Made by a program: the position numbers and the translations under genes. Under the pieces are notes generated by a model, which was given only the letters and a program-made list of their open reading frames with translations, ran no database searches and was not told the origin of the DNA. A stretch of DNA of 62,141 nt, taken from Bacteroidota bacterium. GTDB taxonomy: Bacteria > Bacteroidota > Bacteroidia > Bacteroidales > F082. Shown one piece after another: positions 1 through 62,141 of this stretch. The DNA lies in NCBI GenBank assembly GCA_016845105.1, contig JAERTF010000148.1:1-62141 (forward strand), written 5' to 3'. Within the stretch, counting starts at the first letter, position 1, and each line of letters opens with the position of its first letter.

Positions 1-817
1 CCTTTATACTATCTTCTAACTTTAAGTGAATAAAATTGGAAGATGGAACCGGGAATACTGAAATATGACTATCATTCTTCTGTTGTGCAATATCTAGTAT
101 ATCAAGATTGTATAACTCTTCAACGGTAGATTGACTTATAGGATAGTTATATATCCTTACATCATCTATATAACCAGTAAAATATTGTTCAAAATTATTT
201 CTACAGCCAATTAGTCCTTTAATATTGTTTCCATAAATTGGGAAAACATCTTCGATTGAAGTTAATTCTTTTATTTCTCCGTCGATATAAAGTTTTAAGT
301 ATTCATTACTTCGAGTGTAAACAACAAATTTCCATTCGTTAGGTTCCAGCAAACTATGCTGACTAATATACGAATGAGAGCCATCTGTATTATAACTTGC
401 TCCAAATAATCCGTCCAAAGCATTCGAACCAAAATTATTAGTATATGTTAACATTTGGTCAACACCATATGCAGATCCTATATCTAACACAAAATCCATT
501 TCTCCATAACTAGGTGGATCCTCAATTTTAATCCATAATGAATAAGTATATTCTGTGAAATTAAAAAGTTCTCCATCAAAGTAAACATAGCTATTACCAT
601 TAAAATATAGCGCCTTATCTTGCTGTTCAAACCTGTCTTTTGTGGGTATAACACCAAACGCAATACCCCTGTTTTCATTACCACTTTCATCGGGTACTAA
701 ATTTGTGTAAATTTCATCAAAGGGATAATATAGCTGCAAACTATCAAATATTGTTACTTGACTATAACTTACACTACTTATTAGAATCAGGTTTAAGATA
801 ACGAATAGCTTCTTCAT
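1..817 (-). CDS. LamG-type secreted protein with T9SS sorting domain (3' end outside window)
   Basis: The minus-strand frame is open from an ATG at 815-817 to the window edge, giving 272 residues without a stop. It begins with a signal peptide (MKKLFVILNLILISSVSYSQ). Residues about 25-235 have the look of a concanavalin/LamG jellyroll domain, ending in the typical GYIDDVRIYNYPIS signature. After a short linker the last visible residues (ISVFPVPSSNFIHL) open a type A T9SS C-terminal sorting domain, so the protein should cross the outer membrane through the type IX system and be anchored or released. It probably binds or acts on a polysaccharide, but no catalytic residues are visible. Only the end of the sorting domain should be missing. 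A -7 element lies at 858-865. Confidence 0.85.
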   Translation of the reverse strand, partial: MKKLFVILNLILISSVSYSQVTIFDSLQLYYPFDEIYTNLVPDESGNENRGIAFGVIPTKDRFEQQDKALYFNGNSYVYFDGELFNFTEYTYSLWIKIEDPPSYGEMDFVLDIGSAYGVDQMLTYTNNFGSNALDGLFGASYNTDGSHSYISQHSLLEPNEWKFVVYTRSNEYLKLYIDGEIKELTSIEDVFPIYGNNIKGLIGCRNNFEQYFTGYIDDVRIYNYPISQSTVEELYNLDILDIAQQKNDSHISVFPVPSSNFIHLKLEDSIK

Positions 818-857
818 AATAGGGTAGTAGGTTTATATTAGGTACTATTACATATCA

Positions 858-865
858 CAAATATA
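858..865 (-). promoter_or_regulatory. Putative -7 element for the LamG/T9SS gene
   Basis: On the minus strand this reads TATATTTG, a full match to the Bacteroidota -7 consensus TAnnTTTG, 40 nt before the ATG at 817. No clear TTTG lies 19-20 nt upstream (GTTT is there), so support is from the -7 element only. Confidence 0.4.
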
Positions 866-948
866 GTTAAAAAAAGTAGGTGTTAAACTGGTTTTTATTA
901 GTGCCGTCTTATGATTACTTGAAACGTAAAATATCTATTCATTTTCAC

Positions 949-956
949 TAATTTTG
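949..956 (+). promoter_or_regulatory. Putative -7 element for the polysaccharide cluster
   Basis: TAATTTTG followed by C matches TAnnTTTG. It would start transcription near 963 and give a leader of about 65 nt before the glycosyltransferase ATG at 1029. No -33 TTG is seen at the expected distance. Confidence 0.4.
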
Positions 957-969
957 CAATCCTCCATTT

Positions 970-992
970 CAAAAGTGTGACGATCACTTTTG
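970..992 (+). promoter_or_regulatory. Hairpin in the 5' leader of the polysaccharide cluster
   Basis: CAAAAGTG (970-977) and CACTTTTG (985-992) form a perfect 8-bp inverted repeat around a 7-nt loop. It lies between the proposed promoter and the first ATG. There is no T-run after it, so it is not a standard terminator. It could be a protein operator or an mRNA structure. Confidence 0.45.
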
Positions 993-1028
993 GAGATTGA
1001 AGTAATAACCAAATAAATAAATTGGGAA

Positions 1029-2192
1029 ATGAAAATTTTAATGGTGCTTGACCATGAGTTTCCACCTGACCCCAGAGTTGAAAACGAGATTAATTCGTTA
1101 ACAAAGGCAGGCCATGAAATATTCTTAGCATGTTATACACAACAAAACAGACCAAACTTTGAAAAGATAGGAAAGACTAATGTTTACAGGAAACCCATCT
1201 CGAAGTTTATCTATAAATCCAGTGTTGGAGTTCTTAAATTTCCCTTTTATTTTAATTTTTGGAAATCGTTTCTAAATAAAATATCAAAAAATCACAAATT
1301 CGACGCAATACATATTCATGATTTGCCCCTTGCGAAAGTTGGATATAGGTTTGCGAAAAAGCACAACATACCCTTTATCCTTGATCTGCATGAAAACTGG
1401 CCATCATACCTTGAAACTTCTGAACATGCAAATACATTTGTAGGAAAAATACTTTCGACAAATCAACAATGGAGAAAATATGAAAAGAAGTACACATTAG
1501 CTGCTGATTATGTAATTACAGTTGTTGAAGAAATGAAAAATCGTTTAAATGATCTTGGGGTACCGAAAGATAAAATAATAGTACTTAGTAATACCTTTAA
1601 TCTGGAAAATAAGTTTGAAATCACACCACATCAACCTGGTCAGAATACAATTTTATACTACGCTGGTGGAATAAATAAACACCGTGGGCTACAAATAGTT
1701 ATAGTAGGATTAAAAGAGTTGATACAACAAAACAAAAAAATTGAATTATGGATTGTAGGTAGTGGCAAATATGTAAGTACCCTTAAGGAAATGGTGGATA
1801 ATTATGATCTAGGTAGCTATGTTAAGTTTTATGGACAGAAATCATTTAACGACACCATGGATCTGCTAAGTAAATCTGACATTGCATTAATTCCACATCT
1901 TAAGTCAGAACAAACTGATAATTCATCACCCAACAAACTATTTCAGTATATGTATTTTCAAAAACCAGTAATGGTTAGTGATTGTATTTCGTTGGAGCGC
2001 GTTGTAAACGAAACAAACTGCGGTATTGTATATAAATATGATAGCCCTCATTCATTTGCAGAGAGGACTCAATCGATTATTAACAATGGCAATCTATCCA
2101 CATATGGAAAAAATGGGAGAAAGGCAGTTCTTGATAAATATAATTGGGCTAAAAGTGCAATTCCTTTAACTGATATGTATAATTCGTTATAA
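1029..2192 (+). CDS. Glycosyltransferase, GT4-like (GT-B fold)
   Basis: A 387-residue cytoplasmic glycosyltransferase, predicted to move a sugar from a nucleotide-sugar donor onto a growing surface glycan. The N-terminal Rossmann half starts MKILMVLDHEFPPDPRVENE, the usual acceptor-side opening of GT4 enzymes. The donor half has the phosphate loop YYAGGINKHRG at 210-220 and the region SSPNKLFQYMYFQKPVMVSD at 299-318, where the EX7E motif normally sits. Here the first Glu is replaced by Lys303, which is unusual but seen in family members. It is the first gene of a same-strand set with an SGNH hydrolase, a flippase and a GpsA-like enzyme. The family is clear, the sugar and linkage are not. Confidence 0.85.
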   Translation: MKILMVLDHEFPPDPRVENEINSLTKAGHEIFLACYTQQNRPNFEKIGKTNVYRKPISKFIYKSSVGVLKFPFYFNFWKSFLNKISKNHKFDAIHIHDLPLAKVGYRFAKKHNIPFILDLHENWPSYLETSEHANTFVGKILSTNQQWRKYEKKYTLAADYVITVVEEMKNRLNDLGVPKDKIIVLSNTFNLENKFEITPHQPGQNTILYYAGGINKHRGLQIVIVGLKELIQQNKKIELWIVGSGKYVSTLKEMVDNYDLGSYVKFYGQKSFNDTMDLLSKSDIALIPHLKSEQTDNSSPNKLFQYMYFQKPVMVSDCISLERVVNETNCGIVYKYDSPHSFAERTQSIINNGNLSTYGKNGRKAVLDKYNWAKSAIPLTDMYNSL

Positions 2193-2275
2193 TAAATAAT
2201 TTTGCATCAAAAAAAAGTATGTTAGTCTAAAAGTTGTAAATTGGAAAAACCAAAATCCAGGGATATATAATTAGT

Positions 2276-3007
2276 ATGAATCGATTCAAAATCATTATTG
2301 CCGGAAATTCAGTAGCTATGAGGGTTCGTCCTAGTGCTAACTATCCAAACAATATAAATTATTCAAGCATTCTTCAAAAACTACTTGAAAGTAAACTTGA
2401 TCATTATACTGTACAAGTTGATAACAAAGCAAAAGGTGGCTTATTAGTTAGTGATGTAATAATGAACATCGATAATCTGATTAATGAGTATCCAAATTAT
2501 TACATACTTAACCTTGGAGTTAATGATGCTTCAACACGTGAAGTACCTCTTTGGTTTAGCAAGAAAGTGAATAGTCCTGTAAAGAATAGGTTGGATTATG
2601 TCTTTTCTGGAATTCATGCAAATATCTTTAAAAAGAATCGTCCTTTTTTTGTCAAGCTTAGGGGTAAAAAAACCTGGGTTAAGGAAAAGGATTTTAAAAA
2701 TTATTTTGATTTTTTAATATCAACACTTATCAAAGACACTAATGCCAGAATAATCTGTCTACCAATTAACCCGGCCAATGAGAGAGTTGAAGAACAGCTT
2801 CCGGGTAGCCTTAATTTCCACTTAAGGTACAACGAACAAATCAAAAATATTACAAATGAACATGGTCAAATTTACCTTGACACAACTTCATTTATTTCCC
2901 TAAAAGACTATCCCGACGGTATCCACTATTCAGAAAATGGTCATAGGCAAATTGCCAACAAACTTTATGAGTTGATTATTAATGATTTAAAATCTAATGA
3001 TGTTTAA
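2276..3007 (+). CDS. SGNH/GDSL-family hydrolase
   Basis: A 243-residue SGNH hydrolase-like protein. The expected blocks are present: a Block I variant IAGNSVAMR with candidate nucleophile Ser12, a Block III LGVNDAS, and a C-terminal Block V DGIHYSENGH with candidate catalytic Asp214 and His217. There is no signal peptide, so it should act in the cytoplasm, for example adding or removing acyl groups on a glycan precursor. It sits 83 nt after a glycosyltransferase and 60 nt before a flippase, which points to polysaccharide modification. In SGNH families Ser followed by Val in place of the usual GDS(L) is tolerated, so activity is likely but unproven. Confidence 0.75.
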   Translation: MNRFKIIIAGNSVAMRVRPSANYPNNINYSSILQKLLESKLDHYTVQVDNKAKGGLLVSDVIMNIDNLINEYPNYYILNLGVNDASTREVPLWFSKKVNSPVKNRLDYVFSGIHANIFKKNRPFFVKLRGKKTWVKEKDFKNYFDFLISTLIKDTNARIICLPINPANERVEEQLPGSLNFHLRYNEQIKNITNEHGQIYLDTTSFISLKDYPDGIHYSENGHRQIANKLYELIINDLKSNDV

Positions 3008-3067
3008 ATTTTTAGATATTTGCACTTTTATTAACTCATATAGTAATCAAGCAACATCTACTTTATT

Positions 3068-4552
3068 TTGGGCGTAATTCAAAAACAAAGCATATCCGGA
3101 ACCATATATTCTTATATTGGTGTTGTATTGGGTTTTATCACAACCGGAATTCTATATCCCAGAGTATTTTCAACTGAGGAAGTTGGCCTTTTGAGGATAC
3201 TAGTATCTTACTCTCTGCTATTTGCACAGTTTGCCGGTCTTGGTATTAATACCATTACCATTAAACTATTTCCGTATTTTAGGGATCAAGATCGTAAACA
3301 TCGTGGTTTTTTGGGATTAGCATTACTAATTTCCACAGCAGGCTTAATAATTTCTCTTTCTGCATTCATATTACTAAAAACATGGATACTGGGTGTTGAA
3401 AATGAGGGCACTGACTTACTTACGAAATACTATTACTATATAATTCCATTAATAATATTTACACTACTGTTTAATGTTTTCGACACCTATTACCGAGTTC
3501 TTTATAATGCGGTAAAAGGAATCATCTACAAAGAAGTAATTCAGCGAGTTCTAATCCTGTTAGTTATTCTGCTCTATTTTTTCAACATTGTAAGTTTTCA
3601 CTCCGCGGTAATTATATATGTTATTGCTCTAATACTGCCTACAATACTTCTATTCTTTTCTCTAATTTATAACAAACAATTACACATAATTCCTGACATA
3701 AGCTTTATCGATAAGAAATTATCGCGCGAAATGATTAGCGTTGGCATATTTGGAATAATTGCCAGTTATTCAGGAGTATTGGTTATGACCATAGATTCGA
3801 TTATGGTTGAAAGAATACTAGGACTAAGTGCTGTTGGGATTTATAGTATTACATTTTTCTTTGGCACATTAATATTAGTTCCAATGAGAACTATGGGAAA
3901 GATTAGCTCGGTTGTAATTGCAGAAGCCTGGAAGGTAAATGACCTTAAGATAATAGATAGAATTTATAAAAAAAGTAGCATAAGTTTAAGCGTAGTTGGG
4001 TTGCTGTTGCTTATTGGAATTTGGGGCAACATCGATAATGTATTCCATATCATCTCAAACGACTATCTGCCAGGTAAATATGTGATATTGCTTATAGGAA
4101 TCGCAAATCTTATTGATATTGCACTTGGTGTTAGTCCGCATATTATAGTTAACTCAAAACACTATAAATACTTATCCTATTTCTTAATAATATTTGCCGT
4201 ACTACTTATTGTAACAAATATTATTCTTATTCCAATTTATGGCATTATAGGAGCTGCTATCGCCTCGCTGGTTTCAAAATTAATTTACAACCTAATTAAA
4301 TATGTATTTCTCTATCAAAAATACAAATTGCAACCATTTACCTTAAAAACCGTATTACTGTATTTAATTGGGATTATTGCCTATGGCATATCACTATTAC
4401 TGCCTGAGCAATCAAACTTTATTGTTGATATTTTAATAAGGAGCATTATTATAACAATTGTTTTTATGTTGCCAGTATACTATTTAAAAATATCGATTGA
4501 TATTAATGATAAGATTGATTCCTCGCTAAGAAAAATCAAAAGCATAGTATAA
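3068..4552 (+). CDS. Wzx-like polysaccharide flippase
   Basis: A 494-residue polytopic membrane protein with roughly 12-14 hydrophobic helices, of the oligosaccharide flippase (MOP/Wzx) type. It would flip lipid-linked glycan units across the inner membrane. The start used is TTG at 3068, giving MGVIQKQSISGTIYSYIGVV, because this N-terminus matches the family opening and there is no in-frame ATG nearby. The conserved-looking early stretch TGILYPRVFSTEEVGLLR supports the family. Its neighbours are a glycosyltransferase, an SGNH hydrolase and a GpsA-like dehydrogenase on the same strand, consistent with capsule, exopolysaccharide or O-antigen assembly. No polymerase (Wzy) is seen in the window. 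Confidence 0.82.
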   Translation: MGVIQKQSISGTIYSYIGVVLGFITTGILYPRVFSTEEVGLLRILVSYSLLFAQFAGLGINTITIKLFPYFRDQDRKHRGFLGLALLISTAGLIISLSAFILLKTWILGVENEGTDLLTKYYYYIIPLIIFTLLFNVFDTYYRVLYNAVKGIIYKEVIQRVLILLVILLYFFNIVSFHSAVIIYVIALILPTILLFFSLIYNKQLHIIPDISFIDKKLSREMISVGIFGIIASYSGVLVMTIDSIMVERILGLSAVGIYSITFFFGTLILVPMRTMGKISSVVIAEAWKVNDLKIIDRIYKKSSISLSVVGLLLLIGIWGNIDNVFHIISNDYLPGKYVILLIGIANLIDIALGVSPHIIVNSKHYKYLSYFLIIFAVLLIVTNIILIPIYGIIGAAIASLVSKLIYNLIKYVFLYQKYKLQPFTLKTVLLYLIGIIAYGISLLLPEQSNFIVDILIRSIIITIVFMLPVYYLKISIDINDKIDSSLRKIKSIV

Positions 4553-4597
4553 TAATTGGTAGATATAGCGTTTAATAATACTTGATATAAAAATAAG

Positions 4598-5581
4598 ATG
4601 GACAAGAAGATGCGGATATGTTTTATTGGAAGTGGTGCTATTTCAACTGCAATGGGAAATGTGCTTGCTCAGAAAAAAAACAATGAGGTATTCTTATTGT
4701 CCGTTGAACAAGATGTTGTTGATTCAATTAGTAACGACCACATCAACCGTAAGTATTTTCCCAACATAGATCTTGAACACTCACTAAAGGCCACTTTTGA
4801 CAAGTCCATACTAAAAGAATCTGATATAATATTTTTGGGTATTCCATCAAGTATAATAGTTTCATATATTCGCGAAAATGCAAGCTTTTTTGGTGAAAAT
4901 GCTGTTATTGTTAACCTTGCAAAGGGTTTTGGAGAAGGACAAAAAACCATCCCACAATCTTTATCCAAAGTTATCCCCAACCAAATTGTTAGTTTGAAAG
5001 GTCCATCTTTTGCAAGGGAAATCATAAATAATATGCCAACGGCATTTACATTGGCATCGAAACGTGATAAATATTTCAAACTGTTTGAATCAGTATTTGC
5101 AAACACTTCAATTTACTGCGATTATACTACAGATGTTATGGGTGTTGAGCTTGCAAGCATCCTGAAAAATATTTATGCAATTATCGTTGGTATCGTAGAT
5201 GCCCATTTCGATTCACCAAATTTACGGTCACTTATACTCACCAAGGCCATAAATGAAATGAGGGTGATTATTTCTAAATTCGGGGGTGAAGAATATACAA
5301 TGTTCAACTATTGCGGATTTGGTGATTTTACTTTAACTGCACTAAACGATTTAAGTCGTAATCGTACATTGGGACTTTTGATTGGCAAAGGTTTTTTTAC
5401 AGATTACATATCTGAGAAAGTTGTTCTTGAAGGAAAAGTAGCTGTGAATATCTTTGTTGAAGAAATTGCAAAAAAACGTGGCATAAAAACCAAAAACCTA
5501 ATGCTTAAGGAGTTGTATAAGGTGTTTAATGAAGAAGATTATGATATCAATAATTTTGTTTCGAATATCACAACAATTTAA
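4598..5581 (+). CDS. NAD(P)H-dependent glycerol-3-phosphate dehydrogenase-like protein
   Basis: A 327-residue GpsA-type protein, the usual length for the family, predicted to interconvert dihydroxyacetone phosphate and sn-glycerol 3-phosphate. The N-terminal dinucleotide motif is GSGAISTAMG (11-20). LKGPSFAREI (133-142), the catalytic Lys190 in ELASILKNIYAII, GFGDFTLT around 241-248 and the substrate-binding NRTLGLLIGKG (255-265) are all in place. The usual GxGxxG loop is slightly altered. It sits 45 nt after the flippase, so it may be a cluster-specific paralogue feeding glycerol phosphate into a surface polymer instead of the housekeeping lipid enzyme. That role is inference from context. 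Confidence 0.8.
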   Translation: MDKKMRICFIGSGAISTAMGNVLAQKKNNEVFLLSVEQDVVDSISNDHINRKYFPNIDLEHSLKATFDKSILKESDIIFLGIPSSIIVSYIRENASFFGENAVIVNLAKGFGEGQKTIPQSLSKVIPNQIVSLKGPSFAREIINNMPTAFTLASKRDKYFKLFESVFANTSIYCDYTTDVMGVELASILKNIYAIIVGIVDAHFDSPNLRSLILTKAINEMRVIISKFGGEEYTMFNYCGFGDFTLTALNDLSRNRTLGLLIGKGFFTDYISEKVVLEGKVAVNIFVEEIAKKRGIKTKNLMLKELYKVFNEEDYDINNFVSNITTI

Positions 5582-5600
5582 GAGCCAATATAAAAAAAGG

Positions 5601-6428
5601 TCACTCAATGTAGGTAATAACAAGTTTGGGATGTATTGAAGAATCCTCATTATCACTTGAAGCAAAAGCCATCATCCTGTAATACTCTTCAATTTTTATC
5701 CTAATCATAAAACCATAACTATTTTCAGGATCGTCTAACATATCTTTTACAAGCAATGTAACATCTATATCTGTATAATCCTGACTTGGGCTTGACGATT
5801 GATGTAATGTAACCTGATTATATGTTGTTGTGGTTGGTTGATTATCCCAATCAACTAGTTCCTCCTCCCATGATGAGGTTATCCTTTGTAACCATGATGC
5901 ATTTGAACCACTGAGGTTTGAGTGTTGATATGGCGGAGAAGGTTTCCCATACAAAGAAAGTTTTGCATCAATTATTTCTACCCCAGGTTGAATCTGATCT
6001 ACATTAAAATCAAATAAAGCACGCATCAATCCAGGTTCACCATCCCATGTCCATGCCATAACATACATAAATGTTGATGTACCACTAGTATATAAATTCC
6101 GGAGACTGTGTATTATTGCGTCTTTTCCATCTTCAGCGCTAGGTTGAAAAGTAATTGACATTATTGTATCAGAAACTACAACTGTATCGATTACAATTAC
6201 AGTATCAATAACAACTACCGTATCAATTACAATTATTGTATCAAAGATTATCACTGTATCAGCTACGAAATCACAAGGTAAGCAAACACCTCCACAATCA
6301 ATACCTGTTTCGTTTTGATTTTGGATACCATCATAACAGGTTCCACAAGTGTGCTCTTTGATTATAACTGTTTTATAACATGATCCGAAAAATAGAATAA
6401 TGGTAAATAATATGGCTAGCTTTTTCAT
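5601..6428 (-). CDS. Lipoprotein with DNRLRE-like domain and VIDT repeats
   Basis: A 275-residue lipoprotein. I start at the ATG at 6426-6428, not at 6455, because this puts a clean signal peptide (MKKLAILFTIILFFGSC) first, with lipobox cysteine 17. A cysteine cluster follows at C28, C31, C45, C49 and C52 in the pattern DGIQNQNETGIDCGGVCLPC, a motif seen in many Bacteroidota surface proteins. Residues about 57-89 are a stalk of DTVVVID-type tandem repeats. The C-terminal 180 residues (WLQRITSSWEEELVDWDNQP and a final HPKLVITYIE) look like a DNRLRE/CBM96-type beta-sandwich of surface proteins. A perfect promoter lies at 6487-6517. The role may be binding to a matrix polymer, and it is not certain. 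Confidence 0.75.
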   Translation of the reverse strand: MKKLAILFTIILFFGSCYKTVIIKEHTCGTCYDGIQNQNETGIDCGGVCLPCDFVADTVIIFDTIIVIDTVVVIDTVIVIDTVVVSDTIMSITFQPSAEDGKDAIIHSLRNLYTSGTSTFMYVMAWTWDGEPGLMRALFDFNVDQIQPGVEIIDAKLSLYGKPSPPYQHSNLSGSNASWLQRITSSWEEELVDWDNQPTTTTYNQVTLHQSSSPSQDYTDIDVTLLVKDMLDDPENSYGFMIRIKIEEYYRMMAFASSDNEDSSIHPKLVITYIE

Positions 6429-6486
6429 ATTATAGTATTTTAGGTTAATGTTCACTAATCTACTTTCGATCAGTTTACAACTGACA

Positions 6487-6517
6487 CAAAGGTACCTGTT
6501 TTTATGATAAAAACAAA
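6487..6517 (-). promoter_or_regulatory. Bacteroidota promoter (TTTG-N19-TACCTTTG) for the lipoprotein gene
   Basis: On the minus strand TTTG (6514-6517) is separated by exactly 19 nt from TACCTTTG (6487-6494). This is a perfect match to the -33/-7 consensus of the Bacteroidota primary sigma factor. Transcription would start near 6480, giving a leader of about 50 nt to the chosen ATG at 6428. Confidence 0.75.
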
Positions 6518-6527
6518 TGCGTGGAAA

Positions 6528-7829
6528 TTATATATCGTTTAATACCTCTGCAAGCTTCTTAGTCAAATTTTTTCTCTCATATCTTTCAATACTTTTACAT
6601 TGAGAAACAATTTCACCATTTTTAAATAAACGATAGTACTTAAGTAAATCAGATTTTAATTCATAAACTTCACTAAAACCATATACCCCACCGCTTGAAG
6701 TTTCGTTTATAACTGTTGCCGCATCACCATCAACAGGTGCTATACAAATAATTGGGGTTTTTGAAACAAGGTATTCAAAAATCTTACCAGTAAGTATGAG
6801 TTTAGCATTTGGTGTATCATTTACCAGTAATAACAATAACGTAGCTCTTTGTTGTTCAACAACAACCTCATTATGTGGCAAATAATTGGTCTGTCTTAGA
6901 AATTTTTCAAGATTATAATGCTTTATTGACTCAATGGCATTAATATCAATTTTACCAATATTATGTATTTCCAGATCATGGGCAAACATGGCATCCTCAG
7001 AAACCAATTGACTAAGTGCCAACCATAGATTTTTGGGATTCCTGGTTTTAGTGAGAGACCCAATATGTGCTAAACTAAACTTAGCATTGGTTGTTATTTC
7101 TTTTTGAACCAAAGCAATATCCTCAGCATCATATCCATTTGGTATTACATAATACTTTTTCGGGACAATATGTTCAAATTCAGCTTTCATTCCAGGACTT
7201 ATAACCGTAATTGCATCTGCTTTGGTGAGTACTTTTCTTTCAAGTTTGTGATGGATCTTATCTGCTCTTTTGGATAATTTTAAATCTTTATAATAATCGA
7301 TGTTTGTCCATGGGTCCCGAAAATCAGCAAGCCACTTTACTCCAAGTTTCTGTTTAAGTTTAAGCCCTATCATATGTGCACTATGCGGCGGACCTGTTGT
7401 AATAACTATGTCAACAGGATTACTTTCAATATAAGCAGATAGCATCTTTACAGATGGAGATATCCAGAATTTTCTTGCATCAGGAATAAACAAGTTTCCT
7501 CTAATCCATATGGAGAGTTGCTCAAGAATTCCTGTAGTCTTCTTTTTTTCGTTTAGAAAAGCTGTTTGTATTTTATCGGTTTTTTTTCGACCAGTGAACC
7601 GCTTATAAAATTGGTATGGTTCCCAAATTTTATTTTTAAGGATTTCAATATTATTGGGTATATCCTTTAAAAGGGATTGGTCATATGATGGTATTTCAGG
7701 ATTTTCCGGAGTAAAAACAATTGGTTCCCAACCAAAATCCCTTAAGTATTTAACAAACTTAACCCAACGTTGTACGCCACCTCCACCACTTGGTGGCCAA
7801 TAATATGTTATGATTAATACTTTTTTCAA
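6528..7829 (-). CDS. Glycosyltransferase, GT4-like
   Basis: A 433-residue GT-B-fold glycosyltransferase. The start MKKVLIITYYWPPSGGGGVQ is the glycine-rich opening typical of a Bacteroidota GT4 subgroup. A second Rossmann half begins near residue 240 (SLAHIGSLTKTRNPKN), and KLILTGKIFEYLVSKTPIIC carries the position of the EX7E motif. No membrane helix is obvious, so it should act at the cytoplasmic face of the inner membrane. The gene lies 25 nt after a YfhO-family membrane gene on the same strand and is probably its operon partner. YfhO relatives are linked to cell-surface glycosylation. Donor and acceptor are not readable from the sequence. Confidence 0.82.
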   Translation of the reverse strand: MKKVLIITYYWPPSGGGGVQRWVKFVKYLRDFGWEPIVFTPENPEIPSYDQSLLKDIPNNIEILKNKIWEPYQFYKRFTGRKKTDKIQTAFLNEKKKTTGILEQLSIWIRGNLFIPDARKFWISPSVKMLSAYIESNPVDIVITTGPPHSAHMIGLKLKQKLGVKWLADFRDPWTNIDYYKDLKLSKRADKIHHKLERKVLTKADAITVISPGMKAEFEHIVPKKYYVIPNGYDAEDIALVQKEITTNAKFSLAHIGSLTKTRNPKNLWLALSQLVSEDAMFAHDLEIHNIGKIDINAIESIKHYNLEKFLRQTNYLPHNEVVVEQQRATLLLLLVNDTPNAKLILTGKIFEYLVSKTPIICIAPVDGDAATVINETSSGGVYGFSEVYELKSDLLKYYRLFKNGEIVSQCKSIERYERKNLTKKLAEVLNDI

Positions 7830-7854
7830 AAGTTAATTAAGCCTTAAAGTTGAC

Positions 7855-10377
7855 TTATGTTGTTTTATTTGAAAAGTACTTTCTTGCTTCAAAAGCAATT
7901 CCAGCTATTAATAACAAAATCAACAAAAACGAACTTGCAAAAGATATTCTTTCACCAATCACCCATATTCTTGGCTCAAATCTAAACTCTATATTATGTT
8001 TGCCCTCAGGTATTTGCATGGCCCTTAATACATAGTTTGCCCTTATGTAAGGAACTTCTTCTCCATCGATATAAGCATTCCATCCTTTATTGTAGTATAT
8101 TTCTGAGAATACAACTAGTTGCTCAGAATCGGACTCATAATCATAAACCAGATTATTCGGTTCATAGGAAACTAACTTTATGGCTGAATTTGATGATGGA
8201 CTATATGTCTTGCCAACAAGGTCTTCTGCAAAATCATTATCCACAATAGCAGTTGTTTTAAGATTATGTTTACCAACTTCATCTATTTCCTCATCTGCAC
8301 CATCAACTATTACTGTATTATTTACAAACCAGGCATTTCCATATGCATGGATATTAATAAGAGGCATAGCATCTGGATTATAAAGCACATACTTCATGTT
8401 CAACATATTTAGTACCTGAAGGTTGGAGAACGTGCTTTCGATCTTATCTCTCGTAGGCTGCGCTGATAATACGTTATATATAGATGTAATCTCACCTTGA
8501 ATATCTGATTCAATTAAATCCTGATATCTCTGAAGTTTTGCACCATGATAACCACCAATACTCTTATGAAAATATGAGCAACTGGCATCATTAAATGTAC
8601 TTGTGGATATATCTAACACTCTGAAATCAGATGTTTTGTCGTTGAGAATATAACTATTCGCTGCACTTGCCTTAAAAGGAGTTTCAAATTCGCGAGCTCT
8701 AATAAAATTATCATTGTTAATATATCTTCGGTTTATGCCCACCATATCAATTAGTATTAATAAGCCCAAACCTGCTATTAACCACGGTTTTTTAATTTTA
8801 TTTATGGAAAATAGATATACTAGTGCTGCTGCCAGTAATACGAATATAAAACTACGAATAGCATCGGCCTTGAATATTGAAATCCTAACACTTTCCAAGC
8901 TTGACAAATATACATTTACCTGTGCAGGATCATTTCCTTTCAATAGTTCAGCAAACTGCGATTTTTCGCCTGCACTGGTAAAATCGAAAAATACAGATGG
9001 TGCAATGTAAAAGAGTAGAATAATACCTCCAGTTAGTCCAAAGGATATATAGAGTGAATTTTTATTGGTACTCAGAATTTTGGGATCTTGAACAATCTTA
9101 CCCAAGGCTAAAAAGGCAAGTATTGGTATCGAAAGTTCGGCAATAACAAGAATCATCGAAACTGCGCGAAATTTATTGTAGCCCGGTATATAGTCTATGA
9201 AGAAATCAGTTAATGGCATCCAGTTTTTACCCCATGCCAGTAATATTGATAACATTGTAACTGTAAAAAGAACCCATTTTAACTTACCCTTTACAATAAA
9301 CATCCCCAATACAAAAAGAAACATAACAATAACTCCAATATAAACTGGTCCGGAAGTTCCGGGTTGGTCGCCCCAATATGCATTGCTTTGTTGCGAAATT
9401 GCATTTCTAAATGCCGGATCTGCCTCTTTTATTGCATCAACATTACCCAATAATCCGGATGCACCCCCTTTTACATTAGGAATAATTAATCCCCACATTT
9501 CACCAATACCAACACTCCAAGCGGTGATATAATCTTTATCGAGTCCACTTGATTTAATATCAGCATTTTTAGTTAGTTCGGGTTTACCTCGCATTGTATC
9601 TTTACCATAATCATAGGTTGCCCATAGATTGGTTGTAAATGTTAGGACTGCCAATAATGCTGCCAGTAATAAAATTCCTGTTGCCTTAAAAAAGTGTGTA
9701 TAATCTTTGTTTACTATGGTTTCAATCAATTTAAAAATACCATAAACAATAACAATTATCAGTAAATAATAAGTAATTTGAAGGTGACCTGATTTGATTT
9801 CAAGAGCTAAAGCAATGGCCGTAAGAAGCGCGCCCTGCCAGTATTTACCCCGAAAAGTAAGAATTATCCCTGCCAGTACCGGAGCCATATAACCTATGGC
9901 ATGTGCTTTTGAGGTATGTCCTGCTCCAAGAATAATAAAGAAATATGACGACAGAGCAAATGCCACAGCCCCTACCAAACCAACCCATGGGTCGATTTTT
10001 AGAACCAGCATCAAAATAAAGAAACCCAAAAAATATAGAAAAACATAATTTGCAGGATATGGCATCCATAATGTAACTATCTTATCGATGTAGGTAATAA
10101 GATTTCCGCTATACTGCACTGATATTTGCCATGCAGGCATTCCACCAAACATCGAGTTAGTCCAAAGTGCTTCTTCTCCTGTTGATTCACGATGATCAGC
10201 AATTTCTTTAGACATACCCTTAAACATGGCAATATCATGCTGCTTTAGTTTTTTACCTTCAAGCACAGGTGAAAAATAAATAAGCGTAATCAATAAAAAC
10301 ACTACTATGGCAACTGCGTATGGGATTATGTTTTTACCCCAACTATTGCTTTTTGAGACAATATGCTTTTTATCCAT
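7855..10377 (-). CDS. YfhO-family multi-spanning membrane protein
   Basis: An 840-residue integral membrane protein of the YfhO type (GT-C-like architecture). A first helix at about 17-38 is followed by a large loop with TNSMFGGMPAWQISVQYSGN, typical of the family, then about a dozen helices to residue 580. A soluble region of about 230 residues (with DFRVLDISTSTFNDASCSYF) follows, and a final helix near 810-830. YfhO proteins in Gram-positive bacteria glycosylate lipoteichoic acid using lipid-linked sugar, and here a related transfer at the outer face of the inner membrane is inferred. It sits between a DUF4834 gene (32 nt upstream) and a GT4 gene (25 nt downstream), which suggests one transcript. 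Confidence 0.8.
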   Translation of the reverse strand: MDKKHIVSKSNSWGKNIIPYAVAIVVFLLITLIYFSPVLEGKKLKQHDIAMFKGMSKEIADHRESTGEEALWTNSMFGGMPAWQISVQYSGNLITYIDKIVTLWMPYPANYVFLYFLGFFILMLVLKIDPWVGLVGAVAFALSSYFFIILGAGHTSKAHAIGYMAPVLAGIILTFRGKYWQGALLTAIALALEIKSGHLQITYYLLIIVIVYGIFKLIETIVNKDYTHFFKATGILLLAALLAVLTFTTNLWATYDYGKDTMRGKPELTKNADIKSSGLDKDYITAWSVGIGEMWGLIIPNVKGGASGLLGNVDAIKEADPAFRNAISQQSNAYWGDQPGTSGPVYIGVIVMFLFVLGMFIVKGKLKWVLFTVTMLSILLAWGKNWMPLTDFFIDYIPGYNKFRAVSMILVIAELSIPILAFLALGKIVQDPKILSTNKNSLYISFGLTGGIILLFYIAPSVFFDFTSAGEKSQFAELLKGNDPAQVNVYLSSLESVRISIFKADAIRSFIFVLLAAALVYLFSINKIKKPWLIAGLGLLILIDMVGINRRYINNDNFIRAREFETPFKASAANSYILNDKTSDFRVLDISTSTFNDASCSYFHKSIGGYHGAKLQRYQDLIESDIQGEITSIYNVLSAQPTRDKIESTFSNLQVLNMLNMKYVLYNPDAMPLINIHAYGNAWFVNNTVIVDGADEEIDEVGKHNLKTTAIVDNDFAEDLVGKTYSPSSNSAIKLVSYEPNNLVYDYESDSEQLVVFSEIYYNKGWNAYIDGEEVPYIRANYVLRAMQIPEGKHNIEFRFEPRIWVIGERISFASSFLLILLLIAGIAFEARKYFSNKTT

Positions 10378-10409
10378 TATATTTAGTTTACTAATTAAAG
10401 GCTATTTGC

Positions 10410-10673
10410 TTATTCTTTTACATCCTCAAAATCAACATATTCTCCAAAATCCGAATCATCTTTTACATTATTTGACTTTTTTGTTTTTATATGAACCTCG
10501 CCATCTCTTGAGTTTTGTGGATTGTTATTTGGAAATCCATTCATATTATTAAATTTCTCTTGTTGCTTTTTCATAAATCGAGTAAGCAACCATGGCATCG
10601 CATATCGTATGAATAGTTTTATTCCATAATATACTATGAATATTATAAATATAAACCTGAGAAAAGCTTCCAT
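10410..10673 (-). CDS. Small DUF4834-type membrane protein
   Basis: An 87-residue protein starting at the ATG 10671-10673 (MEAFLRFIFIIFIVYYGIKL); a TTG one codon earlier is less likely. It has one N-terminal membrane helix (about 4-22), a basic segment (RFMKKQQEKF), and a polar tail rich in Asn, Asp and Glu ending DFGEYVDFEDVKE. Length and layout match the DUF4834 family, small Bacteroidota proteins of unknown role. It is the first gene of a probable three-gene operon with yfhO-like and GT4 genes and lies downstream of rpmH, from which it is separated by a strong terminator at 10767-10797. Confidence 0.7.
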   Translation of the reverse strand: MEAFLRFIFIIFIVYYGIKLFIRYAMPWLLTRFMKKQQEKFNNMNGFPNNNPQNSRDGEVHIKTKKSNNVKDDSDFGEYVDFEDVKE

Positions 10674-10766
10674 CAAATTGATTTTTTAATGCAATGCGAA
10701 TTTATTATTTTTTTTAACCTGACTTTTCAAAATCTATGAACTTTTGAAAAGTTAATGTTAAATAAA

Positions 10767-10797
10767 CTAAAAAGGGAGGCATGCAAGCATACCTCCC
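10767..10797 (-). terminator. Intrinsic terminator after rpmH
   Basis: On the minus strand GGGAGGTATGC and GCATGCCTCCC pair with one T-G wobble across a 2-nt loop (10774-10797), followed by five T residues. It lies 32 nt past the rpmH stop and isolates that gene from the DUF4834 operon. Confidence 0.85.
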
Positions 10798-10829
10798 GTA
10801 TAATTTAGTATATAATTACGCCAATTGTT

Positions 10830-10982
10830 TTAGCGCATTGCGTCACTTACAGTAAGTCTTTTTCTTCCTTTTGACCTTCTTCTTTTAAGCACTTTACGAC
10901 CATTAACGGTTGCCATTCTTTCACGGAATCCGTGCTTATTCTTTCTCTTTCTTACCGATGGTTGAAATGTTCTTTTTGTCAT
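10830..10982 (-). CDS. rpmH: 50S ribosomal protein L34
   Basis: This 50-residue gene reads [20 protein letters not shown] onwards and ends LTVSDAMR. The opening TFQPS, the basic HGFRERM segment and the [16 protein letters not shown] block are diagnostic of ribosomal protein L34, a small basic protein of the large subunit that contacts 23S rRNA. The length matches the family (44-52 residues). It has its own promoter (11009-11038) and terminator (10767-10797), so it is probably monocistronic. In many bacteria rpmH sits next to rnpA near the origin, but here the neighbours are DUF4834 and pepD. Confidence 0.97.
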
Positions 10983-11008
10983 CGCCTTATAATTTTCTTT
11001 AGGGAGTG

Positions 11009-11038
11009 CAAAAGTAGAAATTTATTTAATATCTCAAA
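11009..11038 (-). promoter_or_regulatory. Promoter for rpmH (TTTG-N18-TACTTTTG)
   Basis: Minus-strand TTTG (11035-11038) and TACTTTTG followed by C (11009-11016) are spaced by 18 nt. The predicted start near 11002 leaves a leader of about 20 nt before the L34 ATG. Confidence 0.65.
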
Positions 11039-11059
11039 CTTTTTTGCAAATAATTTTAA

Positions 11060-11111
11060 TAAATAAAATGCTGCAGATTTACCTTAAACATAAATGAGAT
11101 AAATCTACAGC
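11060..11111 (-). terminator. Terminator after pepD
   Basis: GCTGTAGATTTA and TAAATCTGCAGC on the minus strand pair over 12 positions with a single mismatch (11070-11081 with 11100-11111). A T-rich tract (ATTTTATTTA) follows. The hairpin begins 11 nt after the pepD stop. Confidence 0.65.
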
Positions 11112-11121
11112 AAATAATTCT

Positions 11122-12582
11122 CTATTTTTTTGGAGCATTTTTCAATGTCTCAACTAGGAAATCCCAGAATAATTGAACAGTGTCAATTTTCACCATTTCG
11201 TCTGGTGAATGAGGATTGCGTATTGTTGGTCCAAATGAAATCATATCCCAATTTGGATATGTGGCTCCAAGAATACCACATTCGAGTCCGGCATGAATCA
11301 CTTTTACCTCTGGCACTTTTCCAAATTTGTTATTGTAAACTTCTTTCATCTCTTTTAGAATTGGAGAATCAGGATTTGGCTTCCAACCAGGATATGAACC
11401 TGAGCTTTCGGCTTTAGCGCCTGCTGCTTCAAATACTTTTCTGATTTCTGCTCCAAGGTTATCCTTATCGTCATCAATCAAGCTACGTTGTAATGATGCT
11501 AACTCAATTTTACCATTGCCTGATTTAACTATTGCAAGATTTGTGGAAGTTTCTGTAATACCTTTAACACTTTCGCTCATCTTTATTACTCCATTTGGAC
11601 AACTGGCAACAGCAACATAAAGATTTGCTTGAGTTTTTTCGTCAATAAGCTTCTCTGGCATATCAGTTGCCTCAGCTAATACAACTACGCCTGCATCAAC
11701 ATCTTTAAATTCATCTTGAACTATAGCTTCAAACTCCGTAACAAATAACTCAAAATTCTCCTTATCTGCTTCAGGAACAACAACAGTAGCAAAGGACTCT
11801 CTTGGAATCGCATTACGTAAACTACCGCCATCTATTTCAGCTAAACGGACACCATATTTTTCACCAGCTTTTAATAGAAGAATATTCATTATTTTGTTCG
11901 CATTTCCTCTACCAAGATTTATATCGAGGCCTGAGTGACCACCCTTTAAACCTTTTACACTGATTTTATAGGCTGCCATTCCTTCAGCAACATCTTCTGG
12001 AGTATATGTAAATTCGCCAGTAGTATCAATACCACCAGCACAACCAATATATAATTCACCTTCATCTTCCGAATCAAGGTTCATTAGAATATCACCATCA
12101 AGAATACCAGCTTTTAGGTTTTCAGCACCTGTCATGCCAGTTTCTTCATCCATTGTAATTAGAGCTTCTACAGGACCATGAACCAGATCCTTAGCTTCTA
12201 ACACTGCCATTGCAGCAGCAACACCCATACCATTATCTGCACCAAGTGTTGTACCCTTTGCAGTAACCCAGTCGCCATCAATATATGCATCAATGGGATC
12301 TTTTTCAAAATCATGTTCAGTATCGGAATTCTTCTGGGGAACCATATCAATATGACCCTGAAGGATAATTCCTTTACGATCTTCCATGCCTTCGGTTGCA
12401 GGCTTCTTGATTATTACGTTTCCTACCTCATCAACAATAGTTTCAAGGCCTAGATCCTCACCAAACTTTTTCAAGTAAGCAATTGCAGCCTCTTCTTTTT
12501 TTGAAGGACGTGGGATTTGTGTTAGTTCATAGAAGCTTCTCCAAACAGCTTCTGGCTGTAGTTTCAATATATCTTTAGCCAT
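11122..12582 (-). CDS. pepD: Aminoacyl-histidine dipeptidase (Xaa-His dipeptidase, M20)
   Basis: A 486-residue cytosolic metallopeptidase of the PepD type, which hydrolyses dipeptides such as carnosine-like Xaa-His. The di-zinc site is readable: His77 and Asp79 in LQGHIDMVPQ, bridging Asp116 in LGADNG, and Glu146/Glu147 in MDEETGMTGA. The PepD-specific NLDSEDEGELYIGCAGG follows, and a late His in RNPHSPDE completes the metal ligands. The lid domain (GLKGGHSGLDINLGRGNA) lies in the middle as expected. It is 21 nt downstream of an MFS transporter on the same strand, which suggests peptide uptake and cleavage as one operon. A terminator follows at 11060-11111. Confidence 0.93.
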   Translation of the reverse strand: MAKDILKLQPEAVWRSFYELTQIPRPSKKEEAAIAYLKKFGEDLGLETIVDEVGNVIIKKPATEGMEDRKGIILQGHIDMVPQKNSDTEHDFEKDPIDAYIDGDWVTAKGTTLGADNGMGVAAAMAVLEAKDLVHGPVEALITMDEETGMTGAENLKAGILDGDILMNLDSEDEGELYIGCAGGIDTTGEFTYTPEDVAEGMAAYKISVKGLKGGHSGLDINLGRGNANKIMNILLLKAGEKYGVRLAEIDGGSLRNAIPRESFATVVVPEADKENFELFVTEFEAIVQDEFKDVDAGVVVLAEATDMPEKLIDEKTQANLYVAVASCPNGVIKMSESVKGITETSTNLAIVKSGNGKIELASLQRSLIDDDKDNLGAEIRKVFEAAGAKAESSGSYPGWKPNPDSPILKEMKEVYNNKFGKVPEVKVIHAGLECGILGATYPNWDMISFGPTIRNPHSPDEMVKIDTVQLFWDFLVETLKNAPKK

Positions 12583-12603
12583 TATATTTCTTTTTTTTAA
12601 TTA

Positions 12604-13986
12604 TTATTTCTGGATATTTGGAAGCTCAAGTCCATATCCTTTTTTCTTATCTTCTGCTTTAAGCATAAGTGCTACAACAATTGCTAACAAACCTGTTGCT
12701 GCAAAAATCATCATTGGAATTGTATAATCGTAATGACTGAAATCGCCATTTGCGTCCAATACTCTGCAATATTTATCAAGCACTATACCAATTAAAAGCG
12801 GCACACCCATTAAACCCCAATTTTGAACCCAAAAGATCAAAGCATATGCAGTACCAAGTTGTTTTTCAGGAATAATTTTAGGAACTGATGGCCACATTGC
12901 TGAAGGCACAAGTGAAAATGTAACCCCTAGGAAAAGAATTAAAGCTATGGCAACAATGTAATTGTCGATAATTGGTATTGCAAAAACTACATGAGCAAGC
13001 AATAGCATTATAGAACCTATTAACATAATTGTTGCACCTTTACCTTTACGGTCATATATATTACCAAAAAATGGTGTCAGAATAATTGTTCCAAATGGAA
13101 GAAGTCCCGGAATAGAACCAGCAAAATCAGGATTTACATTATATTTATTTATCATTAGATCTGTTGCGTAGTAAAGAAACGGGAAAACTCCTGAGTAGAA
13201 AAGAACACATAACAAAGCAATTAACCAGAATCCTTTATTCTTAATGATAAAGAATATATCACTTACTTTAAATTCATCTTCTTCGCTAACTTCATCTCCA
13301 ATACCTTCTGATTTCTCAAGCTTCTTGTCCATATATGTATACCATATAAATGCAACAAATCCTGCAACAAGCAACCCAAGTCCTAACATAAGAGGTGCTG
13401 AGATGTGTGGGAATTCTTTTGTTCCAAACCAAAGTGTAGCCATTGGAAATGGTAATGCCAATGCCAGTGCCGTACCCATACGTGCAGTTGCCATTTCGAG
13501 TCCCATTGCCAAGGCAAGTTCTTTACCTTTAAACCATTTTACAATAATTTTCGATACCGTTATACCTGCGATTTCAACTCCAACCCCAAATATGGCAAAT
13601 CCAACCGAGCCAATTGCAATTTGAGCTTTTAATCCAAAAATATGACCCTCTAGTGGAATAACATCAGCAATAGCTATATACTGTAACAAGGTACCTACAA
13701 TCATTGTTAAACTTGCTCCAATACCTGTAAATCTAACACCCATTTTATCGAGGATTAATCCACCAAGAATAAGCATTAAGAAGAAAACATTAAACCAACC
13801 ATAAGCACTATTCCATGTACCAAAGTCAGAACTATTCCAGCCCATAAACTCTTCAAGTAAAGGCTTAAGCGGTGATATTACATAGTTAATATAATATCCT
13901 GTCATCATAGTAAAAGAAACAACGGCCAAAGCTCCCCACCTTGCTCCTTTTGAGTCTCTCAATGATTTTCGTATCACTTCTGTCAT
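12604..13986 (-). CDS. MFS transporter, probable peptide or amino-acid importer
   Basis: A 460-residue major facilitator protein with about 12 membrane helices in two halves. A central cytoplasmic loop around 220-245 contains many Lys and Glu. The first-loop signature after helix 2 is GGLILDKMGVR, the MFS A-motif. The gene immediately precedes pepD with a 21-nt gap, so the two are probably cotranscribed. A dipeptide substrate is therefore a reasonable guess, comparable to MFSD1-type dipeptide carriers, but the sequence alone does not prove it and organic anions remain possible. The upstream region (13987-14058) has only a weak -7-like TAAATTCG. Confidence 0.75.
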   Translation of the reverse strand: MTEVIRKSLRDSKGARWGALAVVSFTMMTGYYINYVISPLKPLLEEFMGWNSSDFGTWNSAYGWFNVFFLMLILGGLILDKMGVRFTGIGASLTMIVGTLLQYIAIADVIPLEGHIFGLKAQIAIGSVGFAIFGVGVEIAGITVSKIIVKWFKGKELALAMGLEMATARMGTALALALPFPMATLWFGTKEFPHISAPLMLGLGLLVAGFVAFIWYTYMDKKLEKSEGIGDEVSEEDEFKVSDIFFIIKNKGFWLIALLCVLFYSGVFPFLYYATDLMINKYNVNPDFAGSIPGLLPFGTIILTPFFGNIYDRKGKGATIMLIGSIMLLLAHVVFAIPIIDNYIVAIALILFLGVTFSLVPSAMWPSVPKIIPEKQLGTAYALIFWVQNWGLMGVPLLIGIVLDKYCRVLDANGDFSHYDYTIPMMIFAATGLLAIVVALMLKAEDKKKGYGLELPNIQK

Positions 13987-14058
13987 AATTATTGTTTTTA
14001 AATGAAGGGGCGAATTTAAGATAAATTACACTCTCAAGCTGCTAAAAATCAAACTATT

Positions 14059-15561
14059 TTATTTTACATACCCTTCTTGCATCCTTCTCATTCGTTGATT
14101 CCTACGCATCTGCATTCTTACAATCCCATAAATTATTACTAGAAACATTGGAAGAATAAAATTTAGCCACTTAATTGTTAGCTTTTTCGATTCACTTAAT
14201 TGATCAATCGGACGAGAAGTAATGCCCTTTGTTCTAAGGTCAATCAAACCTGTTTCATCCGAAAGCCATTCAATAGAATTAACCATTAAATTAACGTTAT
14301 CAGGTTGCAACTGTCGTGGCCTTTGTCCTGTACCATTCACCGCCAAATCACCAATACTTACTAAAACGATATTCGATTTTTCAGTTTCTAATAATGCCGC
14401 TACGGTTTGTTCGCCATCGTGAAAATCAACAGCAGTCCAATTTTTATGAACATCCAAAATAACGGGTAATGACAACAGTCCGGATTTTTTAGACGTGGTT
14501 GCAAGAGGTGTAAAAATTGAAGACGAATCACCTGAGAAGCTAATTGGACTTGGGAAACCCAATAATACCTGCTCAAGTCCTTTTGTAATAGGAAAATCAG
14601 CAAAATTTGTAATGATTGGTAAAAATGGAAACCTAACTTGAGTTGTCATATTAAACCTTCCGGTCGGTTGAGTAACATTTACAGAACCACAGTTTGCATC
14701 AACAACAAATTTTGGTTCCATTTGCAACCCCTTTGCTGCAAGCCATACATCTAAACCTGTTTGGTTTTCTTCACCTTGCAAAGTTTGTGTATTGCCAATA
14801 ACACGGTTCATTGCTATGAAAAGATTACCTCCATTATTAACATAAGAATCCAATACTCTAATCGCCTCAGGACTATATTGTGTGGTAGGTCCTGAAATTA
14901 CAAGAGTTTGATAAGCGCTAATATTTCTAACCGTATCAGATAAATAAACTTCCTTAACAGTATACAGGACATCTAAATCGGCCTTTACCTGCTGATATGC
15001 AGCTAATGCAGGCTCACCCTGTCCTTGTACGAACCCAATCATTGGTTTTCTGTTAACACTAAGCTTCTTGATTGCCGTTGTTAAATCATATTCGATACTT
15101 CCTTGTGGGTTGAGAAAAGGTATAATTTCTTTTTTATCATCCATTGAAATACTTGCACCCATAAAAATCTTTTGCTGCTTAACTTCATCCTTATCACGTG
15201 CTTTGAATAATACAGGTTGAATACCAGATGAAATTGCTTCTGATTCAACTTCAGGGTCATCATTGGGATTTATAAACTTAAAAACAATATTTCCATTGCT
15301 CAAATTTCCATATTCAACAAGCAGGTCTTGAAAACTACGCTTAACCTTTGCAAGGTCAGGAGGGAGATCTTCTGTGAAGTATGCAGTAACAATAACTGGT
15401 TTATTAAGATTTTTGAGAATATTTTTTGTTGCATTACTCATTGAGTACTGCCCTCCTTCTGTAAGGTCGATACGAAAATAATATTTCTCGGAGATTACTG
15501 CTATAACTATAAATGCACCAATAACTAATAATACACTTTTTATATATGATCTTTTATTCAT
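14059..15561 (-). CDS. gldG: GldG-type ABC transporter auxiliary subunit
   Basis: A 500-residue protein of the GldG family. It has one N-terminal helix (about 8-28, SVLLVIGAFIVIAVISEKYY), a large extracytoplasmic part with the family openings RIDLTEGGQYSMSNATKNIL and VTAYFTEDLPPDLAKVKRSF, and a C-terminal helix (LTIKWLNFILPMFLVIIYGI) followed by an Arg-rich tail. It works with GldA (ATPase) and GldF (permease), whose genes lie directly upstream, in an ABC complex associated with gliding motility in Flavobacteria. Many non-gliding Bacteroidota keep the complex too, so motility should not be assumed. Upstream spacing to gldF is 30 nt. Confidence 0.9.
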   Translation of the reverse strand: MNKRSYIKSVLLVIGAFIVIAVISEKYYFRIDLTEGGQYSMSNATKNILKNLNKPVIVTAYFTEDLPPDLAKVKRSFQDLLVEYGNLSNGNIVFKFINPNDDPEVESEAISSGIQPVLFKARDKDEVKQQKIFMGASISMDDKKEIIPFLNPQGSIEYDLTTAIKKLSVNRKPMIGFVQGQGEPALAAYQQVKADLDVLYTVKEVYLSDTVRNISAYQTLVISGPTTQYSPEAIRVLDSYVNNGGNLFIAMNRVIGNTQTLQGEENQTGLDVWLAAKGLQMEPKFVVDANCGSVNVTQPTGRFNMTTQVRFPFLPIITNFADFPITKGLEQVLLGFPSPISFSGDSSSIFTPLATTSKKSGLLSLPVILDVHKNWTAVDFHDGEQTVAALLETEKSNIVLVSIGDLAVNGTGQRPRQLQPDNVNLMVNSIEWLSDETGLIDLRTKGITSRPIDQLSESKKLTIKWLNFILPMFLVIIYGIVRMQMRRNQRMRRMQEGYVK

Positions 15562-15591
15562 CTTTTCGAAAATTAAAATATATTCAACCTA

Positions 15592-16314
15592 TTAAGCAAA
15601 GCGCTTTTTAATTAACATTATTTCTGCAAAAACCAGAGATAAGAATGTAATTCCAGCAAAGAAAATTACATCTCTGGAATCGATTACACCCCTTATCATT
15701 GATTCAAAATGTGAAACAGTACTTAAATAATCAAGAATATGACCACTTAAACCAACCAACCCTTGTCCAAGCATTTGAAATATTACCTGAAAAAATATTC
15801 CAATGAATAAGGCGAGCAAATAGCTTACAATCTGATTACTTCCAATACTACTGGTAAACAATCCTATACCTATCATCATGCTACTAAACAGCACTAAAGC
15901 CAAATACCCCGAAAACACTTGCCCCATATCAAGATTTCCCATGGAAGAAACACTTATAATATAAGGGGTTGTAAGAAGAAAGGCTATTATTATGAGTAAC
16001 AATGATGCTAAATACTTGGCAACTACAACTTGCCAATTGGACACTGGTTTAGTGAGCAATAATTCAATTGTCCCCATTCTGTTCTCCTCCGATAGTAGCC
16101 GCATGGTTAATGCTGGAATAAAGAAGAATAATGTCCAATATGCGATATTGAAAAAAGGCATTAGTGTAGCCTGCTTAATGAAGAAAATATCACTTCCATA
16201 TAGCCAGGTAAAGAATCCGCTAAACCCCAGAAAAAGGATTAGAAGTATATATGCCATGAGTGAATCAAAGTATGATTGCAGCTCTCTTTTTGTTATAATC
16301 CAAATTTTAGTCAT
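15592..16314 (-). CDS. gldF: GldF-type ABC transporter permease
   Basis: A 240-residue inner-membrane permease with six predicted helices, matching ABC-2/GldF permeases. It opens MTKIWIITKRELQSYFDSLM, a characteristic amphipathic start of this family, then FLGFSGFFTWLYGSDIFF, and it contains LLSEENRMGTIELLLTKPVS, the conserved cytoplasmic loop of ABC-2 permeases that contacts the ATPase. It sits between the GldA-like ATPase (26 nt upstream) and the GldG subunit (30 nt downstream), so the three genes form one transcript and one membrane complex. The transported substrate is unknown. Confidence 0.9.
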   Translation of the reverse strand: MTKIWIITKRELQSYFDSLMAYILLILFLGFSGFFTWLYGSDIFFIKQATLMPFFNIAYWTLFFFIPALTMRLLSEENRMGTIELLLTKPVSNWQVVVAKYLASLLLIIIAFLLTTPYIISVSSMGNLDMGQVFSGYLALVLFSSMMIGIGLFTSSIGSNQIVSYLLALFIGIFFQVIFQMLGQGLVGLSGHILDYLSTVSHFESMIRGVIDSRDVIFFAGITFLSLVFAEIMLIKKRFA

Positions 16315-16340
16315 TTTTTTTAATTTATTCGGATGAATAA

Positions 16341-17270
16341 TTATTCTGTTGTTAGTTCCTTAAAAATATCTTCCAGCTTAGTTTCAATTGGGATTAACTC
16401 GGTTAATACCCAGTTATTTCTTACACAAGCGTTAAATACCGATTTTGCAATGCTGCTCTTTGGCACACTATCAATTTGAAAGCGATAGTTTTCAGAATCA
16501 ACTATATCAACAATTAATGCACCCGGAAGATTCTTTAACTCCTCATAAATTTCATTGATATCGCCACCTTCAACTTTCACATTAACAATATCATTTCCCT
16601 GGGCTTGCTTACGTAGGTCAATTGTTGTATCGTCAGCAACAATTTTTCCTTTGTTGATAATAAGAATTCTATCGCAGGTTGCTTCAACTTCTGCAAGAAT
16701 ATGCGAGCTAAGTATTACGGTTTTTTCTTTTCCTATTTGCCGAATAAGATCCCTAATCTCAACAATTTGGTTAGGGTCAAGACCTGTGGTAGGCTCATCA
16801 AGAATTAGCACTTCGGGATTATGTATAAGAGCTTGAGCTAGACCCACTCGTTGCTTATAACCTTTTGATAGTTCACTAATTTTCTTATGCTTTTCTGCTT
16901 CAAGACCACAGGTATCAATAACATTTAACAAACTATCATAAATCCCATCCTTGGAAATACCCTGCAATTCACCTACAAATTTAAGATAATCAATTACCGG
17001 CATATCTTCGTAAAGCGGATTATTCTCAGGTAGATATCCAATATTTTGTTTTACATCCTCAGCATTTTTTGTGACCGAATAATTACCAACAAAAATATTC
17101 CCGCTATCGGGTATTAGAAAGGTAGAAATCGCCTTCATAGTTGTGGTCTTTCCTGCTCCATTTGGACCAAGAAAACCCAGTATTTCACCAGTTTTAACCT
17201 TAAATGAAATATTATCTACAGCCTTCTGTAAACCATAACTTTTAATTAGTTTCTCAACAATAATATCCAT
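16341..17270 (-). CDS. gldA: GldA-type ABC transporter ATP-binding protein
   Basis: A 309-residue ABC ATPase. The Walker A is GPNGAGKTT with Lys41. The signature is LSKGYKQRVGLAQAL near 133-147. The Walker B is VLILDEPTTGLDP, followed by the H-loop SSHILAEVEATCD. The extra 90 residues after the nucleotide domain (ending in KLEDIFKELTTE) are usual for GldA-like ATPases. It powers the GldF/GldG membrane subunits encoded downstream. In several flavobacteria gldA is unlinked from gldFG, whereas here all three are contiguous. A possible promoter with a -7 box TAAATTTG lies at 17281-17313. Confidence 0.92.
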   Translation of the reverse strand: MDIIVEKLIKSYGLQKAVDNISFKVKTGEILGFLGPNGAGKTTTMKAISTFLIPDSGNIFVGNYSVTKNAEDVKQNIGYLPENNPLYEDMPVIDYLKFVGELQGISKDGIYDSLLNVIDTCGLEAEKHKKISELSKGYKQRVGLAQALIHNPEVLILDEPTTGLDPNQIVEIRDLIRQIGKEKTVILSSHILAEVEATCDRILIINKGKIVADDTTIDLRKQAQGNDIVNVKVEGGDINEIYEELKNLPGALIVDIVDSENYRFQIDSVPKSSIAKSVFNACVRNNWVLTELIPIETKLEDIFKELTTE

Positions 17271-17280
17271 AGTAATTTCT

Positions 17281-17313
17281 CAAATTTATATGATTGAAAA
17301 TACGAATTGCAAA
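17281..17313 (-). promoter_or_regulatory. Possible gldA promoter (TTTG-N21-TAAATTTG)
   Basis: Minus-strand TTTG (17310-17313) and TAAATTTG (17281-17288) are 21 nt apart, slightly long. The start site would be only a few nt from the ATG at 17270. The rest of the 205-bp gap to rsmG (17271-17475) shows nothing else I can name. Confidence 0.35.
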
Positions 17314-17475
17314 ATAATTGAATTAATGGAAAAAATAAAATTGATAAATTAAATTTTTAACAAAAATTAACACAAGAATATTTTCTGTATTTAATGAATT
17401 AGCCATTGGGAGCAATACCTAAAATTCACTTATGAGATTACTTAAGTCTACCCTCCTTAGCTACGACATAACTGC

Positions 17476-18108
17476 TTAGCTTCTGTAGATGTGAACAACC
17501 TTTTTCGTTTCAAAAAAATCGTCATCAAAAAAATCTTGAATATGGTGAACCTTTTTCTTAAACTTTTTTATTTCCTTTAACTCCTTCTGAACATCTCCTC
17601 CTTTTATGTACAGGATTCCATTTGGGATGCTATTGAAAGACTTATTATGAAATTTATATGAAGTCCAACGTAAGAAATCGGGCAATGATGTAACCGCTCT
17701 ACTAATTATGAAATCAAATGTACGATCTACTTGCTCCATCCTTATTTTATAAGCTTCAACGTTTTTTAAACCAAGGCTCTGAGCAACTTCATTTACAACC
17801 TTAATTTTCTTTCCAATCGAATCCACCAGATAAAACTTGGATTCAGGAAATAATATGGCAAGGGGTATACCGGGAAAACCACCACCAGTGCCTGCATCCA
17901 TAATCTCGGTATAAGATTTAAATTCAACAACTTTAGCAATGGATAATGAATGTAGAACATGGTGTAGATAAAAGTTATCCATATCCTTTCGCGATATAAC
18001 ATTTATTTGCTGATTCCAAAAATCATACAATTCCCTTAGCTGTTCAAATTGTTTTATTTGATCTTTTGAAATATTTGGAAAATAATTAAATATAAGTTGA
18101 TGATCCAT
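17476..18108 (-). CDS. rsmG: 16S rRNA (guanine-527 N7) methyltransferase RsmG
   Basis: A 210-residue Rossmann-fold methyltransferase of the RsmG/GidB family, which methylates N7 of G527 in 16S rRNA using S-adenosylmethionine. Diagnostic segments are the N-terminal YDFWNQQINVISRKDMDNFY with the following HHVLHSL, the SAM-binding loop DAGTGGGFPGIPLAI around 71-85, and FDFIISRAVTSLPDF with the conserved Arg. Length is typical (about 205-215). It is transcribed divergently from the GH73 gene at 18260 and lies 205 nt upstream of gldA, so it may have its own transcript. Confidence 0.95.
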   Translation of the reverse strand: MDHQLIFNYFPNISKDQIKQFEQLRELYDFWNQQINVISRKDMDNFYLHHVLHSLSIAKVVEFKSYTEIMDAGTGGGFPGIPLAILFPESKFYLVDSIGKKIKVVNEVAQSLGLKNVEAYKIRMEQVDRTFDFIISRAVTSLPDFLRWTSYKFHNKSFNSIPNGILYIKGGDVQKELKEIKKFKKKVHHIQDFFDDDFFETKKVVHIYRS

Positions 18109-18230
18109 CTGGAAAAAATTATTGCTAAATGCGAAAATAGTTAATACTTCAATATGGTTGTATCACGATTAATAACAATGTTTTGTGTAAAAAAGCGTTT
18201 ATCCGGATAAATAGAAGGTTTATAATCTAA

Positions 18231-18238
18231 TAAATTTG
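18231..18238 (+). promoter_or_regulatory. Putative -7 element for the GH73/LysM gene
   Basis: TAAATTTG followed by T matches TAnnTTTG. Transcription would begin near 18245, about 15 nt before the TTG start codon at 18260. The -33 element is not obvious. Confidence 0.4.
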
Positions 18239-18259
18239 TAGTCTCAATTCTATGTTATT

Positions 18260-19219
18260 TTGACAAATAATCGATTCAAAAATAAATATTTACCCATACT
18301 CATTGGTTTTATATTACTTGCTGCAAACCTGCACAGCCAAAAACGTATAACCACCGAGGAGTATATTAAGACTTACAAAGATATTGCCATAAAGAAACAG
18401 AAGGAATATAAAATTCCGGCATCAATAACTCTTGCTCAAGGCATTCTTGAATCGGGTAGTGGCAATAGCAAATTATCAAAAAAAGCCAATAACCATTTTG
18501 GAATTAAATGCCATAAGGGATGGAAGGGTAAAACATTTCACATGGATGATGATGAAAAGAATGAATGTTTTAGAAAGTATAAAAAAGTCGAGGATTCGTA
18601 TCGTGACCACTCGGAATTTCTAACTCGTAGAGGTAGGTATTCCTTTCTGTTCGAATATAAAACAACTGATTATAAAAGCTGGGCAAAAGGGCTTAAAAAA
18701 GCTGGATACGCAACTAATCCTAAATATCCTCAGCTATTGATTAAAATAATTGAGCGGTATAACCTTAATCAATATGATAGTAATCAAAAAGGAAAATCGA
18801 AAAAAAACAATATAATAAACGAATCCGAATCAGTATATATTTCTCCCTCAAGTTTCAAGCATGTTGATACTTGGTCATCGGGAAGAAATATCTATAAAAA
18901 CAATGGTACCAAACTAATAATAATTGAGAAAGGTGATACTTTTAATGGTTTAGCTGATGAATTTGAAATATATGCCTGGCAATTCAGGAAATATAATGAT
19001 CTAAGCAAGAATCACATGCTCAAAATAGGTGAAGTTATATATTTGGAAAAGAAAAGAAGAAAAGCCGATAAAAAGCATAGTTACCACAAAGTAAAAAGTG
19101 GCGAATCATTACAAAAGATTTCCCAAACTTATGGAGTTAGATTAAAACGATTATATAAAATGAATAACCTTCCCAAAGGTATTCAGGTGGAAACTGGTAA
19201 AAACATTAAACTACGATAA
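18260..19219 (+). CDS. GH73 glucosaminidase with two LysM domains
   Basis: A 319-residue exported peptidoglycan hydrolase. The start is TTG at 18260; the only nearby ATG (18252) is closed by a stop after two codons. Residues 1-27 form a signal peptide ending in LHSQ. The GH73 (mannosyl-glycoprotein endo-N-acetylglucosaminidase-like) domain covers about 32-170, with catalytic Glu in LAQGILESGSGNSKLS and the following NNHFGIKCHKGW. Two LysM modules follow, at about 223-267 (starting IIIEKGDTFNGLADEFEIYA) and 275-319 (YHKVKSGESLQKISQTYGV), which should bind glycan. It is likely involved in cell separation or wall turnover. Confidence 0.9.
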   Translation: MTNNRFKNKYLPILIGFILLAANLHSQKRITTEEYIKTYKDIAIKKQKEYKIPASITLAQGILESGSGNSKLSKKANNHFGIKCHKGWKGKTFHMDDDEKNECFRKYKKVEDSYRDHSEFLTRRGRYSFLFEYKTTDYKSWAKGLKKAGYATNPKYPQLLIKIIERYNLNQYDSNQKGKSKKNNIINESESVYISPSSFKHVDTWSSGRNIYKNNGTKLIIIEKGDTFNGLADEFEIYAWQFRKYNDLSKNHMLKIGEVIYLEKKRRKADKKHSYHKVKSGESLQKISQTYGVRLKRLYKMNNLPKGIQVETGKNIKLR

Positions 19220-19248
19220 AGTACAATGTCAATAACAATATTTGGAGC

Positions 19249-21876
19249 TTATTTCCTGAAATCTGCCAATTGACTCTCAATAACCTCCTTACGGGCTTCT
19301 GCATCAGCTTGTTTTTTCTTTTCTTTAGCGACAACCGCAGCAGGAGCATTGTTAACAAATCTATCGTTCGATAGCTTTTTATTTACGGAGATTAGAAAAC
19401 CATTGGTATATTTCAGTTCTTCCTCGAGCTTTTTAATTTCAGCTTCAATATCAATATTCGAACTAATTGGAATATAAAACTCTTGAGCTCCCACGGTAAA
19501 AATTATAGAGCCATCGGGTTTTGAATCCACAAAATCAATACTTGTGGCATTGCAAATCTTCGATACAACTGGGAAATAACCAAAGTCTCGCATTCCACTT
19601 GATTTAACTAATATCTCAATGCTTTCTTTTTGGGGAATGCTTTTTTCTTTCCTAATACTTCTAACTGCTACGATTATATTCTCTGCAAGGGTAAACTCTT
19701 CAATTATCGAATTATTAAATCCAGTTGCAACCGGCATACTCTCAATAATTATATCATTACCCTCTTCTCTATCATCAAGTAGATGCCAAATTTCTTCAGA
19801 TATGAACGGCATAAACGGATGAAGAACTTTCATCAATTTCTCAAAATAAGCAATAGTAGTTGCCAGAGTTGCAAGGTCGATTGGTTTTTGGTAGGCTGGT
19901 TTAACTATTTCGAGATACCAGCTACAAAAATCATCCCAAATAAGTTTGTACACAGTCATTAAAGCATCAGAAATTCTGTATTTAGAAAAATGATCCTCAA
20001 TATCGATTACTGCCTTATTAAAACGAGCATCAAACCAATTAATACCAAGCTTATTGTTTTCAGATTGCACAAGATTATTATCAACTTCCCAGCCTTTAAT
20101 TAGTCTAAGTGCGTTCCATATTTTATTACTAAAATTTCTTCCTTGCTCACACAAAGTAGGATCAAACGGCAAATCGTTTCCTGCTGGTGCAGTAAGCAAC
20201 ATACCAATCCTTACACCGTCGGCTCCAAATTGTTTTATTAGGTCGAGAGGGTCGGGTGAATTTCCAAGTGTTTTTGACATTTTACGACCTATCTTATCTC
20301 TTACAATACCAGTATAATAAACATTTTTAAAAGGAATTTCTTTTCGATATTCATTACCAGCCATTATCATCCTTGCAACCCAGAAAAATATAATATCGGG
20401 AGCAGTTACCAAATCATTTGTAGGATAATAGTATTCAATATCCTTATTATTTGGGTTTCTAATTCCATCAAAAACTGATATTGGCCACAGCCACGAAGAA
20501 AACCATGTGTCAAAAACATCTTCATCTTGCTTTAAATCGGCAATATTTAAATCACCAAGCAGAAGTTCATTTTTTGCTTTTTGCAGTGCTTCCTCAGCAG
20601 TTTTAGCAACAACAAATTGTCCATCAGGAAGATAAAATACTGGTATTCGTTGCCCCCACCATAATTGACGTGATATGTTCCAATCACGCAGATTTTCCAT
20701 CCAATGACGATAAATATTCTTAAACATTGGAGGATGGAATTTAATGTCACCATTCTCAACCACATCAAGGGCAGCTTCACCAAATTCACTCATTTTCAGA
20801 AACCATTGCAAAGAAAGCTTTGGTTCAATAACTGCATTTGTACGTTCCGAAAATCCTACTTTATTTACATAATCTTCGGTTTTTAACAGATTTCCTGATT
20901 TCTCAAGATCCACTAATATTTCATCACGTACAGCAAAACGATCTTTCCCAATATAGAGTTCTGCTTCTTCGCTCATCGTACCATCATCATTGAAAATATC
21001 AATCGATGTCAGTTTATGCTTTATTCCAATTTCATAATCATGAACATCATGAGATGGTGTTATTTTCAGCGCACCTGTTCCAAATTCACGATCAACATAA
21101 TCATCAGTAATAATTGGAACACTTCTATTAACAAGAGGTACAATAACTTTCTTACCATGAAATCCAACAAAACGCTCATCATCAGGATGTACACAAACAG
21201 CTGTGTCGCCTAGTATGGTCTCGGGACGTGTGGTGGCAATTGTGATATAACTATCCTCACCCTCAACTTGATAGTTAAGATAATATAATTTTGATTGTAG
21301 CTCCTTATGTATTACTTCCTCATCACTAACAGCAGTTTTGGCATCAGGATCCCAGTTAACCATTCTAACTCCTCTGTACACCAACCCTTTTTCAAAAAGA
21401 TCTATAAAAACATCAATAACCGATTCATATAAAGAATCACTCATTGTAAACGCTGTACGTTCCCAATCACATGAAGCACCTAACTTTTTAAGCTGTTCTA
21501 ATATTATACCTCCATGTTTATGAGTCCATTCCCATGCATGCTCCATGAAACTATCTCTACCAAGCCCTTCTTTTGATAATCCTTCTTTGCCAATTTTATT
21601 AACAACCTTTGCTTCAGTAGCAATTGAAGCATGGTCGGTACCAGGCACCCAACAAGCATTTTTACCTTGCATACGTGCTCGTCTAATTAGTACATCTTGC
21701 AAAGTATTATTAAGCATATGCCCCATATGAAGCACCCCAGTTACGTTAGGTGGTGGTATAACAATTGTAAATGGCTCTCTATCATCAGGTTCAGAATGAA
21801 AATAGTTTTTCTTCATCCAATGCTCATACCATTTATCTTCAATATGCTCGGGATTATATTTACTTGGCATTTCCAT
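19249..21876 (-). CDS. valS: Valyl-tRNA synthetase
   Basis: An 875-residue class I aminoacyl-tRNA synthetase. The HIGH motif appears as HMGH (50-53) within PPPNVTGVLHMGHML, and the KMSKS loop as GRKMSKTLGNSPDP. The CP1 editing domain is recognisable by ATTRPETILGDTAVCVHPDD and VDREFGTGALKITPSHDVHD. The anticodon-binding helices follow, and the C-terminal coiled-coil tRNA arm (ending EARKEVIESQLADFRK) is characteristic of ValRS. It charges tRNA-Val in the cytoplasm. It is convergent with the GH73 gene (29-nt gap). A -7 element TATTTTTG lies at 21903-21910. Confidence 0.97.
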   Translation of the reverse strand: MEMPSKYNPEHIEDKWYEHWMKKNYFHSEPDDREPFTIVIPPPNVTGVLHMGHMLNNTLQDVLIRRARMQGKNACWVPGTDHASIATEAKVVNKIGKEGLSKEGLGRDSFMEHAWEWTHKHGGIILEQLKKLGASCDWERTAFTMSDSLYESVIDVFIDLFEKGLVYRGVRMVNWDPDAKTAVSDEEVIHKELQSKLYYLNYQVEGEDSYITIATTRPETILGDTAVCVHPDDERFVGFHGKKVIVPLVNRSVPIITDDYVDREFGTGALKITPSHDVHDYEIGIKHKLTSIDIFNDDGTMSEEAELYIGKDRFAVRDEILVDLEKSGNLLKTEDYVNKVGFSERTNAVIEPKLSLQWFLKMSEFGEAALDVVENGDIKFHPPMFKNIYRHWMENLRDWNISRQLWWGQRIPVFYLPDGQFVVAKTAEEALQKAKNELLLGDLNIADLKQDEDVFDTWFSSWLWPISVFDGIRNPNNKDIEYYYPTNDLVTAPDIIFFWVARMIMAGNEYRKEIPFKNVYYTGIVRDKIGRKMSKTLGNSPDPLDLIKQFGADGVRIGMLLTAPAGNDLPFDPTLCEQGRNFSNKIWNALRLIKGWEVDNNLVQSENNKLGINWFDARFNKAVIDIEDHFSKYRISDALMTVYKLIWDDFCSWYLEIVKPAYQKPIDLATLATTIAYFEKLMKVLHPFMPFISEEIWHLLDDREEGNDIIIESMPVATGFNNSIIEEFTLAENIIVAVRSIRKEKSIPQKESIEILVKSSGMRDFGYFPVVSKICNATSIDFVDSKPDGSIIFTVGAQEFYIPISSNIDIEAEIKKLEEELKYTNGFLISVNKKLSNDRFVNNAPAAVVAKEKKKQADAEARKEVIESQLADFRK

Positions 21877-21902
21877 AGTAATACTTGAATTATTTTGAGT
21901 GG

Positions 21903-21910
21903 CAAAAATA
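21903..21910 (-). promoter_or_regulatory. Putative -7 element for valS
   Basis: TATTTTTG followed by C on the minus strand, 27 nt before the valS ATG. No -33 TTG is found at normal spacing. An imperfect inverted repeat (21928-21940 with 21980-21992) starts just upstream. Confidence 0.4.
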
Positions 21911-22007
21911 GGAAAGTTCGGTTAATGTGTAATGTGCAATCTATTGAAAAATAAAGCTAGTTTATGTAGTAACTTTTATTACATATTACATTGTACAAAA
22001 AAAACTA

Positions 22008-23768
22008 CTATTTTTTATTTTGACGCCTTTTTTCTTCTCTGTCACGTTTTCGAATATCTTTTTTCTTGGTTCCCAGAACAGCATCGACTTGGCTTTGAAC
22101 TTTATTTTTCATAGTAGGAATAATTGTAGCAGTTATACCACTTTGCAATGTTTTCCATAAAAAATTACCTAAACCCTTATATTCAACTCTTTCGAAGTAT
22201 AATGGGACTGTTCGTGGACCTTTATCCTTTGCAGGATTGTTTCGTATGATAACAGAATTAGCTACCCATGAAAGAAATTTATTCGACTCCAGCATATCCT
22301 TACGCTGAACATCTCCTTGCAAATCATGATATAACATAGTCATTTTTCCTATTGAATAGGTTGGATTAGCATTTGCAGAAAAGTTTATTTTATCAAGTAT
22401 TCCACTTTCAAATTTTAAACCAATGGCAGGCAAAACAATCGGATTAAATATCTTCATATCACCACCACCGAGGTAGCCGGCGAACATAAAAGTATCCACA
22501 GTGCTTTTCATCGGGAAAGCAATATCTATATTCATGGGTATAGTTTCTTGTAATTTTGCACTTAGGGCAATTGTCATTACCTCTCCATCAATGATACTAT
22601 CAAATACAGATGTAATATTCTTTACTACTACATTAAAATTGCCCAGCGCTACTTTCATTGGCTCTTTCATTAACTCATGCCTCTCAGAATATACCAAACG
22701 ACTATTGTTTATTGTGATGCTATCAATATTGAGTTCCTGTTTTAGGCTTTTTAACATTTGTTGTGGTAATTTAGGTCGTTTTGATTCATCAAATGGGTTC
22801 CGCTTATCCTTAAAGATATTTAAATTCATATTCTCAACATCCACATGAGTTAAATATATTTTGGCTTCTTTAATTATCTCCCTAAGATTTATCGAACTAA
22901 TCTTTGCATTTTCAATTTCCACATCAAATATCTCATACTGAAATTTACTTAATCCCACCATCTTAGCTCTATTCCAGCGAGGTTTTATGCTTATATTACC
23001 CAAAACCATTGACTGCTCATTCATATTGAAACTCATTTCATCAAATTTCAATATATATTTACCCCCTGGGAGCCGGAATTTTTCATTGGACATTTTAAAA
23101 ACAACATCTTTTAAATTCAGTCTAAAACTAGCTGAATCAGATTCGTTTTTTAGTAATGTAATATCATCAAGCGATAAAATAAGGCTACTAGCAGAAAATA
23201 CTGTATCACTTCTATTGACATTAATTATATTTACTGCAAAATCAACTATAGCTATCTTACCTATAAACCCACCTCCAATTCCAGGTAAAGGAATGCTATC
23301 AAGATTAAATAATATGGGTTTCTTCTTTGGTTTCTCTGCTTTTTGAGGAACCGATTTTCCATCTGTATAAACTTCTAAATGAGTGTTTTTTATAACGAAA
23401 TGGTTTACATCTATAAATTTATTGCTAATTAACTTAATTAGGCTAATGTTTCTTATTCTTAATAATGGGACTTTTAACTTATAAATATCTGCATGCTTGA
23501 TAGAATTAGATGTTAAATTTGATAAATATGCACTGTCAGGAGTTATGGTTATATCCTTAAGTATTATTGTCATCGTAAACAAGTTAACCCTTGATTTTCC
23601 AACCTTTATAACATACTGATTTGTAGATCTTTTATCTAGTGAATTTTCGATTTTATTAGTTAGAATAGCACCTACAACTAATTGTAAAATAAAAATAATT
23701 ACTACAATAGATGCTATAACTATTGAAGTTACAATCAAGGACTTTTTATATTTCTTAGGAAAATCCAT
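22008..23768 (-). CDS. AsmA/DUF748-like envelope protein
   Basis: A 586-residue protein with an N-terminal membrane anchor (about 10-32, LIVTSIVIASIVVIIFILQL). A long periplasmic region of repeated beta-strand segments of AsmA/DUF748 type follows (NKIENSLDKRSTNQYVIKVG; SINLREIIKEAKIYLTHVDV; LGNFNVVVKNITSVFDSIID). The C-terminus is very basic (KKKDIRKRDREEKRRQNKK). AsmA-like proteins form hydrophobic grooves that carry phospholipids between membranes or affect outer-membrane assembly, so a similar job is inferred. It lies upstream of valS on the same strand with a 131-nt gap, so cotranscription is uncertain. Confidence 0.7.
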   Translation of the reverse strand: MDFPKKYKKSLIVTSIVIASIVVIIFILQLVVGAILTNKIENSLDKRSTNQYVIKVGKSRVNLFTMTIILKDITITPDSAYLSNLTSNSIKHADIYKLKVPLLRIRNISLIKLISNKFIDVNHFVIKNTHLEVYTDGKSVPQKAEKPKKKPILFNLDSIPLPGIGGGFIGKIAIVDFAVNIINVNRSDTVFSASSLILSLDDITLLKNESDSASFRLNLKDVVFKMSNEKFRLPGGKYILKFDEMSFNMNEQSMVLGNISIKPRWNRAKMVGLSKFQYEIFDVEIENAKISSINLREIIKEAKIYLTHVDVENMNLNIFKDKRNPFDESKRPKLPQQMLKSLKQELNIDSITINNSRLVYSERHELMKEPMKVALGNFNVVVKNITSVFDSIIDGEVMTIALSAKLQETIPMNIDIAFPMKSTVDTFMFAGYLGGGDMKIFNPIVLPAIGLKFESGILDKINFSANANPTYSIGKMTMLYHDLQGDVQRKDMLESNKFLSWVANSVIIRNNPAKDKGPRTVPLYFERVEYKGLGNFLWKTLQSGITATIIPTMKNKVQSQVDAVLGTKKKDIRKRDREEKRRQNKK

Positions 23769-23842
23769 TATTCTAGATTTAGTGAAATGTAAAGATAATA
23801 AATAATATCACTTTTTTATAGCGAAAATTGCAAACAAGCTAA

Positions 23843-23875
23843 TTTGATATACGAATTGAAATATTTATATTTTTG
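23843..23875 (+). promoter_or_regulatory. Possible promoter for the MFS gene (TTTG-N21-TATTTTTG)
   Basis: TTTG (23843-23846) and TATTTTTG (23868-23875) are 21 nt apart. The -7 element overlaps the TTG codon at 23873, which argues for the ATG at 23888 as the true start of the gene. Confidence 0.35.
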
Positions 23876-23887
23876 AAAAAAAGAAGC

Positions 23888-25129
23888 ATGCAGAAAAGAT
23901 TTACAAAAGATCTTCAGTATTACAAATTCTGCTTTTACGGTTTTTTTAAAAACCTTAGATTTTTTGATGCTTTCTTAATGCTATTCTTTCTGGAAAAGGA
24001 ACTTGATTTTTTTCAAATAGGCATACTTTATTCTATCAGAGAGATAATAATAGTGATTACTGAGGTACCAAGTGGAGTTATATCTGATGCACTAGGAAGA
24101 AGAAAAACTCTTATTGTTTCATTTTTAGTATATATATCTTCGTTTCTTGTTTTTTACTTTTCCAATAGCTACATGTTTATTATTGCAGCTATGATATTAT
24201 TTGCTTTTGCAGACTCTTTTCGAACAGGGGTTCATAAAGCGATGATATTTCAATACTTGAAGATAAAAAACTGGAGTGATCAAAAAATTGATTATTACGG
24301 TCACACCAGATCGTGGTCACAGTCAGGATCAGCAATTTCCGCACTATTGGCGGCAGGATTTGTTTTCTATTCCGATAATTACAAGATGATATTCCTTGCA
24401 TCCATCATTCCATATTTGGCCAATATGATTCTTATTTATTCATATCCAAGGTCATTGGATGGTGAAATAACGAAATTGGAAGTTAACAATATTTCACAAA
24501 AGTTTAAGCTGGTAATATCTGCTACAATTCATTCGGTAACCAAAATAAAGTTTTTTAAAGTACTGACCAGTTTATCTTTATATACCGGTTATTATAAATC
24601 CGTAAAAGACTATATCCAGCCTGTAATTGTATTATTTGCTTTAAGTATTCCAATCCTCTCATATCTCAATAATGAAAAAAAATCATCTCTGATAATTGGT
24701 GTTACATACTTCGTCCTTTTTATGTTAACAGCCTTGGCCTCTAGACTTTCAGGGAGGTTTACAAAAATGTTTAACAATCCTAAAAGCCCTATGAACCATA
24801 CATTAATATCTGGACTAGCGATTGGCCTACTCACCGGGCTTTTCTTTATCCTTGGACTATATATAATACCTATTATTGGTTTTATAATAATTATGATAAT
24901 TGAAAACTTAAGGAAACCGATAGGTACAGGACTTATTGCAAATTTATCCAAGGACAGTTCGATGGCAACCACACTTTCAATATCATCACAAGCAAAATCA
25001 CTTTTTGCAGCTATACTTGCTCCATTAATTGGTTTTTTCGCCGATTTAACAAATCCAGGCACTGGTATTGCTATTGTAAGCTTAATATTATTGTTAGCAT
25101 GGCCTATATATAGGCTAACCAATAGCTAA
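23888..25129 (+). CDS. MFS transporter of unknown substrate
   Basis: A 413-residue major facilitator protein with about 11-12 membrane helices. The start chosen is the ATG at 23888 (MQKRFTKDLQYYKFCFYGFF), because the TTG five codons earlier overlaps a probable -7 box. The A-motif after helix 2 is VISDALGRRKTLI, and EVPSGVISD just before it resembles drug or sugar efflux MFS proteins. The second half contains GFFADLTNPGTG. Neither neighbour (AsmA-like divergent, YCII protein 45 nt downstream) tells the substrate. A function in efflux is possible but unsupported. Confidence 0.7.
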   Translation: MQKRFTKDLQYYKFCFYGFFKNLRFFDAFLMLFFLEKELDFFQIGILYSIREIIIVITEVPSGVISDALGRRKTLIVSFLVYISSFLVFYFSNSYMFIIAAMILFAFADSFRTGVHKAMIFQYLKIKNWSDQKIDYYGHTRSWSQSGSAISALLAAGFVFYSDNYKMIFLASIIPYLANMILIYSYPRSLDGEITKLEVNNISQKFKLVISATIHSVTKIKFFKVLTSLSLYTGYYKSVKDYIQPVIVLFALSIPILSYLNNEKKSSLIIGVTYFVLFMLTALASRLSGRFTKMFNNPKSPMNHTLISGLAIGLLTGLFFILGLYIIPIIGFIIIMIIENLRKPIGTGLIANLSKDSSMATTLSISSQAKSLFAAILAPLIGFFADLTNPGTGIAIVSLILLLAWPIYRLTNS

Positions 25130-25174
25130 AAATAAAAATAGTTGTAAATTTACGGCCAATCATATTATATAACT

Positions 25175-25843
25175 ATGCAAAAGTATTTACTCACAATAAT
25201 TGTATTTCTTTTTTTATCAGCCAACTGCTCAACCTCCTTAGCCCAGGATAAAGAGATGTTTTTTGTATTCCTAAACAATAAACCAGATAAGAAGAAGATA
25301 AGCGAATCAAAAGTTAAAGAATTGCAATCCAAACACCTTGATAATATTTCCAGACTTGCTGATGAAGGTAAATTATTGGCAGCTGGGCCACTTAAAGGTG
25401 GTGGAGGGATATTTATTTTGGTTGCTGAAAGTATGGATCAGGCAAAAAGTTATCTTGAAACGGATCCTGCAATTGCTGCAAATCGTTTTAATATTGAGAT
25501 ATACCCATTTAATATTTACAATGGTAAGATATGCGATGCTGTTGAACCCTATGAGATGGCTACTTACCAACTTGTTCGTATGAAGACTAATAATAATGAT
25601 CAAAATGCCTTGGGTGATGACATTCGGGATAATCGAACATATATGGCACAACAACAATATGAAACTAAAAACCTCGTGGTTTACGGTAAATTTAACAATG
25701 ATAACGACGGGGTATTAATATTAAATGCAGCTGATATAGAATCTGCTGAAAAGATAATTAATACACATCCATCTGTTATTAATGGAAATATCACCTACGA
25801 AATCAAAACCCTTTGGATAGCCAAAGAAACTTTTTGCAATTAG
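25175..25843 (+). CDS. Exported protein with two YCII-like domains
   Basis: A 222-residue protein with a signal peptide ending in STSLAQ (about residue 24). Two ferredoxin-like modules of the YCII type follow. The first (about 28-115) has LQSKHLDNISRLADEGKLLA and GPLKGGGGIFILVAESMDQA. The second (about 128-215) is degenerate, with YMAQQQYETKNLVVYGKF and GVLILNAADIESAEKI. The conserved His of the first repeat (KHL) could be the active residue seen in YciI dehalogenase-like relatives. YCII proteins are usually cytoplasmic, so export is a Bacteroidota variant. The biochemical role is unknown. Confidence 0.7.
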   Translation: MQKYLLTIIVFLFLSANCSTSLAQDKEMFFVFLNNKPDKKKISESKVKELQSKHLDNISRLADEGKLLAAGPLKGGGGIFILVAESMDQAKSYLETDPAIAANRFNIEIYPFNIYNGKICDAVEPYEMATYQLVRMKTNNNDQNALGDDIRDNRTYMAQQQYETKNLVVYGKFNNDNDGVLILNAADIESAEKIINTHPSVINGNITYEIKTLWIAKETFCN

Positions 25844-25851
25844 TAATTTTG

Positions 25852-27003
25852 TTACTTATTAATCATGGGTTTTAACCAGTTAACAAGTTCCGTTACCAGC
25901 TCATTATAATCATATAATTTCTCAGCTCGTGCCCTGCAAGATACTGCCATTTGGCGTCTTAATCCGGCATTTTGCAACAAATAGTTAATCTTACTTCCTA
26001 GTTCTCGAGGACTTCTTATTGTTAATATACCTTCCGTGGAAGTAACAATTGAACCAACTCCTCCTCCTTCATATGCAACACAAGGAGTACCACCAGCCAA
26101 AGCTTCTGCGTAAATAATACCAAAATGTTCTTTTTTCTCAGGAGCGGCAACCAGCAGAGTTGCTGCATTAATAAGTTTTGCTTTATCTTCTGATGATACA
26201 AAACCTAAAAATTTACCATTTTCACCTATTTTTTGTTTCAATTCATCTTCAAGCTCACCAGCACCTATAAAAACCGAAAGTGCCAAATCAGAATAATCTG
26301 ACGAAGCAGCAACAACATTTTGTGGACCCTTTGACAAAGTTAATGCCCCAGGACAAATTACATATGTATCGGGCAAACTATATTTTTCTTTAATGCCAGC
26401 AGTATTATCAGGTCTGAAATCCTCAAGATCAACACCACATGGTAGAATCAAAAATTTATCATCAGGTAAATCAATCATGGGTTTAACAAGCTTATCCCTA
26501 ACATATTTAGTTGTTACAAGAATGCCCTTTGCTTCGATAATTGACTTTTCGATCATCAACCAATTTTCATCATTCCAAAGCTCTTCATGTCGAGGTTCTA
26601 TACCTGTTCCATGAACAAAAACTACATATGGTTTATTAAATTCAGCCGCTATTCTATTAACAGCGACACAGCTCAGATTGGCATGATGGGCAATAAAAAT
26701 ATCAATGTCAGAAGCAATACTCCTAAGAGCAGCTTCATAATCTAACAAATATTCCATCATTTCCGGATGATCCATTCTAGCTACCTGTTTTTGTTTATCA
26801 CCAGCAGCAGGCAAGTACTCATGAACTGGCATAATACCGGTGTGCAATTTAATATCGATATTAACTGCACCTTCAATCTCATTATTATTACCCGGATACA
26901 AGAAATATACTTTATGCCCTAACTTTATCAGATGACGCACATGCTCACGTGCTACTTCTCCACTTCCTCTACCTTGGTTTAGTAATAATATTGCAATATT
27001 CAT
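25852..27003 (-). CDS. Glycosyltransferase, GT4
   Basis: A 383-residue retaining GT4-type enzyme. It starts MNIAILLLNQGRGSGEVARE, an acceptor-binding loop. The donor half includes VICPGALTLSKGPQNVV (about 215-231) and the EX7E motif in EKKEHFGIIYAEALAGGTPC, with both glutamates present. It probably makes a glycosidic bond in a glycolipid or surface glycan from a nucleotide sugar at the inner membrane. It stands alone here between a YCII gene (convergent, 8-nt gap) and a divergent amino-acid symporter, so context does not narrow the substrate. Confidence 0.85.
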   Translation of the reverse strand: MNIAILLLNQGRGSGEVAREHVRHLIKLGHKVYFLYPGNNNEIEGAVNIDIKLHTGIMPVHEYLPAAGDKQKQVARMDHPEMMEYLLDYEAALRSIASDIDIFIAHHANLSCVAVNRIAAEFNKPYVVFVHGTGIEPRHEELWNDENWLMIEKSIIEAKGILVTTKYVRDKLVKPMIDLPDDKFLILPCGVDLEDFRPDNTAGIKEKYSLPDTYVICPGALTLSKGPQNVVAASSDYSDLALSVFIGAGELEDELKQKIGENGKFLGFVSSEDKAKLINAATLLVAAPEKKEHFGIIYAEALAGGTPCVAYEGGGVGSIVTSTEGILTIRSPRELGSKINYLLQNAGLRRQMAVSCRARAEKLYDYNELVTELVNWLKPMINK

Positions 27004-27128
27004 TTGTAGTTTTTTAGTTTATTAGAAAAGGTAAAAATAGAAAATAGTTGGTATTTAGAATGATTAAAAATTCCATTTTTCTTATACTTGCAAGAATTTC
27101 GAAAATCCAACATTTGAAAAATAGCAGC

Positions 27129-28796
27129 ATGATTAAAAGATTTGTACCAATTATAGTGCTTACATTAATTCCTTTGATGTTTATTGCACAAAACAATATG
27201 AAATCCGACACCCTTTTTGTTTTTGCAGAAGGAATTGCTGTTAAATCTGAAATACCAACCGGAGAATTAACAATAAGTCAAAAAATTGATAAAATATTTA
27301 CAAAGGCTGTTGATGGTTTGGGCATTGTACTTTTTTGGGATCCTTTTTCTGCAATTGGATTGCATGACCCTGTACTCTACGATGAAGAAGGAAATGCATT
27401 ACTTAATGCAGATGGCACAGAACAAACATCAAATATACCTTTGGTGGTTATCTGGTTAATACTTGGGGCCACTGCCTTTACTTTGTTGTTAAGGTTTATT
27501 AATTTCAGGGGGTTTAAACATGCAATATTATTAGTAAAAGGGGTTTTCGACGATCCTAACCACAAGGGAGAAGTATCCCATTTTCAAGCACTAACAACTG
27601 CTCTATCTGCTACTGTTGGATTGGGAAATATAGCTGGAGTAGCAATTGCAATATCAATTGGAGGACCAGGAGCAACTTTTTGGATGATTGTAGCAGGGTT
27701 GTTAGGAATGTCATCAAAATTTATGGAATGTACACTTGGAGTAAAATACCGTAGAATAGATATTAATGGGGTTGTTTCGGGCGGTCCTATGTACTATTTA
27801 AGAGATGGCCTGAAGAAGAAGAAGATGAAATGGTTGGGTATCATATTATCTGTAATATTTGCAATCCTTGTAATTGGAGGATCACTTGGTGGAGGAAATA
27901 TGTTTCAGGCAAATCAGGCATTCTCACAACTAACATATCTAGTTCCAAGTATTGGAGATTATGGAATGTGGTTTGGTATTATTCTTGCCATCCTGGTAGG
28001 TTTTGTAATTATAGGGGGAATTAAGAGTATCGCTCGTGTAACTGATAAAATTGTACCTTTCATGGCAGCTGTTTATGTTCTTACAGCCCTTGTGATTATT
28101 ATTATGAATATTGAGCACACTGGTGATGCATTTAGACTAATATTTAACGGTGCATTTGGGGTTGATGCAATGAAAGGCGGAGTAATTGGAGTATTAATTG
28201 TTGGATTTCAACGTGCTGCTTTTTCGAATGAGGCCGGAGTTGGTTCAGCAGCCATTGCACATTCTGCAGTAAAAACAGATACCCCTATTACAGAAGGATT
28301 TGTTGCGCTATTGGAGCCTTTTGTAGATACAGTAGTTATTTGCACAATGACAGCATTAGTACTTATTTACACCGGATCATATGAGAACCCACTTGGTTAT
28401 GAGGGAGCTCAATTAACATCTCTTGCGTTTGCAAAAGTGTTTTCCTGGTTTCCATATATATTACTAGTAGCAATATTCCTTTTCGCATTTTCTACTATGA
28501 TATCATGGTCATATTATGGATTAAAGGGATTCGACTATTTAGTAGGCGACACTTTCGAGAAAATATTTGGAAACCGAAACGTTTCAAAATATACATACTT
28601 TGTAATTTTCCTATTCTTTATAGTTGTAGGGGCATCTTCAAACTTAGGCTCTGTTATCGCCTTTTCGGATATGATGATTTTAGCAATGGCTTTTCCAAAT
28701 ATCATAGGATTGTATATTCTTGCACCTGAAATGTTAAGAGACTTATCGGATTATTGGAAAAAGCTTAAAGCAGGAGAAATCAAAAGATACAAATAG
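27129..28796 (+). CDS. Alanine/glycine:cation symporter (AGCS family)
   Basis: A 555-residue sodium:amino-acid symporter of the AGCS family, importing alanine or glycine. I use the ATG at 27129 ([20 protein letters not shown]), which gives a signal-like first helix; in-frame TTG 27048 and ATG 27060 would add 23-27 residues. AGCS motifs are clear: [51 protein letters not shown] and [20 protein letters not shown]. About 11-12 helices are expected. The polar 80-residue N-terminal extension before the first core helix, with [15 protein letters not shown], is longer than in classical AlsT/DagA. Its stop overlaps the start of the HhH gene by one nucleotide. Confidence 0.9.
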
Positions 28797-29737
28797 TGCG
28801 AAATATCCATAATACTTGGCTCAGGGCATTCTTTACTCTTCGTAAAAGTGAACAAAAGGGCATAATAGTATTAGTTGTTATCATATTATTAATGGGAATT
28901 GGTAACATAGTAATGCCTATTATTCTGAAATCCGAATCCAAGTTAAATTACCAAGAACACAAAACTGCTATTGATTTGTTTCTGAAAGAACAGCAACTAA
29001 TCGGCGATTCAATTAAAATTGAGATACTTCAAAATTCAGGAAACGTTGATTATGAAATAGCAAGTCAAAAAATAAAACCTTTCGATTTTGACCCAAACAA
29101 ACTGCCCATCGAAGCTTGGAAAAAGATGGGGTTTACTGACAAGCAGATTCGAACTATTAAAAAGTATGAATCAAAGGGAGGCAAATTTAAACGTAAAGAA
29201 GATTTAAAAAAGATATACTCTATTTCAGATATTGAATATGGTATTATCGAACCCTATATTAAAATACCCTCAGCATATAAATCAAAAACAGGGAAAATAA
29301 TAAAGAAAAAAAAGGGCCACAGAAAGGTAAAGTTCAAGAATGTTGAAATTAACAACTCCGATTCATTAGAGTTAATTAACTCACTAGGATTATCTCCTTG
29401 GCTGGCGAAAAGAACCATAGCTTACAAACGGCTACTGGGCGGTTTTCATAATATTAGCCAACTCAAGGAAGTATATGGCATGTCAGATAGTATTTTTAAT
29501 AGCATTCAAAAGTACATAACAATTGACACTAACGAATTAAAAAAAATAGATATAAATAGGATTGAGTTTAAGGAACTACTTCGTCATCCATATTTTGATT
29601 ACAATACCACAAAATCACTCTTTAAAACCAGAAATAAGATAGGCTCTTTTTCAAATATGGGTGAGATTAAGATGGTTAATGGTATTAATGATTCAATCTA
29701 CAACAAGGTATACTATTATTTGTATATTCGGCGCTGA
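28796..29737 (+). CDS. Membrane-anchored helix-hairpin-helix (ComEA-like) protein
   Basis: A 313-residue protein starting at GTG 28796, which overlaps the TAG stop of the symporter gene by one base, so translation is probably coupled. One membrane helix lies at about 22-42 (KGIIVLVVIILLMGIGNIVM). Three ComEA-type helix-hairpin-helix units follow: FDFDPNKLPIEAWKKMGFTD onwards, NNSDSLELINSLGLSPWLAK onwards with LLGGFHNISQLKEVYGM, and a weaker third at the C-terminus. ComEA-type HhH domains bind double-stranded DNA non-specifically, and relatives act in DNA uptake or in membrane complexes. The linker is strongly basic (GKIIKKKKGHRKVKFK). DNA binding is inferred, not shown. Confidence 0.75.
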   Translation: MRNIHNTWLRAFFTLRKSEQKGIIVLVVIILLMGIGNIVMPIILKSESKLNYQEHKTAIDLFLKEQQLIGDSIKIEILQNSGNVDYEIASQKIKPFDFDPNKLPIEAWKKMGFTDKQIRTIKKYESKGGKFKRKEDLKKIYSISDIEYGIIEPYIKIPSAYKSKTGKIIKKKKGHRKVKFKNVEINNSDSLELINSLGLSPWLAKRTIAYKRLLGGFHNISQLKEVYGMSDSIFNSIQKYITIDTNELKKIDINRIEFKELLRHPYFDYNTTKSLFKTRNKIGSFSNMGEIKMVNGINDSIYNKVYYYLYIRR

Positions 29738-29753
29738 AAAATTTTGTTTTTTT

Positions 29754-31190
29754 ATGAGTCGAAACACCAATGCATTTTCCAAATTCCCACAAACTTTTTG
29801 GGTAGCTAACACAATTGAATTGTTTGAACGCTGGGCCTGGTATGGGTTTTTTATGCTTTTTGCAAATTACTTAACTGGATCCTCCGATACCGGCGGACTA
29901 GAATTTTCTCAAACCCAAAAGGGTACAATAATGGGTATTGGAACTGGCATACTATATTTTATGCCGGTATTTACAGGAGCAATTGCTGATAAATATGGTT
30001 ACAAGCGTGTCCTTTTTATATCATTTATAATTTATACATCCGCATTTATAGCTCTACCATTATTTGATACTTTTACAGGAGTTTTTGTTATGTATTTATA
30101 TTTAGCTGTTGGTGCGGCATTATTTAAACCTGTTATTTCTGCTACCATCGCCAAAACAACTGATAGCAGTACATCTTCAATTGGTTTCGGTATTTTCTAT
30201 ATGATGGTGAATATTGGTGCTTTTTTTGGGCCAATGGTAACAATGTTATATAAAAGCAATTACAACCTTGTATTTCAAATATCGGCTGGTATTATAGCCC
30301 TTAATTTCATACTCCTACTATTTTATAAGGAACCTACCATTGAAAAAACCAAAGAATCAATTTGGGCAGCAATCAACAAAGTATTTGTTAATATTTGGCA
30401 TGTCCTTCTTGATTTTAAGTTTGTTATATTCTTATTAATAGTTGCTGGTTTCTGGAGCATGTACTATCAACTGTTTTTTACTTTACCTGTTTTTATTACT
30501 CAATGGGTAGACACCTCAGTTGTATATGATTTCTTCAACAATTACATTCCATTTATTGCTTCAAATTATGGGCATAATGGGCAAATGGAATCTGAGTTTA
30601 TAACAAATTTAGATGCTATGTTTATAATTGTTTTCCAAGTGTTTATTTCGGCATTGGTAATGAAAAAGAAACCTTTAAATACAATGTTATCGGGTTTTAT
30701 TATTGCATCAATTGGAATGGCATTGACACTACTTACCCAAAATGTAATATTTACACTTGTTGCCATTTTTGTTTTCTCAATAGGTGAAATGGCTGCTTCA
30801 CCTAAAATTACAGAATATATTGGTCGAATTGCGCCTTCTCATAAGAAAGCTCTTTACATGGGTTACTCCTTCTTACCTGTATTTATAGGTAGTATACTCG
30901 CTGGTATTATCTCAGGAAATGTTTATCAGAGTATTTCGGATAAACACTCAATAACTGTTAAAGAAGTCACCAGTAGGGGAATTGAAATACCTCCAGGACT
31001 ATCTCACAACGAATACTTTGATCTAGCCGCATCCTCCATGGGTATGACTAACAATGAGTTGACTAACTATTTATGGAATACATACCACCCATCCAATATC
31101 TGGATCGTAATTCTTAGTATCGGATTATTCTCTGCATTCTGTTTGTGGTTATACAACAGCTTTCTTATGAAGAATAAGAATTCATATTAG
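29754..31190 (+). CDS. Proton-dependent oligopeptide transporter (POT/PTR2 family)
   Basis: A 478-residue peptide:proton symporter. The start is the ATG at 29754 (MSRNTNAFSKFPQTFWVANT); an upstream open stretch from 29661 overlaps the previous gene and is discarded. The POT signature ELFERWAWYGF carries the ExxER proton-coupling motif in helix 1, and FYMMVNIGAFFGPMV matches the helix 5 PTR2 signature. GAIADKYGYKRVL is the MFS loop motif. About 12-14 helices are seen. It should import di- and tripeptides. It follows the HhH gene by 16 nt, so the symporter, HhH and POT genes may form one transcript. Confidence 0.9.
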   Translation: MSRNTNAFSKFPQTFWVANTIELFERWAWYGFFMLFANYLTGSSDTGGLEFSQTQKGTIMGIGTGILYFMPVFTGAIADKYGYKRVLFISFIIYTSAFIALPLFDTFTGVFVMYLYLAVGAALFKPVISATIAKTTDSSTSSIGFGIFYMMVNIGAFFGPMVTMLYKSNYNLVFQISAGIIALNFILLLFYKEPTIEKTKESIWAAINKVFVNIWHVLLDFKFVIFLLIVAGFWSMYYQLFFTLPVFITQWVDTSVVYDFFNNYIPFIASNYGHNGQMESEFITNLDAMFIIVFQVFISALVMKKKPLNTMLSGFIIASIGMALTLLTQNVIFTLVAIFVFSIGEMAASPKITEYIGRIAPSHKKALYMGYSFLPVFIGSILAGIISGNVYQSISDKHSITVKEVTSRGIEIPPGLSHNEYFDLAASSMGMTNNELTNYLWNTYHPSNIWIVILSIGLFSAFCLWLYNSFLMKNKNSY

Positions 31191-31229
31191 ACAATTGTTT
31201 TTAATTTTGGAAAAAATGAACTTTCAAGG

Positions 31230-31259
31230 TTGCTTGAATAGCAGATTTAATTAAATTTG
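31230..31259 (+). promoter_or_regulatory. Bacteroidota promoter (TTG-N19-TAAATTTG) for the T9SS cargo gene
   Basis: TTG (31230-31232), exactly 19 nt, then TAAATTTG followed by T (31252-31259). This is a full consensus match. Transcription would start near 31266, with a 36-nt leader before the ATG at 31302. A second isolated -7-like TAATTTTG is at 31202-31209. Confidence 0.75.
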
Positions 31260-31301
31260 TCAATTAACATAAATTGAATTTATTCACTAACTAATTTTAT
31301 T

Positions 31302-33749
31302 ATGAAAAATTTTTCACGCTTAGTATCTTTATTTGTTGTGGCAGTTTTTGCAATTAGCAGTGTTACTGCGCAAAATACTTTAATGACAAAAGCCCAGGAT
31401 TTAGGGCTAAAAACTAATACCCCTGTGAATGTACTTTCAGATGCAGGTATGCAAACTTCAGCAAGAGACGTATATCTTGAAGAAGGTTTTGACATTGATG
31501 GTGATTTTCCTCCAACTGATTGGACACAGATTATCGTTAATACAACCAACACATGGATGCAAACAAATCCTACCAATAACCCATTTAGCGAGATTGACCC
31601 CAATAGTCTATTCTCAGCGATGGTGGCTTATATTGCGGAAGATCAAGACGAATGGTTGATTTCTCCAGTTGTTGATGCAATGGGAAATACCCCATTAACA
31701 CTTGATTTTTATGCTGGTGTTAGCGGCCCATGGCTTAACCCTGGCGCTACCTTAATTTGCCATATTTCGGATGATGGTGGTACAACTTGGACAGAATTAT
31801 GGAATGCAATTGATGTAATTGATCCAGCTGCTGATTGGGCATGGAATTTTGTTTCACTTGACATAAGTGATTGGGCTGGTGCTGAATTTCAGGTTGCTTG
31901 GCAATATGTTGGTAACGATGGTGACTTAATTGGTCTTGATGGTGTATCAATTGAAGCTGGTTATGACTATATCTATGTGGATGACTTTGAAGAATTCACA
32001 GTTGGAACTTATCTAGCTGAATCAGATGAAACAGGATTTTGGACAACTTGGTCAAATGACCCAGGTTCTGATGAAGATGCTCTTATTACAGATGTAGAGT
32101 CAGCAAGTCCAACCAACTCAGTTATTGTTGAAGGAATTACTGATTTAGTATTAAAACTTGGAAACAAAACATCAGGAGAATATGTTGTATCACTTGAATA
32201 TTACATTCCTTCAAACTTTGGTGGTTACGTAAACCTTCAACATTTTGAAGCACCAGGTAATGAGTGGGCTGTTGAAGTTTATTTTGGAGCTGCTGCTGGA
32301 TCTGACAATGGATACATGTACGCAGGAGACCCTACTGAAATACCATTTACATTCCCACACGATCAGTGGTTTACACTTGATTTTTGGGTTGATTTGGATG
32401 AGGACTTAGCTTCTTTTTCAATTGATGATGTTGAGATCGCAGAATGGCAATTTAGCTTACAAGCTCAAGGAGAGCCGGGAACACTTCAATTGGGTGGTGT
32501 AAACATATATGCCGGTGCTCCAACAGGAGAAACACCAAAATATTACTTTGATAATGTTGCATATATTGTACTTGATCCAGGTATATCAAATCCTATTATT
32601 GACGTAACTCCTACATCAATCTTTGCTACTATTCCTGAAGGTTCATCTACAACTGATATGTTTACAATGACAAATTTAGGTCAAGCTGAACTATCCTATG
32701 AAATTGTAACAATTTACCCTCAATCTGGAAAAGCACTAAGTAGCACACCTACAGGTGCAAATACAGCTAAAATATTAAATGAAGATATTAGTGCTGATCC
32801 AAATTACACTCCTGGTGAAGGTACTCCATCATCACGTGACGAACTATTACATTATGATACTGATAACACAAGTGCTATTGGTAATAATACTTCTGACTAT
32901 CAGTGGAGAGTAGCTGCAATGTTCCCAGCTGATATGCTTGCTCCATATATTGGCATGGAAATAAATGAAATTCAAGTTTATATTAATGATGCTGGTATCG
33001 CTTATAAAGCACAAGTATATGGTATGGGTTCATATAATACTCCTGGTCCTGGTGAATTACTATTGGAGCAAGATTTTAGTGCTAATCCAATGAGCTGGAA
33101 TACAGTTTCTCTTGATACACCTGTTAAAATTGATGGACAAGACTTATGGGTAGGATATTGGTTATCATCTACAGCGGGTATGTTTACACCTGGTGTTGAT
33201 GCAGGTCCTGCAGATCCAAATGGTGACTGGATGTCATCCGGTCCAGGTTGGGATCACCTATCAGGAAATCCTGATTTGAACTTTAACTGGAACATTCGTG
33301 CAAACGTAACTGGTACACCAATTACACAATGGTTAAGCGCTGATGTTGATGGTGGTATGTTAGTTCAGGACGAAGAACAAGATGTAAATGTTACTATTGA
33401 TGCAAGTGGACTTGTTACAGATACTTACACAGGAAAGTTCTTAATTAGAAATAATGACCCAACAAATGAAGAAGCAGTTGTTGGAGTTACTTTAGGTGTT
33501 CTTGTAGGTGTTGGTGAGAATGGCGAAAATGAATATGTTGCCGCTTATCCAAACCCAGCTAGCACAGTATTACATGTTCAGTCAAATGGAAATGTTACTA
33601 ATGTTCGCTTAATTAACACAGTAGGTCAAGTTGTTTATGAAAACACAAATGCCAACGATATTGATATTAGCAATTTCGAAAGAGGTGTTTATTTCATTCA
33701 AATTGACACTGAAAATGGAACAAATACTCAAAAGATCTTAGTTCAATAA
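31302..33749 (+). CDS. Large secreted protein with T9SS sorting domain
   Basis: An 815-residue exported protein. The signal peptide runs to about residue 24 (AVFAISSVTAQ). Residues about 55-225 resemble a choice-of-anchor J (MAM-like) domain, with EGFDIDGDFPPTDWTQIIVN and ISDWAGAEFQVAWQYVG. A LamG-like sandwich follows at about 228-430. An Ig-like, BACON-type segment lies near 435-475 (IDVTPTSIFATIPEGSSTTD), and another Ig-like stretch at 680-730. The last 75 residues are a type A T9SS sorting domain (YPNPASTVLHVQ; LINTVGQVVYEN; ending FIQIDTENGTNTQKILVQ). It is acidic, has no protease or hydrolase motif I can name, and is probably an adhesive surface protein. A consensus promoter and a strong terminator suggest high expression. 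Confidence 0.85.
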   Translation: MKNFSRLVSLFVVAVFAISSVTAQNTLMTKAQDLGLKTNTPVNVLSDAGMQTSARDVYLEEGFDIDGDFPPTDWTQIIVNTTNTWMQTNPTNNPFSEIDPNSLFSAMVAYIAEDQDEWLISPVVDAMGNTPLTLDFYAGVSGPWLNPGATLICHISDDGGTTWTELWNAIDVIDPAADWAWNFVSLDISDWAGAEFQVAWQYVGNDGDLIGLDGVSIEAGYDYIYVDDFEEFTVGTYLAESDETGFWTTWSNDPGSDEDALITDVESASPTNSVIVEGITDLVLKLGNKTSGEYVVSLEYYIPSNFGGYVNLQHFEAPGNEWAVEVYFGAAAGSDNGYMYAGDPTEIPFTFPHDQWFTLDFWVDLDEDLASFSIDDVEIAEWQFSLQAQGEPGTLQLGGVNIYAGAPTGETPKYYFDNVAYIVLDPGISNPIIDVTPTSIFATIPEGSSTTDMFTMTNLGQAELSYEIVTIYPQSGKALSSTPTGANTAKILNEDISADPNYTPGEGTPSSRDELLHYDTDNTSAIGNNTSDYQWRVAAMFPADMLAPYIGMEINEIQVYINDAGIAYKAQVYGMGSYNTPGPGELLLEQDFSANPMSWNTVSLDTPVKIDGQDLWVGYWLSSTAGMFTPGVDAGPADPNGDWMSSGPGWDHLSGNPDLNFNWNIRANVTGTPITQWLSADVDGGMLVQDEEQDVNVTIDASGLVTDTYTGKFLIRNNDPTNEEAVVGVTLGVLVGVGENGENEYVAAYPNPASTVLHVQSNGNVTNVRLINTVGQVVYENTNANDIDISNFERGVYFIQIDTENGTNTQKILVQ

Positions 33750-33764
33750 GAGCTAATCGATAAT

Positions 33765-33803
33765 AAAAAGCCTCGCTCAAATCATATGAGCGAGGCTTTT
33801 TTT
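33765..33803 (+). terminator. Strong intrinsic terminator after the T9SS cargo gene
   Basis: GCCTCGCTCA (33770-33779) pairs perfectly with TGAGCGAGGC (33787-33796) and is followed by seven T residues. Five A residues precede it, so it may also work in the other direction. It lies only 11 nt before the next start codon. Confidence 0.92.
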
Positions 33804-33814
33804 ATTCAATAATT

Positions 33815-34333
33815 ATGTCACAATCTTCTGTTGATCTATTTAACAAACTTGAAACTTCAAAGATTTTGAAGGAAGTAAATCCGCCAATTATTATAGCAGA
33901 TAATTTGCGAACTCCTGAAAATATGGGATTAGTACTAAGATTGGCTGGAAATATCGGGTCTCCCTTAACCATTTTTTTATCTGATAATGAGATGGAATTC
34001 CGAAGGTCAAAAATAAAACGAACTTCTTCTGGCGCATCTGAAATCGTTAACTGGAAATTAATTAAATCATCAGAAATTTATAATCATCTACCTTCCAATT
34101 ATGAATTGGTAGCCCTTGAAACAAATAGTGAGGCAACTGATATTTTTTCATTCAAGTTTCCAGAAAAAACGGCAATAATTATTGGTAATGAAGTATTTGG
34201 TATAACTCAAAACATTATAAAGAATGTAGTACATTGTGTTTATATTCCTGTTCCAGGAAAGATATCATCTTTAAACGTTAGTCACGCGCTTTCAATAGCT
34301 CTTTTTAAGTGGTTACATCAAGTTTCCACATAG
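33815..34333 (+). CDS. TrmH/SpoU-family RNA 2'-O-methyltransferase
   Basis: A 172-residue SPOUT methyltransferase with the trefoil-knot motifs: NLRTPENMGLVLRLAGNIG (motif 1), IIIGNEVFGI (motif 2), and IPVPGKISSLNVSHALSIAL (motif 3, the SAM-binding knot). It should 2'-O-methylate a ribose in tRNA or rRNA. At 172 residues it lacks the extra N-terminal substrate-binding domain of RlmB-type enzymes and is closer to minimal TrmH/TrmL forms. Motif 2 usually reads GxExxG, as here. It is separated from the upstream gene by a strong terminator ending 11 nt before the ATG. The exact RNA target cannot be read. Confidence 0.85.
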   Translation: MSQSSVDLFNKLETSKILKEVNPPIIIADNLRTPENMGLVLRLAGNIGSPLTIFLSDNEMEFRRSKIKRTSSGASEIVNWKLIKSSEIYNHLPSNYELVALETNSEATDIFSFKFPEKTAIIIGNEVFGITQNIIKNVVHCVYIPVPGKISSLNVSHALSIALFKWLHQVST

Positions 34334-34335
34334 CA

Positions 34336-35004
34336 CTATTTTTTTATTCCTCTTAAAAACTCCCTTTTCCCAGGAGGTCCTGGTATTTTCTCAATTTGGA
34401 ATCCCACCTCTTTCAACGACCTTTTTACACTTCCTTTACAAGAATATGTTGTAAATATACCTCCTACAACCATTGAATTATATACTCTTCTAAATAATTC
34501 TGCAGTCCATAATTCAGGTTGTGCGTTTGGTGAAAAGGCATCAAAATAAACCACATCAAAATAATTATTCACCAGCTCTTCTTCTTCTATTTTTGACTTA
34601 TGCTTTGTTAAAACAAATCTATCGGAAAGCCTAACCTCTATATTAACCTCACTATGGATTAGACAAAATGTTTCTTTGGGGATATTTAATATTTGGAAAT
34701 AGTTTAATTTTTGAACTTCGTCTTTTGACAAGGGAAATGGTTCAAATCCAACATAGCTAACCATAATGTTACTCTTCTTCATCAACTGATAAGTCAAAAG
34801 TACATTCAAACCTGTTCCTATTCCAATTTCGAGAATTCTTAATTCACCCTTATATGGTTTAATGGCAGGTACCAATGCGTTATTAATAAAAATATGATTT
34901 GATTCTTGGATTGCTCCAAATCCCGAATGGTAAGTTTCACATACTTCTGAGTTATATAATGTATGCGACCCATCCTTGGTAAGTAGTATTCGTGATTTGG
35001 TCAT
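34336..35004 (-). CDS. mnmD: tRNA 5-methylaminomethyl-2-thiouridine methyltransferase, MnmD-type
   Basis: A 222-residue protein of the MnmC N-terminal (DUF752) methyltransferase type without the FAD oxidase domain. In bacteria with split MnmC it performs the last methylation of wobble uridine 34. The ATG at 35004 gives MTKSRILLTKDGSHTLYNSE, the conserved opening. HSGFGAIQESNHIFINNAL, the SAM loop ILEIGIGTGLN, and VVYFDAFSPNAQPELWT are hallmark motifs, and TYSCKGSVKRSLKEVGF closes the fold. A TTG at 35037 would add 11 residues and is less likely. The gene is convergent with the SpoU gene (2-nt gap). Confidence 0.88.
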   Translation of the reverse strand: MTKSRILLTKDGSHTLYNSEVCETYHSGFGAIQESNHIFINNALVPAIKPYKGELRILEIGIGTGLNVLLTYQLMKKSNIMVSYVGFEPFPLSKDEVQKLNYFQILNIPKETFCLIHSEVNIEVRLSDRFVLTKHKSKIEEEELVNNYFDVVYFDAFSPNAQPELWTAELFRRVYNSMVVGGIFTTYSCKGSVKRSLKEVGFQIEKIPGPPGKREFLRGIKK

Positions 35005-35126
35005 TTCTGTTTTTTTATGCAAAAATAAACCATACAATATATTAATTAAAAACTTGTTTCTTCGGATTTATGAAATAGAAACAATTTCAATTAGTTATAT
35101 AACTCATAATTATCAAGCACATTTTG

Positions 35127-35134
35127 TATATTTG
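35127..35134 (+). promoter_or_regulatory. Putative -7 element for the DUF4136 gene and GTPase operon
   Basis: TATATTTG followed by T matches TAnnTTTG, 36 nt before the ATG at 35170. No TTG at the -33 position. It may drive 35170-40081 as a single transcript, since all internal gaps are 33 nt or less. Confidence 0.45.
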
Positions 35135-35169
35135 TAAAAATCATAATTAAAAACCTTAATAGAAAAATC

Positions 35170-35778
35170 ATGAAACAACTATTATCAGTAGCCATATTGG
35201 CAGTAATTATTCTCTTTGGATCTTGCTCAAGCATAACAGTAACATCTGATTATGATAAATCCGTAGATTTCTCAAAATTCACTACATATTCATTCCATGG
35301 ATGGGTTAAAGAGAGTGATAAAATACTTTCTCCATTTGACAAAGAACGAATTGAATCTGCATTTGAAGAACAATTCAATTCAAGAGGGTTAAAATTTGTA
35401 AAGGAAGGTGGAGAACTTGTTGTAGCTCTATTTATTGTTACCAAGCAAAAGACCGAACAAGTAGCAAATACAACTAATCTGGGAGGCTATTCTGGTTGGG
35501 GTTATGGAGGCTATTATGGCTATGGACCAGGATGGGGTTATGGACCAGGTTTTGGAGGACCATATATGGGTACTTCAACAACAACAATTAGTAATGTTAA
35601 TTATACAGTGGGAACACTAGTATGTGACGTTTTTGATGCCAACGACAAAAAACTTATCTGGGAAGGTGTTGGAAGTAAAACGGTTGATGATAATCTTGAA
35701 ACACGTGATAAAAACATACCAAAAGCAGTAGCAGCTATCATGGCTCAATATCCTGTAAAACCAACAAAAACAAAATAG
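35170..35778 (+). CDS. DUF4136 lipoprotein
   Basis: A 202-residue lipoprotein: the signal peptide ends in LFGSC with lipobox Cys19. The mature part has the DUF4136 pattern: SDYDKSVDFSKFTTYSFHGW near the start, then ESAFEEQFNSRGLKFVKEGG, and at the end KLIWEGVGSKTVDDN followed by NIPKAVAAIMAQYPVK. A Gly/Tyr-rich insertion lies between about 104 and 134 (GWGYGGYYGYGPGWGYGPGF). Members are outer-membrane or periplasmic lipoproteins of unknown function. It lies 33 nt before the coiled-coil gene of the GTPase cluster and could be cotranscribed with it, which would make it a candidate envelope partner. Confidence 0.82.
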   Translation: MKQLLSVAILAVIILFGSCSSITVTSDYDKSVDFSKFTTYSFHGWVKESDKILSPFDKERIESAFEEQFNSRGLKFVKEGGELVVALFIVTKQKTEQVANTTNLGGYSGWGYGGYYGYGPGWGYGPGFGGPYMGTSTTTISNVNYTVGTLVCDVFDANDKKLIWEGVGSKTVDDNLETRDKNIPKAVAAIMAQYPVKPTKTK

Positions 35779-35811
35779 CAAGAACAAAATACATATTTTA
35801 AATACTTCAGC

Positions 35812-36315
35812 ATGACCACATCAAACACTGGATCAGAAAGCGAAAATTTATCGAGGATAAAGGAGATACTATTTGGTGAAGACCTACAAAGTATCGATCA
35901 AAAGTTTAAATCTTTCAAAGATGAAAATTCGGTAATCCATGAATCACTAAAAAAAGAACTAGAAAGTCGACTCGAAAATATTGAAAAACTACTCGATGAA
36001 AAGGCCAAAGAAGTTGATGAAGTTCATGAGAAGAGTGCTGAAGTACAAAAGAATATAAATAAAGATATAAAACAGGAAATAGTTAAAATAACTCTTGAGG
36101 TTAAGAATGAAAAGCAAAAATTTGAAGAAAATCTAAATACCAAAATAAATGATTTATCTTCATTGATTTCTAACCTCGAGAGTTCATTAAACATAGCTAT
36201 TAGTGACCTTAAAAAAGATCATAGTAAAGCTATAAGTATTATAGATGAAAACAAAGTTAGCAAGGTTGATTTGGCTGACTTTTTAATTGATCTGGGTGAA
36301 AAACTCAAAAAATAA
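35812..36315 (+). CDS. Coiled-coil protein of the GTPase cluster
   Basis: A 167-residue cytoplasmic protein with no family I recognise. It is extremely rich in Lys, Glu, Asp and Ser. After a polar N-terminus (MTTSNTGSESENLSRIKEIL) it has a near-continuous heptad pattern from about 40 to 155 (ESLKKELESRLENIEKLLDE; IKQEIVKITLEVKNEKQKFE). The short end VDLADFLIDLGEKLKK may be a docking helix. There is no signal peptide or membrane helix. It is the first gene of a tight set with the membrane protein (14-nt gap), GTPase and kinase, so it is probably a scaffold or effector of that module. This is inference from gene order only. Confidence 0.8.
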   Translation: MTTSNTGSESENLSRIKEILFGEDLQSIDQKFKSFKDENSVIHESLKKELESRLENIEKLLDEKAKEVDEVHEKSAEVQKNINKDIKQEIVKITLEVKNEKQKFEENLNTKINDLSSLISNLESSLNIAISDLKKDHSKAISIIDENKVSKVDLADFLIDLGEKLKK

Positions 36316-36329
36316 CTCATAATAATTTT

Positions 36330-38066
36330 ATGTCAGATTCAAGTGGTAATATGGGGATTTTTGGGAACCTCTCCGAAATTAAGCTAAATGAGCTTAGAAA
36401 AATAATCATAGGTTTAGACACTGAAGATCTTAAACGTCTTGCTCTTTTTGTTAATGATCCTGAAGCCTTTTCAGAAGAAATTAGCGAACTATTACCAAAT
36501 AGCATAAAAATAATGCTCGACAAGGGAAAGGTATCTTATACTGAATTAATTCCCCTTGTTGAAACCACCCTAAAAGATAGTATAAAAAGAAACCCATATA
36601 CTCTATCTGATATTTTATTCCCAGTTATGCTGCCAGCCATTAGAAAAGCTGTTGCAGAAGATATCAGAAATATGGTTAATTCACTTAACACAACGCTTGA
36701 GAATGGGTTTTCACCAAAACGAATTGGTTGGCGATTCAAAGCAATGTTTAGTGGTATGTCGTATGCTGAAATGGTATTATCACAGGCATATATTTATAGA
36801 GTTAAACAGGTTTTTCTTATACATAAAGAAACAGGACTATTGTTAAACAGCATTTCAGACAATGAAGATTCCGTAACCAAAGATGAGGATATGGTTTCAT
36901 CAATGCTAAGTGCCATAAAAGACTTTGTACAAGATTCCTTTAGTGTTGATGATAATAATGAGCTTAATACTATTCAGGTAGGTAAATTTAATATTTGGAT
37001 TGAACAGGGGCCCGGTGCAATATTAGCAGCAATAGTTGATGGTGATGCACCCTCTGGTTATCGCACTATCCTAAAAGAAACCATTGAGAAAATCCATTTA
37101 AAGCAAGCATATGACCTTGAAAAGTTTGATGGTGTCATCAAGGTTTTTGATAAAACCAAACCTTATTTGCAGAGCTGTATAATAAGTGAGCAGAAAGTAA
37201 AGAAAAAGAAAAAGCCACTTATATTAATAATACTATTAATTATATTATTTGGCTTAGGGGGATATTGGGCATACATATCAATTGATAGATCAATTAGAAT
37301 TAGCAATCTCGCAAGTGCCCTTAATGCAGAACCAGGAATATTGATCACAGACGATAATACGCACAAAGGAAAAACAATGTTCGAGGGATTACGAGATCCA
37401 TTAGCAGCTGACACATATGTACTAACGAATAAGATGAACGTCGACTCGACCGAAGTTGGTTATGAGTTAAAGCCCTACATATCACTTGAAGAATCAATGA
37501 TTCTAAAAAGAGCATACTCCATACTTAAGCCCCCTTCTACGGTTAGCCTTTATTTAAAAAATGGCATATTATATGCTTCTGGTGAAGTAAAAGAAGATTG
37601 GATTGCCTTTGCAAATAATAATTATCAATTAATAACAGGCATTACAGGTTTTGATATAATCTCATTAAATATTCTTACAAGCATCGAAAAAGTAGAGAGG
37701 GTTTGTTTAGCAATTGAACAGTTTTATTTTGTTTTTAAATACAATGTTTTTGAGCTTAGCAAGCAACAAAAAGTGAAGTTTGAAAGCCTTATAAATGAGG
37801 TTAATAATGTACTAGATTTTAATTTTGCTCAAGATTCTGTACCTGTAATTATTGTTACTGCTCACACAAGTCACGAAGGCAATTCTGAAGCAAATGAGAA
37901 AATAGCATTTGATCGTGCTCAACAATTCATAAACTTGATGATTGAGGCTGGTATCCCTATGGAAGTACTTGTTCCAAAAGCTGATTTTATTGAGGATCTT
38001 GAAGCAGAGTTCCCCGTTCGATCTGTTTCTTTCAAAGTGTTTTATTCAAAACCCGAAGATTTATGA
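36330..38066 (+). CDS. Transmembrane protein with cytoplasmic roadblock-like region and periplasmic BON/OmpA-like region
   Basis: A 578-residue protein with one membrane helix at about 296-316, preceded by KVKKKKK, which fixes the N-terminal half in the cytoplasm. Residues about 10-150 are helical. Residues about 155-260 (RVKQVFLIHKETGLLLNSIS; GKFNIWIEQGPGAILAAIVD; IEKIH) look like a roadblock/longin-type fold, the partner fold of Ras-like GTPases. Outside are LRDPLAAD (354-361), a BON-like segment (390-445) and an OmpA/MotB-like C-terminus (455-575) with VTAHTSHEGNSEANEKIAFD. The usual Asp of HTDxxG is Ser514, while Arg529 is kept. From memory, cyanobacterial OmpA-family proteins share this layout. 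Its last 4 nt overlap the GTPase gene. Confidence 0.8.
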   Translation: MSDSSGNMGIFGNLSEIKLNELRKIIIGLDTEDLKRLALFVNDPEAFSEEISELLPNSIKIMLDKGKVSYTELIPLVETTLKDSIKRNPYTLSDILFPVMLPAIRKAVAEDIRNMVNSLNTTLENGFSPKRIGWRFKAMFSGMSYAEMVLSQAYIYRVKQVFLIHKETGLLLNSISDNEDSVTKDEDMVSSMLSAIKDFVQDSFSVDDNNELNTIQVGKFNIWIEQGPGAILAAIVDGDAPSGYRTILKETIEKIHLKQAYDLEKFDGVIKVFDKTKPYLQSCIISEQKVKKKKKPLILIILLIILFGLGGYWAYISIDRSIRISNLASALNAEPGILITDDNTHKGKTMFEGLRDPLAADTYVLTNKMNVDSTEVGYELKPYISLEESMILKRAYSILKPPSTVSLYLKNGILYASGEVKEDWIAFANNNYQLITGITGFDIISLNILTSIEKVERVCLAIEQFYFVFKYNVFELSKQQKVKFESLINEVNNVLDFNFAQDSVPVIIVTAHTSHEGNSEANEKIAFDRAQQFINLMIEAGIPMEVLVPKADFIEDLEAEFPVRSVSFKVFYSKPEDL

Positions 38067-38560
38067 TTAAAAAGAAAATAATAATGTTGGGCTCGTTTGC
38101 TGTCGGAAAAACTAGCTTGGTTCAACGTTTTGTTAATAGTATCTTTTCTGAGAAGTACCAAACAACAATTGGGGTTAAAATAGATCAGAAAATTGTTGAT
38201 GTAGATGGTTCAGAGGTAAACTTGTTACTATGGGACATACACGGAGAAGATGATTATCAAAAAGTTAAACCTGCCTACATAATGGGGTCCTCAGGCTGTT
38301 TCATTGTAGTTGATGGTACACGTAAAGCTAGTTTAGAAATTGGATACGAACTAATCGAAATGGCAAAAAAAACAGCTCCCAATTCTGTTATTGTTGTCCT
38401 AATAAATAAATGCGATTTAAAAGATGAATGGGATATTACAAATGATGATATTGCTGGCTTAAGAAGTGCTGGATTCGAAGTTATTGAAACCAGTGCCAAA
38501 ACAAATTCAGCCATTGATACTGCTTTTTATACCATATCTAAGTTAATGCTAAATAAATAA
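38063..38560 (+). CDS. Ras/Rab-like small GTPase
   Basis: A 165-residue single-domain GTPase with all G motifs: G1 GSFAVGKT (10-17), G2 Thr in QTTIGVKI (33-40), G3 WDIHGED (57-63), G4 NKCD (115-118) and G5 TSAK (143-146). The residue matching Ras Gln61 is Glu62 (GED for GQE), so intrinsic hydrolysis may be slow or depend on a partner. It lacks a C-terminal prenylation cysteine, so recruitment to the membrane must come from a partner protein. The ATG overlaps the end of the OmpA-like gene (ATGA), implying coupled translation. It belongs to the prokaryotic Ras-like families of mostly unknown function, related in principle to MglA. Confidence 0.93.
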   Translation: MIKKKIIMLGSFAVGKTSLVQRFVNSIFSEKYQTTIGVKIDQKIVDVDGSEVNLLLWDIHGEDDYQKVKPAYIMGSSGCFIVVDGTRKASLEIGYELIEMAKKTAPNSVIVVLINKCDLKDEWDITNDDIAGLRSAGFEVIETSAKTNSAIDTAFYTISKLMLNK

Positions 38561-38563
38561 CCC

Positions 38564-40081
38564 ATGCTTAACGACTTACCAAAGGATATAATTGAATATC
38601 TCATAACAGAATTACCACCGTTTACTGGTGTCCTAATTATTAGAACTGATAGTGAAGGAAATATAATTGATCATCATGGCCCTCATAAAGAATATCTACG
38701 ACTAGTACCTAAAGTTGGAAAACTTATTCATGAGCATGTACCAGCATTATTCTCAATGGTGCCACCCTTGGTATCACCAATGGTTCTTCATAATATCCAG
38801 TCCAATACAGATGTATATGCTGACATACATATTGTTGAGGCGAACGAAGACGAATATTGGATATTTTTTGTTGACCAAAGTAATCAGGTTGCAGGTATTA
38901 GAGATATTATTCAGAAAATGAATGAAGAAAAATTCAGAGAAGAAACAAAGGTTTCTTTGCCTGAATCTTCAGAACCATATGAAGTATTCGAAGACTTGAT
39001 TTTAAATATTGAAAATGAATATACTGCAACTATTCATTCTAAAATTCCATCTTGGTTTAGTTCACTTGCTCCGAAATATTACTTAAATTCAGAAATAAAG
39101 TTTACTGAGATTTTTCCGTACTTGGAGGTGTTTATGTTTGAGGCCAATGATTTTTGGTCTAACAAAAAGGATGGTAAAATCGAATCAGGAATATGGTCAG
39201 AAACAATAAAAAAAGGTAAAGATATTGCATTAACAGCTTTTGCAATTTACAACAAGGGTAAGAAGTTTATGTTAATTCGGCCAATGGACGATGATATCGA
39301 TAAAGAGCAAATGGCCTTACAAATGGCCAGGGAGCAAAAACTAGCCTACGAGAAACTTGAAAAAACCGAAAGTAAACTTAAAACATTATTAGATTATAAG
39401 GATAAATTCGTGTCAATTGTTTCACATGATCTTAGATCACCTGTTGCAGCAGTGTTGGGCATAGCCGAATTATTGGTAAATGACAAAAATGAGCTAACAA
39501 AACTTGATGACTTTTATCAGGAAATGATTTTTAATATTCGTGAGGAAATGATTAGATTGTTGGACTATAATGATAAACTGTATCATTGGTCAAATCTTGA
39601 ATTAGGCAATTTTAAAGTTGTTAAAGAGAAAGCCAGTCTTCTTAAGATTATTGAGATTACCCATAGAACCGCTAGCAATAAGCTAGAAGAAAAGGGAATT
39701 AAATTTTCAACAAACCTTAAAACCGATATTACTATCGAAGTTGACCTATCATTATTCCAACAGGTGTTAAATAACCTTGTTTCAAATGCCATAAAATTCA
39801 CTCCCAAAAATGGTAATATTTTTGTTAGAGTAAAAGAAGATGATGACATAAGAATTTGCGTAGTAGATTCAGGAATTGGAATCCCCAAAGATATTAGCAA
39901 AAGTATATTTTCTGGATTCTCAAGAAAAAGCACAATGGGTACTGGTGGCGAGAAAGGCACAGGGCTTGGGTTAGGAATTGTAAAAAAAATAATTGATGCC
40001 CATGGTTTTACAATCAATGTGGAGTCAGAAATAGGTGCTGGATCCAAATTTATTATTACAATACCTGAAAAAGCTGGATAA
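38564..40081 (+). CDS. Soluble sensor histidine kinase of the GTPase cluster
   Basis: A 505-residue kinase without a membrane helix. Residues 1-120 form a PAS-like sensor (YLITELPPFTGVLIIRTDSE; DVYADIHIVEANEDEYWIFF). Residues about 140-240 are a second unassigned region (KIPSWFSSLAPKYYLNSEIK). A short coil (245-275) leads to the H-box FVSIVSHDLRSPVAAVLGIA with phospho-acceptor His288. The catalytic domain has N-box LVSNAIKFTPKNG, G1 DSGIGIP and G2 GTGLGLGIVKKIIDAHG. No response regulator is encoded nearby, so its partner is elsewhere. It starts 3 nt after the GTPase stop, so the two are certainly cotranscribed. Similar N-terminal regions occur beside such GTPases, which suggests the sensor reads GTPase or membrane-protein state. 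Confidence 0.9.
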   Translation: MLNDLPKDIIEYLITELPPFTGVLIIRTDSEGNIIDHHGPHKEYLRLVPKVGKLIHEHVPALFSMVPPLVSPMVLHNIQSNTDVYADIHIVEANEDEYWIFFVDQSNQVAGIRDIIQKMNEEKFREETKVSLPESSEPYEVFEDLILNIENEYTATIHSKIPSWFSSLAPKYYLNSEIKFTEIFPYLEVFMFEANDFWSNKKDGKIESGIWSETIKKGKDIALTAFAIYNKGKKFMLIRPMDDDIDKEQMALQMAREQKLAYEKLEKTESKLKTLLDYKDKFVSIVSHDLRSPVAAVLGIAELLVNDKNELTKLDDFYQEMIFNIREEMIRLLDYNDKLYHWSNLELGNFKVVKEKASLLKIIEITHRTASNKLEEKGIKFSTNLKTDITIEVDLSLFQQVLNNLVSNAIKFTPKNGNIFVRVKEDDDIRICVVDSGIGIPKDISKSIFSGFSRKSTMGTGGEKGTGLGLGIVKKIIDAHGFTINVESEIGAGSKFIITIPEKAG

Positions 40082-40088
40082 TACAATA

Positions 40089-41918
40089 CTATTTTCCTAA
40101 TAAACTCTTCAGTATATCTGTTCTTCCGAGTTTTTCTAAACTAGCTTTTATTCTATTTCTAAATTCGGGTTTATACCAAAAGAAGTAGATATGTTGTTTT
40201 TCCTTTTCACTTTTCGAACGTGCCACATAAACAGGCTTTAAATCATACGGATTTAGTCCTGTATAATACATAACTGTTGCGTTTGTCATAGGTGTTGGTG
40301 TAAAACCCTGGACTTGTTCTAATTGAAGCCCAGCAGCCTTTGTGTCTGCAGCAAGTTTAGCCATATCCTCTTCTTTACTTCCGGGATGACTAGAAATAAA
40401 ATACGGGATAATTTGCTGATTTAATCCAGCCTTTTGGGATATTGAATTAAACTTTTTCTTGAAAGAATCATACAACTCAAATGATGGCTTTCTCATTATT
40501 TTTAGCACATTATCCGAAGTATGTTCAGGAGCTATTTTTAATCTGCCACTTACATTTTTTGTGATCAATCTTTTCAAATAGCCATCGATGTCATCACCAC
40601 CTTTTACATTGCGTTCCTTCATCAACAAATCGTATCGTATACCACTACCTATATTTACTTTTTCTATTTCTGGAAGGGATTCCACTTTATCATAAAGCTC
40701 CATTAAAGGTTTATGTGATGTGTTTAAATTAAAACAAACCTTTGGAAAAATGCATGATGGTCGTCTGCATTTTTCACAAATACTACGGTCAACACCCTTC
40801 ATCTTATACATATTGGCAGAGGGTCCACCCAAGTCTGATAAACTACCTTTAAAATCTGGCAGCTGGCTTACTTTTTTTACTTCTTCAAGAATCGATTTTT
40901 CGGATCTGGAAGATACGAATTTGCCTTGATGTGCTGAAATAGTACAAAAACTGCAGCCCCCAAAACATCCTCGATGGATATTTACTGAGAACTTAATCAT
41001 TTCATAAGCAGGAATTGGATTTTTACTCTTATATTTAAAATGAGGCAAACGAGTGAAAGGAAGGTCATAAATCTTATCTATTTCCTTTTCCTCCAAAAAT
41101 GCATTTGCCGGATTAACCACCAAAAACTCATCATCAATATGCTGAACAAGTCTATTTGCATGTATCCGATTTGATTCAACTTCAATGGTTTTGAAATTTC
41201 TGGCAAATAATACTTTATCTGCTAAACAATCCTTATGCGAAAATAAAAAAATAGTTTCCCAATTTCTATTAACGGGAATTTCCATTTGAGATTTCACAAG
41301 AAAACCAGTTTGAGGAATAGTATTTAGCTTATTAAAGGGAACTCCTTTTTGAAGTAGACGCACAATTTCAACAATAGGTTTTTCACCCATCCCATATACC
41401 ATTAAATCAGCACCCGACTGCCATAACATACTCTTTTGAAGCTCATTTTTCCAATAATCATAATGAGTAAATCTACGCATAGAGGCTTCTACTCCTCCAA
41501 TTATTACGGGAGTTTCTGGAAAAAGATCCTTAAGTATTTTAGTGTAAACTATAGTTGGATAATCAGGACGAAACCCTGACTTATTACCTGGGGTATAAGC
41601 ATCATTTGACCTAAGCCGACGATTAGCTGTATAATGATTTACCATTGAATCCATTACTCCAGCCGAAACACCAAAAAATAAACGGGGTGTGCCAAGTTTC
41701 TTGAAATCCCTTAAATCATCTTTCCAATTGGGTTGAGGAACAATTGCTACCTTTAGTCCAAGATCCTCTAACACTCTTCCAATTACAGCCATTCCAAAAG
41801 ATGGATGATCAATGTATGCATCTCCAGTAAAGAGTATAACATCTAACTCATCCCATCCTCTTTCTTTTACTTCTTTTCTTGTTGTGGGTAGCCAGCTCTG
41901 TCTTGTTAGTTTTTCCAT
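40089..41918 (-). CDS. YgiQ-family radical SAM protein
   Basis: A 609-residue member of the YgiQ (UPF0313) family. The radical SAM cluster motif is HRGCFGGCSFC (CxxxCxxC), with GGVEASMRRFTHYDYW in the N-terminal cobalamin-binding-like domain and a C-terminal second Cys-containing segment (CEKCRRPSCIFPKVC). I start at ATG 41918 (MEKLTRQSWLPTTRKEVKER); the TTG at 41939 adds seven unlikely residues. The physiological substrate is unknown. It follows dapF by 28 nt on the same strand, so the two are probably cotranscribed. It is convergent with the histidine kinase gene (7-nt gap). Confidence 0.9.
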   Translation of the reverse strand: MEKLTRQSWLPTTRKEVKERGWDELDVILFTGDAYIDHPSFGMAVIGRVLEDLGLKVAIVPQPNWKDDLRDFKKLGTPRLFFGVSAGVMDSMVNHYTANRRLRSNDAYTPGNKSGFRPDYPTIVYTKILKDLFPETPVIIGGVEASMRRFTHYDYWKNELQKSMLWQSGADLMVYGMGEKPIVEIVRLLQKGVPFNKLNTIPQTGFLVKSQMEIPVNRNWETIFLFSHKDCLADKVLFARNFKTIEVESNRIHANRLVQHIDDEFLVVNPANAFLEEKEIDKIYDLPFTRLPHFKYKSKNPIPAYEMIKFSVNIHRGCFGGCSFCTISAHQGKFVSSRSEKSILEEVKKVSQLPDFKGSLSDLGGPSANMYKMKGVDRSICEKCRRPSCIFPKVCFNLNTSHKPLMELYDKVESLPEIEKVNIGSGIRYDLLMKERNVKGGDDIDGYLKRLITKNVSGRLKIAPEHTSDNVLKIMRKPSFELYDSFKKKFNSISQKAGLNQQIIPYFISSHPGSKEEDMAKLAADTKAAGLQLEQVQGFTPTPMTNATVMYYTGLNPYDLKPVYVARSKSEKEKQHIYFFWYKPEFRNRIKASLEKLGRTDILKSLLGK

Positions 41919-41946
41919 AGGATAAGTAGTAAAATGCAATTAAAAG

Positions 41947-42747
41947 CTACAATTCGATATTACCTGAGTAAACCAATACTGCAGGACCATAAAGCCAAAT
42001 ATCGTTAAATATATCAGTTCCATCAACTAATTTATGCTTAAAATCTACTTTAAAGAGTCCTCCTTTAGTATTAACATTGACAGCCTTATTACCTGATTCA
42101 CAAAAAGATGCTAAAGCTGATGCCGTTACACCTGTTCCACACGATAGAGTCTCGTCCTCAACGCCTCTTTCATAGGTCCTAACATAGATTCTGTTATTGG
42201 AAATACTAACGAAATTTACATTGGTCCCATTGGGCCCAAATTTATTGCTATATCGTATTTTGCGACCCTCCCTAACAACATTAATTTCATCTATGTTGTC
42301 TACAAACTGAACATAATGAGGTGATCCGGTATCAAGGAAATAGTACTCGCTATTCTTTTCAATTTTACTTACAGATGACAATTGTAGATTAACATTCCAT
42401 GTATCCTTACTATTTTCATCAACACTTACAACAGCCTTATGCTCTCCATCAAATGCATTAAATGTAGTTTTTTCGTTTATAAGACCCTTATATTCGGCAA
42501 AAGCAGATATGCATCGTCCGCCATTGCCACACATACTGCTTTTTTCTCCGTCAGAATTATAGTAACTCATCTCAAAATCAACTATATCAGAACCATTCAA
42601 TAATATTAAACCGTCAGCACCAATTCCTAAACGTCTGTCACATAGTTTCTGTATCTGGCTTGCTGATAGTTTATAGTTATTCGAGCTGTTATCCAGTAAA
42701 ATAAAATCGTTGCCGTTTCCATGAAATTTGAAAAATCGAATTTTCAT
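41947..42747 (-). CDS. dapF: Diaminopimelate epimerase
   Basis: A 266-residue enzyme converting LL- to meso-diaminopimelate in lysine and peptidoglycan synthesis. Both catalytic cysteines are present: CGNGGRCISAFAE and SCGTGVTASALAS. The opening KIRFFKFHGNGNDFILLD is diagnostic, and FGPNGTNVNFVSI matches the substrate-binding site. The ATG at 42745-42747 (MKIRFFKF) is chosen over one five codons upstream because it fits the family start. DapF is slightly shorter than the E. coli enzyme (274). It is transcribed divergently from htrA and is followed by the YgiQ-like gene. Confidence 0.95.
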   Translation of the reverse strand: MKIRFFKFHGNGNDFILLDNSSNNYKLSASQIQKLCDRRLGIGADGLILLNGSDIVDFEMSYYNSDGEKSSMCGNGGRCISAFAEYKGLINEKTTFNAFDGEHKAVVSVDENSKDTWNVNLQLSSVSKIEKNSEYYFLDTGSPHYVQFVDNIDEINVVREGRKIRYSNKFGPNGTNVNFVSISNNRIYVRTYERGVEDETLSCGTGVTASALASFCESGNKAVNVNTKGGLFKVDFKHKLVDGTDIFNDIWLYGPAVLVYSGNIEL

Positions 42748-42792
42748 AAAGATATTTAACATTAATTAACCTTACAAAAAAAATTTACGAAA

Positions 42793-42800
42793 TAAATTTG
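42793..42800 (+). promoter_or_regulatory. Putative -7 element for htrA
   Basis: TAAATTTG followed by C matches the consensus, with the start site expected near 42807 and a 16-nt leader to ATG 42823. No -33 TTG is found. Confidence 0.4.
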
Positions 42801-42822
42801 CGTTTGTAAAATACAAAAATAC

Positions 42823-44307
42823 ATGAGATATATGAAAACTACATCAACTATTAAAAGTATTCTTAGTGGGACAGTTGGAGCTTTACTCGTATTAATCGCA
42901 TTTATTATTTATAACGGTTACAAAGATGATACTTCAGCACGAACAGATATAAGACAAGAATATGAAGCTAAAAACGAGATTATACCTCCAATTCATAAAA
43001 CAAATAACACACCTCAACATGCAGTTGACCTAACGTTTGCAGCCGAGAAATCTATTGATGCTGTTGTACACATCAAAACTCAGATACTGGGTAGAAGCAA
43101 CTCATATGATGACTTTTTTGGTCAATTCAAAGAATACTTTCATCAATATCCGCAGCGTCAAAATAGCTATGTTGCATTTGGATCTGGAGTAATTATTTCA
43201 CCGGATGGATATATAGTAACCAATAATCATGTTATTGATGGTGCTGATAAAGTTTCAATTACATTTAATGATGAACGAGAAACAATTGCTGAAATAATCG
43301 GTGTTGACCCAAGTACTGATTTAGCATTGATAAAAGTTGAAGAAGAAGACTTGCCATTTTTAACATTTGGAAATTCTGATGATGTGAAAATTGGTGAATG
43401 GGTACTTGCTGTTGGAAATCCTTTTGATCTAAACTCCACCGTAACTGCAGGTATTGTTAGTGCAAAAGCACGTAATATTAACATATTGGGCGGTCAATCA
43501 TCAATCGAGTCATTTATACAAACAGATGCTGTTGTTAATAGAGGTAATAGTGGCGGAGCATTGGTAAATACCACAGGTGAACTTGTAGGCATAAACGCTG
43601 CAATTGCATCTCACACAGGTGTTTATGAAGGCTATTCATTTGCTATTCCTGTAAATATTGTAAGTAAAGTGGTGAATGATATAATGGAATATGGAGAAGC
43701 TCAAAGAGGTTATCTTGGTGTTCAGATCCAAGATATTAATGCTGAATTTGCCGAAGCGAATGACCTTGAAAATGTAAATGGAATTTATGTTGCTGCAGTG
43801 GTTGAGAATAGTGGAGCTAAAGATGCAGGCATTGCCCAAGGTGATATAATACTTTCAGTAAATGGTAAAAAAACCAATAGTCTATCCTCACTTCTTGGAT
43901 TAATTGGGCAATACAATCCAGGTACTGTTGTATCAGTTAAAGTTAATAGAGATAATCAAATTTTAGATTTTAAAGTTACTCTGAAAAATAAAAATGGGAC
44001 AACCTTAGCGATAAAATCCAGCGATTCATTCCATAATGAACTACTTGGTGCTGATTTGCAACAAATCACAACAGAGGAACAGAATATGCTAAATATTCCA
44101 AATGGGCTAAGAGTAAATAATATTGCCAATGGTATACTTGATAAAAGTGGTATTAATGATGGATTCATTATAACCGAGATAAATGGAGTAAAAGTTAATT
44201 CTCAGGATAACTTGCAATCAGCTTTAAGCAATACCAAAAGAAATATTATCAGATTAAAAGGTGTTTATCCAAATGGAGCCAGAGTATCATATGAATTTAT
44301 GCTCTGA
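42823..44307 (+). CDS. Periplasmic serine protease of the HtrA/DegQ type
   Basis: A 494-residue envelope quality-control protease. The N-terminus has a single helix (about 15-31), acting as a signal peptide or anchor. The trypsin-like domain carries the triad His136 (NNHVID), Asp166 (STDLALIKV) and Ser243 (GNSGGAL). Two PDZ domains follow, at about 285-385 (GYLGVQIQDI; AGIAQGDIILSVNGKK) and 395-490 (GINDGFIITEINGVKV). With two PDZ domains it matches DegP/DegQ. It degrades or refolds misfolded envelope proteins. An ATG at 42832 would give a shorter start and cannot be excluded. rpoD follows 74 nt later. Confidence 0.93.
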   Translation: MRYMKTTSTIKSILSGTVGALLVLIAFIIYNGYKDDTSARTDIRQEYEAKNEIIPPIHKTNNTPQHAVDLTFAAEKSIDAVVHIKTQILGRSNSYDDFFGQFKEYFHQYPQRQNSYVAFGSGVIISPDGYIVTNNHVIDGADKVSITFNDERETIAEIIGVDPSTDLALIKVEEEDLPFLTFGNSDDVKIGEWVLAVGNPFDLNSTVTAGIVSAKARNINILGGQSSIESFIQTDAVVNRGNSGGALVNTTGELVGINAAIASHTGVYEGYSFAIPVNIVSKVVNDIMEYGEAQRGYLGVQIQDINAEFAEANDLENVNGIYVAAVVENSGAKDAGIAQGDIILSVNGKKTNSLSSLLGLIGQYNPGTVVSVKVNRDNQILDFKVTLKNKNGTTLAIKSSDSFHNELLGADLQQITTEEQNMLNIPNGLRVNNIANGILDKSGINDGFIITEINGVKVNSQDNLQSALSNTKRNIIRLKGVYPNGARVSYEFML

Positions 44308-44313
44308 TTATTT

Positions 44314-44341
44314 GCAAGTTAGAAAATATTTCGTAACTTGC
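44314..44341 (+). promoter_or_regulatory. Hairpin between htrA and rpoD
   Basis: GCAAGTTA (44314-44321) and TAACTTGC (44334-44341) form a perfect 8-bp stem with a 12-nt loop, 6 nt past the htrA stop. The following sequence (ATGGCTCTTTTC) is a poor T-run. It could be a weak terminator or mRNA-stabilising structure. Confidence 0.5.
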
Positions 44342-44381
44342 ATGGCTCTTTTCAAAAACTATTGAAAATCCAACCCTCAAA

Positions 44382-45248
44382 ATGAGACAACTAAAAATAA
44401 CTAAATCGATAACAAATCGTAATACTGCCTCGCTTGATAAGTATTTGCAGGATATTGGAAGAGAGGGACTTATTACAGCTGAAGAGGAGGTAGAGTTAGC
44501 ACGCAGGATAAAAAATGGTGATAATATTGCATTGGAGAAACTCACAAAGGCAAATTTAAGATTTGTTGTTTCTGTATCTAAACAGTATCAAAATCAAGGA
44601 CTTAGCCTTCCGGATATGATTAATGAAGGTAACTTAGGTTTAATTAAGGCAGCCAAACGGTTCGATGAAACACGGGGCTTTAAGTTTATATCTTATGCTG
44701 TTTGGTGGATACGCCAATCTATTCTACAGGCCATAGCCGAACAATCACGTATTGTGCGACTTCCTCTTAATCAGGTAGGATCTTTAAACAAAATAAAAAA
44801 GGCTTCATCACATTTAGAACAACAATTGGAACGCCCACCATCGGAAAATGAAATAGCTGAAGAGTTGGAAGTTTCAAATCATAAAGTTAATTCTACATTG
44901 AAAATTGCTACTCGATATGTTTCAATGGATGCACCATTAACCAGCGATGAGGATACAAAATTTCTTGACTTTTTTGTGCCCAAGGATACCGAAGATACTG
45001 ATGAGTCGTTAATGAAGGAATCACTTGGAAATGAAATTCAAAGATCGTTGGCCACACTAAGCCACAAAGAGCGAGATATAATTAATATGTATTATGGGAT
45101 TGGTCGTAACTATAGCCTTACACTTGAAGAAATTGGTGCAAAATTTGACTTGACCAGAGAGCGTGTTCGACAAATAAAAGAAAAAGCAATACGTCGACTT
45201 CGTCATACTGCAAGAAGCCGCTTATTAAAAGCATACTTGGGACAATGA
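44382..45248 (+). CDS. rpoD: Primary sigma factor (short RpoD/SigA)
   Basis: A 288-residue sigma-70 factor, the short type of Bacteroidota primary sigma factors, which lack the long region 1.1 of E. coli RpoD. Region 1.2 is near the N-terminus ([20 protein letters not shown]). Region 2 follows ([35 protein letters not shown]). Region 3 is at about 130-185, and region 4.2 near the end ([20 protein letters not shown]). It directs transcription from the TTTG-N19-TAnnTTTG promoters seen in this window. The gene is followed by a terminator at 45280-45321. Confidence 0.95.
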
Positions 45249-45279
45249 CCCACCAGAATATTTATTATTAAGAATGTGT

Positions 45280-45321
45280 AAAAAAGAAGATAGTTTTCGT
45301 TGATGACTATCTTCTTTTTTT
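45280..45321 (+). terminator. Intrinsic terminator after rpoD
   Basis: AAAAAAGAAGATAGT (45280-45294) pairs with ACTATCTTCTTTTTTT (45306-45321), a long AT-rich stem running into its own T-run. Confidence 0.88.
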
Positions 45322-45328
45322 ATTTTTG
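45300..45328 (+). promoter_or_regulatory. Possible promoter for gap, overlapping the rpoD terminator (TTG-N18-TATTTTTG)
   Basis: TTG (45300-45302) lies in the loop of the rpoD terminator and TATTTTTG followed by C (45321-45328) begins at the last T of its T-run, 18 nt apart. It would give a 45-nt leader before ATG 45380. Confidence 0.45.
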
Positions 45329-45379
45329 CAGGTACAGCTTAAGTATTATTCTCCTTATTAGTTATTTAAATAATGAACG

Positions 45380-46843
45380 ATGACAAATAAAAAAGATCTT
45401 AATGGTAGTTTTGAAGATTCGTTAAATGATTGGGCAAGGCAAGAGATGGTTGCCAACGAATTTATTAGTGTTCTATCAAAACTATTTTACAACAAGTCAA
45501 TTGAATTGGTGCTTTTTCGAAGCCAATTAATTGACAGAAGCGCTAGCTTAATTTTATATAGGCATTCATATGCTGAAAATATTATCAATAAACAATTGAG
45601 TATTAAAGACTCACTAAAACTAGCAAAAGCTATTCTACATTGCAGCGTTAAGCCCTCAAAAATTGATATTGGAAAGCTTAATGGTGAATGGGTTGAAGAA
45701 AAAAAGAATTTCGTTGATGCTGAGGATTTTATAAAAATCAAACTCAAAAAATTCATCGGTCATGAAACAAAACTAAAACAACCTGTGGATGTTGTATTAT
45801 ACGGTTTTGGGAGAATTGGGCGGTTATTAGCGCGAGAATTAATTATCCAGGGAAATGGTCATCAGCTTAGAGTTAGAGCCATTGTAACAAGGGGTAATAG
45901 TGATGATCAAATAGCTAAAAGAGCTTCCTTATTACGTCATGATTCAGTTCATGGTCCGTTTCGAGGAATTGCTATAGAAAACTATGATGATAAAACTATC
46001 TACATAAACGGTCATAAAGTATTGATGCTTGCTGCAAATAGTCCCGAAGAAATTGATTATACGGAATATGGAATTAATAACGCGGTCCTAATAGATAATA
46101 CAGGTATATACAGAGATAGAGAAGGATTAAGTAGACACCTAAAAGCAAAAGGAATTGATAAAGTGTTACTAACAGCACCTGGCAAAGGAGATATACCAAA
46201 TATTGTTTTTGGAGTTAATGACAAAGAAGTTGATTATAAAAAGGAAAATGTATTATCAGCAGCTTCATGTACAACAAATGCTGCTGCTCCAGTACTAGCA
46301 GTTCTTGAAAAAGAATATGGCGTTGTGCAAGGCCACCTAGAAACTGTTCATTCCTATACCAATGATCAAAATCTGCTTGACAATATGCATTCCAAAACCA
46401 GACGAGGCAGATCGGCACCACTTAACCTGGTAATTACTGAAACAGGAGCTGCTAAAGCAGTAACGAAGATTATTCCCAGCTTACAAGGTAAATTAACCGG
46501 AAACGCTATCCGTGTTCCTACCCCCAATGTTTCATTGGTTGTCCTTAAATTAACTCTAGGTAAAGAAACAAGTAAAGAAGAGATAAATGAGTTAATGCGT
46601 CAAACGTCACTTTCTGGAGATTTGGTTGCACAGATTAAGTACTCAACATCTGCAGATGCTGTATCTTCTGATTTTATGAGCGAACCTTCAACTTCAGTTT
46701 TTGATAGTAATGCAACAATCGTATCACCCAATAAAAAAGGTCTTGTATCCTATATATGGTATGATAATGAGTTTGGATATACCCTTCAAGTTATTCGTGT
46801 AGCAAAGAATATGGCTGGAGTAAAACGACCAACATATTACTAG
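45380..46843 (+). CDS. Glyceraldehyde-3-phosphate dehydrogenase, long form
   Basis: A 487-residue NAD(P)-dependent GAPDH. Residues 1-130 are an extra helical domain (FEDSLNDWARQEMVANEFIS; KDSLKLAKAILHCSVKPSKI) not found in the usual 335-residue enzyme. The Rossmann motif YGFGRIGRLLAREL is at 141-154 and the catalytic Cys297 is in SAASCTTNAAAPVL. HSYTNDQNLLDNMHSKTRRG and WYDNEFGYTLQVIRVA are standard. Long forms of this kind occur in Bacteroidota alongside a short glycolytic enzyme, so this one may serve a distinct or gluconeogenic role. A terminator follows at 46875-46921. Confidence 0.92.
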   Translation: MTNKKDLNGSFEDSLNDWARQEMVANEFISVLSKLFYNKSIELVLFRSQLIDRSASLILYRHSYAENIINKQLSIKDSLKLAKAILHCSVKPSKIDIGKLNGEWVEEKKNFVDAEDFIKIKLKKFIGHETKLKQPVDVVLYGFGRIGRLLARELIIQGNGHQLRVRAIVTRGNSDDQIAKRASLLRHDSVHGPFRGIAIENYDDKTIYINGHKVLMLAANSPEEIDYTEYGINNAVLIDNTGIYRDREGLSRHLKAKGIDKVLLTAPGKGDIPNIVFGVNDKEVDYKKENVLSAASCTTNAAAPVLAVLEKEYGVVQGHLETVHSYTNDQNLLDNMHSKTRRGRSAPLNLVITETGAAKAVTKIIPSLQGKLTGNAIRVPTPNVSLVVLKLTLGKETSKEEINELMRQTSLSGDLVAQIKYSTSADAVSSDFMSEPSTSVFDSNATIVSPNKKGLVSYIWYDNEFGYTLQVIRVAKNMAGVKRPTYY

Positions 46844-46874
46844 AAAATTTATTTTTTAAGTAACAATCAATTTT

Positions 46875-46921
46875 ACAGAAACCAGAGCTTTTCTAATATC
46901 GCTTTGGTTTCTGTTTTTTTA
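46875..46921 (+). terminator. Intrinsic terminator after gap
   Basis: ACAGAAACCA (46875-46884) and TGGTTTCTGT (46905-46914) pair perfectly, with an added inner AGC/GCT pairing, followed by a run of T residues. Confidence 0.9.
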
Positions 46922-47213
46922 TTTTGAAATAAGCAATTCAAGTAAATGACCATTCTGAGTTAATATGACAAAGAGGCAAAAAAGTTTATAAATGTTTATT
47001 ATAAGGTGTTCCTACTGATAGACCGGGCAAAAAAACGCCCTTAATACTAACCATTGGTATGTGAAAAACTTTAAAGATTAAATCTAAAAAACATATCATC
47101 GATTATTATATTTGCATTTTCGCATATTTACTGACAAAGCTGTCTTAATATAATGATAAACAAAGTAATAAAGATTACTTTTGTAAATAATTGAATGGTT
47201 AAATAAGAAACTA
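46922..47213. other. Intergenic region between gap terminator and pyrG
   Basis: About 290 nt without a gene. It holds a small GC hairpin (GGGC, loop of A residues, GCCC at 47025-47040), short palindromes (ACCATTGGT; AGATTAAATCT), and two -7-like boxes on the plus strand: TATATTTG at 47107-47114 and TACTTTTG at 47176-47183. No tRNA or known riboswitch could be recognised. Confidence 0.5.
47176..47183 (+). promoter_or_regulatory. Putative -7 element for pyrG
   Basis: TACTTTTG followed by T matches the consensus 31 nt before the pyrG ATG. A second candidate, TATATTTG, lies at 47107-47114. Neither has a TTG at -33. Confidence 0.4.
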
Positions 47214-48827
47214 ATGAAGAAAAATGTAAAGTATATTTTTGTAACCGGAGGAGTTTCCTCTTCACTTGGTAAAGGAATAATTTCTGCTTCATTGGCAAAA
47301 CTCCTACAGGGTCGCGGTTTTTCAGTAACCATTCAGAAGCTTGATCCATATATAAATATTGATCCTGGCACATTAAATCCATACGAACATGGCGAGTGTT
47401 ATGTAACTGATGATGGTGCAGAAACAGACCTCGATTTGGGTCATTACGAGAGATTTTCTAATACTCCTACTTCACAAGCAAATAATGTAACAACAGGTCG
47501 GATTTATCAAAATGTAATTAGCAAGGAAAGAAAAGGGGAGTATTTAGGAACTACTGTCCAGGTGGTTCCACATATAACTGACGAAATAAAAAGAAGTGTT
47601 CAAATTCTTGGTCATACAAATAAATATGATTTTGTAATTACTGAAATTGGTGGTACTGTAGGTGATATTGAATCATTTCCATTTATTGAAACAGTAAGAC
47701 AAATGAAATGGGAAATGGGACACGATTGTGCCGTTATCCATCTTACCCTGGTTCCATTTCTAAGAGCTGCCGGAGAACTAAAAACAAAGCCAACACAGCA
47801 TTCGGTTAAAACAATGTTAGAACAAGGAGTTCAGCCTGACATTATAGTTTGTAGAACCGAACATAGTCTTAATGAAGGAATAAAGCGTAAAATTGCACAG
47901 TTCTGCAATGTTTCTCCAACTTCAGTTATTGAATCAATTGATGCAGATACAATTTATGATGTGCCATTACTAATGCGTGATGAAAAGCTAGATATAGAAG
48001 TATTAAAGGTTACCAATACGCCAATTCCTGAGCAACTAGATTTAACAAATTGGGAGAGGTTTGTAAAACAACTAAAGAACCCAATAGGCACCGTAAATAT
48101 TGGTCTAATTGGCAAATATGTTGAACTAAAAGATGCATACAAATCTATAAATGAAGCACTTGTCCATGGCGGAACAGAGAACGAGTATAAGGTTAAAATC
48201 ATAAGTTTACAATCGGAGAAAATTGATTCCTCTAATGTTGACTCAAAAATGGAAGGCCTTGATGGAATACTAGTTGCTCCTGGCTTTGGTGGTAGAGGTA
48301 TTGAAGGAAAAATAGAGGCAGTAAGATATGCAAGGGAAAACAATATTCCATTCCTTGGAATATGTTTAGGGATGCAATGTGCAGCAATCGAATTCTCAAG
48401 AAATATATTGGGCTTGAAAGATGCTCATACTACTGAAATAGATAAGGACACTCCTAACCCGGTTATCAACCTTATGGAGGAACAAAAAGAGGTGAAAAAT
48501 CTAGGAGGTAGTATGCGACTAGGTTTATATGACTGCCATATTGAAAATGACACACTCACTTACAAGGAATATAAAAAGAAAGATATACAGGAAAGACACC
48601 GTCATCGCTATGAATTCAATAATGATTATCGATCACGATTTACTGACAATGGAATGTCAATTGCCGGGGTAAATCCTTCAAAAGATTTAGTTGAAATAAT
48701 TGAACTTAAAGGTCATCCATGGTTTATTGGAGTACAATTCCATCCTGAATACAAGAGTACTGTAAAAGCACCACATCCATTATTTACAGGATTTGTAAAA
48801 GCTGCTATATCACACAGCAAAGGTTAA
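47214..48827 (+). CDS. pyrG: CTP synthase
   Basis: A 537-residue enzyme forming CTP from UTP, ATP and glutamine. The synthase domain starts KYIFVTGGVSSSLGKGIISA, includes QKLDPYINIDPGTLNPYEHG, and has the typical ligand loop EIGGTVGDIESFPFIE. The glutamine amidotransferase domain (from about 290) carries nucleophile Cys in FLGICLGMQCAA and the His-Glu pair in VQFHPEYKST. Length matches E. coli PyrG (545). In many Bacteroidota pyrG is followed directly by yidC. Here an opposite-strand SPFH operon lies between them. Confidence 0.97.
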   Translation: MKKNVKYIFVTGGVSSSLGKGIISASLAKLLQGRGFSVTIQKLDPYINIDPGTLNPYEHGECYVTDDGAETDLDLGHYERFSNTPTSQANNVTTGRIYQNVISKERKGEYLGTTVQVVPHITDEIKRSVQILGHTNKYDFVITEIGGTVGDIESFPFIETVRQMKWEMGHDCAVIHLTLVPFLRAAGELKTKPTQHSVKTMLEQGVQPDIIVCRTEHSLNEGIKRKIAQFCNVSPTSVIESIDADTIYDVPLLMRDEKLDIEVLKVTNTPIPEQLDLTNWERFVKQLKNPIGTVNIGLIGKYVELKDAYKSINEALVHGGTENEYKVKIISLQSEKIDSSNVDSKMEGLDGILVAPGFGGRGIEGKIEAVRYARENNIPFLGICLGMQCAAIEFSRNILGLKDAHTTEIDKDTPNPVINLMEEQKEVKNLGGSMRLGLYDCHIENDTLTYKEYKKKDIQERHRHRYEFNNDYRSRFTDNGMSIAGVNPSKDLVEIIELKGHPWFIGVQFHPEYKSTVKAPHPLFTGFVKAAISHSKG

Positions 48828-48836
48828 TAACAACTG

Positions 48837-49007
48837 TTATTCTGTTGCAGTTTTAGGCTTTTTACGTCTACCCGCTTTTTGCAAGGCATTGTTTAATATC
48901 CATTCTATTTGTCCATTCGTACTACGAAACTCATCTTGAGCCCATTTTTCAAGTGATTCCAACATCTCAGGTTGGACTCGCAATACAAATGCCTTCTTCT
49001 TTCCCAT
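48837..49007 (-). CDS. Arc-like ribbon-helix-helix protein
   Basis: A 56-residue protein (MGKKKAFVLRVQPEMLESLE, ending KPKTATE). The beta-strand KAFVLRVQP, helix EMLESLEKWAQDEF and helix GQIEWILNNALQKAG fit the Arc/MetJ ribbon-helix-helix fold, which dimerises and inserts the strand into the major groove. The tail is basic (GRRKKPKTATE). It starts 1 nt after the stop of the PH-like membrane gene, so the two are translationally linked and part of the SPFH operon. It may repress that operon through palindromes at 49570-49603 or 50488-50530. An antitoxin role is possible, but no toxin gene is seen. Confidence 0.85.
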   Translation of the reverse strand: MGKKKAFVLRVQPEMLESLEKWAQDEFRSTNGQIEWILNNALQKAGRRKKPKTATE

Positions 49008-49008
49008 T

Positions 49009-49539
49009 TCAATTATTCTCCATCATTTTTTTCATAGCTCGTAGTAGAGCATTTTGGCGTTGTGTACCTATTAATACTTTCTTACCACTTATTAAATTAA
49101 GTTGTAATCCGATATTTCCATGAACATTGTATGCTTTACCTACTTTCTTTTTCCCTTGTTTTACTCCCCAGCCACCATATTCTTTAATCGGTTTGTACTT
49201 CCGAATCTCAAATCTTTCAATTTCATCTGGCTTATAAATAATTGCTTTCTGTAAAATTGGTTTAAAGGTTATTCGTATATCCTTTTTGGTGATTATTGTA
49301 ACCAACTTCGATCCAAATAGAAAAAACCCTGAAACAAGTAGTACCGCCAATACAAGTGAAGCAGATAATATTAGCCCCTTGTCTGTTAGTGGCTTATCAC
49401 CAACTGGTTCATTCAATATAAATTGAGAATAAAAGGCATAAATAAAGAACACAATTGTGCCCAAATAAATAACTCCCATACTTAGATAGAGTGGCATGGA
49501 ACCAAACTTTTGAACCTCTTTAAATATTACCTTTTCCAT
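49009..49539 (-). CDS. Two-helix membrane protein with PH-like (DUF6141-type) region
   Basis: A 176-residue protein starting at ATG 49537-49539 (MEKVIFKEVQKFGSMPLYLS). An upstream in-frame start at 49596 would put the perfect inverted repeat 49570-49603 in the coding region and is disfavoured. Two membrane helices lie at about 17-37 and 56-80. The C-terminal half has ITKKDIRITFKPIL, YGGWGVKQGKKKVGKAYNV and HGNIGLQLNLISGKKVLIG, a pattern I associate with small bacterial PH-like/DUF6141 domains, with TQRQNALLRAMKKMMENN at the end. It sits between the SPFH gene and the RHH gene, and probably forms a membrane complex with the SPFH protein. Function unknown. Confidence 0.65.
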   Translation of the reverse strand: MEKVIFKEVQKFGSMPLYLSMGVIYLGTIVFFIYAFYSQFILNEPVGDKPLTDKGLILSASLVLAVLLVSGFFLFGSKLVTIITKKDIRITFKPILQKAIIYKPDEIERFEIRKYKPIKEYGGWGVKQGKKKVGKAYNVHGNIGLQLNLISGKKVLIGTQRQNALLRAMKKMMENN

Positions 49540-49569
49540 GGTTATTATTCTCAAATACATGGTTAACTC

Positions 49570-49603
49570 CACCATATTGTAATCACAGTTGTACAATATG
49601 GTG
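49570..49603. repeat. Perfect 12-bp inverted repeat inside the SPFH operon
   Basis: CACCATATTGTA (49570-49581) and TACAATATGGTG (49592-49603) are perfect inverted copies with a 10-nt spacer. The repeat lies between the SPFH stop (49617) and the chosen start of the PH-like gene (49539). It is either an operator or an mRNA hairpin. No T-run follows on the minus strand. Confidence 0.7.
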
Positions 49604-49616
49604 AAGTTTATTTATA

Positions 49617-50471
49617 CTATGAATATAATGATCCAGTATTTACTACCGGAGCAACATCTTTATCTGATGTTAGTACAACCATCAGGTTGCTTACCATACT
49701 TGCTTTTTTCTCTTCATCAAGTTCAATAATATCTTTTTCCGAAAGTGCTTCCAAAGCCATTTCAACCATACTAACTGCTCCTTCAACAATCTTGTATCTG
49801 GCTGCAACTATTGCTGTAGCTTGTTGACGTTTAAGCATGGCCCCTGCGATTTCTTGTGCATAAGCTATGTAATTAATTCTGGCTTCTATAACCTGTATTC
49901 CAGCTATTGACAGCCTCTTTGTTATCTCATCTTCAAGCATCTGATTTACAGCCTCGCCACCTCCACGCAATGTAATATTGGCATCTTCATCTTCAAAATT
50001 ATCATATGAATAATGCCCCGCAAGTTTTCTAATTGCAGCTTCGCTTTGTATATCAACAAAGTGTACATAATCATCCACATCAAAAGCTGCTTTATAAGTA
50101 TTATCAACTTTCCAAACCATTACTACTCCAATCATAACAGGATTACCAATCTTGTCATTAACTTTAATGGGTTCACTATCCAAATTTCGAGCACGCAATG
50201 AAATTCGCTTTCTGGTAAAGAATGGATTTACCCACATAAACCCATTTTTCTTAACAGTTCCCTTATAAGCTCCAAAAAGGACCATTACTTTTGACTCATT
50301 TGGATTTACTGTCACAAGTCCTGCCATTCCAAAAACTCCCAATAGCAGAAAAACAACTGTCCAGATCATTTTCATAAAAATAATAGCAAGCACGGGTAAT
50401 ACTATTAGTAATATTATTATCAATAGTGCAAGATAACCCGACATTGGTGTGAATTCTGATTCCTTTTTCAT
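49617..50471 (-). CDS. SPFH/band-7 domain membrane protein
   Basis: A 284-residue SPFH (stomatin/prohibitin/flotillin) protein. Two or three hydrophobic segments lie in the first 55 residues (YLALLIIILLIVLPVLAIIF; IWTVVFLLLGVFGMAGLVTV). The SPFH domain follows with VNPNESKVMVLFGAYKGTVK, FFTRKRISLRARNLDSEPIK, WKVDNTYKAAFDVDDYVHFV and an alpha-helical tail rich in Ala, Glu and Gln (EIAGAMLKRQQATAIVAARY). Such proteins oligomerise into membrane cages or scaffolds and often control membrane proteases. It is the first gene of a three-gene operon with a PH-like membrane protein and an RHH regulator, with a near-consensus promoter at 50513-50543. Confidence 0.88.
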   Translation of the reverse strand: MKKESEFTPMSGYLALLIIILLIVLPVLAIIFMKMIWTVVFLLLGVFGMAGLVTVNPNESKVMVLFGAYKGTVKKNGFMWVNPFFTRKRISLRARNLDSEPIKVNDKIGNPVMIGVVMVWKVDNTYKAAFDVDDYVHFVDIQSEAAIRKLAGHYSYDNFEDEDANITLRGGGEAVNQMLEDEITKRLSIAGIQVIEARINYIAYAQEIAGAMLKRQQATAIVAARYKIVEGAVSMVEMALEALSEKDIIELDEEKKASMVSNLMVVLTSDKDVAPVVNTGSLYS

Positions 50472-50487
50472 TGTAGTATATTTTATA

Positions 50488-50530
50488 TTAATATGATATT
50501 ATTTTGATATCACAAATGTATATCATTTAA
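50488..50530. promoter_or_regulatory. Palindromic operator-like site at the SPFH promoter
   Basis: TTAATATGATAT (50488-50499) and ATATCATTTAA (50520-50530) are imperfect inverted arms around a central TGATATCA palindrome (50505-50512). The site covers the predicted transcription start near 50506 and overlaps the -7 box, as expected for a repressor site, perhaps for the RHH protein of the same operon. Confidence 0.5.
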
Positions 50531-50543
50531 TCTCTCATGTCAA
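50513..50543 (-). promoter_or_regulatory. Promoter for the SPFH operon (TTG-N20-TACATTTG)
   Basis: Minus-strand TTG (50541-50543) and TACATTTG followed by T (50513-50520) are 20 nt apart, close to consensus. The leader to ATG 50471 would be about 35 nt. Confidence 0.65.
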
Positions 50544-50658
50544 GTGTTTTTCAATATTTTTTTCAATGCATCAATATAAATTCTTGCAGGCAAGACAATT
50601 TGACCAATTTAAACACCTATAAACGTATCACTTACACCATTCAGTATGTGGCATGTTA

Positions 50659-50692
50659 TTTGTCAATCATTTAAGAATTCTGAATATATTTG
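50659..50692 (+). promoter_or_regulatory. Possible yidC promoter (TTTG-N22-TATATTTG)
   Basis: TTTG at 50659-50662 and TATATTTG followed by C at 50685-50692. The 22-nt spacing is longer than ideal. The start site would be near 50699, 46 nt before ATG 50745. Confidence 0.45.
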
Positions 50693-50744
50693 CAAACTTA
50701 TTTCCCACATATCGGAAATTGAAATAAAATGAAAACAAAATCCC

Positions 50745-52649
50745 ATGAATAAAAACTCAATTATTGGTTTTATCCTTATAGCGGGAATAATGATTGGTTA
50801 TACTTATTGGATGTCTCCATCAGAGGATGAAATAGCAAGACAACAATTCGTAGCTGACTCAATTGCACGTGTAAATCAGCAAAAAGCTGCTGAATTGGCC
50901 AAAGTTACCAAGGAATTAGAAGAAGCTCAACAAGTTGAAGAAAGTGTTAGTCTAGTTACAGAAACACAGTCAGAAAATTTCGATGAGTTAAAAAACAAGT
51001 ATGATCTGTTTGCCAATTCTGCCATTGGTGATGAACAACTTTACGTAATAGAAAATGACCTTATAAAACTCGAAATAAGCAACAAAGGTGGTGGGATTAA
51101 AACAGTTGAATTAAAAGACTATCAAACATTTGATTCTCTCCCTGTTATATTGCTAAACCCCGAAACCTCCAAATTCGGTCTATCATTTTTCTCAAACAAT
51201 AGGATTATCAATACTGAAGATTTCTATTTTACACCAAGCGAAAACATATCATCACATACAACAGTATCAGGCTCAAATTCAATTAGTTTTAGCATGCGTT
51301 TGTATACTGGAACAGAAGAAGGAATTGTAAACACAAATAGTTACATCGAGTATTTATATACAGTTAGTGGTGATAATTACATGTTCGATTTTACCATTAA
51401 TATTGTAGGTATGGATGGTGTAATATCATCAAATTCGAGCTTTGTTGACCTTAACTGGGCCGCAGATGTAAGGCAGCAGGAAAAAACCATCGACCAATTT
51501 AATGGCTCAACAATATACTATAAGTATTATCAGGATGAGGTTGATTACTTATCGGAAACAGATGATGATGAAGAGCAAATATCAACCAAATTAAAATGGG
51601 TATCCTTTAAACAACGATTCTTTTCATCATCACTAATTGCAAAAACATCCTTTGAGAGTGGAAAGATTAAGGTGTTTGAAAAAGAAAATCCAGGATCTGA
51701 CAGATACCTAAAATCGATGGAAGCAGACTTTGAATTACCCATTAATTTAAAAGGTAGCACGAGTATTCCATTATCTTTTTACTTTGGACCAAATAAATTT
51801 TACACACTTAAAGCTTACGATTTAGACCTTGAACGTCAAATTCCAATTGGTTGGGGATTCTTTTTATTAGCATGGATTAACGAGTTTATAGTAATCCCTA
51901 CTTTCGACTGGTTGGGTGGATATGGTTGGAATTATGGTATTGTAATATTGGTACTAACGCTAATGTTAAAAACACTACTATTTCCAATTGCTTATAAGAC
52001 CTATTATTCATCAGCAAAGATGAGGGTTTTGAAACCGGAAATTGATGAGTTGTCAAAAAAATTCCCTAAAAAGGAAGATGCAATGAAGAAACAGCAGGCG
52101 GTTATGTCACTATATAAAAAGGCTGGTGCTAACCCGGCTGCAGGTTGCGTCCCAATGCTACTTCAAATGCCCATTCTTTTTGCAATGTTTAGGTTCTTTC
52201 CTGCTTCCATTGAGCTTCGTCAGCAACCTTTTTTGTGGGCACATGATTTATCAAGTTACGACTCAATAGCTACCCTTCCTTTTAATATTCCATATTATGG
52301 TGATCACGTAAGTTTATTTACATTATTAATGACCGTATCAACTATATTATATACATACATGAATAATCAAATGATGTCGGGCCAAACACAACAAATGCCT
52401 GGTATGAAAACTATGATGTACATAATGCCAGTTATGTTCCTTGGTATATTTAATGGGTATGCATCAGGCTTGAGTTATTATTATTTCCTAGCAAACGTAA
52501 TTACATTTGGTCAAATGTTTGTATTCAGATATGCAATAAACGAAGATAAATTACGAGCTAAGATTGAACTTAACAAGAAAAAACCAGCCAAAAAGAAGTC
52601 GGCTTTCCAGAAAAGGTTAGAAGAAGCAGCTAAGCAAAAGCGCAAATAA
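50745..52649 (+). CDS. yidC: Membrane protein insertase YidC
   Basis: A 634-residue insertase that places helices into the inner membrane alone or with Sec. It has an N-terminal helix (about 3-20), a periplasmic beta-sandwich of the Gram-negative type (about 90-350), and a five-helix core from about 385. Core motifs are GWNYGIVILVLTLMLKTLLF, YKKAGANPAAGCVPMLLQMP and FMNGY-like FLGIFNGYASGLSYYYFLAN. The tail is highly basic (KKPAKKKSAFQKRLEEAAKQ), as in ribosome-binding YidC tails of Bacteroidota. It is followed at 25 nt by a TonB-dependent receptor gene on the same strand. Confidence 0.96.
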   Translation: MNKNSIIGFILIAGIMIGYTYWMSPSEDEIARQQFVADSIARVNQQKAAELAKVTKELEEAQQVEESVSLVTETQSENFDELKNKYDLFANSAIGDEQLYVIENDLIKLEISNKGGGIKTVELKDYQTFDSLPVILLNPETSKFGLSFFSNNRIINTEDFYFTPSENISSHTTVSGSNSISFSMRLYTGTEEGIVNTNSYIEYLYTVSGDNYMFDFTINIVGMDGVISSNSSFVDLNWAADVRQQEKTIDQFNGSTIYYKYYQDEVDYLSETDDDEEQISTKLKWVSFKQRFFSSSLIAKTSFESGKIKVFEKENPGSDRYLKSMEADFELPINLKGSTSIPLSFYFGPNKFYTLKAYDLDLERQIPIGWGFFLLAWINEFIVIPTFDWLGGYGWNYGIVILVLTLMLKTLLFPIAYKTYYSSAKMRVLKPEIDELSKKFPKKEDAMKKQQAVMSLYKKAGANPAAGCVPMLLQMPILFAMFRFFPASIELRQQPFLWAHDLSSYDSIATLPFNIPYYGDHVSLFTLLMTVSTILYTYMNNQMMSGQTQQMPGMKTMMYIMPVMFLGIFNGYASGLSYYYFLANVITFGQMFVFRYAINEDKLRAKIELNKKKPAKKKSAFQKRLEEAAKQKRK

Positions 52650-52674
52650 CTAGACACACTATACTGTTGAAATA

Positions 52675-55086
52675 ATGAGTTCAAGAAAGCTGTTTATATT
52701 AGCTTTACTACTGCTATCAATTGCTAACATTGCAATTTCACAAAACATATTTGTGTATAACCAACAAACTGGTAATCCAATTCCTGATGTTGTTATATTT
52801 AATAAGGATCAATCCTTTTCTGGATTAACCAACAAAGTTGGAATAGTTGATATTAGTAATTTTGGTGAAAATGATATAATTACATTCCAACATCCATCTT
52901 TTAATTCTACATCTTTTAATAAAGAAACAATAGCTAAACTCAAGTTCAAAGTACCACTAAACGAAAAACTGATTAACCTTGACGAGGTAATTGTTTCGGC
53001 CAGTAAATGGGAAACCAAGGCCAATGAAATTCCAAACAAAATAGAGCAGATAAAGCGAAAGGAGATTATTTTTAACAATCCTGCCACATCAGCCGACATG
53101 ATATCCTCAGGTAATCAGGTATATGTACAGAAAAGTCAACTTGGTGGTGGAAGTCCAATGATTAGAGGCTTTGCTGCGAATAAAATACTTTTTGTTGTGG
53201 ATGGCATTCGAATGAATAATGCCATTTATAGAAGTGGCAACCTACATAATGTTCTTCAAGCCGATGTCAATAGTGTTGAAAATGCAGAAATTATATTCGG
53301 ACCTGGTACAAATATCTATGGAAGTGATGCACTTGGTGGTGTAATTGATTTTCATACACTCAAACCAAAATTTTCTGAGAGCAAAAAGTTTGTTGGGTCC
53401 GGAAATGCACTGGCACGCATAGCCTCGGCAGATTTTGAAAGAACATTGAGTGCCAATGTAAATATTGCCAATAACAGGTGGGCATTTATGACCAATATAT
53501 CATATAGTAAGTTTGATGACCTACGAATGGGCAGTATGCACAACGATTATAACCTCAGACACCAATATGTAGATATAATTGACGGAGTTGATACCATAAT
53601 GGATAATTCCAACCCTGAAATTCAGAAATATTCTGGGTTTAGTCAAATAAGTTTCTTAACAAAAATTGCCCATCAGTACAGCAAAAACGTAGATTGGGAA
53701 TATGGCCTTTACCTTACAAATTCTAGCTCAGTACCAAGGTACGACCGCCTATTGCAGTATAAGGATGATGAGTTAAAATATGCCGTTTGGAATTATGAAC
53801 CCCAACAATGGCTAATGAACCGACTAGCCATTAATATCCACAATAATGCATCATGGTATGACAACGCTGTTTTTACATTTGGATATCAAAATGTTAAAGA
53901 GGGAAGAAACGACAGGAAATACAAGAGCGACTGGCTGCGTAAAAGAAATGAACAAGTTAATATATTTTCACTCAATGCTGATTTCGATAAAACTATGATA
54001 AATGGCAATTTCATTTATTATGGAATTGAACTTGTATACAATGATGTTCAATCAAAAGGGATTGAAGAAAATACCGTAACTAATGTTTCCAATCCAATCT
54101 CAAGTAGATATCCTGATGGTGGAACAGGTTTCTTTCAATCGGGAGTATACCTTAGTTATAAGAGAAATCTAACAAAACTACCCCTGACATTTTTGGCAGG
54201 TGCCCGATATTCGTTTGTAAGTTTAAACTCTGCATTTAATGATACAACATTCTACCAATTGCCATATAATTCCATAAAAATAAACAATGGAGCATTAACA
54301 GGTAGCATTGGTTTGGTATACCACCCAGGTGAATGGCAATACAATATAAATTTGTCCTCAGGATTTAGAGCTCCAAATCTTGATGATGTAGCAAAAATAT
54401 TTGACTCAGAACCTGGAAATGTGGTAGTCCCAAACGACAACCTTAAACCAGAGTATCTCTATAATCTGGACATTGGATTAATAAGAAGAATTGATGATGT
54501 GGCTAAAATTGAGTTTTCAGCATTTTACTCATACCTAATTGATGCTATGGTTAGAAGAGATTTTACATTAAATGGAAAAGATTCCATTTATTATGATGGC
54601 GAACTTAGTAAAGTGCAAGCAATTGTGAACACAGGAAGTGCTACCATTTATGGTGCAAGCTTGATATTTGATATTAAGCTATTTAATAACCTGGCATTTA
54701 ACAATGTGATCACAATAATAAAAGGGGAAGATAACACAGGCGATCCACTCAGACATGCTCCTCCCCTGTATGGAACTACAAACATTACTCTAGAAAAAGG
54801 GAAATTAAAGATGCTGCTAGGTATTAATTATAATGCAGAAATTAGTTATAATAACCTGGCTGCAAGTGAACGTGATAAGGCATATTTGTATGCTACCGAC
54901 TCAAATGGGAATCCTTACTCACCTGGTTGGTGGACATTAAACTTTAAAGGTAGTTATGCATTTAGCCCAAAATTCTTTACAACCTTTGGGATAGATAATA
55001 TTATGGATTACAGGTATAGAACCTATTCTTCGGGTATTACTGCACCGGGAAGGAATTTCAATATTGCTTTCAGATATGCTTTTTAA
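52675..55086 (+). CDS. TonB-dependent outer-membrane receptor
   Basis: An 803-residue receptor. A signal peptide ends in AIS-Q near residue 23. A short carboxypeptidase-regulatory-like domain follows (about 24-100, TGNPIPDVVIFNKDQSFSGL), then the plug (about 105-230) and a 22-strand barrel ending in FRYAF, with the C-terminal Phe needed for BAM insertion. The plug stretch QLGGGSPMIRGFAANKILFV and VVDGIRMNNAIYRSGNLHN closely resembles the heme/hemoglobin receptor subfamily (HmuR-like), which suggests iron or heme uptake. The stop codon overlaps the convergent Rrf2 gene by 4 nt. No TonB or heme transporter is seen nearby. Confidence 0.9.
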   Translation: MSSRKLFILALLLLSIANIAISQNIFVYNQQTGNPIPDVVIFNKDQSFSGLTNKVGIVDISNFGENDIITFQHPSFNSTSFNKETIAKLKFKVPLNEKLINLDEVIVSASKWETKANEIPNKIEQIKRKEIIFNNPATSADMISSGNQVYVQKSQLGGGSPMIRGFAANKILFVVDGIRMNNAIYRSGNLHNVLQADVNSVENAEIIFGPGTNIYGSDALGGVIDFHTLKPKFSESKKFVGSGNALARIASADFERTLSANVNIANNRWAFMTNISYSKFDDLRMGSMHNDYNLRHQYVDIIDGVDTIMDNSNPEIQKYSGFSQISFLTKIAHQYSKNVDWEYGLYLTNSSSVPRYDRLLQYKDDELKYAVWNYEPQQWLMNRLAINIHNNASWYDNAVFTFGYQNVKEGRNDRKYKSDWLRKRNEQVNIFSLNADFDKTMINGNFIYYGIELVYNDVQSKGIEENTVTNVSNPISSRYPDGGTGFFQSGVYLSYKRNLTKLPLTFLAGARYSFVSLNSAFNDTTFYQLPYNSIKINNGALTGSIGLVYHPGEWQYNINLSSGFRAPNLDDVAKIFDSEPGNVVVPNDNLKPEYLYNLDIGLIRRIDDVAKIEFSAFYSYLIDAMVRRDFTLNGKDSIYYDGELSKVQAIVNTGSATIYGASLIFDIKLFNNLAFNNVITIIKGEDNTGDPLRHAPPLYGTTNITLEKGKLKMLLGINYNAEISYNNLAASERDKAYLYATDSNGNPYSPGWWTLNFKGSYAFSPKFFTTFGIDNIMDYRYRTYSSGITAPGRNFNIAFRYAF

Positions 55087-55499
55087 AGTGATTCCTTTTC
55101 TAAATAATCTTCAAGTGTGCGCGAATCTAAATAATCCTTAAAGTTTTTCGTCATTTCCATCGTAAGATCATCAAATACACAATTCCCAAATGGGCATGTT
55201 GGTTTATTAAGTGGACACCTGGAAACAACTATTCTACCTTCAATTGATTCATATATTTGAAGTAATGTTATATCCTCCGGTTTATCAACCAAAAAAAAGC
55301 CTCCTGATGGGCCACGCGTTGAACTAAGAAACCCATCTTTTACAAGTTTTTGAAGCACTTTAGCAATGTGAAATTTAGAGCTGCCAGTTGCATTAGCAAT
55401 GTAATTTACGTTTACTTGCTTACCTTTGTTTTTGGCAATAATTACAGTACTATGCAATGCTATTGTAACAGCTTCAGATATATTTACAATTTTCGCCAT
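55083..55499 (-). CDS. Rrf2-family transcriptional regulator with three cysteines
   Basis: A 138-residue winged-helix regulator of the Rrf2 family, starting at ATG 55497-55499 (MAKIVNISEAVTIALHSTVI); the TTG at 55526 adds nine residues and is unlikely. The recognition helix lies around 33-57 (YIANATGSSKFHIAKVLQKL) and the wing is RGPSGGFFLV. Cys95, Cys102 and Cys107 (SRCPLNKPTCPFGNC) are in the positions that bind a Fe-S cluster in IscR or NsrR, so it probably senses iron-sulfur status, oxygen or nitric oxide. It is convergent with the TonB receptor, and its own promoter lies at 55524-55555. Confidence 0.9.
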   Translation of the reverse strand: MAKIVNISEAVTIALHSTVIIAKNKGKQVNVNYIANATGSSKFHIAKVLQKLVKDGFLSSTRGPSGGFFLVDKPEDITLLQIYESIEGRIVVSRCPLNKPTCPFGNCVFDDLTMEMTKNFKDYLDSRTLEDYLEKESL

Positions 55500-55523
55500 T
55501 TGCCTATCTAAGTATTTATTTGC

Positions 55524-55555
55524 CAAAATTACTTATTTAATTCATATAGCTCAAA
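55524..55555 (-). promoter_or_regulatory. Promoter for the Rrf2 gene (TTTG-N20-TAATTTTG)
   Basis: Minus-strand TTTG (55552-55555) and TAATTTTG (55524-55531) are 20 nt apart. The predicted leader to the ATG at 55499 is about 18 nt, which supports that start over the upstream TTG. Confidence 0.6.
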
Positions 55556-55610
55556 TATTATTGAAATAACCCAATATACTGAACCTTATATTTCATATGA
55601 ATATTTATAT

Positions 55611-55618
55611 TATATTTG
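55611..55618 (+). promoter_or_regulatory. Putative -7 element for the gad operon
   Basis: TATATTTG matches the consensus, with the start site expected near 55625 and ATG 55642 downstream. It lies after the in-frame ATG at 55597, which supports 55642 as the start. No -33 TTG is found. Confidence 0.45.
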
Positions 55619-55641
55619 AGATTCCCAAATCAAAAAATAAG

Positions 55642-57171
55642 ATGAAGTTTACCAACTTATATATGTCTTTGTTTTTGTGTTCCTCCCTATTGATAATTTC
55701 ATCGTGTTTACCTGAGAAAACAAACTCAAATTCCATTTCAATCACATCGCCACGATTAACAAATAATCCATCATATGATGTTATTTGCACTGTTGATCGA
55801 CCATTACTAACTTTCTATAATTCATCTGGTGGCGTTGGTAATTTAGTATATACCATTCAGGTCGCTAATGATAAAAACTTTAACGATATTATTATTGAAT
55901 ACAAAGGCGTTAAGCAGGATACCAAATATATTACATCCAAATTAATAGAAGAGAATGACAAATTACCATCCGATAAACAGTATTATTATTGGCGAGTAAA
56001 GGCAGTGGATCAAAACAATAACAAAAGCGCGTGGGCTACGTCAAGATATTATCTTGATACTACTTCAGACGATCGTTTTATGAATCTCACCCGTGAAGAA
56101 GTTAAAACTGTTACCGTTTCTGATGGAGCTAACTCAAAAAATATTATTGATATTACCGACATTGGAAACACTACACATTGGGAGCCTCCTCCTCCTGGTA
56201 ATAACCAAAGCTGGGTAGAATTTGAATTTGAAGAACAAATTGAACTAAGTAGAATTTGGATGCTTAGCAACCCAGTGGGTAAAGAAGGATGGCTAATCGA
56301 CTTTTATTGGATGAGTAGCGTTGATGGAAATAATTGGTCAAAAATTGAAGGAGCTCACAAGGAAAACAATGATACTTTCCGCAATATAATAGATTTTAAT
56401 CCGGTAGAAGCACGGTTTATTAAACTAATTATTAACGATTTTTATGGTTATGCTCCACAACTATTTACAACAATTTTTTATTCAAAAGGTGCACCACCTA
56501 CACCAAATACACCAAACAATGATTACGTGCTTATTATTGGAGATCAATTAGATGGTTTTACTTTTACAAATCTTGCTGACCATATAGAAGGTTTGGACCT
56601 AGATCTAGAAACTATTACTGTTCCTCACTATGAAATTTCACTTGAAATACTAAAATCATTATCACCTCAACCAATAGCAATAGTTTTTAGTGGCAATAAT
56701 GCGAATTACCCAAATCTACCTATGTATGAATTTAATGGCGGGTTTGAAATTGTAAGAAACAGTAATATACCTATACTTGGGATATGTGCTGGCCATCAAC
56801 TGGAAGTAATGGCATTTGGATATACATATGCACATAGTACAGGATGGTTTGATAATACTATTCTAGATATAGAAACTAGAAAAGACCCTGATTCAATTTG
56901 GATTGTAAAGGAGTCGCCAGTTTTTAATAATATCCCGAACCCATTTTTTGGAGTTGAAATTCATAGTTGGGCAACAGCTGAGAAAGTATTTCCAATTATC
57001 GGATTCGAGTTATTGGCAAGATCAACATATGTACAAACCCAAAAAATTAAGAACCGAATGGTTTATGGTGAGCAATTTCATGCTGAGATTGAATTAAAAG
57101 CCAATCAGGCAACTCCAATGATTTACAACTTTCTGACAATGGCTTTAGAAAATAATAGTTATAACAAATAA
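55642..57171 (+). CDS. Lipoprotein with Fn3-like, F5/8-C-like and class I glutamine amidotransferase domains
   Basis: A 509-residue predicted lipoprotein. From ATG 55642 the signal peptide MKFTNLYMSLFLCSSLLIIS leads to lipobox Cys22. Residues about 30-140 look Fn3-like (YYYWRVKAVDQNNNKSAW). Residues 145-285 look like a discoidin/F5-8C sugar-binding domain (WVEFEFEEQIELSRIWML; ARFIKLIINDFYG). Residues 295-500 are a class I amidotransferase with nucleophile Cys382 (LGICAGHQLEVMA), His480 and Glu482 (YGEQFHAEIE), a complete triad. Class I GATases normally serve cytoplasmic synthases, so an exported one is unusual. It precedes the gadC-like gene by 14 nt, which suggests it releases glutamate or ammonia from glutamine or gamma-glutamyl compounds outside the cytoplasm. 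Confidence 0.82.
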   Translation: MKFTNLYMSLFLCSSLLIISSCLPEKTNSNSISITSPRLTNNPSYDVICTVDRPLLTFYNSSGGVGNLVYTIQVANDKNFNDIIIEYKGVKQDTKYITSKLIEENDKLPSDKQYYYWRVKAVDQNNNKSAWATSRYYLDTTSDDRFMNLTREEVKTVTVSDGANSKNIIDITDIGNTTHWEPPPPGNNQSWVEFEFEEQIELSRIWMLSNPVGKEGWLIDFYWMSSVDGNNWSKIEGAHKENNDTFRNIIDFNPVEARFIKLIINDFYGYAPQLFTTIFYSKGAPPTPNTPNNDYVLIIGDQLDGFTFTNLADHIEGLDLDLETITVPHYEISLEILKSLSPQPIAIVFSGNNANYPNLPMYEFNGGFEIVRNSNIPILGICAGHQLEVMAFGYTYAHSTGWFDNTILDIETRKDPDSIWIVKESPVFNNIPNPFFGVEIHSWATAEKVFPIIGFELLARSTYVQTQKIKNRMVYGEQFHAEIELKANQATPMIYNFLTMALENNSYNK

Positions 57172-57185
57172 CCAACACAACGTTT

Positions 57186-58601
57186 ATGGCACAGAATTCT
57201 ACTACAAAAAAAATGATAACCACTGGAGGCTTCATTGCACTAAGTGGTTCAATGGTAGCAACAGTTTATGGATATCCGGCTTTTGCATCATCAGGATTCG
57301 CATTGGTATTTTACCTGTTACTGGCGGGTATTTTCTTCTTTCTACCAACTGCATTAATTTCAGCCGAAATGGCAACCGGTGATGGTTGGCAAGACGGAGG
57401 TGTATACAAATGGGTTGGTACGGCTTTTGGTCCCCGGTGGGGATTTGCTGCAATTTTCTTCCAGTGGTTTCAAATAACAATTGGTTTTATCACTATGTTA
57501 TATTTTATAACAGGTGCATTATCATACCTTATTGGCGAACCAATAATTAATGAAAATCAATTGTATAAATTCTTAGTTGTAATGGCTCTTTTTTGGATCG
57601 TTACTTATCTAAACTTAAAAGGAGCCGGATTCATCAGCAAAATAACGAAGATATCCTTTACAGCAGGTATAATACTACCTGCCCTATTGCTAATTGTAAT
57701 GGCTATTATTTATACAATAGATGGGAATAAGATTGAAGTAGTTATGAATTGGGATACTTTTTTACCTGATTTTACTAAAATAAAAACAATAGTAATATTA
57801 GTTGCCTTCATGCTATCATACCTTGGTATCGAAGCATCAGCAGTACATGTTAATGAACTGGACAATGCAAAGAAAAACTACCCAATAGCAATTATGGTTC
57901 TCGCCTTTGGAGCAATTGTAATGAATATTTTTGGAGCACTAAGCGTTGGTTTCGTTGTTCCCATCGATAAAATCGAATTGAATGTAGGCATAATGCAAGC
58001 CTTTGAACATTACTTAAACCTGTATCACTTAAAATGGCTACTACCAGTTACAGCATTTTTATTAGCATTGGGGGCATTTGGTGAAGTTGCAGCGTGGGTA
58101 AGTGGCCCAATTAAAGGGCTTCAAAATACAGCCGAAGATGGATTATTACCGGCACGGTTTAAAAAACTTAATAAAAATGGCATATCTGTAAGTTTGGTTG
58201 TTGCCCAGGGAATAATAGTAAGTATTTGGGCTGCCCTATTAACATTTGGGGGAACAGGTGGTAACTTATCATTCCTACTAGCTATGGCATTAACCGTTGT
58301 ATCATATTTAACCATGTATATCTTACTTTATTTTACTTATTTCCGACTTAAAAGCAAGTATGGAGATGTACCGAGGGCTTACCTTGTACCAGGTGGTAGC
58401 TTTGGAAGGTTTGTTATACCAGTATTGGGATTGTTAATGAGTGTTGGGGCATTTATAATAGCATTCTTTCCACCCTCATCCATAAAAGAAACGGAAATAT
58501 ATTCGTATGAAACAATATTAATTATTGGCTTTGTGGTAATATTCTTTTTACCCCATATAATATATCACTTCAGACCAAATAAAAAGAAAATTTCTAACTA
58601 G
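57186..58601 (+). CDS. Amino-acid antiporter, GadC-like (APC family)
   Basis: A 471-residue APC-superfamily transporter with about 12 helices. It opens [20 protein letters not shown] and contains [20 protein letters not shown], the antiporter half-helix region, and [20 protein letters not shown], typical of glutamate:GABA-type exchangers. It lacks the long C-terminal plug of E. coli GadC; the C-terminus is short and basic ([10 protein letters not shown]), so pH gating may differ. It lies 25 nt before gadB and 14 nt after the amidotransferase lipoprotein gene, so it probably exchanges external glutamate (or glutamine) for internal GABA. Confidence 0.85.
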
Positions 58602-58626
58602 TAACAATAAACCAAAAAATATAGCT

Positions 58627-60018
58627 ATGGCAATACACAAAAAAAATACAATCGAAGAAGATCTACTGGATGATGTTTTCGCATCAGAAGACTTATCAAA
58701 AAAGCTCCCCAAGTATAAATTTCCAAGTGAAGAACAAGATCCATCTCATGCCTACCAAGTTGTACATGATGAATTGATGCTTGATGGAAATTCGCGTCAA
58801 AATCTTGCTACTTTTTGCTCCACATGGGTTGATGAAGAGGTTCATAAATTAATGGATGAATCACTTGACAAAAACATGATCGACAAAGATGAATATCCAC
58901 AAACTGCAGAAATTGAAAGCAGATGCGTACATATGCTTGCCGATTTATGGAACTCCCCGGATGCAGCTAATACTACAGGATGTTCAACAACCGGATCAAG
59001 TGAGGCAGCTATGCTTGGAGGTATGGCAATGAAATGGCGGTGGCGTGAAAAAATGCGGAAAGCAGGAAAACCTGTTGATAAACCAAATATGATTTGCGGA
59101 CCTGTACAAATTTGTTGGCATAAGTTTGCACGTTATTGGGATATCGAACTCAGAGAAGTTCCCATGGATAAAGGCAGATTAATACTTAACGCTGAAGAAG
59201 TTATAAAAAGATGTGATGAAAATACCATAGGAGTGGTTCCAACATTGGGAGTCACCTATTCTGGACAATATGAGCCTGTTAAGGAAATTTCCGATGCTCT
59301 CGATAAATTTGAAGCTGACAAAGGGATTGATATACCTATTCATGTGGATGGTGCCAGTGGCGGTTTTTTAGCTCCATTTATCGATCCTGATCTATTGTGG
59401 GATTTTCGACTACCTCGTGTTAAATCGATTAATACTTCCGGTCATAAATTTGGCCTTTCACCACTTGGAGTAGGTTGGTGTATATGGAGAGATGCTGATG
59501 ACTTACCAGAAGATCTTGTATTCAAAGTGAACTACCTTGGTGGTGAAATGGATACTTTTGCATTGAATTTCTCACGTCCCGCCGGACAAATTATAGCACA
59601 ATACTATAACTTTTTGCGTCTTGGTAGAGAGGGATATACAAGAATCCAACAAGCATGCTATGATACTGCGGTATACATTGGCAAAGAAATAGATAAGCTT
59701 GGTCCTTTTAAGGTTGTATATGATGGGAAAGGTGGAATTCCTGCATTGCTATGGCAGATGAAAGAAGGAGAAGATCCGGGATTTAACCTATTCGATCTTT
59801 CCGATAGACTCAGAACAAGAGGGTGGCAAGCTCCTGCATATTCACTACCTGATAATTTAACTGATGTGGTTGTTATGAGAGTTCTTGTGCGTCATGGAGT
59901 TAGCCGTGACTTGGGAGATCTATTCGTTGCTGATGTAGTTCGAAGTTTAGAATACTTTAAGAAACACCGTATTACAACCCCATTAGATGAAAAAGAGGCA
60001 GGTGGTTTTCATCATTAA
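58627..60018 (+). CDS. gadB: Glutamate decarboxylase
   Basis: A 463-residue PLP enzyme converting glutamate to GABA and CO2 and consuming a proton, the core of acid resistance. The PLP lysine is Lys274 in [27 protein letters not shown] supplies the PLP aspartate, and [15 protein letters not shown] binds substrate. Length matches E. coli GadB (466). The C-terminus ends GGFHH; in E. coli a C-terminal His closes the active site at neutral pH, so similar pH control is possible. It is the last gene of the gad operon, ended by a terminator at 60044-60087. Confidence 0.95.
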
Positions 60019-60043
60019 TATATTAATACCATTTAGGTAATAC

Positions 60044-60087
60044 TAAGTCTCGCTCAGCACATAATAGCCAGCGAGACTTATTTTTTT
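60044..60087 (+). terminator. Intrinsic terminator after gadB
   Basis: TAAGTCTCGCT (60044-60054) and AGCGAGACTTA (60070-60080) form a perfect 11-bp stem with a 15-nt loop, followed by seven T residues. Confidence 0.92.
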
Positions 60088-60132
60088 ATATGCCTTCAAT
60101 TTCATTATAAAACTTTCTCATAAATTTTATAA

Positions 60133-60140
60133 TATTTTTG
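60133..60140 (+). promoter_or_regulatory. Putative -7 element for the DUF3089 gene
   Basis: TATTTTTG followed by T matches the consensus, 45 nt before ATG 60186. The -33 element is not seen. Confidence 0.4.
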
Positions 60141-60185
60141 TACCATGAAAGTTGATAATTCCAGAACTAAAACTTCAAAAATATT

Positions 60186-61169
60186 ATGTTGTTAAGAGTA
60201 GCGTTTATTCTTTCCCTATCACTTATACTAGGAAATGATAGTCAATTAATCAGTCAGCCTAATACAGACTCACAAATAAAAATCACTGATTATTCAGATG
60301 CAAAAAACTGGTCAATATTATCATCGGATATCACCCATAAAATTGATGTATTTTTTGTACATCCAACAACATACGGTGCTCCATCAAATGGTAAATATAC
60401 AGCCAGTATTACCAATAAAGAACTAAATGAATTTACTGATTCACATGCCATTGGCAGAATGACTTCTGTTTTTGCTGCAAACTGTAATATTTTTGCTCCA
60501 AGATACCAACAAATAAATATGGAAGTATTATCAATGTCTGAAAAGGATCAGAATCATTATTTAACTATACCCATAAATGATATTAGAACAGCACTAGTAT
60601 ATTATTTGCAGCATCTGAATAATGGACGTCCCTTTATTCTAGCATCTCATAGTCAGGGTTCAGATGTATTACAGAAAATACTAATTGAAAATCCTGATAT
60701 CATTGATAGAAACAAGTTGGTGGCAGCCTATATGCCTGGTTGGACATTTACTGATGAAATACTCAAGCAAATTAAGATTCCTCTGTCAACCTCAAATAAT
60801 CAAACTGGTGGTGTAGTTGTATGGAATACCATTGAAAAAAATGGAAGTTCTCCAACACTCTTGCAAGGCGCTAAATGCGTTAACCCTCTAACATGGACAA
60901 CAGATACTATTGAATACCCCAGTTCATATAATTTGGGAGCTAATATACTTGATAAGAAAGATAATGTAATCGAAATTAACAATTTCACTTCGGCCAAAAT
61001 AAACAGTTATGGTGGTCTGGAAATACCAGTCCCAGAACCATCAATTGCTAACAAACTAGATATGTCGATGGGGCCAGGTATATATCATAAATACGATTAC
61101 GATTTCTTCTATAATAATATTATTGAAAATGTTGCCGATAGGTGTAATGAATATTTAAAAACACATTAA
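60186..61169 (+). CDS. DUF3089 alpha/beta-hydrolase, exported
   Basis: A 327-residue protein with a probable signal peptide (MLLRVAFILSLSLILGNDSQ). The DUF3089 fold is recognisable by VFFVHPTTYGAPSNGKYTAS, NCNIFAPRYQQ and the nucleophile elbow ASHSQGSD with Ser156. The late MGPGIYHKYDYDFFYNNI supplies the likely catalytic His. DUF3089 proteins are lipase/esterase-like, and the substrate is unknown. It is expressed from its own promoter region after the gad terminator. A 16-codon open frame at 60145-60195 overlaps its start. Confidence 0.82.
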   Translation: MLLRVAFILSLSLILGNDSQLISQPNTDSQIKITDYSDAKNWSILSSDITHKIDVFFVHPTTYGAPSNGKYTASITNKELNEFTDSHAIGRMTSVFAANCNIFAPRYQQINMEVLSMSEKDQNHYLTIPINDIRTALVYYLQHLNNGRPFILASHSQGSDVLQKILIENPDIIDRNKLVAAYMPGWTFTDEILKQIKIPLSTSNNQTGGVVVWNTIEKNGSSPTLLQGAKCVNPLTWTTDTIEYPSSYNLGANILDKKDNVIEINNFTSAKINSYGGLEIPVPEPSIANKLDMSMGPGIYHKYDYDFFYNNIIENVADRCNEYLKTH

Positions 61170-61211
61170 TAACTATAATAACTAATTTTGTCATAAAGAA
61201 ACATGTAGTAT

Positions 61212-61979
61212 ATGGAACTAAAAATAATATCGTGGAACGTTAATGGGATTAGAGCACTTCAAAAAAAAGGGTTAAATGAAATAGTTGACAACCTTAATAC
61301 TGACATATTATGCCTGCAGGAAACAAAGGCGCAAGATGATCAGGTGAGAGAAGTTTTATTCGATTCAGGATTCCACTTTACAAGTAATTCTGCAGTACGA
61401 AAAGGTTACTCAGGCACTGCTATTTTAAGTAAAAATGAGCCAATTCAAACAACCCCTGATATCGGACTTGATAATCACGATCAGGAAGGTAGAGTATTAA
61501 CAGCAGAATATGAACATTTTTATTTGGTTAATGTTTATGTGCCAAATTCAGGTTCAGAGTTAGTGCGATTGGAATACAGAAAACAATGGGATGCGGATTT
61601 TCTTTCATTTCTAAAGGCACTTGAGGAAAAAAAACCTGTAATTCTATGCGGTGACTTAAATGTTGCGCATCAACCAATCGACTTGGCAAACCCAAAAAAC
61701 AACTATAACAAAACTGCCGGATATACTCAGGTTGAAATTGATGGACTGGATAATTATATTGCCAATGGGTTTGTAGATACATTCAGGATGAAATATCCAA
61801 CTAAAATAGCTTATAGCTGGTGGAGCTATCGCTTTAATGCTAGAGCCAGAAACATTGGATGGAGGATTGATTACTTTTTAGTTAGTGAAAGCATAGTTAA
61901 AAATGTAACTGAAGCTTTTATTCTACCAGATGTTGTTGGTTCCGACCACTGTCCGGTAGGTATAAAGATTAAATTCTAG
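61212..61979 (+). CDS. xth: Exodeoxyribonuclease III
   Basis: A 255-residue AP endonuclease/3'-5' exonuclease of the Xth family for base-excision repair. The catalytic Glu is in CLQETKAQ, the Asn/Asp pair in GDLNVAHQPIDLANP, and the final Asp-His in GSDHCPVGI; the opening ELKIISWNVNGIRALQKKG is diagnostic. HTFRMKYPTKIAYSWWSY-like residues 190-207 form the substrate loop. Length (255) matches ExoA-type enzymes. It lies 42 nt after the DUF3089 gene on the same strand. Confidence 0.96.
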   Translation: MELKIISWNVNGIRALQKKGLNEIVDNLNTDILCLQETKAQDDQVREVLFDSGFHFTSNSAVRKGYSGTAILSKNEPIQTTPDIGLDNHDQEGRVLTAEYEHFYLVNVYVPNSGSELVRLEYRKQWDADFLSFLKALEEKKPVILCGDLNVAHQPIDLANPKNNYNKTAGYTQVEIDGLDNYIANGFVDTFRMKYPTKIAYSWWSYRFNARARNIGWRIDYFLVSESIVKNVTEAFILPDVVGSDHCPVGIKIKF

Positions 61980-62009
61980 GCCTCGCATTTATTTAGAATC
62001 ATTTTTAAT

Positions 62010-62017
62010 TACCTTTG
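62010..62017 (+). promoter_or_regulatory. Putative -7 element for the gene at the right edge
   Basis: TACCTTTG followed by C matches the consensus and lies 110 nt before the ATG at 62120. A possible long leader pairing (CCCGGAAAC near 62035 with GTTTTCCTGGG near 62090) follows. Confidence 0.45.
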
Positions 62018-62119
62018 CAAATTAGCAAATCCAACCCGGAAACAGTAATCTTTTATTGTTGATAATTAGCATTATCAGATACGTTTTCCTGGGAAAAAAT
62101 AGTTTTTTAATAAAACAAT

Positions 62120-62141
62120 ATGAGAAATCGTAGTACTATAA
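62120..62141 (+). CDS. Possible start of a gene cut by the window edge
   Basis: ATG at 62120 opens MRNRSTI and runs off the edge. A good -7 box at 62010-62017 supports a transcript here. Too short to identify. Confidence 0.4.

What the first reader, a model, noticed from the sequence alone, without database searches (positions are those of the whole stretch)
35812..40081. Ras/Rab-like GTPase operon linking an OmpA-type membrane protein to a soluble histidine kinase
Seen: four same-strand genes with gaps of 14, -4 and 3 nt encode a coiled-coil protein, a membrane protein, a GTPase with intact G1-G5 motifs and a soluble histidine kinase. Known: bacterial Ras-like GTPases such as MglA work with roadblock proteins (MglB). 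Inference: the cytoplasmic part of the membrane protein recruits and regulates the GTPase, and the kinase reports the state. This would join periplasmic sensing, a GTPase switch and phosphotransfer in one locus. A DUF4136 lipoprotein gene 33 nt upstream may be part of it.
Basis: partly seen in the sequence, partly recalled or inferred. Interest (0 to 1): 0.85.

Follow-up and report, generated by a model that had tools for sequence, protein, structure and literature searches.

The report
Rab-like GTPase relay at inner membrane
Four adjacent genes form an already described but untested bacterial signalling set built around a Rab-like on/off switch protein; the new point is that its membrane partner appears to carry the same kind of switch-binding domain that eukaryotes pair with Rab proteins.

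Summary
In detail: four same-strand genes (35812-40081) with gaps of 14, -4 and 3 nt encode a coiled-coil protein, a one-TM protein with an OmpA-like tail, a Ras-type GTPase and a soluble histidine kinase. The gene set is not new: Wuichet & Sogaard-Andersen 2014 (PMC4316618) describe it as the Group 1 Rup system, and the window locus meets every described feature tested here; no tree was built. My paper searches listed no experimental study of such a system. GTPase and membrane domain were found in the same 13 of 296 genomes, unlinked in 3 of them. Output genes are more varied than HK or c-di-GMP enzymes. The DUF4136 lipoprotein gene is a local neighbour (5 of 25 loci).

The parts
35812..36315 (+). 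coiled-coil cytoplasmic protein (167 aa) with N-terminal LxxIKxILFGE motif
   Evidence: relatives
36330..38066 (+). inner-membrane protein (578 aa): helical N-terminus, roadblock/longin-like domain, TM, periplasmic region, OmpA-like C-terminus
36792..37121 (+). roadblock/longin-like domain, residues ~155-264 of the membrane protein
   Evidence: AF2 topology bb-a-bbb-a, low confidence; Foldseek best 50 of 935 matches fit longin/roadblock families; hhalign to a roadblock profile
37206..37262 (+). transmembrane segment, residues ~293-311
   Evidence: hydropathy
37647..38063 (+). OmpA-like domain (from about residue 440); conserved Arg present, the Asp position is Ser
   Evidence: role of Asp and Arg recalled
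38063..38560 (+). Rup Group 1-type small GTPase (165 aa), G3 = WDIHGE
38564..40081 (+). soluble histidine kinase (505 aa): tandem PAS-like N-terminus, HisKA, HATPase_c
38564..38938 (+). PAS-like N-terminal domain and linker helix (residues 1-125) with the conserved Gln117

Best explanation
The locus is a Group 1 Rup system. A protein fixed in the inner membrane, with a periplasmic OmpA-like tail, carries a cytoplasmic roadblock/longin-like domain that acts as the platform (GEF and/or GAP) for a Rab-like GTPase. The coiled-coil protein joins the platform, perhaps through an N-terminal motif that the two proteins share. The GTPase, which lacks its own catalytic Gln, engages the PAS-like N-terminus of the histidine kinase, so envelope state is turned into nucleotide state and then into kinase output; the conserved Gln in the kinase linker helix may complete GTP hydrolysis in trans and reset the switch (the in-trans idea is that of the 2014 paper). 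Shown: gene set, co-occurrence, missing G3 Gln, conserved Gln. Supported but not proven: roadblock/longin identity and the PAS-like fold. Inferred: docking, direction, role of the Gln, response regulator encoded elsewhere.
For: Same gene order in 4 of 4 loci found (L033 ends inside the GTPase). GTPase and membrane-domain profiles hit the same 13 of 296 phylum genomes; 11 of 14 GTPase loci are next to the membrane gene, 3 (one family) are on other contigs. In the class sample the 6 other genomes whose match covers the membrane protein's cytoplasmic part all have the GTPase. Residues 158-264 are modelled bb-a-bbb-a; the 50 best of 935 Foldseek matches fit longin/roadblock families, including Mon1-Ccz1, LAMTOR, Sec22b, AP2 sigma and MglB. 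Profile match to roadblock: score 26.9 over 97 columns; best of 60 column shuffles 15.4; reversed 12.6 and 10.7; 7 other alignments at most 20.6. No Pfam roadblock in the own genome. Gln column in 18 of 21 output N-termini, the other 3 one column off. In L054 an NtrC-type regulator follows the kinase.
Against: The membrane-domain model is poor (mean pLDDT 49.9, pTM 0.37; 44-68 per ten-residue block from 151 to 270; 5 similar rows), and Foldseek scores are modest (best E 2.4e-4, 11 matches at or below 0.001, TM by query 0.19-0.34, many rmsd values above 7). hhalign probability is 24% with all rows, 11-37% with subsets and 2% with three window-clade rows. Profile hits to solved or Pfam longins are not significant (BET5 E 0.66; Fuz_longin_1 E 0.046 in 2 of 20) and plainly unrelated families score better in Pfam (UPF0058 1.8e-4, apolipoprotein 6.8e-4). 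No complex was predicted. Pfam finds no PAS in the window kinase. The OmpA Asp position is Ser (residue role recalled). No response regulator in the operon. In L065 and L066 the gene after the GTPase encodes a lone 138-139 aa domain without a kinase, so a kinase is not essential to the kind.
Confidence: 0.58

Rival explanations
1. The membrane protein is only an anchor or scaffold; the output protein's PAS-like N-terminus with the conserved Gln is the sole regulator (in-trans GAP) of the GTPase, as Wuichet & Sogaard-Andersen speculated, and the cytoplasmic domain is not a true roadblock/longin domain.
For: A conserved Gln is reproduced here and G3 lacks Gln in 21 of 23 rows; GTPase + output genes stay together when the membrane gene is elsewhere (L051-L053 vs L100-L102). 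The weak scores listed in the Against line of the best explanation also count here.
Against: Does not explain why the membrane domain was found in exactly the same genomes even when unlinked, nor the roadblock/longin-like signals. The Gln lies in a linker helix, and 2 of 23 GTPases do have a G3 Gln.
Confidence: 0.22
2. Information flows the other way, as the 2014 paper posits for actinobacterial conservons: the kinase senses a cue and sets the GTPase, and the GTPase acts through the membrane platform on the envelope.
For: No response regulator in the operon; the kinase N-terminus resembles tandem PAS sensors, so it could sense by itself (inference); the conservon also joins GTPase and kinase without a response regulator.
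Against: In L054, L055, L058 and L059 a response-regulator-type gene follows the kinase (Pfam run for L054 only), and in L061-L063 the kinase is replaced by a sigma54 activator (Pfam for L061 and L062; L063 by position and start sequence), which looks like downstream output.
Confidence: 0.15
3. Ordinary two-component and envelope genes that happen to be adjacent, with no shared function.
For: None found beyond the weak OmpA score in the window protein.
Against: Co-occurrence across 10 genera, including unlinked cases, and conserved order in distant relatives.
Confidence: 0.02

Closest known systems
Group 1 Rup systems (Wuichet & Sogaard-Andersen 2014, PMC4316618)
   Same: Coiled-coil protein, unknown domain + TM + OmpA protein, Ras-like GTPase with DxxG but no G3 Gln, output HK with a conserved N-terminal Gln; no Pfam roadblock gene in the genome.
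   Different: Here the unknown domain is tentatively assigned to the roadblock/longin fold, and outputs in relatives include a hybrid kinase, kinase + NtrC-type regulator, PAS-sigma54 activators and a stand-alone N-terminal domain.
Actinobacterial conservons (CvnA-D)
   Same: Small GTPase, roadblock-type protein and histidine kinase in one locus, no response regulator.
   Different: Conservon GTPase is MglA-family with a separate MglB and a TM-bearing kinase; here the roadblock-like domain sits inside a TM/OmpA protein and the kinase has no TM.
MglA/MglB polarity module
   Same: Ras-like GTPase with a roadblock partner; MglB is among the listed fold matches.
   Different: MglA lacks the G3 Asp that other GTPases keep (PMC4316618 passage; Thr78, PMC3000849 start of abstract); here Asp is invariant in 23 of 23 rows.
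Eukaryotic Rab/longin pairs such as Mon1-Ccz1 with Ypt7
   Same: Rab-like GTPase (the 60 PDB matches shown of 765 are almost all Rab-type by name) with a longin-type partner.
   Different: Bacterial, anchored through a TM/OmpA protein, output is a histidine kinase; no complex shown.

Membership tests
Group 1 Rup system | Ras-family small GTPase under 240 aa with conserved G3 Asp | tested here: met
   165 aa, PF00071 1.9e-33; Asp58 invariant in 23 of 23
Group 1 Rup system | no conserved Gln in G3 | tested here: met
   Glu in the window; Gln in 2 of 23 rows
Group 1 Rup system | not coupled to MglB (Pfam Robl_LC7) | tested here: met
   no PF03259 match at E<=0.001 in own genome
Group 1 Rup system | neighbouring coiled-coil cytoplasmic protein | tested here: met
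   coiled coil judged from sequence and weak Pfam matches, no predictor run
Group 1 Rup system | neighbouring protein with unknown domain, TM and C-terminal OmpA | tested here: met
   OmpA below Pfam cut-off in the window itself, above it in L057 and L064
Group 1 Rup system | output module with invariant Gln in its N-terminal region | tested here: met
   Gln in the column in 18 of 21, 3 one column off; whether it is the Gln of the paper's logo was not checked, figures are not held
Group 1 Rup system | placement in the Group 1 clade of a Rup tree | not tested
   no named Rup reference sequences were fetched; no tree built
MglA family | G3 Asp missing, MglB partner | tested here: not met
   Asp present; no PF03259 in own genome
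roadblock/longin superfamily (membrane-protein residues 155-264) | bb-a-bbb-a core | tested here: inconclusive
   topology present in the best AF2 model, but confidence is low; Foldseek matches agree
roadblock/longin superfamily (membrane-protein residues 155-264) | significant sequence/profile match | tested here: inconclusive
   hhalign E 8e-4 for a single comparison, prob 24% (2-37% with subsets), above 60 shuffles and 9 other controls; Pfam and PDB profile hits not significant
roadblock/longin superfamily (membrane-protein residues 155-264) | binds the GTPase | not testable with these tools
   no complex prediction or assay available
OmpA PG-binding domain | ligand-binding Asp and Arg (recalled) | tested here: not met
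   Arg kept in 18 of 18 rows by eye, but the Asp position is Ser in the window and its 4 closest relatives

The most novel reading that the evidence does not exclude
Bacterial Rup GTPases, which the 2014 study found to be very similar to Rab/Ras/Ran/Rho, have a built-in longin/roadblock partner in the membrane protein that co-occurs with them, so the Rab-longin partnership of eukaryotic membrane traffic has a working bacterial counterpart, used there to pass envelope signals to interchangeable outputs.
Probability: 0.4. Interest if true: 0.75.

Novelty: new member of a known kind. Interest (0 to 1): 0.5.

Why it matters
According to the 2014 paper no Rup GTPase had been characterised experimentally (one had been shown to be transcribed), and its GAP was unknown. 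A roadblock/longin-like domain in the co-occurring membrane protein names a candidate regulator, makes a direct binding and exchange test possible, and bears on whether the Rab-longin pairing is older than eukaryotes.

Tried and rejected
Rejected: DUF4136 lipoprotein as a system part (found by a single-sequence profile in the window and its 4 closest loci only, 5 of 25 loci; split by an in-frame stop in L035). Rejected: MglA/MglB system. Rejected: naming a response regulator partner; the L054 NtrC-type regulator has 48 matches in the own genome. Led nowhere: Pfam gave no family at E<=1 for the window's cytoplasmic domain; phmmer of the whole membrane protein against the PDB gave one chance match.

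Papers: of PMC4316618 I saw the outline with abstract, found passages, and sections 12 and 18, not its figures or supplement; of PMC3521125 and PMC7159879 found passages only; all other papers only as search listings. Searches listed no paper that I could recognise, from its title and the start of its abstract, as an experimental study of a Rup system or as assigning a longin or roadblock fold to its membrane protein; most subscription journals and bioRxiv are not held, so this is not proof of absence.

Rows left out: the roadblock profile used 13 of 20 fetched loci (L074 and L075 gave no usable ORF by my rule; L082, L083, L084, L086 and L090 were left out as near copies). The output alignment held 21 N-termini; L036, the second output of L052 and both of L053 were left out as near copies. 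A3 holds the window and 2 of the 4 close loci; L068 was dropped from the motif test (19 of 20 rows). Absence rests on a first look of whose candidates at most 7 and 12 per genome were scored.
Full report
OBSERVATION. One search gives the four ORFs at the stated coordinates with gaps of 14, -4 and 3 nt, and the DUF4136 gene 33 nt upstream. Pfam identifies a Ras-family GTPase (1.9e-33), a HisKA/HATPase_c kinase, a DUF4136 protein and a sub-threshold OmpA domain; the coiled-coil protein has only scattered weak matches of the sort coiled coils give. Hydropathy gives one TM segment in the 578 aa protein and none in the kinase. The one correction is that G3 reads WDIHGE: the catalytic Gln is missing.

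ALREADY DESCRIBED. Wuichet & Sogaard-Andersen 2014 (PMC4316618; passages, sections 18 and 12) describe Group 1 Rup GTPases encoded with a coiled-coil protein, a protein with a conserved unknown domain often followed by a TM helix and OmpA, and an output module (typically HK or diguanylate cyclase/phosphodiesterase) with an invariant Gln in its N-terminal region; the GTPases lack the G3 Gln. That is this locus. They report 0 of 71 small Rup sequences coupled to MglB, and that no Rup member had been characterised experimentally, though one had been shown to be transcribed. My searches listed no later experimental study that I could recognise in the open library.

CO-OCCURRENCE. The search for related loci gave four named Bacteroidota MAG loci with the same order; L033 ends inside the GTPase, so its kinase is not seen. 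In a phylum sample, a GTPase query at E<=1e-12 hit 13 of 296 genomes; a profile of the membrane-protein cytoplasmic part (A3) at E<=1e-8 hit the same 13 of 296, and a GTPase profile (A4) at E<=1e-15 again the same 13. These lie in 10 of 140 genera. The tests are not fully independent: 10 of the 20 A3 rows came from loci fetched by GTPase hits (7 came from the membrane-protein search, 3 from the window clade), and not all first-look candidates were scored. But the three genomes of one family (G207, G223, G308) supplied no A3 row and were still found, at E<=1e-78, with the membrane gene on another contig than the GTPase and a coiled-coil gene beside it. 11 of 14 GTPase loci are linked to the membrane gene. 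In the class sample 26 of 198 genomes matched the whole membrane protein; besides the own genome, 6 have a match covering the cytoplasmic part, and all 6 have the GTPase; the other 19 match elsewhere, mostly the OmpA part. In G118 the two genes are unlinked, and G152 has a second membrane-domain copy (L069) with a coiled-coil gene but no GTPase beside it. Related genomes are not independent events, so I give no probability.

THE MEMBRANE PROTEIN'S CYTOPLASMIC DOMAIN. AlphaFold2 with five close rows gave a poor overall model (mean pLDDT 49.9, pTM 0.37), with 158-264 arranged bb-a-bbb-a at 44-68 per ten-residue block. Foldseek against the PDB gave 935 matches at E<=10, 11 at or below 0.001. The 50 listed are AP-complex sigma and mu subunits, Ego3/Gse1, Mon1-Ccz1, GATOR1-Rag-Ragulator and LAMTOR chains, TRAPP, Sec22b, Vamp7, roadblock and MglB, plus two ~100-residue axonemal chains that I take for roadblock light chains by size; that all these hold longin or roadblock domains is recalled, not from the call. 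TM-scores by query are low (0.19-0.34), in part because much of the model is helical and outside this domain, and several rmsd values are large. Independently, hhalign of the 20-row profile (residues 148-275) with a 13-row roadblock profile built from PF03259 hits gave score 26.9 over 97 columns (E 8e-4 for one comparison, prob 24%); 60 column shuffles reached at most 15.4; reversed profiles gave 12.6 and 10.7; seven other alignments gave at most 20.6 (21 columns, the GTPase; next 20.0, the neighbouring helical region of the same protein). Leaving out the window clade gave 28.7, two halves of the roadblock set 24.1 and 28.1, three window-clade rows alone 18.7 (prob 2%). Sequence profiles against the PDB and Pfam gave only non-significant longin hits (BET5, E 0.66, best of 4; Fuz_longin_1 E 0.046 in 2 of 20, Intu_longin_1 E 0.036 in 1 of 20, behind unrelated families such as UPF0058 1.8e-4). 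I take the roadblock/longin assignment as likely (about 0.75, my judgement), not proven; which of the two permutations it is remains open. The own genome has no Pfam roadblock match. None of the 24 of 296 genomes with one is among the 13; by chance about one would be expected, so this says little.

OTHER PARTS. The kinase N-terminus (280 residues, pLDDT 65.7, 4 rows) matches LOV-PAS, bHLH-PAS, phytochrome and other sensor structures in the 50 listed of 1453 Foldseek matches, which fits tandem PAS-like domains; Pfam names no PAS there. Across 21 output N-termini one column is Gln in 18, and the remaining three (L066, L067, L068) have Gln one column away; in the window it is Gln117, in the helix after the first PAS-like domain. 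The paper's logo was not available, so identity with its invariant Gln is inferred. The G3 position is Gln in 2 of 23 GTPases (L034, L065), Glu in 15, and D, T, S, G or R in the other 6 (counted by eye). The coiled-coil and membrane proteins share a short N-terminal motif (LxxIRxILFG; hhalign 31.0 over 25 columns, prob 54%, vs at most 10.4 in 60 shuffles), which could be a common docking site. The OmpA-like domain keeps the Arg in 18 of 18 rows but has Ser at the Asp position in the 5 window-clade rows (the role of these residues is recalled).

OUTPUT DIVERSITY. Next to the GTPase in relatives lie: kinase-type genes by profile (L056, L057, L064, L067, L068), a hybrid HK-receiver (L060, Pfam), a kinase then a response-regulator-type gene (L054, L055, L058, L059; Pfam confirmed the NtrC type for L054 only), PAS-sigma54 activators (L061, L062 by Pfam; L063 by position and start sequence), a lone 138-139 aa N-terminal-type domain (L065, L066), and in one family a 307 aa protein with the N-terminal domain followed by a kinase (L051-L053). 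None of the 7 output proteins of relatives scanned by Pfam had GGDEF or EAL. The GTPase + adaptor domain and the coiled coil + membrane platform recur, and the effector is exchangeable; not every part was found everywhere (no coiled-coil gene seen beside L056, L065, L066, L068 and L070).

MECHANISM. Inferred: the membrane platform controls the GTPase, the GTPase engages the PAS-like adaptor of the output, and the kinase acts by way of a response regulator elsewhere. Direction is not settled, and the conservon-like reverse flow is a live rival.

Noticed in passing
L061 7502-9256, L062 4895-6679, L063 4902-6656: In one family the kinase is replaced by a PAS + sigma54-activator protein directly after the GTPase (Pfam for L061 and L062), an output type not named in the passages I read of the 2014 description.
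   Followed up: partly
L065 7157-7573; L066 5035-5454: The gene after the GTPase encodes only a ~138 aa domain with the conserved Gln and no effector domain; the membrane-domain protein there is short (304 and 289 aa) and ends before the place of TM and OmpA.
   Followed up: partly
window 35812-36315 and 36330-38066: The coiled-coil and membrane proteins share a short N-terminal LxxIRxILFG-type motif.
   Followed up: partly
L035 4838-5434: The DUF4136 lipoprotein gene of this relative is split in two by an in-frame stop.
   Followed up: no
L100, L101, L102: In one family the coiled-coil/membrane pair lies on a different contig from the GTPase/output pair.
   Followed up: yes
window 40089-41939 (-): Convergent neighbour with a CxxxCxxC-type radical-SAM-like motif seen by eye; not tested.
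   Followed up: no
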